From Acidobacteriota bacterium (GTDB lineage: Bacteria; Acidobacteriota; Terriglobia; Terriglobales; Acidobacteriaceae): a stretch of 50,257 nucleotides of DNA. The position numbers were made by a program, and so were the translations under genes. The first letter of the stretch is position 1; every line of letters starts with the position of its first letter. Shown in pieces: positions 1 through 50,257 of this stretch. Where the stretch lies: NCBI GenBank assembly GCA_019351975.1, contig JABBOG010000019.1:1-50257 (forward strand). The letters run 5' to 3'. The notes below the pieces were generated by a model. It was not told the origin of the DNA and did no database searches. It saw only the letters and a program-made list of their open reading frames with translations.

Positions 1-1073
1 AAGGTGCGGAGGCGGTCGATGGCGTTGGTGGATTCGGTGAGGCCGTCGAAGGTGAAGTTGAGTTGGTGGCGGTAGGGGACGCTGAGCAGAAGGAAGCGTA
101 TGGCGGAGGCGCGATGGCCCTTGAGGAGGAGGTCGCGGAGGGTGTAGAAGTTGCCCTCGGATTTGGACATCTTCTTGCCTTCGACGAGGAGGAAGCGGAC
201 GTGGAACCAGTGGCGTGCGAAGGGTGTGTGGGCGGCTGCGTCGGGCTTGCCCTGCCAGACGGCTTCGCTCTGGGCGATCTCATTTTCGTGGTGGGGGAAC
301 ATGAGGTCTTCGCCGCCGGCGTGGAGGTCGAAGGAGTCGCCGAGGTATTTGGAGGCCATGGCGGAGCACTCGATGTGCCAGCCGGGGCGGCCGGTGCCGA
401 GGGGAGTGTCCCAGGCGGCGTTGCTGGCCTGGTCGTCGGGCTTGGTGGACTTCCAGAGGGCGAAGTCGCGGGCGGAGTCTTTGTCGTACTCGTCGAGGTC
501 GACGCGGGCGCCGTCTTCGATGCCGGAGAGGTCTTTTTTGGAGAGCTTGCCGTAGGCCGGGAAGCGGGCGATGCGGAAGTACCAGCTGCCGTCTTCGGCT
601 TTGTAGGCGATGTCTTCGGCGGCGAGGCGTTGGATGAGGGAGACCATGCCGTCGATGTTTTCGGTGGCGCGGGCGATGTGCTCGGGGCGCTCGATGCCGA
701 GGGCGTCCATGTCTTCGAAGAAGGCCTGCTCGAATTTGGCGGAGTAGGTGCCGATGGGCTGGCCGGCGGCGGCGGCGTTGCGGATGATCTTGTCGTCGAC
801 GTCGGTGATGTTCATGACGTGCTTGACGGTGGTGATGGTGGCGTCGCCGACACCGAGAAGGCGGGCGGTGCGGCGGAGGACGTCGACGTGGAGGAAGGTG
901 CGGAAGTTACCGATGTGGCCGTAGTCGTAGGTGGTGGGGCCGCAGCAGTAGAAGCGGAGAGCGTGGCCGTCGGAGGCGTAGAGCGGTTCGATTTTTCCGG
1001 AGAGGGTGTTGAAGAGTTCGAGGGCCACGCGATGTTCGATGCCGCTGGGCGAGGCGTGGGTGCGCGCTGCCAC
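1..1073 (-). CDS. cysS: Cysteinyl-tRNA synthetase, C-terminus cut by window edge
   Basis: Charges tRNA-Cys with cysteine in the cytoplasm (class I synthetase). Seen: near the N-terminus FYCCGPTTYDYGHIGN, which combines the first zinc-ligand Cys with the HIGN form of the class I HIGH motif. Further on come WHIECSAM and HAGGEDLMFPHHENE, the remaining zinc ligands, and then GKKMSKSEGN, the KMSKS loop. The reading frame runs off the left edge shortly after KMSKS, so the anticodon-binding domain is outside the window. Start: GTG at 1073 gives a 15-residue lead; GTG at 1028, giving VALELFNTLSG, fits the family N-terminus better, and both are in frame. The + strand reading of the same bases is a shadow. 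It lies downstream of tsaD on the same strand, with a 250-base gap holding a palindromic repeat. Confidence 0.95.
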   Translation of the reverse strand, partial: MAARTHASPSGIEHRVALELFNTLSGKIEPLYASDGHALRFYCCGPTTYDYGHIGNFRTFLHVDVLRRTARLLGVGDATITTVKHVMNITDVDDKIIRNAAAAGQPIGTYSAKFEQAFFEDMDALGIERPEHIARATENIDGMVSLIQRLAAEDIAYKAEDGSWYFRIARFPAYGKLSKKDLSGIEDGARVDLDEYDKDSARDFALWKSTKPDDQASNAAWDTPLGTGRPGWHIECSAMASKYLGDSFDLHAGGEDLMFPHHENEIAQSEAVWQGKPDAAAHTPFARHWFHVRFLLVEGKKMSKSEGNFYTLRDLLLKGHRASAIRFLLLSVPYRHQLNFTFDGLTESTNAIDRLRT

Positions 1074-1198
1074 AGGCTACTTTCTGCTGTGTTTGGTACA
1101 GCTTTGATTTTAGCTGAGATGGCGGGGTTGGGGCTTGGGGTCAGCGCAAGGGTGTTTTGTGGCGGAAAGGTGCCGCAGGGTGAGGGCGGGGTGGAAGG

Positions 1199-1262
1199 TG
1201 TCGGGGTCCTTCGGCTGCGCGATTGCAAAGGGCGCAATCGCTACGCTCAGGATGACAGGTTT
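1199..1262. repeat. Intergenic palindromic repeat
   Basis: Between tsaD and cysS. An 8-base inverted pair, gcgattgc (1219-1226) and gcaatcgc (1234-1241), is followed by ctacgctcaggatgacag (1241-1258). A near copy of that last segment, ctacggtcgagatgacag, recurs at 4357-4374 after the nucleotidyltransferase gene. Two related copies within 3.2 kb suggest a dispersed intergenic element rather than a gene-specific site. The rest of the 1074-1323 gap shows nothing else I can name; the cysS promoter must lie in it. Confidence 0.55.
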
Positions 1263-1323
1263 GGTTGTGGGTTTGGGGAGGTGCGGGTTTGGAGTGAGGC
1301 GGAGCTGCTAGCCAGGCGGAGGT

Positions 1324-2709
1324 TTAGCCGAGGCGGAGCTGGGGGGTGGGTTCGAGGGTGAGGGGGGCGAAGTCGCGGGCGAGGAGCTTGGGGAAGGCGG
1401 CGGCGGCGATGGTAGGGAAGGCGATGGGGAGGTGGCGGCGGGCGGCTTCGGCGGTGAGGGTGCGGCGGAGCTCGGAGTTGGCGGCGACGCCACCGCTGAC
1501 GAGGATGCCGCGCGCGCCGAAGTGGGCGGCTGCGGCGAAGGTGGTGCGGGTGAGGTTTTTGACGACGGCGTGCTGGAAGCTGGCGATGAGGTTGAGGGTG
1601 GGGGCGTCGAAGTGGGTGAGGGCGGCGGCGAGACTGGCGGGATCGGAGGGTTTGGCGTGGCTGAGGTTTGCGGCGCGGAGGGCGGCTTCGCGATGTTGGA
1701 TGGCTGGCTGCATGGCGTGGAGTTCGGTGTAGCGGCGGACGGCGGTTTTGAGGCCGGAGAAGGAGAGATCGAAGCGCGTGGCGGGAGTTTCCTCCGGGGC
1801 TGAAGCCCCTTGTGCGGGGTTTGCGATGGACGGGCTGAAGCCCGTCCCCTTCAGGAAATCCGCGATGGGGAGATTCACGGAGCCCGCGGTGGGGAGATTC
1901 ACGGAGCCCGCGACGGGGAGGCTGTGGGCGAAGTCTTTCAAGGCATCCGTTGCGCGGAGGGCGGCGAGCTCGCGGGCGAGCTTGGGGGCGGTGTTGCCGG
2001 TGGCCTTTTGCTTGATCTGGGTGAAGGGAAAGAGGGCGGGGTCGGGTGTGCCGTGGGTGGCGAGGGCGTCGATCCAGGGGCCGCCGGGGTAGGGAAGGCC
2101 GAGGAGCTTGGCGACTTTGTCGAAGGCTTCGCCGGCGGCGTCGTCGAGGGTTTTGCCGACGTTGCGGTAGCGCCAGGTCTGCTGCGGCGTGCGTGTGGCG
2201 AGGTAGAGATGGGTGTGGCCGCCGCTGACGACGAGGGCGAGGAGCGGGCTAGTGGAATCCCACATCTCAGAATCGAGATGTGGGGCACCCGCACCCGGAT
2301 GCTTTGCTTGCATGAGGACGGCGTGGATGTGGCCTTCGAGGTGGTTGACGGCGATGAGCGGGACGTTGGCGCCGAAGGCGAGGGCTTTGGCGAAGGTGAT
2401 GCCGACGAGGAGAGCACCGGCGAGGCCGGGGCCTTCGGTGACGGCGATGGCGTCGAGGCCGCTGTAGGGCAGGGGCGAGCCGAGGGCGGTGCTGGCGCGA
2501 TGCATGGCTTCGCGGACGACGGGGAGGATGGCACGGAGGTGCTCGCGCGAGGCGAGCTCGGGGACGACACCGCCGTAGCTGCTGTGGATGAGCTGCGAGG
2601 CGACGACGTTGGAGAGGACTTCGGTGTGGCCGTCGGGGTCGCGGCGGACGACGGCGGCGGAGGTCTCGTCGCAGGAGCTCTCGATGGCGAGGATGAGACC
2701 GGAGGGCAT
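1324..2709 (-). CDS. tsaD: tRNA threonylcarbamoyladenosine transferase TsaD, structurally altered
   Basis: Family role: transfers the threonylcarbamoyl group to A37 of ANN-decoding tRNAs, with TsaB and TsaE. Seen: LAIESSCDETSAAVV at the N-terminus, VNHLEGHIHAVL (the two metal-binding His), LVVSGGHTHLYLA, DDAAGEAFDKVAKLLGLPYPGGP, FSGLKTAVRRY and SGGVAANSELR. At 461 residues it is far longer than the usual 335-360. About 15-20 extra residues precede LLALVVSGGH, coming from a palindrome at 2259-2284. About 48 extra residues precede FDLSFSGLKTA, coming from palindromes and a 24-base tandem repeat at 1796-1912. The expected C-terminal S/CTDNAAMI motif, whose Asp is the third metal ligand, is missing: the protein reads FPT-IAAAAFPKLL. 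Whether it is active cannot be told from sequence. It diverges from the nucleotidyltransferase gene. Confidence 0.93.
   Translation of the reverse strand: MPSGLILAIESSCDETSAAVVRRDPDGHTEVLSNVVASQLIHSSYGGVVPELASREHLRAILPVVREAMHRASTALGSPLPYSGLDAIAVTEGPGLAGALLVGITFAKALAFGANVPLIAVNHLEGHIHAVLMQAKHPGAGAPHLDSEMWDSTSPLLALVVSGGHTHLYLATRTPQQTWRYRNVGKTLDDAAGEAFDKVAKLLGLPYPGGPWIDALATHGTPDPALFPFTQIKQKATGNTAPKLARELAALRATDALKDFAHSLPVAGSVNLPTAGSVNLPIADFLKGTGFSPSIANPAQGASAPEETPATRFDLSFSGLKTAVRRYTELHAMQPAIQHREAALRAANLSHAKPSDPASLAAALTHFDAPTLNLIASFQHAVVKNLTRTTFAAAAHFGARGILVSGGVAANSELRRTLTAEAARRHLPIAFPTIAAAAFPKLLARDFAPLTLEPTPQLRLG
1796..1912. repeat. Palindromes plus 24-base tandem repeat inside tsaD
   Basis: Two hairpins share the core GCTGAAGC: GGGGC-TGAA-GCCCC (1796-1809) and GGACGGGC-TGAA-GCCCGTCC (1828-1847). 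They are followed by two copies of a 24-base unit beginning tggggagattcacgg at 1866 and 1890. All of it is translated in frame and supplies most of the extra block before the FSGLKTA motif of TsaD. The 24-base unit encodes an eight-residue repeat (VAGSVNLP, TAGSVNLP on the minus strand). Confidence 0.8.
2259..2284. repeat. Perfect 10-bp hairpin inside tsaD
   Basis: Arms cccacatctc (2259-2268) and gagatgtggg (2275-2284) with a six-base loop, followed by gcacccgcaccc. It differs in sequence from the GCTGAAGC elements, so it is probably a second repeat family. It lies in the coding region, in frame, where TsaD relatives have a shorter loop before the VSGGHT motif. Confidence 0.65.
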
Positions 2710-2722
2710 GGGTCTATCGTAC

Positions 2723-2760
2723 TAGGGAGGGATTAGTGGTTAGGGATTAGTGATTAGTGG
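2723..2760. repeat. GGATTAG-type tandem repeat upstream of the nucleotidyltransferase
   Basis: Units of the form ggattag, ggttag, ggattag, gattagtgg fill the gap between the divergent starts of tsaD and the nucleotidyltransferase gene. Related sequence recurs at 8471-8490 and in the inverted repeat at 31169-31250. It covers the position where a promoter for the rightward gene would be expected. Confidence 0.5.
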
Positions 2761-2777
2761 AGGCGGGAGGAGTGGCT

Positions 2778-4262
2778 GTGGTGAAGCGGGCGGCGTATGA
2801 GGCGGCGGTGGGGGTGGTGCGGCGGCTGAGGGAGTTGGGGTATGCGGCGTACTTTGCGGGGGGGTGTGTGCGGGACCTGCTGCTGGGGGTGGAGGCGAAG
2901 GATTTCGATGTTGCGACTTCGGCGACGCCGGAGGTGGTGCAGGCTGCGTTTGCGCGAACGGAGGCTGTGGGGGCGCACTTTGGGGTGGTGCTGGTGATGG
3001 ATGAGGCGGGCGGTGGCGGACAGCCTTGCCCTCAGGGGCTGAAGCCCATCTCTTCTAAAGGTGATGATGTACGAGCTGAAGCTCGTACCCTTCAAAGCGG
3101 ACGTATTGTGACGGAGGTGGCGACGTTTCGGCATGATGGCGCGTACAGCGATGGGCGGAGGCCGGATGCGGTGCGGTTTTCAACGGACCCGCGCGAGGAT
3201 GTGCTGCGGCGGGACTTCACGATCAACGGGCTGCTGCTGGATGTGATGGCGTATGAAGCGGGTGGCGCGCTGGAGGATTGCGTGCTGGACTTTGTGGGTG
3301 GGCGGGGGGATTTGGCAGCGGGGACGGTGCGCGCGATTGGTGCGCCGGAGGTGCGGTTTGCGGAGGACAAGCTGCGGATGCTGCGTGCGGTGCGGTTTGC
3401 GGCGCGGCTGGGGTTTGCGATTGCGCCGAGGACGATGGAGGCGATGCGGGCGCAGGCGGCGGAGGTTGGGGTGGTGTCTGCGGAGCGGGTGCGCGAGGAG
3501 TTGACAAAGATTCTGACCGAGGGTGGAGCGCGGCGCGGGATGGAGCTGCTGGATGCGAGCGGGTTGTTGGTGCAGGTGCTGCCGGAGGTGGCGCGGATGA
3601 AGGGCGTGGAGCAGCCGCCGCAGTATCATCCGGAGGGCGATGTGTGGGTGCATACGCTGATGCTGCTGGAGCATCTGGATGCGGAACAGCGGGCATGCGG
3701 CGGTGTGAGTGCGACGCTGGCTTGGGGGATGCTGCTGCACGATGTGGGTAAGCCTGCGACGTTTACGCCGCCTGATCCGGCGAAGGCGGGCGACCGGATA
3801 CGGTTCAACGGGCATGTAGATGTGGGTGTGGCGGTGGCGCGGGTGATTCTGACGCGGCTGCGGTTTCGCAACGAGGATTGCGAGCAGATTCTGGCGCTGG
3901 TGAAGCACCACATGCAGTTTGGCGATGTGATGCAGATGAAGCAGTCGACGCTGAAGCGGTTTTTGCGGATGCCGCACTTTGAGGAGCATCTGGCGCTGCA
4001 TCGGGCGGACTGCTTGAGCTCGCATGGGAGGCTGGAGATGTACACGTTTGCGAAGGCGCAGATGGAGGCGATGGGGGAGGAGGAGATTCGGCCGAAGATG
4101 CTGGTGGATGGAGGGAATTTGATCGCAGCGGGATATCGGCCGGGGCCGCAGTTTCGGGTGATGCTGGAGGCGGCGGAGGATGCGCAGTTGGAGGGCGCGG
4201 TGACGACGCGCGAGGAGGCGATGGCGTGGGTGCGGGAGCGGTTTGGGGAGGCGGTCAGGTAG
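2778..4262 (+). CDS. CCA tRNA nucleotidyltransferase / poly(A) polymerase family, with HD domain
   Basis: Adds CCA to tRNA 3' ends, or adenylates RNA; the sequence does not decide between the two. Seen: head domain with AYFAGGCVRDLLLG and the KDFDVATSATPE metal-binding carboxylates, RRDFTINGLLLD, RAVRFAARLGFAI, SAERVREELTKIL, then an HD phosphohydrolase-like domain with HPEGDVWVHTLMLLEHL and LLHDVGKPATF. Start: GTG codons at 2778 and 2781 lie 6-9 bases after gggagga; an in-frame GTG at 2757 would start inside the upstream repeat and is less likely. Odd: about 30-35 extra residues between VLVMDEAGGGG and RIVTEVATFRHDGAY, where relatives pass directly between these segments. The extra block is built from two GCTGAAGC palindromes and keeps the frame. 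Confidence 0.9.
   Translation: MVKRAAYEAAVGVVRRLRELGYAAYFAGGCVRDLLLGVEAKDFDVATSATPEVVQAAFARTEAVGAHFGVVLVMDEAGGGGQPCPQGLKPISSKGDDVRAEARTLQSGRIVTEVATFRHDGAYSDGRRPDAVRFSTDPREDVLRRDFTINGLLLDVMAYEAGGALEDCVLDFVGGRGDLAAGTVRAIGAPEVRFAEDKLRMLRAVRFAARLGFAIAPRTMEAMRAQAAEVGVVSAERVREELTKILTEGGARRGMELLDASGLLVQVLPEVARMKGVEQPPQYHPEGDVWVHTLMLLEHLDAEQRACGGVSATLAWGMLLHDVGKPATFTPPDPAKAGDRIRFNGHVDVGVAVARVILTRLRFRNEDCEQILALVKHHMQFGDVMQMKQSTLKRFLRMPHFEEHLALHRADCLSSHGRLEMYTFAKAQMEAMGEEEIRPKMLVDGGNLIAAGYRPGPQFRVMLEAAEDAQLEGAVTTREEAMAWVRERFGEAVR
3035..3088. repeat. Two GCTGAAGC palindromes inside the nucleotidyltransferase gene
   Basis: GGGC-TGAA-GCCC (core 3036-3047) and GTACGAGC-TGAA-GCTCGTAC (3069-3088, perfect 8-base arms), separated by about 20 bases. 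The tetraloop and flanking GC are identical to the copies in tsaD, while the outer arms differ but stay complementary. The element is translated in frame. Confidence 0.8.
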
Positions 4263-4396
4263 AGCAGATTCGAGCAGATTCGCTCAGGGTGGAGTGGTTT
4301 CGTTCCATGTAGAAGCTGCAGGTCTCTGCACTGCGCCAAACGCTGAAGCCGTTTGGCTACGGTCGAGATGACAGTATTTCGCTATACCGCTGATGG
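4263..4396. repeat. Intergenic repeat block with GCTGAAGC-type palindrome
   Basis: Gap between convergent genes. It holds a short direct repeat (agcagattcg twice at 4263-4282), a palindrome with 8-base arms gccaaacg (4335-4342) and cgtttggc (4350-4357) around ctgaagc, and then ctacggtcgagatgacag, the near copy of the sequence at 1241-1258. No U-rich terminator tail is seen on either strand. Confidence 0.6.
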
Positions 4397-5317
4397 CTAC
4401 GTTGCGCTAGAAGAGGCGGCGAGGCGCTGGTCGACTTTACGCTGAAGGGATTGGGCGTCGAAGGGGGCGCGGACCTTGGCGTCGTTGTCGAAGTAGACGA
4501 AGACATCGCGGGGATGGCAGGGAGCGGCCAGCGTGCTGGCGCAGCGGCCCTGGGCGGCGGTGCCGGTGGCCCAGGCGACGACGCGGTCGGCCCAGAGGTC
4601 GAGGGCGTCGTCGCCGTAGCCGCTGGCGTAGAGCTCTTCAGAGCCGTGGAGGCGGCAGTAGACGAAGTCGGAGGTGATGTCGAAGAGGAGGGGCCAGGCG
4701 ACGGTGTCGGCGACGACGAGGCCGATGTTGTGGCGGCGAAGGAGGTCGATGCATTCGGGCGTGGCGAAGGTTTCGTCGCGGATTTCGATGCAGTGGCGGA
4801 TGGGCGTGGTGGGGGGAATGTCTGCGGGGAGGTCGGTGGTGGAGCGGCTGTTGAGGCGCGCGTCGTGGAGTTTGGCGAGGGATGCGGCGTGGGCGAAGGT
4901 GCGTGGGAGGAGATCGAAGAAGTCGGCGAAACGGATGGCGTCGAAGCGCATTTGCGGGGCGAATTGCCAGAGCATTGGTCCGAACTTGGGGCCGAGTTCG
5001 AGCAGGCCGCTGGCGAAGAAGTTGGCCAGCGGCTGCTGCGCGTTGCGGAGCTTGAGCATGTGGGTGATGTAGCGCGAGCCCTTGATGGCGAAGACGAAGT
5101 CGGGCGGCGTGGAGGCAGACCAGAGACGGAAGCTGGAGGGCCGCTGCAGGGAGTAGAAGGTGCCGTTGATCTCTACGGAAGGGAAGGTGTCGGCGGCAAA
5201 GTGGAGTTCGTTGCGCTGGGGGAGTTTGGGCGGATAAAAGATGCCGCGCCAACCGGCGTAGCGCCAGCCGGAGATGCCGATGCGAATTGTTCCGATTGAC
5301 GCCATGGGGAGAGGCAT
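4397..5317 (-). CDS. DUF72 (YecE-like) family protein
   Basis: A TIM-barrel family without an agreed biochemical role. Seen: IRIGISGWRYAGWRGIFYP at the N-terminus, then FPSVEINGTFYSLQRPSSF, DFVFAIKGSRYITHMLKL, FGPMLWQFAP, CIEIRDETFATPECIDLLRRHN and FVYCRLHGSEELYASGYGDDALDLWADRV, all in the family order. Near the end DVFVYFDNDAKVRAPFDAQSL matches the usual final strand-helix unit. The open frame begins at 5377, but family members begin close to the IRIGTSGW segment, so ATG at 5317 or 5305 is preferred. It runs divergently from the formate dehydrogenase gene with about 80 bases between starts. Confidence 0.87.
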   Translation of the reverse strand: MPLPMASIGTIRIGISGWRYAGWRGIFYPPKLPQRNELHFAADTFPSVEINGTFYSLQRPSSFRLWSASTPPDFVFAIKGSRYITHMLKLRNAQQPLANFFASGLLELGPKFGPMLWQFAPQMRFDAIRFADFFDLLPRTFAHAASLAKLHDARLNSRSTTDLPADIPPTTPIRHCIEIRDETFATPECIDLLRRHNIGLVVADTVAWPLLFDITSDFVYCRLHGSEELYASGYGDDALDLWADRVVAWATGTAAQGRCASTLAAPCHPRDVFVYFDNDAKVRAPFDAQSLQRKVDQRLAASSSAT

Positions 5318-5400
5318 GTGTTGTAGTCTGCCTTGTAGGTTGAGATGCAGGGTAAGCGGTTTTCTGCGCGGCGGCATCCAACGAAGTTTTAAGGAGCACT

Positions 5401-8400
5401 ATGTCCAACCTGAAGCCTTTGATGAATACGCCGCGAGCGTTTGAGCCGGATACAACGATTCAAGTGGATGGATTTGGGGTGTCCGCACAGCGCGGGGAGC
5501 CGTTGATTGACGCGCTGAATCGCGCGGCGACGATGCGTGGCGCGAACCCGGTGCCGCAGGTGTGTTATCTGCCTGCGATGGGCGCGATCGGGTCGTGCGA
5601 TACGTGCATGGTGGAGGTGAATGGGGAGCTGGTGCGGTCGTGCGAGGCGCTGGTGGCGGCGGACCAGGACGTGCGTACGAAGAGTGAGCGCGCGAACATC
5701 GCGCAGAGGGATGCGTTTGACCGGCTGCTGGAGAACCATGAGCTGTATTGCACGGTGTGCGACAACAACAACCAGAACTGTACGGTGCACAACACAACGG
5801 CGGAGCTGGATGTGAAGCACAATGCGCGGCCCTATCGCAAGAAGGGGTATCCGCAGGACCACTCGAATCCGTTTTACAGATATGACCCGGAGCAGTGCAT
5901 TCTGTGCGGACGGTGCGTGGAGGCCTGCCAGAATGTGCAGGTGAACGAGACGCTGACGATCAGTTGGGACCGGGAGATGCCGCGCGTGATGTGGGATGGC
6001 GGCGAGATGATTGAGGGTTCGAGCTGCGTGAGCTGTGGACACTGCGTGACGGTGTGCCCGTGCAATGCGCTGATGGAGAAGGGGATGCTGGGCGAAGCCG
6101 GATACCTGACGAACACGCCTGCTAAGGTGCTGGATACGATGATCGAGGTGGTGAAGGCGGTGGAGCCGAGCACGGGATATCCGCCGATTCTGGCGCTGAG
6201 CGAAGTGGAAGCGGAGATGCGCAACCAGCGGGTGAAGCGCACGAAGACGGTGTGTACGTACTGCGGTGTGGGATGCAGCTTCGACATATGGACGAAGGAG
6301 CGGCACATTCTGAAGGTGGAGCCGGCGCATGGGCCGGCGAATGGGATTTCGACGTGCGTGAAGGGCAAGTTTGCGTGGGAGTTTGTGAACTCGCCGGACA
6401 GGCTGCGCAAGCCGCTGAAGCGGGTGAAGTCGCAGAGTGAGGCGGCACCGAGCCAGGAGACGTTTGTGGAGATCGAGTGGGACGAGGCGATCCAGATCAT
6501 CGCGGACAGGTTTACGAGGATCAAGACGGAGTATGGGCCGGATGCGCTGGGATTCATTGCGTCGTCGAAGTGTACGAACGAAGAGAGCTACCTGATGCAG
6601 AAGCTGGCGCGGGCGGTGATTGGAACAAACAATGTGGACAACTGCAGCCGCTATTGCCAGACGCCAGCGAGCAAAGGGCTGTCGCGCACGGTGGGATATG
6701 GCGGCGACTCAGGGTCGATTGCGGACATTGAGATTGCGGACCTGGTAATTATCGTTGGGGCGAATACGGCGGAGAGCCATCCGGTGCTGGCGACGCGCAT
6801 CAAGCGGTCGCATAAGCACCGCGGCCAGAAGCTGATCGTAAGCGATCTGCGGCTGAATGAGATGGCGGAACGGGCGGATCTGCACATCAAGCCGAACCCT
6901 TCGACGGATGAGGTTTGGCTACAGGCGGTGACGAAGCATTTGATCGATACGGGGCGGCATAACCAGGCGTTCATCGACCAATGGGTGGAGAAGTGGCCGG
7001 AGTTCCAGGCGTCGCTGGAGGGCTACACGCTGGAACACGCGGAAGCTGTGACGGGGATCCCTGTGGCGCAGTTGGAGGCGGTGGCGGATGCGATTGCGGC
7101 GGCGAAGAACGGCGTGTGCATTCTGTGGGCGATGGGTGTGACGCAGCACTGCGGAGGGTCGGATACATCGACGGCGATCTGTAATTTGCTGCTGGCGACG
7201 GGGAACTTCAAGCGGCCGGGGACGGGAGCGTATCCGCTGCGCGGGCACAATAACGTGCAGGGAGCGAGCGATTTTGGATCGATGCCGGATGTGTTTTCGG
7301 GCTATCAGAAGGTGGATAACGAGGAGGTGCGGATGAAGTTTGAGGCGGCGTGGGGCGTGTCCCTGCCGGTGAAGAAGGGGCTGGACAATCACGAGATGAT
7401 TGAGGCGGCGCACGAGGGCAAGCTGAAGTCGATGTATATCAAGGGGGAGGATACGATCACGTCGGATGCAAACGCGAACGATGTGGCGAAGGCGTTTGGG
7501 GAGCTGGATTTTCTGGTGGTGCAGGATATCTTCTTCTCGGAGACGTGCAGATACGCGGACCTGGTGCTGCCGGCGTCGCCGTCGTTGGAGAAGGACGGAA
7601 CGTTTGTGAACACGGAGCGGAGGATTCAACGGCTGTACCAGGTGTTTGAGCCGCTGGGGGACTCGAAGCCGGACTGGAAGATTATCCAGATGATTGCTGA
7701 AAAGCTGGGCGGGGCGGGTGGTTGGAAGTACAAGCACCCCAGCGATGTGATGGATGAAGTTGCGAGCCTGACGCCGATTCTGGAGGGCGTGAGCTATGAG
7801 CGGCTGGAAGGTTACAAGACGCTGCAGTGGCCGGTGGCGAAGGACGGCACGGACCAACCGCTGCTTTACACGAAGGAGTTTCCGCTGCCGGGCGGGAAGG
7901 CGACGTTCCATCCGCTGGAGTATGTGGCTCCGAGCGAAGAGACGACGAGCACGTATGACTTGCACCTGAACAATGGTCGGCTACTGGAGCACTTTGAGCA
8001 GGGCAACATGACGCTGCGGGTGGCGGGGATCAGTGAGATAACGCCGGATAATTTTGTGGAGGTGTCGCCGGAGCTGGCGAAGGAGCGCGGCGTGGAGTCG
8101 GGCCGGTGGCTGCGGTTGGAGAGCCCCTACGGGACGGTGCGGGTGCAGGCATTGGTGACGAACAGGGTGCAGGGCAAGCAGATGTATATGGGCATGATCT
8201 CGGTGCTGGACCCGGTGAACAAGCTGACGAGTTCGCATGTGGACCGGGCGACGGATACGCCGGCGTACAAGGAGCTATCGGTGAGTATGACGGTGCTTCC
8301 GGAGATGGGGCGAAATCCGCTGCCGCGAAAGAACTTCCGGTATGGGACACGAACGCCGACGGATGGCGTGCAGGTGGAGAAGAAGCGTGCAAGGGCGGAT

Positions 8401-8466
8401 TATCATGTGCCGGGAACGAAGGCTGAGGACCGGCTGGTGATGATCAAGACGATGGAGCCGGTGTAG
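5401..8466 (+). CDS. fdhF: Formate dehydrogenase catalytic subunit (FdhF/YjgC/YrhE type), Mo/W-bis-PGD enzyme
   Basis: Oxidises formate to CO2 at a molybdenum or tungsten bis-pterin centre. Seen, in order: NuoG-like [2Fe-2S] domain with C55, C66, C69, C81; His-plus-three-Cys [4Fe-4S] motif H113, C117, C120, C127; two ferredoxin-type clusters C166/C169/C172/C176 and C209/C212/C215/C219; molybdopterin-domain cluster C285, C288, C292, C319; then the active-site segment NVDNCSRYCQTPASKGL. The Mo ligand is Cys (C419), not selenocysteine, and the residue after it is Gln420 where the classical enzyme has His. A molybdopterin-binding C-terminal domain starts near HLNNGRLLEHFEQGNMT. Start: aaggag lies six bases before ATG. 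The gene is followed after 43 bases by a DUF1641 gene, the arrangement known from Bacillus yjgC-yjgD. No fdhD or diaphorase subunit is nearby. Confidence 0.93.
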   Translation: MSNLKPLMNTPRAFEPDTTIQVDGFGVSAQRGEPLIDALNRAATMRGANPVPQVCYLPAMGAIGSCDTCMVEVNGELVRSCEALVAADQDVRTKSERANIAQRDAFDRLLENHELYCTVCDNNNQNCTVHNTTAELDVKHNARPYRKKGYPQDHSNPFYRYDPEQCILCGRCVEACQNVQVNETLTISWDREMPRVMWDGGEMIEGSSCVSCGHCVTVCPCNALMEKGMLGEAGYLTNTPAKVLDTMIEVVKAVEPSTGYPPILALSEVEAEMRNQRVKRTKTVCTYCGVGCSFDIWTKERHILKVEPAHGPANGISTCVKGKFAWEFVNSPDRLRKPLKRVKSQSEAAPSQETFVEIEWDEAIQIIADRFTRIKTEYGPDALGFIASSKCTNEESYLMQKLARAVIGTNNVDNCSRYCQTPASKGLSRTVGYGGDSGSIADIEIADLVIIVGANTAESHPVLATRIKRSHKHRGQKLIVSDLRLNEMAERADLHIKPNPSTDEVWLQAVTKHLIDTGRHNQAFIDQWVEKWPEFQASLEGYTLEHAEAVTGIPVAQLEAVADAIAAAKNGVCILWAMGVTQHCGGSDTSTAICNLLLATGNFKRPGTGAYPLRGHNNVQGASDFGSMPDVFSGYQKVDNEEVRMKFEAAWGVSLPVKKGLDNHEMIEAAHEGKLKSMYIKGEDTITSDANANDVAKAFGELDFLVVQDIFFSETCRYADLVLPASPSLEKDGTFVNTERRIQRLYQVFEPLGDSKPDWKIIQMIAEKLGGAGGWKYKHPSDVMDEVASLTPILEGVSYERLEGYKTLQWPVAKDGTDQPLLYTKEFPLPGGKATFHPLEYVAPSEETTSTYDLHLNNGRLLEHFEQGNMTLRVAGISEITPDNFVEVSPELAKERGVESGRWLRLESPYGTVRVQALVTNRVQGKQMYMGMISVLDPVNKLTSSHVDRATDTPAYKELSVSMTVLPEMGRNPLPRKNFRYGTRTPTDGVQVEKKRARADYHVPGTKAEDRLVMIKTMEPV

Positions 8467-8470
8467 GTAA

Positions 8471-8490
8471 AGCAGGGATCAGGGAACAGG
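8471..8490. repeat. Short repeat between fdhF and the DUF1641 gene
   Basis: agcagggatcagggaacagg is identical in 19 of 20 positions to the left arm of the inverted repeat after rpsI (31169-31188). Here it sits inside what should be a two-gene transcript, before the RBS-like gagaggtgagag of the next gene. Confidence 0.55.
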
Positions 8491-8509
8491 TTTTGGAGAG
8501 AGGTGAGAG

Positions 8510-8968
8510 ATGGCGCATCCGATTACGTTTAAACCGCAGCCGGTGGATTTTCATAAGGAGTTGATGCGGCGCGTGGATGAGGCTCCGCGTGAGCATGCCG
8601 AGGCGCTGCTGGTGCTTTGGGAGATGCTGCAAACGTCGCACGATACGGGGATGCTGGAGCTGGCGAAAGGGTTGATGGGCGGCAAGGACATCATCGCGGG
8701 CAAGCTGGCGGAGGCGGCGAACCTGCCGGAGAGCGTGAACGCGATTCGGAATGGGATTGCGCTGGCGCGGATCCTGGGTGAGCTTGATCCGGCGATGCTG
8801 CAGCGGCTGGCGGATGGGTTTGGGAAGGCGGCGCAGCAGCAGAAGCAGGAGAAGGAGCCACCGAGTCTGTGGCGGCTGTTTCGGCGATCGACGTCATCGG
8901 ATGCACGGCGAGGGTTGTCGTACATGACGAATGTGCTGACGGCGCTGGGGCGAGCGACGAGAGAGTGA
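8510..8968 (+). CDS. DUF1641 family protein, formate dehydrogenase partner
   Basis: A 152-residue soluble, mostly helical protein. Seen: an N-terminal segment of about 60 residues with EALLVLWEMLQTSHDTGMLEL, the conserved GLMGGKDIIAGKLAEAANLPESVNAIRNG stretch (residues about 56-85), then LGELDPAMLQRLADGF and a basic C-terminus. DUF1641 proteins are encoded next to YjgC-type formate dehydrogenases in bacilli, where they form part of the enzyme complex; position and orientation here support the same role. No membrane span and no Cys-rich cluster is seen, so it is not an iron-sulfur subunit. Start: gagaggtgagag directly before ATG. Confidence 0.82.
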   Translation: MAHPITFKPQPVDFHKELMRRVDEAPREHAEALLVLWEMLQTSHDTGMLELAKGLMGGKDIIAGKLAEAANLPESVNAIRNGIALARILGELDPAMLQRLADGFGKAAQQQKQEKEPPSLWRLFRRSTSSDARRGLSYMTNVLTALGRATRE

Positions 8969-9056
8969 CGCGAGTGCAAGAAAAAACTTTCTGCGAGGCC
9001 GCAGGCGGGGTACACTGCCGACAATCTTGCATTGCACTCTCAGGAGGAATTGAACG

Positions 9057-9812
9057 ATGGAACACCGCTTGGAAGCTGACGCACGCGTTTCGGAGGGCAG
9101 GGGACTTTCGCAGGTAGAACGTGTGGTGGATACGTTCGTTGCACCGAGCAAGACGTTCACGGATATTCTGCGGAGTACGAGCTGGTGGCTGCCGTTTCTG
9201 CTGATCGTGATCGTTTCGGCTGCGACCGCGTTTGCGATCGACAAGAAGATCGGCTTCGAGCATGTGGCGGAGCATACGATCCAGCAGAACCCGAAGGCAG
9301 CCGACCAGATGGCACAGCTCACGCCGCAGCAGCGCGCGATGCAGATGAGCATCGCAGCGGTGTTTACGAAGGACCTGACTTACGTTGGCGGTGTGCTCTT
9401 TTTGGCGATGGCGGCCATCGTGGCATTGCTGATGTGGGCGAGCTTCAATTTTGGACTGGGGGCGAGGACGACGTTTGCGCAGAACTTCGCGGTGTTCTTT
9501 TATGCGTATCTGCCCCATTTGTTTTTGGGGATCCTGAATATCATCTTCATCTATGCGGGCGTGAATACGGAGAACTTCGACATCAATAATCCGGTGGGGA
9601 CGAATCTCGGGTATTACATGACGGACTCGGCGCAGTGGGTGAAGACGGGGCTGAGCTTCTTTGATGTGTTCGGGCTTTGGTCGCTGGCGCTGCTGGTGAT
9701 CGGGTCGGCGATTATTACGAAGAAGAGCAAGGGGCAGGTGGCGATTGTGGTGGTGGGATGGTGGGTGCTGATGCTGCTGCTCTTCACGGGGCTGGCGGCG
9801 GCAAAGGGATAA
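9057..9812 (+). CDS. YIP1-family multi-span membrane protein
   Basis: 251 residues. The N-terminal soluble part (about 35 residues) has VERVVDTFVAPSKTFTDI, typical of bacterial Yip1-domain proteins, followed by about five hydrophobic segments: WWLPFLLIVIVSAATAF, VGGVLFLAMAAIVALLMW, FAVFFYAYLPHLFLGILNIIF, FFDVFGLWSLALLVIGSAII and VAIVVVGWWVLMLLLFTGLA. A large loop rich in Gln follows the first span. No enzymatic motif is seen; the family is linked to membrane organisation but has no defined bacterial function. A strong RBS (caggagg, spacing about 9) precedes ATG, and a clear terminator ends the unit, so it is probably transcribed alone. Confidence 0.75.
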   Translation: MEHRLEADARVSEGRGLSQVERVVDTFVAPSKTFTDILRSTSWWLPFLLIVIVSAATAFAIDKKIGFEHVAEHTIQQNPKAADQMAQLTPQQRAMQMSIAAVFTKDLTYVGGVLFLAMAAIVALLMWASFNFGLGARTTFAQNFAVFFYAYLPHLFLGILNIIFIYAGVNTENFDINNPVGTNLGYYMTDSAQWVKTGLSFFDVFGLWSLALLVIGSAIITKKSKGQVAIVVVGWWVLMLLLFTGLAAAKG

Positions 9813-9816
9813 GAAG

Positions 9817-9846
9817 AAAAGCCCCGGCGTTGGCCGGGGCTTTTTG
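9817..9846 (+). terminator. Rho-independent terminator after the YIP1 gene
   Basis: Stem gccccggc (9821-9828) with gccggggc (9833-9840), four-base loop, followed by six T. A-rich bases precede the left arm, so it could also stop transcripts of the hydrolase gene arriving on the minus strand, which ends at 9865. Confidence 0.9.
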
Positions 9847-9864
9847 GATTTGGAGCGTTGAGAG

Positions 9865-10698
9865 CTACTTGAGGAACGCCAGCAAGGCCTTGTTGACTTC
9901 GGTGGCGTGCGTCCAGTTCAGGCCGTGGGGACCGCCTGCGACGACGTGGAGTTGCGCCCCGGGGATCAGAGCGGCTATGCGCTTGCCGGTGGCATCGATG
10001 GGGAGTATCTGGTCGCTGTCGCCGTGGATGACCAGTGTCGGCACCTTGATCTGCGCGATGTCGCCGCGGAAGTCTTCGAGCCATGCGTCGACGCAGTTGA
10101 GGAAGGCATGATAGGACGAGGCGGAGGCGATGTTGAAGCTGGCGTGAATGGCAGCGTCGGAGATGTCGGTGCCGCCGACCAGCTTCTTGTTGTAGAAGTT
10201 CTTGAGGAAGGCGTCGAGGAAGTCGAAGCGGTCGGCCTCGATGCCCCGCTTGATGCCCTCGAAGACAGCGGGGTCGATGCCCTCGGGATTGTCGCCGGAG
10301 TGGCGCAGTGCGGGCGGGATGGCGGACATGAAGACGGCTTTGGTGACGCGGCCGGAGTGGTTGTACTTGCCGAAGTAGCGTGCGACTTCACCGCCTCCCA
10401 TGCTGAATCCGACGAGGGTGGTGTCGTGGAGGTCGAGCGCTTCGATAAGTTCGAAGGTATCGCGGGCGAGGGTGTCGTAGTCGTAGCCGGTGCTGGGCTG
10501 TGTGGAACGGCCAAAACCTCGGCGGTCGTAGGTGATGACGCGATAGCCCGCCGCAAGAAGAGCGGCGGACTGGCGCTCCCATGAGGCGCCGCTGAGGGGC
10601 CAGCCGTGGACCAGGACAACTGGCTTTCCGGTGCCGCGATCTTCGTAGTAGATCGCAATGTCTGTGTTGTTTTCCTCGCCAACTTTCAGATAAGCCAA
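9865..10698 (-). CDS. Alpha/beta hydrolase, cofactor-free haloperoxidase/esterase type
   Basis: 277 residues, the usual length for non-heme chloroperoxidase-like hydrolases. Seen: oxyanion-hole segment VVLVHGWPLSGASW (residues about 27-40), nucleophile elbow GFSMGGG with Ser99, acid residue in HGDSDQILP (about 228) and His in GGPHGLNWTH (about 257), so the triad is complete. The cap region carries YNKKLVGGTDISDAAI. No signal peptide, so it is cytoplasmic. True halogenating activity is often incidental in this family; esterase or perhydrolase activity is as likely. The gene is alone between two terminators. Confidence 0.85.
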   Translation of the reverse strand: MAYLKVGEENNTDIAIYYEDRGTGKPVVLVHGWPLSGASWERQSAALLAAGYRVITYDRRGFGRSTQPSTGYDYDTLARDTFELIEALDLHDTTLVGFSMGGGEVARYFGKYNHSGRVTKAVFMSAIPPALRHSGDNPEGIDPAVFEGIKRGIEADRFDFLDAFLKNFYNKKLVGGTDISDAAIHASFNIASASSYHAFLNCVDAWLEDFRGDIAQIKVPTLVIHGDSDQILPIDATGKRIAALIPGAQLHVVAGGPHGLNWTHATEVNKALLAFLK

Positions 10699-10727
10699 TG
10701 TCGTTCTCCTTTGCTATGGATGCAGCA

Positions 10728-10759
10728 TAAAGGCAGAAAGGCCCGGCGGATTGCCGGGC
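10728..10759 (-). terminator. Rho-independent terminator after fabF
   Basis: On the minus strand GCCCGGC (10759-10753), five-base loop, GCCGGGC (10747-10741), then ctttctgccttt. The stem is strong and the tail is only moderately U-rich. It ends the acpP-fabF unit. Confidence 0.75.
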
Positions 10760-10785
10760 TCGTCTGCATTTACGAAAGATTCATT

Positions 10786-12039
10786 CTACTCCGCGCCCCA
10801 GCGTTTGAAGACGAGCGAGCCGTTGGTGCCGCCGAAGCCGAAGCTGTTGGAGAGCGCGTAATCGACCTTTGCGGCCTGTGGCTTGTTGGGGACGTAGTTG
10901 AGACGGCAGGCTGGGTCTACGTTCTCGAGGTTCATGGTGGGCGGCACGATCTGATGCTGCATGGCGAGGATGGTGATGCCGGCTTCGAGGCCGCCAGCGC
11001 CGCCGAGGAGATGGCCGGTCATGGACTTGGTGGAGCTGACGAGGAGCTCGTGGTTGCGCGCGCGGTCGCCGAAGACGTTCTCGATGGCCTGCGATTCGAG
11101 GGCGTCGCCGAGAGGTGTGGAGGTGGCGTGGGCGTTGACGTAGTCGATCTTGTCGGGTGAGATGCCAGCGACCTTGAGTGCGTTCTGCATGGCGCGGCGG
11201 CAGCCATCGCCTTCGGGAGCCATGCCGGTCATGTGGAAGGCGTCGCCGCTCATGCCGTAGCCGATGATCTCGGCGAGGATGTTGGCACCACGGGCCTGGG
11301 CGAACTCCAGCTCTTCGAGGATGAGGATGCCAGCGCCTTCGCCGCAGACGAAGCCGTCGCGGTCTTTGTCGAAGGGGCGGCAGGCGTGGAGGGGATCGTC
11401 GTTGCGCGTGGAGAGGGCCTTCATGGCGGCGAAGCCACCGACGGAAAGCGGCGTGATGGCAGCCTCGGCACCGCCAGCGATCATGGCGTCGGCGTCGCCG
11501 CGCTGGATGATGCGGAAGGCGTCGCCGATGGAGTGCGCGGAGCTGGTGCAGGCCGTTGCCGTGGCCTCGTTGGGGCCTTTGGCTCCGTACTTGATGGAGA
11601 CGTGGCCGGCGGCGAGGTTGATGATGGACGCGGGAATGAAGAACGGCGAGATCTTGCGCGGGCCACCGTTCATCAGAGCGGTGTGCTCGCGTTCAATGAC
11701 GTCGAATCCGCCGATGCCGGAGCCGATGTGGACGCCGACGGCTTCGCAGTTCTCTGGCGTGACCTGCAGGCCGGAGTGATGCATGGCCTCCTGCGAGGCA
11801 GCCATGGCGAAGTGGATGAAGCGGCCCATCTTGCGGGCCTCTTTCTTCTCGATAAAGACGTGAGGATCGAAGTCTTTGACTTCGGCGGCGAAGCGAACGG
11901 AGTGGCCGGTGAGATCGAATGCAGTGATCTCAGCCATGCCACTCTTGCCGGCGAGCAGGCCCTCCCAGACCTGCGAAGCGGTATTCCCGACTCCGCAGAG
12001 GAGACCCATGCCTGTTACAACGACACGACGATGCAGCAT
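10786..12039 (-). CDS. fabF: Beta-ketoacyl-ACP synthase II
   Basis: Elongating condensing enzyme of type II fatty acid synthesis: condenses acyl groups with malonyl-ACP. Seen: RRVVVTGMGLLCGVGN at the N-terminus, nucleophile Cys in EATATACTSSAHSIGDAF, catalytic His in NAHATSTPLGD and in KSMTGHLLGGAGGLEA, and the C-terminal NSFGFGGTNGSLVFKR. The length, 417 residues, is normal. An RBS-like gggag lies five bases before ATG. It follows acpP by 24 bases, so the two are almost certainly co-transcribed, the carrier being the partner of this enzyme. The ORF on the opposite strand is a shadow. Confidence 0.97.
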   Translation of the reverse strand: MLHRRVVVTGMGLLCGVGNTASQVWEGLLAGKSGMAEITAFDLTGHSVRFAAEVKDFDPHVFIEKKEARKMGRFIHFAMAASQEAMHHSGLQVTPENCEAVGVHIGSGIGGFDVIEREHTALMNGGPRKISPFFIPASIINLAAGHVSIKYGAKGPNEATATACTSSAHSIGDAFRIIQRGDADAMIAGGAEAAITPLSVGGFAAMKALSTRNDDPLHACRPFDKDRDGFVCGEGAGILILEELEFAQARGANILAEIIGYGMSGDAFHMTGMAPEGDGCRRAMQNALKVAGISPDKIDYVNAHATSTPLGDALESQAIENVFGDRARNHELLVSSTKSMTGHLLGGAGGLEAGITILAMQHQIVPPTMNLENVDPACRLNYVPNKPQAAKVDYALSNSFGFGGTNGSLVFKRWGAE

Positions 12040-12063
12040 TTTTCTCCCATTCCCCCGTGCGTT

Positions 12064-12306
12064 TTACTTGCCCTTCTGGTGCTTTTCGATGTAGTCGGTA
12101 GCGTCTTTGACGGTCTTGATCTTCTCTGCATCCTCGTCAGGGATCTGGATGTCGAAGGCTTCTTCGAACTGCATGACGAGCTCAACGACATCGAGCGAAT
12201 CGGCACCGAGGTCTTCCTGGAAGCTGGCGCCGGGAGTCACTTCGGCTTCGTCCACCTGAAGCTGCTCGACAATAATCTGTTTAACCTTCTCATCAACTGC
12301 TGCCAT
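12064..12306 (-). CDS. acpP: Acyl carrier protein
   Basis: 80-residue acidic carrier of fatty acyl intermediates. Seen: [21 protein letters not shown] with the Ser that takes phosphopantetheine in the DSL motif, then [19 protein letters not shown], the standard recognition helices. The open frame extends upstream to 12549, but aggag lies seven to eight bases before the ATG at 12306 and the family begins there. It is the first gene of the acpP-fabF unit. The 190 bases upstream hold the promoter region; an unusual small ORF begins on the other strand at 12500. Confidence 0.97.
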
Positions 12307-12499
12307 CTTGAGATCTCCTATGAAGTATTGCGTGAGCGTGGGCGGGCGCTGTGTGAGCGCTGCCCGATTGAGTGCCCCAGTGTGAAAGCATACCGACGCG
12401 TCCGAGCGAAGTAAAGACGGGAAATGAATGAATGGCTTATAGAGAGGAGGCAAGGACGGTGGAAAGCGACCGGATTGGTGGAAACTCAGGTATATTAGC

Positions 12500-12706
12500 G
12501 TGAATAGTGGCTCGGTGGAATGGGCTGGGCGCGGAAGGATCAGTATCAAGATTAGTGGAAAAGTCTGTTTCTGGTGCGGTTCAACGATCTTCCGGCGGGT
12601 TAATCGCGCGGGATTCTGGCAACGCCGCGTGCTGAGTTCGCTGGGGTGGTATCCGTGGGAGTGCGTGAGTTGCCGCAGGAAGAAACTGATTCGGCGGGAC
12701 GGGTAG
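12500..12706 (+). CDS. Small putative zinc-ribbon protein
   Basis: 68 codons starting at GTG (an alternative GTG is at 12515). Seen: two CxxC pairs, VCFWCGST and ECVSCRRKK, separated by about 30 residues with a basic-aromatic stretch [22 protein letters not shown]. This spacing suits a single zinc ribbon with an internal hydrophobic or membrane-touching turn. The C-terminus is strongly basic. The RBS is weak (cagg about nine bases before GTG), and no named family is recognised. It lies between the divergent acpP promoter and the end of rmuC. The regular CxxC pairs argue that it is real, but a chance ORF cannot be excluded. Confidence 0.5.
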
Positions 12707-12735
12707 GGTTGCGGCGGAGCGGTTGGGCTTAGCGG

Positions 12736-14205
12736 CTACACGTCGTCGGAGGCTGCGAGCATGGGAAGAAAGCCATCGAAGCCGGCGGATGACGAGGATG
12801 GCAGGGCGACGTCAGCGGCATCCTTGCTGACATCCTTGAGCGTTTTATTGATGGCGCGTGTGCGTGTGCCGATCTCTCGAATCGTGTTTTGAACGGTGCC
12901 CACCTGCTTGTCCATCTTGTCCATAAGACCACCGAACTTGTCGAATTCGGTTCTTGCCGTGGCGAGGACGTTCCATACCTCTCCACCTTTTTTCTGGAGG
13001 TTGACGAGGGCAAAGACCATTTGGAAGCTGGTCAGGATGGCGGAGAGATTGCCGGGCCCTGCGATCATGACGTGGCACTGCTGCTGGATGTCGTCATGGA
13101 GGCCGTCGCGGCGCATGACCTCGGCATAGAGGCCTTCGGTGGGCAGGAACATGATCGCGTGCGGCGTCGTGATGGGCTCGTTGATGTATTTGGAGCAGAT
13201 GCGTTTGGCTTCCGTCCGGATGGCGTTGTCGAAGGCCTTTCGGGCCGTGGCGATATCAGCGGAGTTGCCGGATTCGTAAGCAGATTCGAGGCGGTCCGCG
13301 GTCTCGCGTGGGAACTTGGAGTCGATGGGCAGAAGAACCTCTCCGTTGATGCCGGGAAAACGGATTGCGAACTCGACGACTTCCTGGGTGCCGGGGCGGA
13401 CCTGCGCGTTGCGGATGAACTGGCTGGGAGCGAGCATCTGCTTGAGCAGGTTATCGAGCATGGCCTCTGCGAACTGGCCGCGGGATTTGACGTTGGTGAA
13501 GATGCGGGAGAGGTCGTCGACTCCGGCGGAGAGTTTGGTCATTTCACCGAGGCCGGCGTGGACTTTGGTGAGCTGGTCGGTGACCTGGCCGAAGCTTTCG
13601 GTGAGGCGTGTTTGCAGGGTTGTGTGCAACTTTTCGTCGACGGTCTGGCGCATCTCGTCGAGCTTCTTTTCGTTGTTCCGGTTGAGGGTGTCGAGGCGGG
13701 TTTCGACGGCGGAGCGGAGTTGGTCCTGGTGCGCGGTCTGGGCGGCACCGAGCTGGTCCAGGCGGCCGTGGAGAGCCTCGCGGCTGTCAGTCTGGTGGCG
13801 GTTGTAGTCGGCGACGAAGCGCGTGAGGCGGTCATTGAGGGTGTTGAGTTGCGCGTCGACGGAGGTTTTGAGGCGGACGGCTTCTGCGGTGTTGTCGGCG
13901 CGGAAGTTGGCGAGGCCGGAGCGAAGGGTTTCGCCGAGAGTGCTGATGTTGCCGAGGACCTCGTTCCGGAGCGCGGCGCTGGCGTTTGCGGATTCGCCGC
14001 GGAGGTGGGAGAGTTCGGCGCGAAGGTGCTGGTCGAGCGCCTGGGAGCGGGCGTCCAGGTGGGTGAACTGCGTGGGCAGATCGGAGGCGAGAAGCTGTGT
14101 GAGACGAGGGTCCTGGGGCTGCTGTGCTGCTGTAGGACGGTGAAAGAGGAGCGCCAGAAGTGCGAGGAGGGCCAGGATCTGGAGGGCGATGAGGGCAACG
14201 ATCAT
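12736..14205 (-). CDS. rmuC: RmuC family protein
   Basis: 489 residues. RmuC proteins limit DNA inversion at short inverted repeats and carry a restriction-endonuclease-like core. Seen: an N-terminal membrane anchor IVALIALQILALLALLALLF, a long coiled-coil region of about 230 residues rich in Leu, Gln and Arg, then the RmuC core: SRGQFAEAMLDNLLKQML, VVEFAIRFPGINGEVLLPIDSKFP, ICSKYINEPITTPHAIMFLPTEGLYAEV and AGPGNLSAILTSFQMVF. Start: an in-frame ORF runs back to 14454, but aagga lies eight bases before the ATG at 14205 and the anchor follows immediately. A DNA-inversion suppressor in a window so rich in short palindromes is worth noting, but this is not evidence of a link. Confidence 0.93.
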   Translation of the reverse strand: MIVALIALQILALLALLALLFHRPTAAQQPQDPRLTQLLASDLPTQFTHLDARSQALDQHLRAELSHLRGESANASAALRNEVLGNISTLGETLRSGLANFRADNTAEAVRLKTSVDAQLNTLNDRLTRFVADYNRHQTDSREALHGRLDQLGAAQTAHQDQLRSAVETRLDTLNRNNEKKLDEMRQTVDEKLHTTLQTRLTESFGQVTDQLTKVHAGLGEMTKLSAGVDDLSRIFTNVKSRGQFAEAMLDNLLKQMLAPSQFIRNAQVRPGTQEVVEFAIRFPGINGEVLLPIDSKFPRETADRLESAYESGNSADIATARKAFDNAIRTEAKRICSKYINEPITTPHAIMFLPTEGLYAEVMRRDGLHDDIQQQCHVMIAGPGNLSAILTSFQMVFALVNLQKKGGEVWNVLATARTEFDKFGGLMDKMDKQVGTVQNTIREIGTRTRAINKTLKDVSKDAADVALPSSSSAGFDGFLPMLAASDDV

Positions 14206-14338
14206 TTCGGTTTTCCTTCGCTTTGGAGCATAGCATTTTGGTGTCGGTGCCGTGGGATGAAGCGGGCTGCGATGGAAAAGGTTCGCTGCCGTTTGGCGCT
14301 TATGGCGAGTTGGTGATTGAATAGGGGAAGAGCAAACT

Positions 14339-15037
14339 GTGCTCGCAAAGGTACTACGCTTGCGCCTATCCGCCGTGACCCGCCTTCTTCCTGCTGCCCT
14401 GCTGCTTTGCCTGCCGTTTGTGCCGGCCAAGGCGCAGACGTCTGTACCACCCAATCAAGTTTCGCACTTCCGCGACACGTCGATGCTGGTGCCGCCGCCG
14501 GGAGCGAAGGTTGCGATCATCGAGTGGGAGGACCTGGAGTGCCCGGCATGCGCGCATGCGTTCCCGTTTGTGCACATGGCGATCGACCACTATCACATTC
14601 CGCTGGTGCGCTATGACTTCCTGATTCCGGGCCACATGTGGAGCAGGGAAGCGGCGATCTATGCGCGATATCTGCAGGATAAGGTCTCGCCAGAGCTGGC
14701 GACGCAGTATCGCCGCGAGGTGTTCGCGTCGCAGTTCAAGATTGCGAGCAAGGACGATTTGAACCGGTTTACGCAGGAGTTCTTTACGAAGAACGGCAAG
14801 CAGATGCCGTTTGTGATCGATCCTTCGGGCGAGCTGGCGCGGCAGGTGAATGCCGACGTCGCACTGGGTAACAAGCTTGGGCTGACGGAGACGCCGACCA
14901 TCGTGGTGGTGACGCCGAAGGGATGGATCCAGGTGAAGGATGTGTCGGACCTGTATCAGGCGATCGACCAGGCAGAGGCGATGATGGCGAATACGCCGGC
15001 GACTCCAGCGGCGCACCACGCGGCGGCCAAGAAGTAA
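14339..15037 (+). CDS. Secreted DsbA-like thioredoxin-fold protein
   Basis: 232 residues. Seen: signal peptide with hydrophobic core LLPAALLLCLPFV and likely cleavage at AKA-QT (about residue 33), thioredoxin active site ECPACAHAFPF (C68-x-x-C71), helical insert in the middle, and a cis-Pro loop TETPTIVV. This is the DsbA/thioredoxin_4 architecture; the expected role is disulfide formation or repair in exported proteins. The Cys-Pro-Ala-Cys dipeptide differs from the strongly oxidising CPHC, so oxidase against reductase is open. The C-terminal tail is low-complexity Ala/His/Lys. Start: GTG at 14339 after ggggaag (spacing about eight). A terminator follows. Confidence 0.85.
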   Translation: MLAKVLRLRLSAVTRLLPAALLLCLPFVPAKAQTSVPPNQVSHFRDTSMLVPPPGAKVAIIEWEDLECPACAHAFPFVHMAIDHYHIPLVRYDFLIPGHMWSREAAIYARYLQDKVSPELATQYRREVFASQFKIASKDDLNRFTQEFFTKNGKQMPFVIDPSGELARQVNADVALGNKLGLTETPTIVVVTPKGWIQVKDVSDLYQAIDQAEAMMANTPATPAAHHAAAKK

Positions 15038-15055
15038 GTTTTTGAGTCTGGAGAG

Positions 15056-15083
15056 GCCGCCTGCAAGTGCAGGCGGCTTTTTC
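15056..15083 (+). terminator. Rho-independent terminator after the DsbA-like gene
   Basis: Perfect 10-base stem gccgcctgca (15056-15065) with tgcaggcggc (15068-15077), two-base nominal loop, then ttttt. Confidence 0.9.
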
Positions 15084-15102
15084 GTCTTTGGGGATGATTG
15101 CG

Positions 15103-15717
15103 CTAGGTGGGCCAGATGCGGAGGGCGAGATCGGCGACGCGGTTGAGGGCGTCGCGCGATTGACCGCTGCTGGCCTGCACGGCGATGCCGTTCATGACGC
15201 TGACCAGGAAGAGTGTAAGTGCTGCGACATCGGTGCCTGCAGGAAGGTCGCCATCGCGGAGGGCGCGTTCGAAGCGGTCGCGGATCTGGGTGGTGCCGCC
15301 GTCGCGGAGGTTGGCCATATCGTCGCGGATGGATGCGGCTTCGGCGCTGGCAACGAGTGCTCCGTGGACCCAGAGGCAGCCGTTGGGCGTGGCGGGATCG
15401 GTGGCGTTGGCGACGGCGCCGCGGAGGAGCATCTCGGCGACCTGGCGTGCGCGCGGCTGGCCGAGGGCGCGGCGGATGTAGCGCCCGGGGCCCGTGCCGT
15501 AGCGCTCTACGGCTTTGCGGAAGAGGGTGGCTTTATCACCGAAGGCAGCGTAGAGGCTGGGGCGGTTGATGCCCATGGCGGAGGTAAGTGCGGTGATGGA
15601 AGAGCCCTCGTAGCCGTGCTGCCAGAAGACGCGCATGGCGGCGTCGAGCGCCTGATTGCGGTCGAAGGAGCGGGGTCTGCCTGTGCGCGATGGAGGAGTG
15701 AGGGGTGAGAGGCTCAT
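15103..15717 (-). CDS. TetR family transcriptional regulator
   Basis: 204 residues. Seen: an N-terminal DNA-binding domain with GRPRSFDRNQALDAAMRVFWQHGYEGSSITALTSAMGINRPSLYAAFGDKATLFRKAVERY (quoted here as residues about 13-72 of the protein, the helix-turn-helix being ITALTSAMGINRPSLYAAF), and a C-terminal helical ligand and dimerisation domain with NGCLWVHGALVASAEA and MNGIAVQASSG. The arrangement resembles the AcrR/YcdC-like group with a TetR_C domain of the type near NGCL. The target is not evident: the neighbours are a convergent DsbA-like gene and iscX 102 bases upstream on the same strand. Autoregulation is possible but no operator was recognised. Confidence 0.88.
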   Translation of the reverse strand: MSLSPLTPPSRTGRPRSFDRNQALDAAMRVFWQHGYEGSSITALTSAMGINRPSLYAAFGDKATLFRKAVERYGTGPGRYIRRALGQPRARQVAEMLLRGAVANATDPATPNGCLWVHGALVASAEAASIRDDMANLRDGGTTQIRDRFERALRDGDLPAGTDVAALTLFLVSVMNGIAVQASSGQSRDALNRVADLALRIWPT

Positions 15718-15819
15718 AAGGACTCATGTAGGCGCGGCGCATGGGGTTATAGAACTGATGAGTACAAAAGGGTATCGGGTGAGGTTCGCGTGATGGGAGA
15801 CTGTCGGGCCGAGACCAGT

Positions 15820-16041
15820 TCAGGCGTCTTTGGCGTCTTCGTACTCTTCGTGCCAGGCCGTCTGGATGGCTTCGAGGATGCCTTCGGTGGACTTTGTGGG
15901 GTCGCCGACGAAGCCTGGGAGCTGCGTGACCCACTTGTGGAGGTCGGTGAAGCGGACGGAGTAGGGGTCGGTGTCGGGAAACATCTCTTGCAGCTGGATG
16001 CCAATTTCGAGGGCGTCGGTCCAGTCGATTTCATGTGCCAT
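15820..16041 (-). CDS. iscX: IscX, iron-sulfur assembly adaptor
   Basis: 73 residues. Seen: IDWTDALEIGIQLQEMFPDTDPYSVRFTDLHKWVTQL and GILEAIQTAWHEEYED, read across residues about 5-68, which match the E. coli IscX pattern of WTD..EIG, PD.DP..VRFTD.H.W and ILEAI...W. IscX binds IscS and iron and modulates cluster assembly. It is normally encoded at the end of an isc operon; here no iscS, iscU, hscA or fdx is near, so it is a solitary copy. Start at ATG 16041, with ggaggtaac just upstream on the minus strand. It diverges from a radical SAM gene, itself a cluster-dependent enzyme, with 61 bases between starts. Confidence 0.88.
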   Translation of the reverse strand: MAHEIDWTDALEIGIQLQEMFPDTDPYSVRFTDLHKWVTQLPGFVGDPTKSTEGILEAIQTAWHEEYEDAKDA

Positions 16042-16102
16042 GTGTTACCTCCGAAGCTACAGTTTACGTCGGCGGCGGGTGCGCGCGATAGAATGGAGTG
16101 TG

Positions 16103-17182
16103 ATGTCACATGAGAGCAAAGCACTGAAGACAGCGCCGGAGCGGGCGGAGGTAAAGCGCCGGATGCCGGCGCGCCGCCGCATGATCGCAGCCAGCCGAAA
16201 GATGCGTGAGTTAGGGTCGATTGCGTCGGCTGTAGCTGGAACGTCGCACCCGTATATGGCGCACATTGTGCCGATGCGGCGGTGCAACCTGGCGTGTACG
16301 TACTGCAATGAGTTCGATGATGTGTCGAACCCTGTGGATGTTGAGGAGATGAAGCGGCGGATCGATCATCTGGGGAGGCTTGGGACGTCGGTAATTACGA
16401 TCTCGGGGGGCGAACCGCTGTTGCACCCGGAGTTGGACGATGTGATCCGGCAGATTCGGAAGACCGGCGCGATTGCGGGAATGATTACGAACGGCTACCT
16501 GCTGATGCCGGAGCGGATTGAGCGGCTGAACAGGGCCGGGCTCGACCACATGCAGATCTCGATTGATAATGTGATGCCGGATGAGGTATCGAAGAAGTCG
16601 CTGAAGGTGCTGGACGCGAAGCTGCGGATGCTTGCGGAGCATGCGGATTTTCATGTGAATATCAATTCGGTGGTGGGCGGTGGAATTGCCAATCCTGAGG
16701 ACGCGCTGACGATCTCGAAGCGCGCTCTGGGGCTTGGGTTCAGCTCGACGATTGGGATTATTCATGATGGAAGCGGGCAGTTGAAACCTCTGGGTGAGCG
16801 CGAGCGGATCGTCTGGGACGAGGTGCGGCGGCTGACGCGAAGGAGCTATTCGCGGTTCAATGGCTTTCAGGAGGCGATTGCGAACGGACTGCCGAACGAT
16901 TGGCGATGCCGCGCGGGGTCGCGCTATTTGTACATCTGCGAGAACGGGCTGGTGCATTATTGCTCGCAGCAGCGGGGGTATCCGGGTGTGCCGCTGGCGG
17001 AGTATCAGACCGCGGATGTGGCGCGCGAGTTTTTGACGGAGAAGTCGTGCGCGCCGAATTGCACGATCAGCTGCGTGCATCAGGTGAGCTTCATCGACCA
17101 TTGGCGCGCGCCGCAGCGCACGACGATTACACCGGGGGGAGCGGCGCACGGCGCTGATGCGGGGCTGGTGCAGATTCAGTGA
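16103..17182 (+). CDS. Radical SAM protein with extra C-terminal cysteines
   Basis: About 360 residues. Seen: RRCNLACTYCNEF, the CxxxCxxC motif for the SAM-binding [4Fe-4S] cluster (residues about 60-72), then VITISGGEPLLHPELDDVI (the GGEP motif) and DHMQISIDNV. The C-terminal third has CRAGSRYLYICENGLVHYCS and CAPNCTISCVHQ, an arrangement like a SPASM/Twitch auxiliary-cluster domain. The substrate cannot be assigned; relatives act on peptides, lipids or cofactors. No short precursor-peptide ORF was recognised beside it. Start: ATG 16103 (GTG at 16100 is also possible) after ggag. The in-frame extension back to 15971 is antisense to iscX and not credible. Confidence 0.85.
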   Translation: MSHESKALKTAPERAEVKRRMPARRRMIAASRKMRELGSIASAVAGTSHPYMAHIVPMRRCNLACTYCNEFDDVSNPVDVEEMKRRIDHLGRLGTSVITISGGEPLLHPELDDVIRQIRKTGAIAGMITNGYLLMPERIERLNRAGLDHMQISIDNVMPDEVSKKSLKVLDAKLRMLAEHADFHVNINSVVGGGIANPEDALTISKRALGLGFSSTIGIIHDGSGQLKPLGERERIVWDEVRRLTRRSYSRFNGFQEAIANGLPNDWRCRAGSRYLYICENGLVHYCSQQRGYPGVPLAEYQTADVAREFLTEKSCAPNCTISCVHQVSFIDHWRAPQRTTITPGGAAHGADAGLVQIQ

Positions 17183-17314
17183 ACAAACGTCAGCGCTAGA
17201 TGCGGTAAGGCATATTTGCTACAGGTGTGGTGCGGGCCACGGGCATATCGGGGTTCGCAGGCGGCGATCTGTCACTGTAGAGAATTCACGCCGAACCTTC
17301 ATCGCTTGTTTAGG

Positions 17315-17488
17315 TCAGGCGTCGACCTCGGCCAGGAAGAGGGCTTCTTCGCTGAAGAGGTTCATAACGTAGTTCGTACCGAAGGGCAGTCTCCGTTCGA
17401 TTGCGAAGAACGATTTAGTCAGCCACCCTGGGGTTTCGCGGGGGAAGATCATGATGAGTATTCTGCGTGGGACCAATGCAGGCACGGT
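17315..17488 (-). pseudogene. Out-of-frame C-terminal remnant of the methyltransferase
   Basis: In the frame one base off from the methyltransferase, the minus strand is open from just after a TGA at 17491-17489 to a TGA at 17317-17315. It encodes about 57 residues, including MIFPRETPGWLTKSF, ERRLPFGTNYVMNLF and SEEALFLAEVDA. The segment reads like a genuine protein end (amphipathic, aromatic, acidic finish), whereas the in-frame end of the methyltransferase (CIGPTQNTHHDLPPRNPRVAD) does not. A single-base insertion or deletion near 17450-17488 would join them. Confidence 0.65.
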
Positions 17489-18464
17489 TCATTGAAACCA
17501 GAGCGCGTCTCTTGAGGTGATACTGCGAAGGAGAAAGTCGTGCGGGTCGCGAGATATGGTTCTCGCGTTGGAATATTTTTACGTCCTTGAAGCCAGCGCG
17601 CTTGACTGTCGAAGAGAGATCATCCGGGTTGGTTTTCCAAGGATGGCCAGAGTCGAAGTACACCAGATCCAGGGGGTGTATCCGCGGCTCGTTGTTTCCA
17701 TCGTGCTGAGCGGCAAATCTGTGCACTTTCGGCAGGAATGGCGTGCCTGCCTTGCCTGCCATAGGTAGTGTCGAAAGCAGGCAGCCACCCGGGAGGAGCA
17801 ATCTGGCAAAGATGGCGAGCATTTCGTCTGGATCATACAGATGCTCTAAGGTGTGGTTTGAAAAGATCAGGTCATAGCTGCGATCAAACGATGCAAGATG
17901 TTCGCAGATATCTCCCTGGAGAAACTGCATGCCGACCGTGCTGCCTAATTTTGGCAGCCGTGCATCGTGATAGTCGATCGCCATAATCCGGGCGTTCGGT
18001 AAGACTGCGCGAAGAAAGATTAATTCAATACCGTTGCCACAGCCAATCACGAGAACACTCTTGGTTTCGCGCGGTACGAAGTTGGTCTCCCACTCGAAGT
18101 CATCAAAATACATACGCTTTTCATTGTCGGGTATTGCGATCTGATCGAGCAGTGATTCCGCGCGACTCTGCTCGGCTGCAGCTAACAAGGTTTGTTCGTG
18201 TTTGAGTAGGCAGGTCTTCGTGTTTGGTGCTGTAGGCCGAAACTTGACTCCTTTTGCAATGGCCGATCTTCCGAGCTGATTCATCTCAGGGTCAGGGCCT
18301 TGCGCAAAGGGGTATCGCTGCAGGTAGGCTTGTAGCTTGGGGTTATCCAAATGAATTTGGATGGCCGGCTGGGCACCATGTGAAGGGTCTCCCGCGTCTG
18401 CTTGCAGCTTTCCTGGCTTGAATGACATATGAACGCCCATGGTATCAAGTCTAGAGTCTTCCAT
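17415..18464 (-). CDS. Class I SAM-dependent methyltransferase, probably frameshifted at its end
   Basis: 349 residues as read. Seen: motif I SVLVIGCGNGIELIFLR (residues about 135-152), acidic loop after strand 2 in IMAIDYHDARLPKLG, MQFLQGDICEHL, motif II FDRSYDLIFSNHTLEHLYDPDEML and motif III LLLPGGCLLSTLPM. This is a Methyltransf_11/25-like fold; the N-terminal 120 residues have no recognised domain. The substrate is unknown, but the place beside membrane glycosyltransferase-like genes suggests a sugar or lipid methylation in glycan assembly. Base composition is less GC-rich than in the left part of the window. The last about 25 residues seem to come from a wrong frame. Possible starts are 18464, 18440 and 18428. 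It lies 42 bases downstream of the 634-residue membrane protein on the same strand. Confidence 0.82.
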   Translation of the reverse strand: MEDSRLDTMGVHMSFKPGKLQADAGDPSHGAQPAIQIHLDNPKLQAYLQRYPFAQGPDPEMNQLGRSAIAKGVKFRPTAPNTKTCLLKHEQTLLAAAEQSRAESLLDQIAIPDNEKRMYFDDFEWETNFVPRETKSVLVIGCGNGIELIFLRAVLPNARIMAIDYHDARLPKLGSTVGMQFLQGDICEHLASFDRSYDLIFSNHTLEHLYDPDEMLAIFARLLLPGGCLLSTLPMAGKAGTPFLPKVHRFAAQHDGNNEPRIHPLDLVYFDSGHPWKTNPDDLSSTVKRAGFKDVKIFQRENHISRPARLSPSQYHLKRRALVSMNRACIGPTQNTHHDLPPRNPRVAD

Positions 18465-18506
18465 CCGTTAAATTTACCCAATATCCTGCTCTATGCCGAC
18501 GGTGAG

Positions 18507-20411
18507 TTAGCGGGTTGGCTGTTGGAGATCAAGAACGATGAGGTCATCGGCGTCGTAGAGGTGGCGGCGGGTTTGGATGAGTTGATTGTATTGGCGATAG
18601 CTGGCGAGACGAATCTGGGCTTCGCTTTTGATCCACTGCGTTGTTGAGGGGTTGGCAAGCTCGGTGACCTCGCGGGTCTCGACGTCGGACATGGTGGATG
18701 GGGTGAAGCTGAGCGCGAGATAACGGAGATGGTGGGCGAGCAGATAGGCAGCGAGGGCGTTGCCGTCGGAGCGGCTGGGCCAGCCGGGGGGAAGGCTGGC
18801 GGCGCCGGGAATGTCGGCGATGTTGATGGAGCGGGAGCGGAAGTTGAGCAGGAAGGGGTAGTCGACGGTGGCGAGGGTATGGTCGGGTCCTTGAGGAATG
18901 GCCGCTTCCATGTCGGCATAGGAGCGGACGGTGGCGGAGGGGACGATGTGGAAGTCGGTGAGACTGTCGCGTAAGCAAAGGAGTGTGGCCTGATACTCGT
19001 GGGTCCAGGAGTTGAAGCCGATGTACATGGCGAGGCAGACGCAGAGGACGGCGCTTGCGGCTTCGAGCAGACGCGGGCGCAGGGTTGGGTGCAGGTTGTA
19101 CCAGTGTGCAGCTGCGAGATACAGCAGAAGGATCGCGGAGAGGATGGCGGGGTAGTTGTAGCGGCGAACGGAGTCTCCGCCGGTGGCGAGGCCGACAAGG
19201 ACGGAAGCGACAAGTGCAGCGGAGGTTAGCGCGGCGAGGACGCGGGTGCGCTCGTCGGGCTCGCACCAGAACCACTCCACGAGGAGAACAGCGAGCAGCG
19301 GCATGTTGAAGATCATGACCTTGACGATGGTCTTCAGCGAGTTGCCGCCGGATGGAGACGGAAACAGGCCGTAGGCGCTGTACTGGTAGCCTTTGCCGAG
19401 CAAGGGGTAAAACCATGTGCCGGACGCAGCGTGGCTGGCGATCATCCACGGGAGCAGGACGATGAGGCAGCCGAGTGAGGCGAAGACAAGGGTGCGGAGG
19501 CCTGCGGAGATGCCGCGGCGGCGCGCATGCAGGAGGGCGATGAAGACGAAGAAGAGAACGCCGTGAGGGAGATAGGTGGACTTGAAGGATGCGATGGTGG
19601 CGGCGGCAGCTCCGAGCAGAAGCGCTTGCAGCGTGCGGCGCGATTCGAGTTCATCGAGATCGGAGGCAAGAAACACCAAGCCGCAGAAGAGGGCGTAGGG
19701 AAGAACGACGAAAGTGAGGTTGAACTGTAGCTGCGGTGTAAGCAGAAGAAAGAGGATGAGCAGGGCGCGCTGTAGCGGATTCAGGCGAAAGACGGCACCG
19801 AGACCGACGGCAACGAAGACGACAAGGAGCAGGCCAAAGGCACGGTCAGCCATCTGGATATCTTCGACGGGTAATTCGGAGAGGATGAGGGTCTGAAGGA
19901 AGTAATTACCGCCGAGTGAGGACATGACGCGCCGCTCGCTGAAGGGGTCGGCTGCGTACGCGTGGAGGGCGGCCATTTTGACGGGGGCTGCGAGGTAGAA
20001 GTTGTAGTCGTCGTCGTGCTGATAGTAAGACGTGTGAACGCTGGCGCCGAAGCGAATGAGGAAGACGCAGGCGGCAAGAAATAGAACGGGCCGGGTCCAA
20101 CTCGAGCGCGGAGTGGAAGGATGTTGGGTATCGACTCGAGCGGGGACCAGCGTGGGACGGATGAGTAGAAAGCAGACTACGCCGACGGCGATGAGCGCCA
20201 GACGCGCGGCGGGGCTGATACCTTGAGTGAGATTCAGGCAGCCTCCCAGAAAGACGAAGATGCTGAAGCCGGCGATGGCTGCGAGGGGTAAGGAGGGCTT
20301 AGGAACGCGTAGCAGTCGCAGTGCGGCAGTGCCCCAGCCTGCGATGGCCAGGAAGACGATAACGGCCCAGCAAAGAGCCTCAAAAAAGTGAAGCAGCGAT
20401 GTGGAAGTCAC
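18507..20411 (-). CDS. Large multi-span membrane protein, GT-C glycosyltransferase-like
   Basis: 634 residues with roughly twelve hydrophobic spans and a C-terminal soluble region of about 150 residues. Seen: an acidic cluster in the first large loop, SYYQHDDDYNFYLAAPVKM, followed by spans such as FGLLLVVFVAVGLGAVF, ALLILFLLLTPQLQF and LVFASLGCLIVLLPWMIA. An acidic motif in the first external loop followed by many spans is typical of GT-C enzymes that use polyprenyl-phosphate sugars, but no family-specific signature is recognised, so function is inferred from architecture and neighbours. It heads a two-gene unit with the methyltransferase and is divergent from the polymerase-like gene (139 bases between starts). 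Confidence 0.75.
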   Translation of the reverse strand: MTSTSLLHFFEALCWAVIVFLAIAGWGTAALRLLRVPKPSLPLAAIAGFSIFVFLGGCLNLTQGISPAARLALIAVGVVCFLLIRPTLVPARVDTQHPSTPRSSWTRPVLFLAACVFLIRFGASVHTSYYQHDDDYNFYLAAPVKMAALHAYAADPFSERRVMSSLGGNYFLQTLILSELPVEDIQMADRAFGLLLVVFVAVGLGAVFRLNPLQRALLILFLLLTPQLQFNLTFVVLPYALFCGLVFLASDLDELESRRTLQALLLGAAAATIASFKSTYLPHGVLFFVFIALLHARRRGISAGLRTLVFASLGCLIVLLPWMIASHAASGTWFYPLLGKGYQYSAYGLFPSPSGGNSLKTIVKVMIFNMPLLAVLLVEWFWCEPDERTRVLAALTSAALVASVLVGLATGGDSVRRYNYPAILSAILLLYLAAAHWYNLHPTLRPRLLEAASAVLCVCLAMYIGFNSWTHEYQATLLCLRDSLTDFHIVPSATVRSYADMEAAIPQGPDHTLATVDYPFLLNFRSRSINIADIPGAASLPPGWPSRSDGNALAAYLLAHHLRYLALSFTPSTMSDVETREVTELANPSTTQWIKSEAQIRLASYRQYNQLIQTRRHLYDADDLIVLDLQQPTR

Positions 20412-20550
20412 TGATCTCCCCCGTGGATTGCGGTGAAAGGACCTTTGAAGAGACGACCGCAGCGATCATGCTTAAGGGCACAGGGCGGTGCGGCATGGGA
20501 GCTATGCATGGGATGAGCGTACGGTGTTCCGACCGCATGACGGCAGTTGG

Positions 20551-22080
20551 ATGCTTGATCTTGTAGAGTTATGTTACGTGCGTCTTTCCCTGCCAACTCG
20601 AGTTCCCCTGCCAAAGGTGTTTATCTTTGCGTCGGTGTTCTTCTTTGTTCAACTGTTGGAGCATACCGATTTCATCTTCTGTTTGCTGTATTTTGCGTTC
20701 TTAATTTTGACAGCTGTGGCGTTCAACCTGGGCGATGGTTTTACCAGGCTTAGCGGTGCGTACGTCTTTTGGTATTCCTTGCTGATTGTAATCGTTGGGG
20801 TAACATGGAAGGCTGTCATCGGCGAACCGGGCGAGACGAATCTGTATTCGCCCCTGCTGGATATGTCCCTGTATGTCGCGAGCATGATGATGCTGGCGTT
20901 GGTGGCACTGGTAAATAAGAAGGTCGACGTGCGTGGTATGGGGCTTGGCGGCGGCTTTAGTGTGGGAGAGTTGAACTATACGTCCGCGGGGCTGGGGTGC
21001 TGCGTGCTTGGCGTCGGGATTATGCAAGCGCAAGTTCTGTTTGGTCAGGCCCCTGGTGGCATTGTCAGCGCCCTCGTCCAGATTAATGTTTTCCCGCCGT
21101 TGGGAATCATTCTGTCGACCATCGGTGCGATTAAAGACAGTGGCGGGCGGCGGGCATCCAATTACATCAATATTTGCGCCATGTCGTACATGTTCTATTA
21201 CGGGCTGATCGGCTTCTCGAAGCAAGGGATGTTCACGCCTTATGTCTGCTGGCTGGTGGGGGCCTTCTATGCGCGACTTAAGATCCGACCCATTCACATC
21301 ATCACTACTGGTGTATTTTGGTTCATAGCGTTTAGTTTTCTGGCCCCGCTGTCGTTAGCGCGTGATCTTGTTGAGGGTGTATGGGACCCAACCGTGCGGC
21401 TAGAAATCATTGGGTATCAGCTGACGCATTGGACTCAGTTTAAAGCACATGTCGCTGATTTGAACCAGGAGATGGTAGCGATGGACGGTGGCGGCAGCTA
21501 TTACAGCACACCGCAAAGCTCACTGATCCAGCGGCTAAGCATGATCTCCCCGGATGACGCCTTACTTACATATTCTGCAAAGGGCCATTTTGAGGGGATC
21601 GAACCGGTACTGCAGTACTTTGCGAATGACCTTCCTCATTTCATCCTGCCTAACAAGCAAATCACATTCAGTGGAAACTACTACGATCACGAGATGGGGC
21701 GTGGGCTTGCCGCCGACGATACATCAACAGGGATCTCCTTCAGTCCGGTGGCAGAGGCGTATCACTGCGAGGGTTGGGGTGGCATCTTCTGGCTGTTGCC
21801 GTTGCTTTGGATCCTTCTATTCACGAGTTCAGATTTTGTAGTGGGGGACATGACGAAATATCCGTGGGGGCTTTTGGTGGTGGTCTGGTTCGCACACTCG
21901 GCACCGGAGACGATGCTGGGAGGCATGATTTACTTCGTGGGGTACGGTAATTTTGGAATGCTCTTCGCCATCATTGTTGTAACCAGGTTCGCTCCTATCA
22001 TCGGTACGCTGTTTGGGGGGAAAGCGGTTCCGCATGTAACTTCGCCGATGCGTCGCCTGCCTGCGTTGAGCAGGTCATGA
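20551..22080 (+). CDS. O-antigen-polymerase-like membrane protein
   Basis: About 509 residues with ten or more spans. Seen: hydrophobic segments from VFIFASVFFFVQLL onward, a soluble external loop of about 130 residues in the second half (residues about 300-430), and within it TGISFSPVAEAYHCEGWGG, resembling the S-P-x-x-E-A-Y...G-W-x-G segment of Wzy-type and oligosaccharide-repeat polymerases. This supports polymerisation of lipid-linked repeat units in the periplasm; the call is by pattern only. Start: ATG 20551 is preferred, as the GTG at 20488 would add 21 hydrophilic residues; neither has a strong RBS. It is followed by a permease gene after 92 bases. Confidence 0.65.
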   Translation: MLDLVELCYVRLSLPTRVPLPKVFIFASVFFFVQLLEHTDFIFCLLYFAFLILTAVAFNLGDGFTRLSGAYVFWYSLLIVIVGVTWKAVIGEPGETNLYSPLLDMSLYVASMMMLALVALVNKKVDVRGMGLGGGFSVGELNYTSAGLGCCVLGVGIMQAQVLFGQAPGGIVSALVQINVFPPLGIILSTIGAIKDSGGRRASNYINICAMSYMFYYGLIGFSKQGMFTPYVCWLVGAFYARLKIRPIHIITTGVFWFIAFSFLAPLSLARDLVEGVWDPTVRLEIIGYQLTHWTQFKAHVADLNQEMVAMDGGGSYYSTPQSSLIQRLSMISPDDALLTYSAKGHFEGIEPVLQYFANDLPHFILPNKQITFSGNYYDHEMGRGLAADDTSTGISFSPVAEAYHCEGWGGIFWLLPLLWILLFTSSDFVVGDMTKYPWGLLVVVWFAHSAPETMLGGMIYFVGYGNFGMLFAIIVVTRFAPIIGTLFGGKAVPHVTSPMRRLPALSRS

Positions 22081-22172
22081 TTGCGACGAGCGGCCAGCGT
22101 ATGTGGAGAATCGCCACACCTGCGCTACTATGAAAGCTGTCCATTCGACGATGGACGAAGCTCTTTGCCCCC

Positions 22173-23279
22173 ATGAATAAACTGATCCTTGGAAATCTCG
22201 TATACCGCCCGCTGCGCTCAGTGATCAGCGGACTAGCCGTCGCTATCGAAGTGATTATGATTCTGTCGGTTGTCGGAATCTTTTACGGCCAGCTGAATGG
22301 CAACCGAACGGAGACGACGGGAATCGGCATGGATATGATTGCGCATCCAGGCACGGCCAGCGCCCTGATGAACACCAGTTCGGCCTCAGCGGACGTACGT
22401 GTTGCCGATGTGCTGCGCAAGTTGCCGCACGTCGAAGTTGTCGCGCCGGTTTACCTCAAGCTGACGACCGGAAGTACGCTGGAAAACGTGTATGGCATCG
22501 ACTTCAACAGCTATAACGCACTGCGTCCGTTTGTATTCCTGAGCGGCGGCCCGTTCTCGAAGCCGTTTGATCTGATTATCGACGACCTGCAGGCAAAGAC
22601 CGGGAAGGGGCTGAAGGTTGGCGATCAGGTGAAGCTGCTGAATCATGCATTCACCATCTGCGGCGTTGTTGAACATGGCAAGGGCGCGCGTAAATATATC
22701 CCGCTCGAGACGATGGATGCGCTTGAAAATAATCCGGGCAAAGCCTCCATGTTCTATCTTCGGACGCAGGATGAGCCGAAGTATCAGAGCGATGTTCGCA
22801 AGGAAATTCTGGCTACGGATGGGCTTCAGGATTGGAGCGTGCAGACGATTCAGGATTATCTCGAGGCGCTTACACCGTCCCATCTTCCGGGCTTCAATAT
22901 TGCGCTGGATGTCATCATAGGAATCGCGACGGTGATTGGATTCCTTGTCATCTTCCAATCGATGTATACCGCAGTGATGGAGCGCACAAGGGAGATAGGC
23001 ATTCTCAAGTCCCTCGGAGCGGGGCGTCTTGCGATCGTATCCGTGGTGCTGCGCGAGACGATGCTGCTCGCGATTCTCGGTACAACACTTGGAGTCGTCT
23101 TTACTTACATCTTGCGTGATACGTTACAGGCACGGTTTGCGACGTTGAGCTTCCAAATTACATGGGAGTGGGTTGTAAAAGCAGTTGTGATTGCTCTGTG
23201 CGGGGCATTATTTGGTGCGCTGTACCCAGCGCTGAAGGCTGCTCGCAAAGACCCCATCGCTGCGTTGGCATACGAGTAA
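22173..23279 (+). CDS. ABC transporter permease, FtsX/MacB type, without adjacent ATPase
   Basis: 368 residues. Seen: one N-terminal span SVISGLAVAIEVIMILSVVG, a periplasmic MacB_PCD-like domain of about 220 residues, then three C-terminal spans with the FtsX-family signature SMYTAVMERTREIGILKSLGA (residues about 268-288) and a last span ending ALYPALKAARKDPIAALAYE. Such permeases need a LolD/MacB-type ATPase, which is not present on either side, so the partner must be elsewhere. The likely role is export or extraction of a lipid or envelope component, consistent with the surrounding glycan genes. ATG at 22173 has no good RBS. A small inverted pair gtccat/atggac lies about 20 bases upstream. 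Confidence 0.85.
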   Translation: MNKLILGNLVYRPLRSVISGLAVAIEVIMILSVVGIFYGQLNGNRTETTGIGMDMIAHPGTASALMNTSSASADVRVADVLRKLPHVEVVAPVYLKLTTGSTLENVYGIDFNSYNALRPFVFLSGGPFSKPFDLIIDDLQAKTGKGLKVGDQVKLLNHAFTICGVVEHGKGARKYIPLETMDALENNPGKASMFYLRTQDEPKYQSDVRKEILATDGLQDWSVQTIQDYLEALTPSHLPGFNIALDVIIGIATVIGFLVIFQSMYTAVMERTREIGILKSLGAGRLAIVSVVLRETMLLAILGTTLGVVFTYILRDTLQARFATLSFQITWEWVVKAVVIALCGALFGALYPALKAARKDPIAALAYE

Positions 23280-23327
23280 GCGAGAGCAGTAGCGAGTGTT
23301 CCGTATAGAGGGGTTGCGAATAGAACG

Positions 23328-24887
23328 ATGTTGAAGATCTATCGGAGCTTTGTTGCTGTATTTGCTGTTTGGTTGCTGGGCTGGATGTGGGTGTCATGGC
23401 CTGCTATGCAGGACGACGCTTTCATTCACCTTCGCTACGCGGCGAACCTGGTTCACGATCACATGATTTCGTACAATGGTGTGCATCAGGACTATGGGAC
23501 ATCCAGCCTCTTGTACGTATGGCTGCTCGCTTGCTTGTATCGACCGTTTGCTTCACCTGTTCTTCCGCGAGCGGTCTCAACGTTTTTTCATCTGGTCTTG
23601 TTCGGCGGTCTTGTTTGGGGGCTTGCCAAGCGACTTCGTCCTGCGCCCAAACTGGCGTGGATGTTTGCGCTGCTGCTTCTTGGTATCTTAGCGACACCGA
23701 TGTCTGTCCGGTGGTTGGACGACGGGATGGAGACGTCCCTCACACTTTGCATGGTAGCTCTGGCCGCATTTCTCACCTCGAAGCTATGCCATAGACCTGA
23801 GGGCACGTGGAGAGAATCCGCAGTGCTATTTCTGCTGGGATTTATTGCAACGCTTACACGTGTTGAATATCTGCTCTTGTTCGGTATCGTCAGTGCAACG
23901 CTGTTCTTCGCGCCGAGCGCTCGTCCCGCCTACACAGACCTAAGCACCACAAATGTAAACCGATGGGATTCGCGCTTTCTACGGCGCTGCGTTTCGCCCC
24001 TGGCGGGAAGCCTTATAGCTGCGTCTATCATCTTCTTCACCATGCACTCGCTGGTTCCCGATACCGCAGTCGCAAAAGCGGGAGGATTCAGTGGATGGCT
24101 CGGAACGCTCGATGCCACTCTGTCAGTTTTTGAAAGTTCGCTTTCGTTAGGGGCGCTCTTCGTTATCTTTTGGCTTCTCACGCTTGTGGCAATTGTCGCC
24201 TTCAAGCGCAGAATGACACTGCCAATCCTGCTCGTGAATAGCCTTTTTCCAATCACCATCTGCCTCGCAGCTATTCGCGGACAGGAGGTGCAAGGGGTTC
24301 GCTACTTTATTTGGACTCTGCTGTATCCGGTGCTCTGGAACACACTGGAGTGGCGATGGAGCACACCGACGGACGCAGTGTTTCCTGCTAAGCTGTTTCG
24401 GCTCTGCGCCTATGGCGTTGCTTTGCTTCTGCTGGTGCTACAGCCGATCGAATCGAAGCTGCTATACAGAGAGTTTCGCTTGCGCAAGGAAAGTCTCATG
24501 GCGTTGCGAATGCAGCACTTGGAAACGCTACGTCCGTTGAAACTTGTGGCCTATGACATCGGGTATATCGGGTATTTCACGGGTTCACAGGTTTGTGATA
24601 TGGCTGGATTGGTTAACGGTCGGGAACGAGCACTCCTTTCCGCTGCGCAGCGAGTCAGGATTTGCGCTGATGAAGATCCGCAGCTCGCGTTTCTTACGAA
24701 ATCGGGCATCGGAACGTTGAATAACGATCTATCGCTCAAGGATTGGTCGGTGTGCTCAGCCTACGATTTAGCCAACCTGCGCAGTTCAGATGTGCATTAT
24801 CTGATCGCGGCCCCCGGCGTTGCGGCTGAGGTTTGCAGCGCGGCGGATGGTACTCCACATCCGGTCGCACCGTTGCTGCAGCCATAG
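23328..24887 (+). CDS. Multi-span membrane protein, GT-C glycosyltransferase-like (DDAFI type)
   Basis: 519 residues, about ten spans. Seen: after the first span VFAVWLLGWMWVSW comes QDDAFIHLRYAANLVHDH, an Asp-Asp motif in the first periplasmic loop as in polyprenyl-phosphate-sugar-dependent GT-C enzymes such as actinobacterial arabinosyl and mannosyltransferases, followed by DYGTSSLLYVWLLA. A second conserved-looking point is WLDDGMETSLTLCMVALAAF. The C-terminal 120 residues are soluble, with LKLVAYDIGYIGYFTGSQVCDMAGLVN, which is also common in that group. Substrate and acceptor are unknown. It follows the permease by 48 bases and probably shares its transcript. Confidence 0.78.
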   Translation: MLKIYRSFVAVFAVWLLGWMWVSWPAMQDDAFIHLRYAANLVHDHMISYNGVHQDYGTSSLLYVWLLACLYRPFASPVLPRAVSTFFHLVLFGGLVWGLAKRLRPAPKLAWMFALLLLGILATPMSVRWLDDGMETSLTLCMVALAAFLTSKLCHRPEGTWRESAVLFLLGFIATLTRVEYLLLFGIVSATLFFAPSARPAYTDLSTTNVNRWDSRFLRRCVSPLAGSLIAASIIFFTMHSLVPDTAVAKAGGFSGWLGTLDATLSVFESSLSLGALFVIFWLLTLVAIVAFKRRMTLPILLVNSLFPITICLAAIRGQEVQGVRYFIWTLLYPVLWNTLEWRWSTPTDAVFPAKLFRLCAYGVALLLLVLQPIESKLLYREFRLRKESLMALRMQHLETLRPLKLVAYDIGYIGYFTGSQVCDMAGLVNGRERALLSAAQRVRICADEDPQLAFLTKSGIGTLNNDLSLKDWSVCSAYDLANLRSSDVHYLIAAPGVAAEVCSAADGTPHPVAPLLQP

Positions 24888-24889
24888 CG

Positions 24890-24919
24890 TTCGCACTTGC
24901 GGGGCGCACTTTCTATAAT
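24890..24919 (+). promoter_or_regulatory. Candidate sigma-70 promoter
   Basis: ttcgca (24890-24895), 18-base spacer, tataat (24914-24919), about 75 bases before the next gene start. The -10 box is perfect; the -35 box matches four of six consensus positions. Confidence 0.45.
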
Positions 24920-24993
24920 GCGTAAACGTACTTGTACTGATTCGCGCCACGAGCGGGCTCGCCGCTTGGTGCAGGGATGCTGTTTTCTTGCCG

Positions 24994-26697
24994 ATGCCCC
25001 ATGCCTTCGCACGTCAATCCGCTACTGATGGTCCTCCGGTTGCGGTTGAGGCGAAGCGGGGTCGCGCCTGGTCTACTGAGCGTTCTACACGCATTGTCGC
25101 CGGCGTGATGCTGGTCGTTGCGGCGGTCTTGTTTAGCGAGCATTTTTTGCATCTCTCGGCGGACTTTCCCAATCACTCGCCGTGGGTTGACTGGTCGAAG
25201 TATACGGATGAGGGATGGTACGGGGATGCGGCCATCCGCCACTACCTGAGCGGCCATTGGTACTGGAAGGGAGACTTCAATCCGGCGGTGGCGCTTCCGG
25301 TGTGGCCTGCGCTGGAGCTGCTCGTCTTCAAGTTCACCGGCGTCTCTGTGGTGGCGGCGCGGGCGCTGACGGTGTGTGTGTTTGGGGCTACCCTGGCTGC
25401 GTTCTACTGGCTGCTTCAGCGTGGTGCGAGCGGCGTCTCGGGGGCGCGACGGCCGCTTTCCGGACCGATCGCAGTATTGCTGATGTGTGCGAGTCCGATG
25501 CTGTACGTGTTCGAGCGCATGGCGATCCTCGAACCGTTGCTGATCGCGTTGACGGCGTTTGCTTTAGTTGCAGCTTCTGTCATGCGGCCGGTGCGCCTGC
25601 GCGAGCGTGGCGCTCCGGGGCTGCTGCCTGCGGTATTGCTTGCGCTGCTGCTGCCTGCGATGGTGCTCACCAAGACGACCGCAATCTGCTTGTTTCCAGG
25701 GGTGTTTTATATGGTCTGGGCGCGCGCAGGGTATCGAACTGGACCTGCGTTGAAGCTGGCTCTGCCATCAGCGCTCGGAGGCGTAGCGCTGTGGTGCGCC
25801 TACTTTTTCCTGTATGTGCGGCCGCGCTACCTGGAGGATTACCGGTATCTGTTTTCGGCGAATGCATATACCGGAATCGAACTGGAGCCCGCGTACAGGG
25901 TCGTGCTGCATACGATTGCCGACGGCGCATGGATCGGTGGCCTGCTGTACGTAAGCTTTTTCGCGGTGCTGGCGCTGGCGCTCTTCTGGCGGCCAAGGCT
26001 GCTGCGCAATCCGCTGTTCCCTTCGCTCCTGCTGTGGATCGCCGGCTACTTCGCATTTCTTGCGTACCACAACAACCTGCAGCCGCGATACTACACGGTG
26101 GTCGCTGTGCCGATCACTGCCGTGGTGGCGATGGGGCTGGATGCACTGCGCGGAACGCGCGACGGGCGCACCGGTGCGCTGCTGTCTGCCGCTCTGGTGG
26201 CGGTCCTCGTGCTTGCCATTGCATTGCCGGACGCGGTGCAGCAGATTGGCTATGTGCTGCACCCCACGTACGAGTTTGAGGCCGCGGCGCAGGGCATCAA
26301 GCGCATCGTGCTGGCGGATAAGACGCGCTCCCATCTCATTCTTTCCATCTCCGGCTCTGACCTGACGCTAATGACCGGGTTACCGTCGATCGACGACGAC
26401 TTCGGTACGTTGGATCTGGATGTTCGCGTGAAGCAGTATCGTCCTGGGTGGTATGCTGCGTGGAACGATGTGGAGGACGATAAGGCTGACGCGCTCACGC
26501 CGCTGTATTCGATGCAGCGTGTCGCTGCGTTTCCTGCGTATGATGACCCGGATCGCAACCTGCTGATCCTGTACCGCCTGAATCCTGTGAACGACGGGCC
26601 GCCACACGCAGGCAGGCACCGCATGCGGCGTCGCATACGCAAGGCGCTGGCTACGGCCCTCGGCCAGCAGCCCAGTAACGATCAACTGCAGCACTGA
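24994..26697 (+). CDS. Membrane glycosyltransferase-like protein (PMT/ArnT/GT39-GT83 type)
   Basis: 567 residues, about ten spans. Seen: an N-terminal cytoplasmic lead of about 35 residues, first span VAGVMLVVAAVLFSEHF, then the periplasmic loop YTDEGWYGDAAIRHYLSGHWYW carried over residues about 68-90, with the Asp-Glu pair characteristic of PMT-type enzymes, followed by LPVWPALELLVFKFTG. Later come FERMAILEPLLIALTAFAL and PRYYTVVAVPITAVVAMGL, also usual for the family. Activity would be transfer of a sugar from a polyprenyl carrier to a lipid or protein at the outer face of the inner membrane. Start: ATG 24994 is chosen; TTG 24988 is in frame. It probably has its own promoter at 24890-24919. 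Confidence 0.8.
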   Translation: MPHAFARQSATDGPPVAVEAKRGRAWSTERSTRIVAGVMLVVAAVLFSEHFLHLSADFPNHSPWVDWSKYTDEGWYGDAAIRHYLSGHWYWKGDFNPAVALPVWPALELLVFKFTGVSVVAARALTVCVFGATLAAFYWLLQRGASGVSGARRPLSGPIAVLLMCASPMLYVFERMAILEPLLIALTAFALVAASVMRPVRLRERGAPGLLPAVLLALLLPAMVLTKTTAICLFPGVFYMVWARAGYRTGPALKLALPSALGGVALWCAYFFLYVRPRYLEDYRYLFSANAYTGIELEPAYRVVLHTIADGAWIGGLLYVSFFAVLALALFWRPRLLRNPLFPSLLLWIAGYFAFLAYHNNLQPRYYTVVAVPITAVVAMGLDALRGTRDGRTGALLSAALVAVLVLAIALPDAVQQIGYVLHPTYEFEAAAQGIKRIVLADKTRSHLILSISGSDLTLMTGLPSIDDDFGTLDLDVRVKQYRPGWYAAWNDVEDDKADALTPLYSMQRVAAFPAYDDPDRNLLILYRLNPVNDGPPHAGRHRMRRRIRKALATALGQQPSNDQLQH

Positions 26698-26749
26698 GTG
26701 ATGTTCTGTGAAAGTGTCATACTGCCGAATGATCTCTTTGCTGGAAAAG

Positions 26750-26791
26750 TGCGCAATTTGCGCAATCTAGGGCGTAGATTTGCGGTACTAT
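26750..26791 (+). promoter_or_regulatory. Candidate operator and -10 box upstream of the TonB-dependent receptor
   Basis: A near-perfect palindrome TGCGCAA-T-TTGCGCA (26750-26764) lies 21 bases before tactat (26786-26791), about 100 bases upstream of the receptor start. A dyad overlapping the -35 region is the classic place for a repressor site. The regulator is unknown. Confidence 0.35.
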
Positions 26792-26889
26792 AGTCACATT
26801 CGCGACATCTCCTGTAACTTTATTGGTGGTTACGCCGTCGTGTCTTATATGTTTTATCCCACAACAGGTATCAGACAGGTAGTTGCTTA

Positions 26890-29757
26890 GTGGCCTTTTC
26901 AGAGTGTTGCCATGTACTACATCGACGGCGGGCGTATTGCCTGGCGCTTTGTTGTCTGTGGCTGCAGCTGTCGTATCGAGCGGCGGATGCAAGCGGCATC
27001 GAGGCTGCGGGCAACATCGACGCTGCAGCGGCTTCGGAGGTGACGTCTACGTTGAGCGGGAGCATCTCTGATCCCTCCGGCGCGAAGATTCCGTATGCCA
27101 CAGTGCATGTGGAGAGCGCGACGATGCAGCGCGACACGACGACCGACGCATCGGGCCACTTTAGCGTGCAGTTGCCACCGGGGAGCTACGCCGTCACCGT
27201 AGCCGCGCATGGCTTTAGGACCTACAGCAGGGACGTAGTGATCAAGGGCAAAGACGACCGGGCCGCCTTCGATATGCAGCTTTCGATTGCAACGGAGAAG
27301 GAAGAGATCACGGTTCCGCTGAACAACGACGAGAGCACCTCCGCAGACGACAATAAGAGCGCGCTGGTCTTTAAAGGCGACCAGTTGAATACTTTCTCCG
27401 ACGACGACAGCATGTTTCAGCGGGAGATACTGGCGTTGGCGGGTGCGAATGGACTGAGGCCTCCTGAGATTCTGGTGGATGGGTTTTCCAACGGGAGATT
27501 CCCGCCAAAGAGTGCCATTCGAGAGATACGCATCAATCGGAACCCGTACTCGGCTGAGTACGATCAGTATGGCGCGGGACGCGTGGAGATCCTGACCAAG
27601 CCGGGCGCAGAGCAGTTCCATGGAAACTTCAACGCAGCGGGAACGGACAACGTCTTGAACGCGCGCAACCCGTATGCGCCCACCGAGCCACCGTACTACA
27701 CGCTGAACCTTGACGGCAATCTGAGTGGACCGATCAACCGCAGGACATCGTTCTTCGTGAGCGGGGTCTTCAACGATCTACAGAACGATGCGATCGTGGA
27801 TGCGATTGATCCAGTGATGCTGACGCCGCTGACGGAGGGCGTACCGGCACCGCAGCGGACGCAGACGTACAGCGCGCGCGTGGACCAGGGCGAGACGATG
27901 AACAATACATTCACCGGACGCTACGAATTCAACCGGGTAAGCATGACCAACAGCGGCGTCGGTCTGCTGGTTCTGCCGTCAGAGGGGTTGAATCTTGCGA
28001 CGGACACGCAGACGCTGCAACTTACGGACACGCAGATCATCGGATACAAGACGATCTCCACGGCTCACTTCCAGTACCTTCGAACACGGCAGGAGCAGAA
28101 GCCTGCGAGCACGCAGGCGACGGTGGTGGTAGAGGGCGTCTTCAACGGCGGCGGCAGCGAAGCGCAGGCGCTCAGCGATAACCGCGACCAGTACGAGTTT
28201 CAGGAGTTGGTCAACACTGCCCACGGCAAACATTACGTGCGCATGGGGGGGCGATACAGGCTGTTGCGCGATGCGGACTTTGAGACGGCAAACTACAACG
28301 GCCAGTTTACGTTTCCGGATCTGGCAACGTACAAGCTGGCGCTGAGCGGCGAGACCCCGGCGCAGATCTTCGCCAATGGCGGGGGTGCGACGCAATACAA
28401 TCTGACGGGCGGCGACCCTAACGCCGTCGTACTCACGGGCGATCTTGGCGTCTTTGCCGAGGATGAGTGGAAGCTGCGCTCAAACTTCACGCTGGACTAT
28501 GGATTTCGCTTTGAGAGTCAGACGGCGGTTCCGGACCATGTAGACCCCGCGCCGCGCGCCGGATTTGCGTGGGCCATCCACGGCAAAAAGAAGGGGCCCG
28601 CGATTCTGGTGCTGCGCGGAGGCAGCGGCATCTTCTACGACCGTTTTGCGGCGGCAAACATCCTCACGGCGATACGCCAGCAGAGCGGGACGCGACAGCC
28701 GGAGTACTTCGTTCAGAACCCCAACTTTTATGAGCAGTACCTGAACGCGCCGCCACCGGTGAGCCTGCTCAACGCGCTGCCGCCGACGATCTACAACATC
28801 AACCCGCACCTACGGACGGAGTATGGCATCTTCAGCGGCTTCACTGCCGATCGCAGTCTGGGTAAATATGGCAGTGTCAGCGCGGCGTATGTTGTGGTCC
28901 GTGGCGACCACCAATACCTTTCGCGCAACATCAATGCGCCGCTACCCGGAACCTATAACCCTGCCAACCCTGCGAGCGGCGTTCGACCCTTCGGCGGCGC
29001 GCAGAACATCTACCAGTTCGACTCCGGCGGCGTCTACAAGGGGCAGGTCATTTCTTTGGGTTCGCAACTGGCCTTCGGCAAACGGGTCACGGCGTTTTCG
29101 CTCTACAATTACAGTCTGACGAACGCAGATATTACGACCGCGACGACGTTCCCGTCGAACTCCTACAATCTGGCGCAGGACTATGGCAGGGTGGCGCAGC
29201 CGACGCAGCAGTTCTTTGTCGGTGCCTCGGCGCAGCTGCCTTTCGCGATCAGCGCCAATACCTTCATCTCGACGCAGGGAGGTGTTCCGTTTAACATCAC
29301 CACTGGGACGGACTTGAACGGCGACACGATCTTCAACGACCGTCCAGCATTCGCGACCAATACTACGGCCAATTCCATCGTGTACAAGACGCGCTTCGGC
29401 ACGTTCGACGCGAATCCGCAGCCCGGCGAGAAGATTATCCCGATCAACTACGGGAACTCGCCCAATCTGGCATTTGTGGAGATGGACCTGAGCCGCGCCT
29501 TCAACTTCGGCCCCAGGCCGCCGTCTCCTGCCACCCCAGCCGGGAAGACAGCGCCACGGCCCGATCCGCCCTACGCCCTGAAGTTCACGGTCGAAGCGGA
29601 TAACCTGCTGAATCATTTGAACGCGGGAACGCCTGTCGGTGTCTTGAGCTCCCCCTTGTTTGGGCAGTCGATCTCGCTCAACCCTACATTTCTCGGAAAC
29701 AACGTAGGCAACTCGTCCAATCGGGCGATCATGCTGCGATGCAACTTCAGCTTTTAG
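26890..29757 (+). CDS. Oar-like TonB-dependent receptor with carboxypeptidase-regulatory-like domain
   Basis: 955 residues; an outer-membrane beta-barrel of the group expanded in Acidobacteria. Seen: an N-terminal hydrophobic signal-like segment (YCLALCCLWLQLSY), a CarboxypepD_reg-like domain at residues about 52-130 (SGSISDPSGAKIPYATV ... GSYAVTVAAHGFRTYSRD), a plug domain to about 245 with EILVDGFSNGRFPPKSAIRE and YDQYGAGRVEILTKPG, then a long barrel of alternating strands ending in the C-terminal aromatic MLRCNFSF. The substrate is unknown; such proteins import complex sugars or peptides. Start: GTG 26890 with a weak RBS; the region before it has a candidate operator. No TonB/ExbB genes are near. 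Codon use is C-rich on this strand, unlike genes left of about 21 kb. Confidence 0.88.
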   Translation: MAFSECCHVLHRRRAYCLALCCLWLQLSYRAADASGIEAAGNIDAAAASEVTSTLSGSISDPSGAKIPYATVHVESATMQRDTTTDASGHFSVQLPPGSYAVTVAAHGFRTYSRDVVIKGKDDRAAFDMQLSIATEKEEITVPLNNDESTSADDNKSALVFKGDQLNTFSDDDSMFQREILALAGANGLRPPEILVDGFSNGRFPPKSAIREIRINRNPYSAEYDQYGAGRVEILTKPGAEQFHGNFNAAGTDNVLNARNPYAPTEPPYYTLNLDGNLSGPINRRTSFFVSGVFNDLQNDAIVDAIDPVMLTPLTEGVPAPQRTQTYSARVDQGETMNNTFTGRYEFNRVSMTNSGVGLLVLPSEGLNLATDTQTLQLTDTQIIGYKTISTAHFQYLRTRQEQKPASTQATVVVEGVFNGGGSEAQALSDNRDQYEFQELVNTAHGKHYVRMGGRYRLLRDADFETANYNGQFTFPDLATYKLALSGETPAQIFANGGGATQYNLTGGDPNAVVLTGDLGVFAEDEWKLRSNFTLDYGFRFESQTAVPDHVDPAPRAGFAWAIHGKKKGPAILVLRGGSGIFYDRFAAANILTAIRQQSGTRQPEYFVQNPNFYEQYLNAPPPVSLLNALPPTIYNINPHLRTEYGIFSGFTADRSLGKYGSVSAAYVVVRGDHQYLSRNINAPLPGTYNPANPASGVRPFGGAQNIYQFDSGGVYKGQVISLGSQLAFGKRVTAFSLYNYSLTNADITTATTFPSNSYNLAQDYGRVAQPTQQFFVGASAQLPFAISANTFISTQGGVPFNITTGTDLNGDTIFNDRPAFATNTTANSIVYKTRFGTFDANPQPGEKIIPINYGNSPNLAFVEMDLSRAFNFGPRPPSPATPAGKTAPRPDPPYALKFTVEADNLLNHLNAGTPVGVLSSPLFGQSISLNPTFLGNNVGNSSNRAIMLRCNFSF

Positions 29758-30166
29758 AGGTGATGTTGTCTCCTTTGATCGTCGGCGCGATCAAAAGAAC
29801 GTTGACGGCCAAGCCATGTCTCGCATATTCTGAATACTCGCGTAGTCTCGCGGCTGTGCCTTAGTGTGCCTGACTTTCGGGCAGCGGGCATTGTAGCCAG
29901 ACATCGAGGTGAGTCTAGCGGGGCCGGGCACCTTTTCAAAGAGGTTGTCGGCAGCCGAAGCACCCACTCCCCAGCCGCTTGCAGCTAGATCCAGCAGTAC
30001 GATCCGGCGTCAGGCGCTCTGTGCGCTCAACTGAAACTTCGGCTCAACCTGCGCGGACATGGTGTCTGCGTTCGTTCCGCCGCCTAACGGCAACCGCTGC
30101 AACCCTCTTCGCGCTTCAAGCCGCGCAGCAGATCTACGAAGACGGCAGAACCAAGGAGTAAACCAG
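29758..30166. other. Intergenic region between the receptor and rplM
   Basis: 409 bases without a convincing gene. A hairpin tttgatcg (29774-29781) with cgatcaaa (29788-29795) lies 17 bases after the receptor stop but lacks a U-run. The remainder should contain the rplM promoter and 5' leader; no ribosomal-protein leader motif was recognised. The short minus-strand ORF here lacks domain-like sequence. Confidence 0.5.
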
Positions 30167-30670
30167 ATGAATCTGAATCAGACGACAACGATCCCCAGCG
30201 GCAAAGACATCAAGCGCAAGTGGTTTGTGCTGGACGCTTCCGGCCAGACGCTCGGACGCCTCGCCTCCCACGCAGCCAGCGTTCTCGCGGGCAAGCTGAA
30301 CCCGCTCTACACGCCATACATTGACATGGGCGATCACGTCATCGTTATCAACGCCGAGAAGATTCAGGTGACCGGCATGAAGGCCGGCCAAAAGCTGTAT
30401 CGCCGCTACACTGGTTTCCCCGGTGGTCTGCGCGAAGAAGAGTACAGCAAGCTGCTCGTCCGCCGTCCGGAAAAGATTCTCGAAGAGGCGATCAAGGGCA
30501 TGCTGCCCAAGAGCAAGCTGGGCCGACAGATGGCGACCAAGCTCAAGGTGTACAAGGGCGCCGAGCATCCGCACCACGCACAGCAGCCCTCCGCCATGGA
30601 GTTGCACCGCTCCGGAACACCGATGGAACTGCACCAGAAGCAGGAATTGCACCGGAAGCAGACGGCCTAG
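30167..30670 (+). CDS. rplM: Ribosomal protein uL13, with extended repetitive C-terminus
   Basis: Large-subunit protein, 167 residues against about 142-148 usual. Seen: [71 protein letters not shown] and [15 protein letters not shown], where the normal protein is nearly finished. After this comes an extra tail containing three ELH units: [24 protein letters not shown], with matching repeats in the DNA. Start: aaggag lies nine bases before ATG 30167; the frame is open further upstream without a start consistent with the family. rpsI follows after 99 bases, the standard pairing. Confidence 0.96.
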
Positions 30671-30734
30671 GAACTCAGATCTTCGCTTGCGGTTGAAAGC
30701 TAACGGCAAGCAGCACATGCGGCATAAAGTTTGA

Positions 30735-30747
30735 GGGGCTTAGCCCC
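30735..30747. repeat. Small hairpin between rplM and rpsI
   Basis: GGGGC-TTA-GCCCC, close in form to the GGGGC-TGAA-GCCCC hairpin in tsaD. Possibly a degenerate copy of the same element or a local RNA hairpin in the rplM-rpsI transcript. Confidence 0.4.
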
Positions 30748-30769
30748 GGTACTACAAAGAGGATTCAAC

Positions 30770-31165
30770 ATGGCAGATTTGATTCAGTACTACGGAACCG
30801 GACGCCGCAAGAGCGCGATCGCACGCGTCTTCCTGCGCCCCGGATCGGGCAAGTTCACCGTCAACGGCAAGCAGTTCGACGAGTACTTTGTTACCCCGGC
30901 GCAGCGCGTCGCTGCAAAGCTCCCGCTCGGCATCGCAGACATCAACGAGACCTTCGACGTTCTGACCACCGTTAAAGGCGGCGGCGTCAATGGCCAGGCC
31001 GACGCAGTCAAGCTGGGCATCGCACGCGCGCTCATGGAGTTCAACATCGAGCTGCGCAAGACGCTCAAGGCCGGGGGCATGGTCACGCGCGATTCGCGCG
31101 GTAAGGAACGCAAGAAGTATGGCCAGAAGGGCGCTCGCGCTCGCTTCCAGTTCTCCAAGCGCTAA
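30770..31165 (+). CDS. rpsI: Ribosomal protein uS9
   Basis: 131 residues. Seen: [29 protein letters not shown] at the N-terminus (residues about 6-34), then [23 protein letters not shown] and a basic C-terminal tail ending RARFQFSKR, the tail that reaches the ribosomal P site. The length is normal. Start: agagga lies six bases before ATG 30770. Second gene of the rplM-rpsI unit; a long imperfect inverted repeat follows its stop. Confidence 0.97.
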
Positions 31166-31168
31166 GGA

Positions 31169-31250
31169 GCAGGGATGAGGGAACAGGGATTAGAGATTCG
31201 CCGATGCAAATGGCTCTCCCTAATCCTTAATCTCTCATCCCTCGTCCCTC
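31169..31250. repeat. Long imperfect inverted repeat after rpsI
   Basis: The left arm 31171-31198 (agggatgagggaacaggg...) and the reverse complement of 31222-31249 agree in 22 of 28 positions, with a 23-base loop. The arms are themselves built of ggga-type units, and the left arm shares 19 of 20 bases with 8471-8490. It may act as the end of the rplM-rpsI transcript or be a mobile-type palindrome. The remaining 31251-31361 is the rpsB leader, with small hairpins cagcc/ggctg and tccc/ggga. Confidence 0.6.
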
Positions 31251-31361
31251 GCTTCGCACCACCCAGCCGCAACGCGTGGCTGGCAGGAACCTAATCTCCC
31301 TTCGGGGATCTCAATCGCTTCACGTCGCAGCGCAAGCGATGCCACACACTAAGGAGCCTCT

Positions 31362-32297
31362 ATGGCCAGCATTACGATGAAGGAACTGCTCGAAGCCGGT
31401 GTCCACTTCGGCCACCAAACCAAGCGTTGGAACCCCAAGATGAAGGAGTACATCTTCGGCGAGCGCAATGGTATTTACATCATCGACCTGCAAAAGACGC
31501 TGAAGATGTTCAAGGAAGCGTCCAAGTTCGTCACCGATCTGACCTCGACCGGAAAGTTGATTCTCTTCGTAGGCACCAAGCGCCAGGCGCAGGATGCTGT
31601 TGCGGAAGAAGCCAAGCGCGCCGGCATGCCGTACATCAACAGCCGCTGGCTGGGTGGTCTGCTGACCAACTGGGTGACCGTGCAAAAGTCGGTCAAGCGC
31701 CTTGCAGAGCTCGATGAGATGTCCACCGATGGACGCTATGAGCTGCTGACCAAGAAGGAAGTCATCAAGCTGGAACGCGAGCGCAAGAGCCTGTCGACGA
31801 ACCTTTCGGGTATCAAGAACATGAAGCGTTTGCCGGACGCGATCTTTGTGATCGATTCCAACAATGAGGCCATCGCCGTAGCCGAAGCACGCAAGCTGGG
31901 CATTCCGGTCGTGGCTGTCGTCGATACCAACTGTGATCCGACGGTGGTTGACTATGTCATTCCTGGTAATGACGATGCCCTCCGCGCCATCCGCCTCTTC
32001 ACCACGAAGATCGCGGATTCGGCTTACGAAGGCACGCAGATGATCTCCGACAAGGCGTTCGCGAACGAGTACGACGAGGTTCGTCCGCTCGCCGTCGAAT
32101 CGCACTTCCTCGGTGAGGACGGCGATGATGCGCTCTCTGAGGTCCACGAGTCGGCTGGAACGGCCGAAGCGTCGATCGAAGACATTGCGGATGATGACAA
32201 CATCGACCTCGCTGCGGCTTTGGGCGGCGGTATTCGTAAGGCACCGGTTGCAGCCGATACGGAGCCGGACGTGGAAGAAGCAGAGGTTAGCGCCTAA
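31362..32297 (+). CDS. rpsB: Ribosomal protein uS2, with acidic C-terminal extension
   Basis: 311 residues. Seen: [82 protein letters not shown] and [12 protein letters not shown], all core S2 motifs. The core ends near residue 230; the last about 80 residues are acidic and Ala-rich, which is longer than in E. coli (241 residues) but often seen in some phyla. Start: aaggag lies six bases before ATG. tsf follows after 130 bases containing a strong hairpin. Confidence 0.97.
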
Positions 32298-32348
32298 ATT
32301 CTGGCGAACGGGGGTTTTACATCTCCGTTACAGCCGCATTCTAGAATG

Positions 32349-32378
32349 ATGGCGCGGGCCCAGGCCCGCGCCATTTTC
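32349..32378 (+). terminator. Perfect hairpin with U-run between rpsB and tsf
   Basis: atggcgcgggcc (32349-32360) pairs fully with ggcccgcgccat (32363-32374), followed by ttttcgc. It has the form of an intrinsic terminator or attenuator inside the normally co-transcribed rpsB-tsf unit, so it may lower tsf relative to rpsB or act as an RNA stability element. Confidence 0.75.
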
Positions 32379-32427
32379 GCAAAAACTGCACGCGCTACCG
32401 CGCTGCCCCAGCACCGAGAAGGGAACT

Positions 32428-33093
32428 ATGTCCACCACTGAAGCTGTAAAGATCGACGCCAAGCTCGTCAAGGAACTCCGCGAAAAGTCCGGTGCCCCGA
32501 TGGGCGACTGCCTCAAGGCATTGCAGGAGGCCAAGGGCGATATGGAGCAAGCGTTCGTTGTGCTTCGCAAGCGCGGCATGGCGTCGGCTGCGAAGAAGGC
32601 AAGCCGCTCCACGAACGAGGGTGCGGTCGGCACCTACATCCACGCTGGCGGAAAGATCGGCGTCCTGCTGGAACTGAACTGTGAGAGCGACTTCGTTGCC
32701 CGCACGGAAGACTTCCAGGAGCTGCTGAAGGATATCGCGATGCATATCGCTGCGGTAGATCCGCGCTACGTCGCGAAAGACGAAGTGACTGAAGCCGACC
32801 TCGAGCGCGAGAAGGACATCTACCGCGCGCAGGGTGCCGCCTCTGGCAAGCCAGCGGAGATCATCGAGAAGATGCTCACCGGCAAGCTCTCCAAGTTCTA
32901 TGAGGAGTTCTGCCTGCTCGAACAGCCATTCATTAAAGAGTCATCGCTGACGATCGGCCAGTTGATCTCGCAAAAAGTCGCGAAGCTTGGCGAAAACATC
33001 AGCGTCCGCCGCTTTGCACGCTTCAAGATCGGCGATCCGAGTTTTTCGGTCGCCTCGGCCAAGGTTCAATCTTCTGAAGAACCCGCTGCATAA
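32428..33093 (+). CDS. tsf: Translation elongation factor Ts
   Basis: Nucleotide-exchange factor for EF-Tu. Seen: LVKELREKSGAPMGDCLKALQEAKGDMEQA, read over residues about 11-40, with the family signature, KASRSTNEGAVGTYIHAGGKIGVLLELNCESDFVARTEDF (residues about 57-96) and ISVRRFARFKIG at the end. At 221 residues it is the short form, lacking much of the second core subdomain present in the 283-residue E. coli protein. Start: a gggaac segment lies a few bases before ATG 32428. A strong terminator follows directly. pyrH, usually next, is 6.7 kb away. Confidence 0.97.
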   Translation: MSTTEAVKIDAKLVKELREKSGAPMGDCLKALQEAKGDMEQAFVVLRKRGMASAAKKASRSTNEGAVGTYIHAGGKIGVLLELNCESDFVARTEDFQELLKDIAMHIAAVDPRYVAKDEVTEADLEREKDIYRAQGAASGKPAEIIEKMLTGKLSKFYEEFCLLEQPFIKESSLTIGQLISQKVAKLGENISVRRFARFKIGDPSFSVASAKVQSSEEPAA

Positions 33094-33109
33094 GCTGTTA
33101 TCGGTGCTA

Positions 33110-33473
33110 TCACAAAGCCCAGGGATTTCCCTGGGCTTTGTTGCGTGTACCTACTCCTTGTCGTAGATCAGAGTTTTTTGTTCGCTGCTTGGCCGGGTAG
33201 CCTCGTTGCGGCCCACCCGTGCATGTAATGGTTCGATTGGCGAAGGTGGGATACGCTGCGCCGTTACATGCGAAATCATAACTGATGGATCCGTCCGAAT
33301 AATCCAACGCACCATCAGCCTTTTGAGTAACGGAAAAGGTGTCGCCGGTGAAGTTGCTTTTGGCATCATTGAGCTTCCAAGTACCATTCCACGGCGAGGT
33401 CGAAGCAAGGCAAGGCAAAGCGGCAGCGGCACAAAATAGAGCCCGCGCACGCGCAATACAGACCTTTCGGCAT
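33110..33473 (-). pseudogene. Decayed gene for a small secreted protein
   Basis: The segment STSPWNGTWKLNDAKSNF, FTGDTFSVTQKADGALDYSDG and NGAAYPTFANRTITCTG reads like the secreted NGTWKLN...KS.FTGDT family common in Acidobacteria. The intact parts are out of register. An RBS (ggaggg) and ATG at 33473 begin MPKGLYCACAGS, but the signal-peptide core (ALFCAAAALPCLAST) and mature part lie in another frame. After TITCTG the sequence runs into unrelated residues and through the tsf terminator, about 60 residues short of the family's usual end. At least one frameshift and a C-terminal loss are implied. Confidence 0.6.
33113..33144 (+). terminator. Rho-independent terminator after tsf
   Basis: caaagcccaggga (33113-33125) pairs perfectly with tccctgggctttg (33128-33140), two-base nominal loop, followed by ttgc. 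The A-rich left flank on the other strand makes it possibly bidirectional. Confidence 0.85.
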
Positions 33474-33649
33474 TGGCAATCCCTCCGCTATTTTTGGATG
33501 CTTCTACTACGACAAACGCGCAGCGCGACGCTTAAGACCGCTCCAATGAACGTATGTGCAGGGGTATGTCGGAAAGGTACTTTCCCCGTAAGGAACTTGT
33601 GCCTTATCCTTTTACTATCGGTGCTGTGTTGTCCGAGGTGTATTGATTC

Positions 33650-34759
33650 ATGTTTGACTCTGTTCCTTTGATGCCACATGCCGTTTGCTGGCGCGCTGAT
33701 CAGCGCCTGATCTGGGTAATGGCAGTCACAAATGCAATCACCTTTATCAGTTACGTGAGCATTTGCGCGACGTTGCTATTTCTTGCCCGGAAGACGAGGG
33801 CAGCGGCATCGCGTGATTGGGGATACTTCGCCGTCGGATTCGCGCTATTTATCGTGGCGTGCGGATCGACCCACCTGATGGAGGTGGTGACCACCTGGGT
33901 ACCATGGTTCTGGATCGATGCTACAGTCAATGCGCTAACTGCGGTGCTCTCAGCATGGGTTGCGTTTATGCTGATACGGCGAGCAGGCGCGATCCATTTT
34001 GGCATCAATGACTATGCCAGCAGACTGCTGAATACGGAAAAAGAAAAACGCCAGATGCTGGACAGCCTGCTGGCGGCGCAAAAGCTTGAGGAATGGAGCA
34101 GGATGTCTGCCGCGGTTTCGCATGAAATCGCCAATCCGCTCGAGGCCATCCAGAATCTGCTCTATCTGGTGCGCTCCACCGATGGTGTAAGCGACGAGAT
34201 TGTGCAGCTGACCCAGACCGCCTCTGATGAGGCGGACAGGGTGCTTACAATATCGCGTTCCACTCTCAGTTTTTTCCGCCAGGGTACGCAGCCCGAGGTA
34301 ACCGATCTGCTTGTCGCCGCGGAAGGCGTGCACTTTCTCATCGACGCCGCGCTGCATCGACGGGAGATCAGCTTCGAGCGGCAATCCAGTGGTGACACCA
34401 AAGTTGAAGCACTGCCCGGTGAGCCCCGCCAGGTGCTGCTCAATCTTGTACGCAATGCGTACGAGGCCACAACCAGGCCAGGAGCAAAGGTCTCCGTGAC
34501 TCTGACGGGTGCTGAAAACGGCGTCGAGATTATCGTAGAAGACCAGGGATCCGGCATCGACGCGATGATTCTCCCCAAACTCTTCCAGTTCGGCGTGTCC
34601 AGCAAGGGAGAAAATGGCAACGGCATGGGACTCTGGGCGGTCAAGCAAATCCTCAACCGTCACGGCGGCAATATCCGCGTGTACTCTGAGGTCAGCAAAG
34701 GAACACGATTTATTCTCTGGTGGCCGCGGCGCTTTCTTGCTCCAAGAGAGATCATCTAG
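33650..34759 (+). CDS. Sensor histidine kinase with ethylene-receptor-like membrane domain
   Basis: 369 residues. The N-terminal three-span domain resembles plant ETR1 and cyanobacterial Etr1: MPHAVCW, then VTNAITFISYVSICATLLFLARK, FALFIVACGSTHLMEVVTTW and ALTAVLSAWVAFML (residues about 8-109). Aligned to ETR1, the copper-binding Cys65 and His69 are kept (C71, H75), as are Tyr32 and Ile35 (Y35, I38), but Asp25 is Asn28 and Pro36 is Cys39. There is no GAF domain; a short coiled linker (residues 115-150) leads to the kinase: H-box SAAVSHEIANPLEAI with His158, N-box LLNLVRNAYEAT, G1 EDQGSGI, G2 NGNGMGLWAVKQI. Catalytic residues are complete. No response regulator lies next to it. Ligand unknown: ethylene, copper or redox state are possibilities, not conclusions. 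Confidence 0.9.
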   Translation: MFDSVPLMPHAVCWRADQRLIWVMAVTNAITFISYVSICATLLFLARKTRAAASRDWGYFAVGFALFIVACGSTHLMEVVTTWVPWFWIDATVNALTAVLSAWVAFMLIRRAGAIHFGINDYASRLLNTEKEKRQMLDSLLAAQKLEEWSRMSAAVSHEIANPLEAIQNLLYLVRSTDGVSDEIVQLTQTASDEADRVLTISRSTLSFFRQGTQPEVTDLLVAAEGVHFLIDAALHRREISFERQSSGDTKVEALPGEPRQVLLNLVRNAYEATTRPGAKVSVTLTGAENGVEIIVEDQGSGIDAMILPKLFQFGVSSKGENGNGMGLWAVKQILNRHGGNIRVYSEVSKGTRFILWWPRRFLAPREII

Positions 34760-34766
34760 CCGCACC

Positions 34767-35717
34767 TTATTGGTGAGCTGCCATCAGCGTCATGAACCGT
34801 TGGAACCCTTGCCTCTGAGCCGCAGCGTTTGCGGCGTCGGCGTCCGGCGCTTCTCCCGCACGCATAAAGCCATGCCCCGCACCGGCATAGATCACCGGTT
34901 CATAGACCTTTCCGGCAGCCTTCATGTCCGTTATCGTCTGCGGAACCGTGGCGGAGATTCTTGCGTCATTGCCTGCATAAAACCCATAGACCGGGGCCGT
35001 GATGTTTTTCATCGCAGCAGCCGGTGGCGGTGGCCCGTAGAACACAAATGCAGCAGAGAGGTCACGCCGATGCGTGGCGAAGAGAAACGACTTGCCGCCG
35101 CCCCAGCAGAAGCCCGCCACATTTAACTTACCGTTCGATGCCGCGAGATTCTTCGCGTAGTCTGCGGCAGCATCCAGATCGCCAAGCACCTGCGCGTCCG
35201 GCAGCGAAGAAACAGCTTTAATGACGGCACCCTGATCCGGAAACGCCGCTGTACCGCCTGGCTGTGCCACGACGTAGGGAGCACCGGCAGAATTCAGAGT
35301 TGCCTCCATGTGGGCGTGATCCATGGGCGCTGGAGCGGCCGCCGCGCTGGTCTTTGTTCCGGGCGACGACGACGAAGCGGGTGCTGCCAGTCCGCTGAGA
35401 AGATCCGGCTCGACGACAATATAACCGGACGCAGCAATCTGATCTGCCATCTCGCGGGCCCAGTCGCTCAGGCCGAAGATCTCGTGGATCATCACCACCG
35501 CTGGCGCTTTGTCCTTCACTTCAGGATAGACGACCCACGCCTGCAGCCTTCGTCCACTCGGCTCCGTGATGGTGACATACTCTCCATGACGCGGGCTGTT
35601 ATCCAGCGCAGCCTTCGCCCAAGCCTGCGCCGAGCATGAAAGTGAAGCCGCAACTGTTGCTAGAACCAGACCTACCGAAAACGTCACAACGGGGAACAGC
35701 TTTCTCACTCGCATCAT
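34767..35717 (-). CDS. Secreted dienelactone hydrolase family protein
   Basis: About 316 residues. Seen: signal peptide LFPVVTFSVGLVLATVAAS with likely cleavage near SAQA, then the hydrolase fold with VVMIHEIFGLSDWAREMAD (Glu of the DLH triad region), nucleophile Cys in VAGFCWGGGKSF, GNDARISATVP and the catalytic His in YAGAGHGFMR. A low-complexity insert of about 50 residues (Pro/Ala/Ser/Met-rich) separates GYIVVEPDLLSG from the core. Export is unusual for classical dienelactone hydrolase, which is cytoplasmic, but is common in homologues of soil bacteria. Start: ATG 35717, as an in-frame upstream start at 35759 would add a charged lead. It ends eight bases from the kinase stop, convergent with it. 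Confidence 0.85.
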   Translation of the reverse strand: MMRVRKLFPVVTFSVGLVLATVAASLSCSAQAWAKAALDNSPRHGEYVTITEPSGRRLQAWVVYPEVKDKAPAVVMIHEIFGLSDWAREMADQIAASGYIVVEPDLLSGLAAPASSSSPGTKTSAAAAPAPMDHAHMEATLNSAGAPYVVAQPGGTAAFPDQGAVIKAVSSLPDAQVLGDLDAAADYAKNLAASNGKLNVAGFCWGGGKSFLFATHRRDLSAAFVFYGPPPPAAAMKNITAPVYGFYAGNDARISATVPQTITDMKAAGKVYEPVIYAGAGHGFMRAGEAPDADAANAAAQRQGFQRFMTLMAAHQ

Positions 35718-35784
35718 GCCAGCGAGTCTACGTTGCGCCGCCACCCTTCTGCAATGCAAAAGTGACAGGGCTCTTCAGTCTGGT

Positions 35785-36261
35785 CTATACGGTGGCTGCG
35801 AGCGTCTCTGCAAGTTCTCCGACGATGGGGATATGGTACCGCTCGCCCTTGCTTGCCTTGATGATGGCGATCAGCCAGAACACAAATAGCAACAGCCCCA
35901 GCACGGCGCGGATCATCATGCCAATGGTTCCCATGAATCCGAAGATGATGCTTCCGGCCATCTCTACCAGCGTCAGCACAATGCACTGCCACGAGTGAAA
36001 ACGGATGAAATCGTTGTGCTTATAGGGCTCGATGACAAGAAAGATCAGCGCCGGAATGAACGTGATGTACGCAAGCGCCGCGATCGTGTTCGTCGATGGA
36101 CCTGCAGCCTTTGTGTAGGGTGGATACTGCGTCGGAGGCACATAGCCCGGGGGTGGATACCCGCCAGCGGGCGGAGGGTAGTTCGGGCTTGGCGGTCCCC
36201 ACGCAGGATCGCCCGATGCAGCCGGTGGAACTTCTCCAGGCCCTGTTGGAAACTCGTCCAT
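35785..36261 (-). CDS. DUF4870-like small membrane protein
   Basis: 158 residues. Seen: a Pro/Gly/Tyr-rich N-terminal part of about 55 residues (NYPPPAGGYPPPGYVPP), then NTIAALAYITFIPALIFLVIEPYKHNDFIRFHSWQ over residues about 62-96, the DUF4870/Tic20-like signature with the F-x-R-F-H-S-x-Q motif, and two further spans. Three membrane segments in all. Function unknown. Start: ATG 36261 after ggtgag. It lies 67 bases before the dienelactone hydrolase and 107 bases after the AIM24 gene, all on the minus strand. Confidence 0.8.
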   Translation of the reverse strand: MDEFPTGPGEVPPAASGDPAWGPPSPNYPPPAGGYPPPGYVPPTQYPPYTKAAGPSTNTIAALAYITFIPALIFLVIEPYKHNDFIRFHSWQCIVLTLVEMAGSIIFGFMGTIGMMIRAVLGLLLFVFWLIAIIKASKGERYHIPIVGELAETLAATV

Positions 36262-36368
36262 GAGCTCACCCCATTCCATCTGCGAATAAAGATGCGATGC
36301 CGCATTTGTATCACGACGGGATACCTACTGGAACAAGTTTTCCCCCAGGGTTGCTCGCCGTCCGCGCC

Positions 36369-37130
36369 CTATCGATTGTCGAACATGCTGCCAACGATCC
36401 CGCCCAGCACGGCCGCCGTTCCGACACTCTTTGCGTCGTTATTCCCGGACGGAAGATACGGCTGCAGCGCATGGGCCAGATTCGCGAGCGGCAGCGTCTG
36501 CAGCCAGACGCGCCCGGGACCTGTAAGCGCGGCGAGAAAGATACCGTCCGCGCCGAAAAACATATTCCGGATGCCCTGAATGCGTGTGATCTGGAAGCTC
36601 ACACTGGCCTGGAATGCTCCAACGTGGCCGGGATGGACGCGCAGCGTCTCACCGGCCTGAAGATCGCGAACAACCACCTCGCCGCCCAACTCCAGCCACG
36701 CCGTTCCAACGCCAGTCACCTTCTGGAGCAGGAAGCCGTCTCCGCCAAAGATACCGGCGCCAAGCGACTGCTGAAAGCCAACACTGAGCTGAATCTGCGG
36801 CGTCGCGCAAAGGAATCCGTGCCTGTGAATCAGAAACTCGTGGCCGGGACCCACCTCAATCGGAAGGATGTGGCCAGGAATCTTGGCCGCAAACGCAACC
36901 TCGCCGGGATACCCTTGCGCTGTGTACTCGGTCATGAACAGGGTTCCGCCGCCAGCAACGCGCTTGATTGCGCCAAAGATCCCGCCGCCGCCGGCCATCT
37001 GCGTGTGTGTGGTCATCGCGATGGTTTGAGTCATCCAACTCAGCTCTCCAGCCTCGGAGATCAGGCTCTCGCCCGGCTGTAGCAGCGCCTCCAGTACCGG
37101 CATGGTGGATCCCACAATTCTGCTTTGCAT
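36369..37130 (-). CDS. AIM24/TIGR00266 family protein
   Basis: 253 residues. Seen: SRIVGSTMPVLEALLQPGESLISEAGELSWM at the start (residues about 3-33), then MTTHTQMAGGGGIFGAIKRVAGGGTLFMTEYTA, PGHILPIEV, FLCATPQIQLSVG, GIFGGDGFLLQKVTG and GAFQASVSFQI, a double-stranded beta-helix fold with many Gly turns. Role unknown; homologues occur in bacteria, archaea and yeast mitochondria. Start: ggggagga lies seven bases before ATG 37130, which matches where family proteins begin; the open frame runs to 37223 but that extension has no RBS. Confidence 0.87.
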   Translation of the reverse strand: MQSRIVGSTMPVLEALLQPGESLISEAGELSWMTQTIAMTTHTQMAGGGGIFGAIKRVAGGGTLFMTEYTAQGYPGEVAFAAKIPGHILPIEVGPGHEFLIHRHGFLCATPQIQLSVGFQQSLGAGIFGGDGFLLQKVTGVGTAWLELGGEVVVRDLQAGETLRVHPGHVGAFQASVSFQITRIQGIRNMFFGADGIFLAALTGPGRVWLQTLPLANLAHALQPYLPSGNNDAKSVGTAAVLGGIVGSMFDNR

Positions 37131-37228
37131 CCTGAAGTCCTCCCCCTTCGCTGTCCAGCTCATCGGATTGCGAAGTGTTCCACCATATCCTACGATAGTC
37201 AGATCGTCGAAGTTCCTCCGCATGCAAC

Positions 37229-37275
37229 AAAAAAAAGGCTATCGGGCATGTGAACTCGCCCGATAGCCTTTTCGT
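37229..37275. terminator. Bidirectional Rho-independent terminator
   Basis: ggctatcgggc (37237-37247) pairs with gcccgatagcc (37258-37268). It is preceded by eight A and followed by ttttcgtttt, so it works on either strand; on the minus strand it ends the secreted-protein gene whose stop is at 37326. Confidence 0.85.
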
Positions 37276-37325
37276 TTTGTCGCCAGTAAGCGCTCTGGAT
37301 CATACGGTCCGCGCGCTTCCCCGAT

Positions 37326-38630
37326 CTACCAGTAGGTAAAGTTCATGTTGTCTGCGTACAGGGTGTACGGCGACTGCTTGACGTTGCCATCCATCTGGAA
37401 GTTGACCGTCATGCCGTACCAAACCTGCGGAACGGAGAATGGAGGGACAGTTGTATTAATGTTGTTGACGACGCCATTCACCGTGATCGTTTGGTACAGA
37501 AGGTCGTTATTGGGTTCCCGCTGAACCTGAATCACGACATGGTTCCATGCCGCGTTGTTCAGATTGCACGCCACGCCGGTGGAGAACCAGTGCGCATGCA
37601 CGTTATCCCAAATGTCCCAGGACTGATCGCCGAGGTGGTTGCACTGCGTTCCCCATTCCATACCAATGCCGTTCGCATACCAGTTCACGTCCAGCTCCAA
37701 GGATTGCGTGACCGACAAATTCGTCACATAGACCTCGGTGTCCAACGTGAAGTTGTGGATCGCAGGGAGGATTAGGTGCTGTGCATCGTTGAGCCCCTGT
37801 GTATTGCCCTGTCCAAGCACCGGATTCGAGAACAGCACATCCGAATAGGGCGTAACGCCACCCAAATTGAACTGCGTGGAGTTACCGCTCAATGACACCG
37901 AACTATTGTTCTGATTCATCGACCAGTTCACCTGGTTATTGCAGGGTGCATTGCAGATATTGTCCAGCGGTGCCAGTTCGCCCCACTGATTCCATCCACT
38001 CAGGCTTTGTACGTTGTAAATGGTCTTGGACGCTGCGCCGCCAACCGTAAGGTTTACCTGCTGCTTCGTGACGCCTCCGCAGTTGTCCCAAGCCTGTACG
38101 ACCGTAGTATGGCTTCCCGCGGCCAATGCAACCTGGGCACTCAGCTTGGATCCAGGCCCCTGGTACATCAGATTGTTGTCAACGTACACGCCTGTCGCTG
38201 CGACACCCTTCGCGCAGCTGGAACTCGCTGTCGCTAGGAACGCCGTAGGTGAGGAAACTGTGCTGCCGCTGAGCGGCAACGTAACAGCAATGCTGTCCTG
38301 TGTTGCCGATGCTACGTTTAACTGCATCGGTGTTAATGTTGCGCCGCCACAGTAATCCCATTCCTGAACCGCAACGTTGTGCTTGCCCGATGCAAGGGGC
38401 AGGCTGGTATTGAGCTTAATGCCGTCAACAACATATTCCAGCTTGTTATCGACGTAGATGCCCATGCTCGCAACGCCCTTCGAGCACGTCGTTGTGTTCG
38501 CTGTCGCAGAAAATTGTACGGTGGAGCTCACTGTTTGTCCGTTGGTTGGGCTGCTGACGAGAACTGTTCCTGAGGCAGGCAACGCCAGCGCCAGGGGAAG
38601 CATCATAAGGAAATAGGAATAGATTTTCAT
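37326..38630 (-). CDS. Secreted protein with two Ig-like modules and a lectin-like C-terminal domain
   Basis: 434 residues. Seen: signal peptide (FLMMLPLALALPASG), then two homologous modules of about 85 residues, starting VLVSSPTNGQTVSSTVQF and IAVTLPLSGSTVSSPTAF. Each has a Cys near CSKGVA/CAKGVA, the segment GIYVDNKL/GVYVDNNL and a second Cys in EWDYCGG/AWDNCGG, so each may hold one disulfide. The C-terminal 220 residues are Asn/Trp-rich beta sequence (NVQSLSGWNQWGELAP, NNAAWNHVVIQVQREPNN, WYGMTVNFQMDG), similar in texture to concanavalin-like or carbohydrate-binding jelly-rolls. No catalytic motif is recognised. Likely a cell-surface or extracellular glycan-binding protein. ATG 38630 has no strong RBS. 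A terminator follows. Confidence 0.78.
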   Translation of the reverse strand: MKIYSYFLMMLPLALALPASGTVLVSSPTNGQTVSSTVQFSATANTTTCSKGVASMGIYVDNKLEYVVDGIKLNTSLPLASGKHNVAVQEWDYCGGATLTPMQLNVASATQDSIAVTLPLSGSTVSSPTAFLATASSSCAKGVAATGVYVDNNLMYQGPGSKLSAQVALAAGSHTTVVQAWDNCGGVTKQQVNLTVGGAASKTIYNVQSLSGWNQWGELAPLDNICNAPCNNQVNWSMNQNNSSVSLSGNSTQFNLGGVTPYSDVLFSNPVLGQGNTQGLNDAQHLILPAIHNFTLDTEVYVTNLSVTQSLELDVNWYANGIGMEWGTQCNHLGDQSWDIWDNVHAHWFSTGVACNLNNAAWNHVVIQVQREPNNDLLYQTITVNGVVNNINTTVPPFSVPQVWYGMTVNFQMDGNVKQSPYTLYADNMNFTYW

Positions 38631-39155
38631 TCGTGGCCTCTTGGGTGGTTTTGGTCTGGGAGGCAGATTGAACCGGGTGGGCTATGGGTCGCGCCAGTTG
38701 CTCACTCGGCTTATTTATTCTCCGGGCTGTTCCAAGGGCCAGACACAGTTGCATCTGGCGCTGCTTCGACAGCCTCTGGTGTATTTATCGGCAAAGGGAG
38801 ATACTTCGCCGCACTCAAATTACATCGCTCGCACTCTGTGGTGTCTGAGCGGTTTAGAAGCCTCGTAGGCTTCCTCTTCATGACCCGACTGCTTGAATCA
38901 GGTGAGACAACTAAATTGGCTGTGTCTGCATCATAGCACTCTGTCGCCTATAGCCGTCAATTATTTCAAGAACTTCGCCCTTTAGAATGTGTCGTCGCGC
39001 GAATCATCGACGACGCCCCGCTTCTTGATCCGCCATCAGCCTAAAAATACTTCAACAGACTCCTTTTGTTGTTACAGTTTGTTCATTTCTTATCGAATCG
39101 CCGCGACACGTCTTACACTATTGTTCGAACGTATCGATCGTGGAGATCAGCCAGC
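38631..39155. other. Intergenic region between divergent genes
   Basis: 525 bases between the start of the secreted Ig-like protein (minus) and cytochrome c (plus). No ORF with protein-like texture was found. The region is AT-richer than its surroundings, as expected of two promoters, but no riboswitch, tRNA or clear operator was recognised. Confidence 0.5.
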
Positions 39156-39716
39156 ATGGCGGCAAGCAGATCAAAGGCATCAACCTCTAGCGGATTCCTG
39201 AAGTTCATTCTCGGCTTCATCTTTGCTTTTGTCGTTCTCTTCGTAGGCGCATGGATCTATCTCAAATTCGGTAACCCTCCTGTCGCTGTTGCAGATACCC
39301 CATTCCCGTACGAGAAGCAAATCGTGCACATTCCATTGAACGCACGCATCGACCGCCAAATGCAGCAGCCGCCCTATGGCATCAGTGAAGATGTTTACGA
39401 AACGGGGGCGCAGGTCTATCAAACCCGTTGTGCCTTCTGCCACGGCGACCCCGGCGCTCCCGCCATCGACGCCAAGTGGATGTACCCGTCTGCTCCCCAA
39501 TTGTGGAAAAAGCATGCAAATCGCGACGTCGTCGGCGTCAGCGACGACGAGCCCGGTGAGACCTATTGGAAGGTAAAGAACGGCATACGTCTTACGGGTA
39601 TGCCATCGTTCGAGCACACACTCACCAACGACCAAATGTGGGACGTTACCCTGCTTTTGAAACATGCCAATGAACAACTCCCCGATCCTGTCATTGCTTT
39701 GCTGAAGACGAAATGA
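39156..39716 (+). CDS. Membrane-anchored class I cytochrome c
   Basis: 186 residues. Seen: one N-terminal span FILGFIFAFVVLFVGAWIYL, then a periplasmic part with QVYQTRCAFCHGDPG, the CxxCH heme site, PSAPQLWKKHANRD, GETYWKVKNGIRLTGMPSFEHTL in which Met is the probable sixth ligand, and WDVTLLLKHANEQLP. One heme only. It resembles the mono-heme subunits or donors of acidobacterial respiratory chains, but no oxidase or reductase gene lies next to it. Start: ATG 39156 after tggaga; the longer frame from 39066 lacks support. A small hairpin (ctcct/aggag, about 39728-39743) follows. Confidence 0.87.
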   Translation: MAASRSKASTSSGFLKFILGFIFAFVVLFVGAWIYLKFGNPPVAVADTPFPYEKQIVHIPLNARIDRQMQQPPYGISEDVYETGAQVYQTRCAFCHGDPGAPAIDAKWMYPSAPQLWKKHANRDVVGVSDDEPGETYWKVKNGIRLTGMPSFEHTLTNDQMWDVTLLLKHANEQLPDPVIALLKTK

Positions 39717-39842
39717 GCCGATCTGCTCCTTTCGATAGGAGAAGGATGTGCTTGAGGTCAGCGGCATGCGACAGAATCGCTAAGTCTATCTCTGCTCTTG
39801 TCCTCGGCACCAGGCAACACACCCTGTACACTGGTCGATAGC

Positions 39843-40547
39843 ATGTACAAAAGAATCCTCCTCAAGCTCTCCGGGGAAGCCCTGGCCGCCGGCCGTGGCT
39901 TCGGCGTCGACGCAGTCTTCGTTAGCGCAGTCGCAAACGAAATCGCCGAAGCCGCCCGCTCTGGTTGCCAGATTGGCATCGTCGTTGGCGGCGGAAATTT
40001 CTTCCGCGGCGTCGCCGAACAGGCCATCCACATGGATCGCGTTGCTGCAGACCACATGGGCATGCTCTCCACCGTCATCAACGCCATTGCGCTTCAGGAT
40101 GCTATCGAGAAGACCGGCATTCACGTCCGCGTGATGAGCGCCATCCAGATGCACCAGGTGGCGGAGCCATACATCCGCCGCCGCGCTGTGCGTCATCTGG
40201 AAAAGGGCCGCGTCGTCATCTTCGCCGCCGGCACCGGCAACCCTTACTTCTCCACCGATACCGCCGCCAGCCTCCGCGCCATGGAGATCGGTGCCGAAGT
40301 GCTGCTCAAAGCCACCAGCGTCGACGGCATCTACACCGCAGACCCCAAAAAAGACGCAACAGCCACCAAGTACGACCAGATTACCTACATGGACATCCTC
40401 AAGCTTGGCCTACAGGTCATGGATACGACCGCGGTTTCGCTTTGCAAAGACAACAACTTGCCTATGATCATCTTCTCCATGCGCGAGCGCGGCAACATCC
40501 TCCGCGTCATCGAAGGCGAAAAGCTAGGCTCCCTGGTGACAGCGTAG
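39843..40547 (+). CDS. pyrH: UMP kinase
   Basis: Phosphorylates UMP to UDP; amino-acid-kinase fold, normally hexameric. Seen: [85 protein letters not shown] (residues about 113-149), [16 protein letters not shown] and [20 protein letters not shown]. Length 234 is normal. Start: ATG 39843; no strong RBS is seen before it. In most bacteria it follows tsf and precedes frr; here tsf is 6.7 kb upstream and frr is not in the window. Confidence 0.96.
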
Positions 40548-40593
40548 CGTTCAAACATCCCATCCCTTTGAGTAGCATAGAGAGGCCGCCGCG

Positions 40594-41871
40594 TTGACGC
40601 GAAACTGCAAATTTATCCTCTTCATTCTTGGATTGTTCGTGGTCGCTGTCGTTGCCTTGACGAGCTCAAGCGGTACAGATATCACATCTTCCTACATCAG
40701 CTGTCGTCTTGTTCTCACGGGCAAAGCTGCACATTTGTATGCCTACGATCCGACCTCCTTCAATGCCGTGTCAGACAAAGTGTGGCTCCAGATTGCCGCA
40801 TCAAAGGGCGTCAACCCACGTGTAGTGCTCTCGCCGTTTGTGCAGACGCCGCTGTGGCCGTATATCCTCCAGCCACTCTGTGCCGGAATGTCATTTCCAG
40901 CCTTCAATCTCTTCTTTGAGATCGTTCTTGCAAGTTGCTTCGCAGCACTCATTTGGCTTACGGGTCGGCACTGGACCTACAAGTTCTTCACGCCGCTCTG
41001 GGTTTCGTCAATCTGCGTTCTATGGATCAAGGCAGATCCATTGCGCGATGCTCTACAACTTACGAACACGCATGCGATTTTTTTAGTGCTAACGCTGCTC
41101 GCAATCCTCTGGGCGCGGTCAGGAAAACCAATGCTGGCTGGTGCCAGCCTTGCTATGGCCGCTGTCGTGAAGATTACTCCCGCAGTCTTCCTAATCTATT
41201 GGTTGGTGACGAAGCAAAAGAAGGCCGCTGTGAGCTTCGTACTTTGGTCTGCCGCTCTCTTCATCATTACGGTCGCAGCATCCGGTAAGGTCATCACGCT
41301 AGATTATCTTCACAGCATGTCCCGCGTTTCGCATATCTTGCTGCTCTCCGACGGCAACCAATCGTTGGCCGCATGGTGGATGGGATATAGATATCCTCCA
41401 TCTTGGGTGATGGGCTTCCGTAGCTTACCCATGCCTGCTGCCTTGTCCATGATTAGTTCTCTCTTTGTCGTATTGTCTGCAATCGTTGGCGGATACTACG
41501 ACCTTCGAGTCTCGCCATTGAACTCTAAAGTGCCACCATACGGGGCTGTGATCGCCTTCATTGGCGCCACAATTTTTACGCCCATCGCCTGGGGCCACTA
41601 TTACATCCTGTTGGTTATTCCGATGATTCTTCTCCTTGACGATTACCTAAGAGACCCGTCCGTTCCGCTAATAGCGTGTCTCGCCGCCATTTTCCTTTTG
41701 GCAAATACAAAAGTTTTGCTGCGCCAACTCCGCTATCTGCACCTGCCAGCTTCGCACGTTGAACGCGGAGAGTTTTACGCTGGCTTAGTTGCTATTTTTT
41801 CCATGCTCTTCCTTTTCAAACGAAGACTCCAATCTTCCGCTCTACCGACAAACTCGGCTGTGAACTTGTGA
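40594..41871 (+). CDS. GT87-like (DUF2029) membrane glycosyltransferase
   Basis: 425 residues, about ten spans. Seen: an N-terminal span, SSYISCRLVLTGKAAHLYAYDP in the first periplasmic loop, LQLTNTHAIFLVLTLLAILWARSGKPMLAGASLAMAAVVKITPAVFLIYWL read over residues about 155-205 in which the A-x-x-x-K-I-T-P element is the DUF2029/GT87 hallmark, and FTPIAWGHYYILLVIPMIL near the end. The family uses polyprenyl-phosphate mannose or similar donors. The usual acidic residue of the first loop is less evident here. Start: TTG 40594 after agagagg. It follows pyrH by 46 bases but is unrelated to it in function. Lower GC than its neighbours. Confidence 0.75.
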   Translation: MTRNCKFILFILGLFVVAVVALTSSSGTDITSSYISCRLVLTGKAAHLYAYDPTSFNAVSDKVWLQIAASKGVNPRVVLSPFVQTPLWPYILQPLCAGMSFPAFNLFFEIVLASCFAALIWLTGRHWTYKFFTPLWVSSICVLWIKADPLRDALQLTNTHAIFLVLTLLAILWARSGKPMLAGASLAMAAVVKITPAVFLIYWLVTKQKKAAVSFVLWSAALFIITVAASGKVITLDYLHSMSRVSHILLLSDGNQSLAAWWMGYRYPPSWVMGFRSLPMPAALSMISSLFVVLSAIVGGYYDLRVSPLNSKVPPYGAVIAFIGATIFTPIAWGHYYILLVIPMILLLDDYLRDPSVPLIACLAAIFLLANTKVLLRQLRYLHLPASHVERGEFYAGLVAIFSMLFLFKRRLQSSALPTNSAVNL

Positions 41872-42026
41872 TTTAGTTTACTTCTTAAGTCTAGCAAGCT
41901 GGCATGGGTGACTATGCCAATCCTGCGGCACAAAGAATAGTCAGTGTTTCCGGGCCGATGTAGCGTTTTCCGCAGACTGCCGGGCTTGACAGCTTTTCGC
42001 CGTCCGCTTGGTCGCTCGTGTCCCTT

Positions 42027-43271
42027 CTATGCAGTAGCGGAACCCGTTTCAGACCGTCCAACCTGCCGCCGTCTCCACCAGCCGCCGATCGCCTTCTGCG
42101 CAGGATGCTCCAACCACTTGCGTACCGCTATCGCAAGCAGCACCACAAAAACATACGATATCCACGGATCCAACTTCGCTAATCCCATCCGTTCCCAAAC
42201 ATGGTTCTTCTGCAGCAGGATGAACACGTTGAAGTGCAGCAGATAAAGCGCATAGGTGGAAGTACCGATCGCTACCAACGGGCGAACCGCGAAGATGCGC
42301 GCCAGCGGACTCGGCCCTGAAAGCCCTAGGATGATCGCAGCAAAGATGGGGGTCAGCAGCCCACCGTGCACCATCACGTACGGCATCTGCTGCGCAAGAT
42401 GATAGGCTGCATACCAAAATCCAATGAAGCCTGCGAGGCCAACGATGACCCTTCCGCGCACCCCCAGCTTCGCTGCTTCGTGGATGCGCCCAAGCGTCAG
42501 CCCTGCTAGAAACGTGCAGAGGTACGGCAGCGGCGTGAACTTCAGCGTATTGATCCAAAGTCCATCGCTGTACCGGTCGGCGGCGTGCCCAAAATGGTCA
42601 GGATCGTGAAACACATAGATGGTATGCGGAATCAGCCCCACGATCCATAGCGCAATCCCCAGCGCCAGCAGTTTGCCCGTACTGCTGGGCCAGCGCAGCC
42701 GCAGCAGCCACGGAAACGCAATGTACAGCATCACCTCGCAGGACAGCGTCCATGTCACCGTCATCCAGAACGTCGCCAGATGTGGAAAGATGCCTTGGAT
42801 CAGCAGCGGTGTTGCAATCGCTCCCATCCAGAAATCGGTGTGCGACCGCACCTGCCATTCCGTCATCAGCATCGGTATGGAAATGAGCATCGTCAGCGCA
42901 TAGACCGGATACAGGCGCGACAGTCGCGCCATCCAGAAGTCCGGCGCGTTCATCGGCTGCGGTCGCCCCGCATAGTTATACGAGAGGATGTACCCCGAGA
43001 TCAGGAAGAAGAAGCTGACGAACACGTACCCGATGTTAATGATCGGATACAGCGTGAACGACGGATGGCTCGTCCACGTAAGCCCCGGCGGCGTAAAGTG
43101 AAACAGCAGAATCGTGATCGCCAGCAACGAACGCAGTCCTGTGAGCGCCGGAAGCGCAGGTTTCCGCACGTACCGCGTAGGTTGCAGCTCACCGGCAGGC
43201 TCGCCGGTAGAGGTCGGTGCTGTCGCGATCACTGGCTGCATCTCCCCTTGTAGGACGCCGTCCGCAGCCAC
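42027..43271 (-). CDS. Acyltransferase 3 family membrane protein
   Basis: 414 residues with about ten spans. Seen: LPALTGLRSLLAITILLFHF with the conserved Arg and His (residues about 40-59), FVSFFFLISGYILSYNY, MARLSRLYPVYALTMLI and a C-terminal TYALYLLHFNVFILLQ, all typical of the family (OafA/NodX-like) that O-acylates sugars at the membrane. The substrate is unknown. Start: GTG 43271 is taken; ATG 43241 lies immediately after aaggggag, too close for a normal RBS. It is third in the unit pyrG, DUF4230 gene, acyltransferase, with gaps of 22 and 24 bases. The C-terminus is basic and cytoplasmic. Confidence 0.88.
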   Translation of the reverse strand: MAADGVLQGEMQPVIATAPTSTGEPAGELQPTRYVRKPALPALTGLRSLLAITILLFHFTPPGLTWTSHPSFTLYPIINIGYVFVSFFFLISGYILSYNYAGRPQPMNAPDFWMARLSRLYPVYALTMLISIPMLMTEWQVRSHTDFWMGAIATPLLIQGIFPHLATFWMTVTWTLSCEVMLYIAFPWLLRLRWPSSTGKLLALGIALWIVGLIPHTIYVFHDPDHFGHAADRYSDGLWINTLKFTPLPYLCTFLAGLTLGRIHEAAKLGVRGRVIVGLAGFIGFWYAAYHLAQQMPYVMVHGGLLTPIFAAIILGLSGPSPLARIFAVRPLVAIGTSTYALYLLHFNVFILLQKNHVWERMGLAKLDPWISYVFVVLLAIAVRKWLEHPAQKAIGGWWRRRQVGRSETGSATA

Positions 43272-43295
43272 GAGGTTCCATCCATCACACCCAAT

Positions 43296-43952
43296 CTAGC
43301 GAACATCGACATGCGAAAATCCCAGCCCTTCCAGCATCGCCGTCACTGTCGACTTCGCGTTCTTCGTCGCCGCATCCAGAATGCCGTCGCTCAACGCCGC
43401 CTGCTGCAGCTGCCCCTGTGCCTTCTGCCGAACCAGCGTCTCCAGGTTTGGATCGGCCTTCACAAACAGCCCCGTATCCCGTGCATACACGCGCGACTTC
43501 TGCTCATCAATCGTCGTCAAAAAGATCTGCGACGGTGGCAGCGTCAGGCGGATCGAACGTCCCTGCGGCCCTTCCGTAATTTGCACGCTCTCAGGCTGTA
43601 GTTTGCTCATGTCCACGCCCGCGATCGTCTGCCCGTGCACAATCATCAATAGCTTGTCGCCCACCAGCGCATCCGGCAGCACAGGGTTCGATTCACTGCC
43701 CTCCACCACCGTGTCCAGTGAGTACACCACTGTCTCCAGCCGGTTCAGCCGCTGCACCTTCTCCACCACATCCGGCGCGGAGACGATATTCAGCGGACGT
43801 CCCGTAATCATCGCAGCCAGCTTGCCCGCCACGCCCGACCGCGCGTGATGCACGAACACGCCCAGCGCCACCGCGCCCAAAACCAGCGCCAGTATCACGC
43901 CGAAGAACGCTCCCGATCCACGCTGCTGCCCATAGCTATACTGCATCGTCAT
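43296..43952 (-). CDS. DUF4230 family protein
   Basis: 218 residues. Seen: one N-terminal span GAFFGVILALVLGAVALGVFV, then a periplasmic domain with VVEKVQRLNRLETVVYSLDTVVEG, LVGDKLLMIVHGQTIAGVDMSKL, SIRLTLPPSQIFLTTIDEQKSRVYARDTGLF over residues about 133-163, and a C-terminal helical stretch ending EGLGFSHVDVR. This is the DUF4230 pattern; no biochemical role is known to me. It sits 22 bases after pyrG and 24 bases before the acyltransferase, so is very likely co-transcribed with both. Confidence 0.82.
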   Translation of the reverse strand: MTMQYSYGQQRGSGAFFGVILALVLGAVALGVFVHHARSGVAGKLAAMITGRPLNIVSAPDVVEKVQRLNRLETVVYSLDTVVEGSESNPVLPDALVGDKLLMIVHGQTIAGVDMSKLQPESVQITEGPQGRSIRLTLPPSQIFLTTIDEQKSRVYARDTGLFVKADPNLETLVRQKAQGQLQQAALSDGILDAATKNAKSTVTAMLEGLGFSHVDVR

Positions 43953-43974
43953 AGTTGTTTCCTGACTGTGATCG

Positions 43975-46203
<2,229 letters not shown>

Positions 46204-46290
46204 ACAACTCGCACATCCAAACGCCCTCTCTTCGGTGTCTAATACCTTGAGTACGAACGCTGCACGAGACCCACGCACAAGGACGCCACG

Positions 46291-46788
46291 ATGAGCCTGA
46301 TGGATGCACCCTCCTACGACCCCACCCGCGACAACCGCCGCCGCAACGTCATCATCGGCATCATCATCGCCATTCTGCTCTTCGGTATCGTAGCTTTTTC
46401 CGGATACGTCTCCGGCCACGGTTGGCTCTACACCAATCTACCCTACGAAAGCCGCGTCAACAGCTTCTTCAACGCGCTCCAGGACAAGGACTACAGCAAG
46501 GCCTACGGCATCTACTACAACGACCCCAACTGGCAGCAGCACCCAGATAAATACAGCAGCTACCCCCTCTCGCGATTCACCACCGACTGGACCAAGGACA
46601 GCCCCGTCAACGGCCCCATCACCGAGCATCACGTCGATAAATCGGTCACCGCTGGCAGCGGCCGCTTCGGCACCGGCGTCATCGTCGCCGTACGCGTCAA
46701 CGGCGACCATAAGGTCTTCATGTACATCAATCGCGCCGACAAGACCCTCACCTGGCCGGCGCCCTACGTCTTTAAGTACGGCTCGTAA
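46291..46788 (+). CDS. Hypothetical membrane-anchored protein
   Basis: 165 residues. Seen: a cytoplasmic lead of about 18 residues, one span NVIIGIIIAILLFGIVAFSGYV, then a soluble domain with ESRVNSFFNALQDKDYSKAYGIYYNDPNWQQH (residues about 53-84) and a beta-rich end with GTGVIVAVRVNGDHKVFMYINRADKTLTW. The helix EDYSKAY-like element followed by a beta-sheet recalls NTF2/DUF4878-type periplasmic domains, but I do not recognise a family with confidence. It begins 87 bases after the YraN gene on the same strand and ends 24 bases from the convergent MFS gene. Confidence 0.7.
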   Translation: MSLMDAPSYDPTRDNRRRNVIIGIIIAILLFGIVAFSGYVSGHGWLYTNLPYESRVNSFFNALQDKDYSKAYGIYYNDPNWQQHPDKYSSYPLSRFTTDWTKDSPVNGPITEHHVDKSVTAGSGRFGTGVIVAVRVNGDHKVFMYINRADKTLTWPAPYVFKYGS

Positions 46789-46812
46789 CCCCGTTCCGAG
46801 GCCGATCTACGT

Positions 46813-48006
46813 CTATGACAGCAGCGTCTCTGTCGCTGCCGTCGTACGCCCGCGCAGCCACTTGCCCGACACCATCACAACTCCGATCATCAGCACGGAC
46901 GCCGCCAGCGGAACCCCCAGTCCAGCTCGCAGCGAGTGCGTCCATGTCGATGCCGCGCCCGTCGCCAGCGGCAACATCGACGCTCCCACGCCCGCGATCG
47001 CAAACACCGTCGAGTTCTCCTTATGCCGCAGCGCCGCAGCAATCAGTAGCGGATACACCGGCCCCGCCGCCACGCCCAGCAGCGCCGCCGCAGCCATCGT
47101 CACCCATCCGGCAGGCCACGCGATCAGCAACGCCAGAGCGGCGCTCATCGTAATCATGCTCGATCCCAATACCCATCGCTCCGGCCAGCGCGCCGCCCAC
47201 GGCGTAGAATGCACAATCCGGCTCAGCAGCGCTCCTACCCAAAGAAACGTCGCCGCGCCAATCGTAATCCCCAGCGAATCGCCAGCGCGCTGCGCATACG
47301 ACGTCAGCCATCCGCCCGCCGCCGCGTCCACGCCCGTCGCTCCAAAGATCAGCACCAGCAGCGGCCACGGAACCTCGCGAATCCCGCTCTGCAACATCGA
47401 CCGCAGCGACGTCGACGTCGCTGCTGCAACACTCCCCGGCCGCTCCACCCACATCGCCCACATTGCAGCCACAACAAAGAACACAGCCACTGCCGCCAGC
47501 ACATGCTGCGCATGCAAAATCGCACTCGCCTGCGTTACCACAGCACCCTTGGCCGCACGCAATGCGATCCCCGGCCCCAGCGCCGCACCAATCGCCCATA
47601 TCAGGTTCAGTCGCGTCATCTCCAGCCGCCGCTGGGCAGGGAAGCGCTGTGACAGTAGCAAGCTGATCGACGTCATCGTCAACGACAAACCGGCACCGTA
47701 CAGCGCAATCGCGGCGTAAGCGGACCATTGCCCAGCCCATGCCACGCACAGCGCTCCAACCGCCGTCAGCACCGCGCCGCGCGCAACGGAAAAGTTCATC
47801 GTTCCCCGCGCGCAGTACGATCCCACCGTCCCCATCGCATAAAACGCAAACAGCAGCAAGCCGCCCCGGGTATCGTCCATCGACCATCGCCGCAGCAGCA
47901 GCGGAAGCACAGCCCCCGGGATCGTCAACGCCACGCCCGTCGCCGCAAACCCGACGTAGAGCGCCACTTTTGACGAGCGATCCTGCCACAGTCTCTGACT
48001 CACCAT
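46813..48006 (-). CDS. Major facilitator superfamily transporter
   Basis: About 397 residues with twelve predicted spans. Seen: ALYVGFAATGVALTIPGAVLPLLLRRWSMDDTRGGLLLFAFY across residues about 15-56 (first two spans and the loop where the MFS motif A region sits), YAAIALYGAGLSLTMTSISLLLSQRFP, and a second half starting VPWPLLVLIFGATGVDAAAGGWLTSYAQ. The GVDAAAGGWLTSYAQ element is like that of FucP/Mfs-sugar-type members, but no substrate signature is recognised. Start: ATG 48006 after gggtgga; the frame continues to 48048. A tRNA gene lies just upstream on the same strand. Confidence 0.85.
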   Translation of the reverse strand: MVSQRLWQDRSSKVALYVGFAATGVALTIPGAVLPLLLRRWSMDDTRGGLLLFAFYAMGTVGSYCARGTMNFSVARGAVLTAVGALCVAWAGQWSAYAAIALYGAGLSLTMTSISLLLSQRFPAQRRLEMTRLNLIWAIGAALGPGIALRAAKGAVVTQASAILHAQHVLAAVAVFFVVAAMWAMWVERPGSVAAATSTSLRSMLQSGIREVPWPLLVLIFGATGVDAAAGGWLTSYAQRAGDSLGITIGAATFLWVGALLSRIVHSTPWAARWPERWVLGSSMITMSAALALLIAWPAGWVTMAAAALLGVAAGPVYPLLIAAALRHKENSTVFAIAGVGASMLPLATGAASTWTHSLRAGLGVPLAASVLMIGVVMVSGKWLRGRTTAATETLLS

Positions 48007-48085
48007 GCTCCACCCGCTAAACAGGCACCCGCAGCGCCGCACGCTCAACGCCGCCTCACCCTGCAGCCATCATTTCAATTCGTTA

Positions 48086-48161
<76 letters not shown>

Positions 48162-48270
48162 TGCCAGATGCTGCGCACACACCTACAGACTCGATCCCGG
48201 CGCGGGTGGCAATCCTCTGATTGTATGTCGTCGAGCTTGCAGGACAAAATGACCCACGCTCTCGCCCAAT

Positions 48271-49908
48271 TTACCTTCCGAACAGCCCTTTCAGCAGCCC
48301 TGCCGGACTGCTCTGCTGCTTGCCCGAGCCCAGCAGCCCGCCCGTCTCCTGCTTCACCAGCGCGCCCACATTTGCGGTGATCGAAGGATCGGTTGTCGTT
48401 CCCGTAATCGTCAGCGGAATCCCGTTGCTTGCAGCACTGCGCGAGTTATTGCCGAGCAATCCCCCAAGCGCACTCATCGCCGTATTCGCAATCGATCCTA
48501 GTGCCGACTTGGAGCTCAACGTCGCCACCATCTTGAAGTCCAGCACTCCCGTTGGCGAGACCGTTCCGCCCCCCGTCGCCGTTCCAACCTGCGGCACATC
48601 CGCATAGATATTCGTAATCTGCGTCATCTGCGGCGAAGAGTTCACATCCGCGCGCAGCGTCTGGATGTCCGTCCCGCCCTGAGTCCCGCCGAACGGATTC
48701 AGCCCCTGGATCTTCGATCCCAGATTGAACGCCGCAAGCTGCGTATTGTCCACCTGTATCGGCCCCTGGATATCCGTAGCTGTCGCCGGTCCCGTTATCG
48801 CAAGGTTCGCCGTCAGCGTGCCGCCCTTCAGGCTTGATCCGCTCGGCACGTTGATCCCCACTGCGGGCAGCAGCTGCTCCACCTGATCGATCGGCAGATG
48901 TGGCGCTGATAGATGCATGTTCAGCACCACCGCCGCCGTCGTAAATTGGAAGGTTCCTGTCACGCTCGTCGCCACCCCTCCCGTGTGGATGGATAGCTCC
49001 GACAGTTGCCCCGTGCGCGATTGGAGATTATCCGACACCGCATAATCCACATCGACCGGCTGCTCCACCGGCGATCCCGCGCGCACCAGTTGCAGGTGCG
49101 TCGCCGTCACCTTGCCTGAGCTCGTCAGGTTCGTACCATCCGACGCCACCTTCGCACTCACATCTGCGATCATCGAAATGCCATCATTCGCAGGCACCAG
49201 ACCCGCAGCCACCGGGTTCAACTGCTTGAACTGAAGCTGCGCATGGAACGGCGTTCCCACAGCGTTGGTCTGCGAGATCGGCCCCGCGTCACCGGACATC
49301 TGCATCGACCCCGGCCCAGGCAAACTCGCCGTCAACTTGAACGGAAATGAGTGCTCATACGAAAACCCATTCACCGTCAAATTCACCTCCGACAGAACAA
49401 CAGGCTTGCTTGTCGCAGGCACCGACGACACCGTCGCCCTTCCACCTTCAATCTCGAACATCCCCACTGTCATCCCTGGCATCATGCTCTGCGACGACGC
49501 ATTCGGCTTGCCCGAACTCCCACCCAGCGTGGAAAAGTTCCACTTGCCGCTCTGCGACTGAATCAGTTGAATCTGCGGCTCTTCCGCAACAAACTTCGTA
49601 ATCCGTATCTGGTGATGCAACAGGAGCGCTCCGGTCTCTACCCCGATCTTCAGCTCCTGTGCCTGCAAAAACGGCGCGGAACCATACGCAGGATCATCCG
49701 CGATCGAAATCTGGTCCGCCGTCAGGCTCCCCGTGAACAACGAAAAGCTCAGATGCCCCAGCGTGACCTTGCGCCCCAGCGCGCTCGAAAGCTGCGCCTC
49801 AATCTCCGGCCGAAACGTATTCGCATTCACAAACAGCGGCACACACACCACCGCCAAAACCACGAGCACCACCAAACCGACTGCCACTTCTACCCAACGC
49901 TTGTGCAT
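48271..49908 (-). CDS. AsmA family protein
   Basis: 545 residues. Seen: an N-terminal span VAVGLVVLVVLAVVCVPLFV, the AsmA start pattern FRPEIEAQLSSALGRKVTLGHLSFSLFTGSLTADQISIADDP (residues about 33-74), then a long repeat of beta-strands with GKWNFSTLG and GGRATVSSVP, and the AsmA C-terminal part with LPIDQVEQLLPAVGINVPSGSSLKGGTLTANLAITG (residues about 334-369). AsmA-like proteins bridge the periplasm and carry phospholipid to the outer membrane. The C-terminal end is Ser/Gly-rich. It probably forms a single-gene unit. No RBS is obvious before ATG 49908. Confidence 0.85.
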   Translation of the reverse strand: MHKRWVEVAVGLVVLVVLAVVCVPLFVNANTFRPEIEAQLSSALGRKVTLGHLSFSLFTGSLTADQISIADDPAYGSAPFLQAQELKIGVETGALLLHHQIRITKFVAEEPQIQLIQSQSGKWNFSTLGGSSGKPNASSQSMMPGMTVGMFEIEGGRATVSSVPATSKPVVLSEVNLTVNGFSYEHSFPFKLTASLPGPGSMQMSGDAGPISQTNAVGTPFHAQLQFKQLNPVAAGLVPANDGISMIADVSAKVASDGTNLTSSGKVTATHLQLVRAGSPVEQPVDVDYAVSDNLQSRTGQLSELSIHTGGVATSVTGTFQFTTAAVVLNMHLSAPHLPIDQVEQLLPAVGINVPSGSSLKGGTLTANLAITGPATATDIQGPIQVDNTQLAAFNLGSKIQGLNPFGGTQGGTDIQTLRADVNSSPQMTQITNIYADVPQVGTATGGGTVSPTGVLDFKMVATLSSKSALGSIANTAMSALGGLLGNNSRSAASNGIPLTITGTTTDPSITANVGALVKQETGGLLGSGKQQSSPAGLLKGLFGR

Positions 49909-50003
49909 CGATCATCTCCGTTCCCGACAAAATAATACGCCCGCACTGGCGAGTGCGTTTCCACCCGCGACGCAGCAAAGATCCCACCACCAGACAGATC
50001 GCC

Positions 50004-50213
50004 TCAACCCAGCTTCGGCACCGTTCCCGGCGTCGTCCCCGTATTCCCAGGCGACGATGGATTCAACTGTCCCTCAGACTTCTCTGCTGCACCCGACGTC
50101 ACCTTCGTCTCACCCTTACCCGCCGTCGCTGGCGTGTCGCCCTTCGCTCCCGAAGGCTGCGCCTTCGCTCCACTCTCATGTCCCGCAACGCCACTCGTTT
50201 GCTCGTCAGCCAT
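50004..50213 (-). CDS. Small disordered hypothetical protein
   Basis: 69 residues from ATG 50213 (an in-frame ATG at 50255 near the window edge is possible). The sequence is almost wholly Gly, Ser, Thr, Lys, Glu and Pro (AGHESGAKAQPSGAKGD, TPGTVPKLG), with no hydrophobic core, so it should be unfolded in isolation. gaggtg lies six bases before the ATG. No family is recognised. It is upstream of the AsmA gene on the same strand with a 95-base gap. Confidence 0.5.
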   Translation of the reverse strand: MADEQTSGVAGHESGAKAQPSGAKGDTPATAGKGETKVTSGAAEKSEGQLNPSSPGNTGTTPGTVPKLG

Positions 50214-50257
50214 CACGCACCTCAGCGCGTTTAGATGCATATAGGTTCTCGGCACAG

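Follow-up and report, generated by a model that had tools for sequence, protein, structure and literature searches.

Paired replacement of Asp and Lys by Asn in a clade of ETR1-type histidine kinases of Acidobacteria

Introduction

The locus described here encodes a histidine kinase whose sensor is of the ETR1 type and carries Asn in place of the Asp at position 25 of the plant ethylene receptor, and the question that it raises is whether such a protein is a decayed sequence, a receptor for another molecule or a working receptor with altered properties. According to PMC11819568, in computational models Asp25 places His69 and contacts Lys91, a contact that is also described in the review PMC13012798. 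The first of these sources states that mutation of D25 abolishes ethylene binding; the second describes the Asp to Asn form of ETR1 as a functional receptor with ~100-fold lower ethylene affinity, and the Asp itself as strongly conserved among the receptors of plants and bacteria, with natural variants. Asn at the Asp25 position is thus already known in kind. AzoEtr1 of Azospirillum brasilense is a functional bacterial ethylene receptor with a PAS domain (PMC11819568), and plant ETR1 is supplied by the copper pump RAN1 (PMC12643061). A search limited to open-licence literature, and therefore a poor guide to what has been published, found no paper on bacterial receptors among those that mention both ethylene receptors and Acidobacteria; the same literature yielded no paper on D25N ETR1, and Granulicella with ethylene receptors was not found among the best matches listed. 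The abstract of Azhar 2023 reportedly mentions Asn variants.

Results

The locus encodes an ETR1_N-type sensor histidine kinase

The gene (33650-34759, + strand) is an intact ORF with an ATG start in the window, as we call the whole stretch of 50,257 nucleotides analysed, and its predicted product of 369 aa, an ETR1_N-type sensor histidine kinase of the Asn28/Asn94 variant, joins an ETR1_N sensor to a complete histidine kinase. In Pfam, ETR1_N (PF25487) matched aa 20-111 (33707-33982) with 70.3 bits against a curated cut-off of 27 (E 1.7e-19), and helix 2 contains the Cys and His of the copper site. The HisKA match (aa 150-211) includes the predicted phospho-acceptor His158 in the motif SHEIANP (codon at 34121-34123), and the HATPase_c match (aa 259-360, 34424-34729) is complete, with motifs resembling the N-, G1-, F- and G2-boxes; all these features lie on the + strand. 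Together with the tree described below, these matches bear out the ETR1-type histidine kinase proposed in an earlier sequence-only reading of the locus, and an unrelated three-span sensor family is ruled out by the Pfam match and the tree. That reading had also remarked on a missing GAF domain, and GAF is indeed absent from the eight Pfam families that the protein matched, but this is unremarkable, as AzoEtr1 has a PAS domain (PMC11819568) and a number of the Asp/Lys relatives are themselves short, at 376-415 aa.

The sensor has three long predicted helices (residues 18-49, 55-81 and 87-139) in an AF2 model of residues 1-140, the mean pLDDT of which is only 67.5 and the pTM 0.40. The 46 matches to solved structures all fall on the kinase parts and leave the three helices uncovered, the earliest matched query residue being 94. 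The window protein is the sole ETR1_N match of its genome, which is 95.1% complete.

Ligand-site residues and the Asp-Lys pair

The protein was aligned to AzoEtr1 (L309, 525 aa, from A. brasilense MTCC4039, which is not the assayed strain) and to the sensor domain of AtETR1. AzoEtr1 L309 carries D35, C75, H79 and K98, matching the numbering of PMC11819568. In AtETR1 numbering, D25 aligns to N28 (codon at 33731-33733, + strand, as are all those that follow), I35 to I38, P36 to C39 (33764-33766), I62 to I68, and the copper ligands C65 and H69 to C71 (33860-33862) and H75 (33872-33874), so that the copper motif and the two replacements pointed out beforehand are all seen in the alignment. Y32, the seventh residue needed for ethylene binding, aligns to Y35; five of the seven are kept and two, at the D25 and P36 positions, are replaced, and the protein lacks in this respect the full set of a canonical receptor. 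The other six (D25, C65, H69, I35, P36 and I62) are those that published work names as needed for binding.

A third change had been overlooked: K91, the partner of Asp25, aligns to N94 (33929-33931), and N28 and N94 stand where a canonical receptor has the Asp-Lys pair between helix 1 and helix 3. This loss of the Lys partner is a stronger result than the points raised by the sequence-only reading. The alignment had been described as gap-free around helices 1 and 2, which is true inside both helices and fails between them, where the loop of the window protein has a 3-residue insertion relative to AtETR1 and AzoEtr1. Three AtETR1 residues just before the Lys91 position are absent from both the window protein and AzoEtr1. 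The P-H-x-x-C-W that had been noted is also present, and P-H-x-x-C is common to nearly all the bacterial relatives examined.

The protein resembles AzoEtr1 in its ETR1_N domain with C75/H79 equivalent to C71/H75, in its PHxxC start and in its histidine kinase output, but AzoEtr1 has D35, P46 and K98 where the window protein has N28, C39 and N94. Furthermore, AzoEtr1 has a PAS domain and an adjoining response-regulator gene (PMC11819568); Pfam gave no PAS domain for the window protein, and no such neighbour was recognised next to its gene. With AtETR1, the window protein shares the three-helix copper sensor and the equivalents of Y32, I35, I62, C65 and H69, while D25, P36 and K91 are replaced and the GAF and receiver domains are absent. 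The ETR1 Asp to Asn mutant (Azhar 2023 and Aman 2025, as cited in PMC13012798) has Asn at the Asp25 position like the window protein; as described there, however, the Asp alone is changed, whereas in the clade of the window protein the Lys and usually the Pro have changed too.

A clade in which Asn28 is fixed

Counts of domain sequences refer to the loci fetched, a subset of all ETR1_N matches. The 264 distinct domain sequences included 227 with both copper residues, both positions readable and at least 95 residues, and these comprised 194 Asp/Lys sequences, 20 of the window clade, seven others without Asp and six with Asp but without Lys. When columns 28, 39 and 94 were excluded from tree building, the window protein and its nearest relatives, 20 distinct sequences in all, formed a clade that had a support of 100/100 in a careful tree covering 101 rows (76 selected and 25 random), in which the bootstrap was unsettled and many other forks, given few columns, were unresolved; the support was 100 in a quick tree of the 227 rows with the same columns excluded. 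Asn28 is present in 20/20 members, Asn94 in 19/20 (Ser in L009) and Cys39 in 18/20 (L007 has Ser and L093 Ala). These changes, Asn28 without exception, mark the clade. Sensor identity to the window protein is 61-74%, with the copper-site Cys and His and Asn28 fixed, and the loop insertion and a TTW signature are specific to the clade. Before filtering, C71/H75 were kept in all clade loci examined (14/14 and 15/15 in two sets that share genes), unlike in L010 and L013, which have lost both copper residues. Judged from these sequences, Asn28 is a fixed clade character, and the window protein represents a genuine variant form of ETR1-type receptors that has become fixed; a lone variant or a sequencing error is ruled out, as Asn28 is common to 20 distinct sequences.

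The residue-39 position is much less informative. Among the 194 relatives that combine Asp/Lys with an intact copper pair it is P in 145, S in 32, A in eight, F in seven, T in one and G in one; the loss of Pro, which had been regarded as notable, means little at a position that varies across the family, and we rejected Pro to Cys as the key change as a general rule. A redox or copper-geometry role for Cys39, also suggested earlier, cannot be general because the Cys is replaced by Ser in L007 and Ala in L093 within the clade itself.

In a scan of named genomes, in which the best 80 of 376 relatives were kept, at least 15 clade members were found, in Granulicella, Bryocella, Occallatibacter, other Acidobacteria and two Rhodanobacteraceae-labelled records; the genome of Granulicella aggregans contributes two copies (L084 and L089). 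The latter two records (L097 and L098, both Rhodanobacteraceae by label) may be mislabelled bins or reflect gene transfer: L098 has dienelactone-hydrolase-like and AIM24-like clusters and L097 the AIM24-like one only, both clusters being shared with Acidobacteria loci. ETR1_N matched in 11/28 genomes of the host genus and 79/300 of the family; it was not matched in the other 17/28 of the genus, several of which are incomplete. For genomes of the phylum around Methylobacter-, Verrucomicrobia- and Chroococcus-labelled centres, the figures were 29/398, 18/240 and 45/146, respectively. A search with the Pfam model found, alongside the Asn/Asn receptor, an Asp/Lys one that has the copper pair in 4/18 clade genomes (G006, G305, G670 and G673) and none in the other 14, the window's included. 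Among 17 plasmid records, the best row had 36-39% identity and none was near the clade.

A second origin and the link between positions 28 and 94

The Asn/Asn pair was also present in L058/L190, which retains Pro at the Pro36 position and belongs to a supported group of 11 rows; the other 10 have Asp. Because L058/L190 nests among these Asp rows, the sequences indicate at least two independent origins of the pair. L058 (G055:C10:1417751-1418032) belongs to a longer kinase of 668 aa. In its genus, ETR1_N-type matches occur in 14/24 genomes, and no further Asn/Asn receptor was found among the loci examined, where some matches are partial and miss one or both positions.

With the window clade removed, Lys/other at position 94 was 194/6 in Asp rows and 2/5 in non-Asp rows, and this position ranked first among the window's aligned columns for its link with the loss of Asp28 (one-sided Fisher p 3e-6, the rows being related sequences and not events), the next-best column giving p 1.5e-3. 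When five long-branch or divergent rows were dropped, the counts were 194/4 against 2/2 (p 0.004). An independent-contrast test had three supported pairs, too few for significance. The coupling is loose, because Asn occurs with Lys (L270 and L288) and Asp without Lys (6/200 rows); L303, with Asn and Arg, is a further exception. In the search centred on Chroococcus, L270 and L288 are natural single Asp to Asn variants that keep both Lys and Pro, and L274, L277, L284 and L285 keep Asp and have Gln or Arg instead of Lys.

Gene neighbourhood

As named by eye from translations, rpsB and tsf are found upstream of the receptor gene and pyrH downstream of it, and a convergent dienelactone hydrolase gene (window:34767-35759) adjoins it; an AIM24-family gene is found at window:36369-37223. 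The rpsB and tsf neighbours are common to the window and L087, and L096 has a pyrH-like neighbour. The dienelactone hydrolase and AIM24 clusters are each present at 6/16 loci compared, the window included, in varying places, and no conserved operon or partner was found across these 16 loci. There was no adjacent response regulator among the four window neighbours scanned in Pfam, the remaining ones being judged by eye from translations; in the subset of 30 neighbour proteins scanned, a receiver domain appeared in one, within a hybrid kinase downstream of L089.

At two loci, a Cu+ P-type ATPase gene is located directly upstream of the receptor gene and on its strand: L084:3489-5807, identified by Pfam and motif (YHS, HMBD and a CPC motif), and L072:714-3188, 82% identical to the former, with gaps to the receptor gene of ~190 and ~230 bases in L084 and L072. 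This neighbour was seen in two genomes only (L164 and L200 cover these same two genes), and it was unmatched at the other loci of 309, whose flanks vary and in many cases are 1.5 kb or less. In these two genomes, a Cu+ ATPase next to an Asn/Asn receptor recalls, by analogy, the supply of ETR1 by RAN1.

Discussion

Because its relatives share the neutral swap, the window receptor is probably a working sensor with changed affinity or ligand. More specifically, the explanation that we favour, although we consider it evenly balanced between right and wrong, is a working receptor that would depend on Cu(I) and respond to ethylene or another small alkene of this type with lower affinity than canonical receptors. 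A membrane-bound homodimer would hold Cu(I) through C71/H75 and the alkene would bind the copper; a neutral Asn28-Asn94 contact would replace the affinity-raising Asp-Lys salt bridge that links helix 1 to helix 3; the ligand would alter the autophosphorylation of His158, with the signal then relayed by a response regulator whose gene lies in another part of the genome. This proposal is supported by the ETR1_N sensor and intact kinase, the retained C71/H75, the clade-fixed Asn/Asn pair and its second origin, and by the top rank of position 94 with the loss of Asp28 when the clade is removed. It is also supported by the Asp25-Lys91 contact and the functional low-affinity Asp to Asn receptor described in the literature, and by the Cu+ ATPase upstream in two genomes and the Asp/Lys receptor beside the Asn/Asn one in 4/18. 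Against it stand that the reported mutant, as described, changes the Asp only and is not the double Asn/Asn form, that D25 mutation is said to eliminate binding (PMC11819568), that the coupling of positions 28 and 94 is loose, with three supported contrasts only, that no Asp/Lys partner was found in 14/18 clade genomes and that the Cu+ ATPase neighbour was seen in two genomes only.

The retained copper residues, together with changes at several reported ligand-site or near-site residues at once, would also fit a sensor of another small copper-binding molecule (CO, acetylene, isoprene or another alkene), its pocket reshaped by the Asn/Asn pair and residue 39, and the clade-specific loop insertion and TTW signature point the same way. 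We find this unlikely, however: many of the Asp/Lys relatives have S, A or F at position 39, none of the neighbouring genes is both conserved and indicative of a ligand, and Asp to Asn by itself is reported to leave ethylene function (PMC13012798). A different ligand is not required, because the Asp to Asn form of ETR1 is reported, in the same review, to be functional at ~100-fold lower affinity; a ligand other than ethylene, as the sequence-only reading had suggested, is possible but not our first choice.

The presence of Cys39 in 18 of the 20 clade sequences and the Cu+ P-type ATPase gene that closely precedes the receptor gene in L084 and L072 could suggest instead a copper or thiol-redox sensor, in which no organic ligand would take part and C71, H75 and Cys39 would coordinate Cu(I) or act as a switch. 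This is quite improbable in our view, as residue 39 is Ser in L007 and Ala in L093, the Asp/Lys relatives retain the same Cys/His pair, and the ATPase matched no other of the 309 loci, whose flanks vary and are often 1.5 kb or less, save L164 and L200 (the same two genes). It is improbable, too, that the sensor responds to no ligand at all and that the receptor, drifting or set to a constitutive state, is maintained for the sake of its kinase: two of the seven reported binding residues are replaced and 17/28 genomes of the genus, several of them incomplete, have no ETR1_N match, but the sensor is strongly conserved in the clade (61-74% to the window, with C, H and Asn28 fixed), unlike L010 and L013.

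Beyond the low-affinity alkene receptor proposed for this locus, we would put forward, tentatively and with doubt prevailing, that the Asn/Asn proteins are a natural subfamily in which the salt bridge proposed to join binding and signalling in ethylene receptors was replaced at least twice independently by an Asn-Asn contact, the outcome being copper receptors that work over a different range or recognise a ligand other than ethylene. The double neutral swap is a natural experiment that bears on the separate parts played by the Asp and the Lys in ligand binding and in signalling, kept across Granulicella, Bryocella, Occallatibacter and their kin and repeated at least once elsewhere. The short kinases of ~370 aa are suited to measuring affinity and coupling, and the Asp/Lys receptors that some of their genomes also encode would serve as controls; such measurements would reveal if ethylene is sensed by these Acidobacteriaceae, and over which range.
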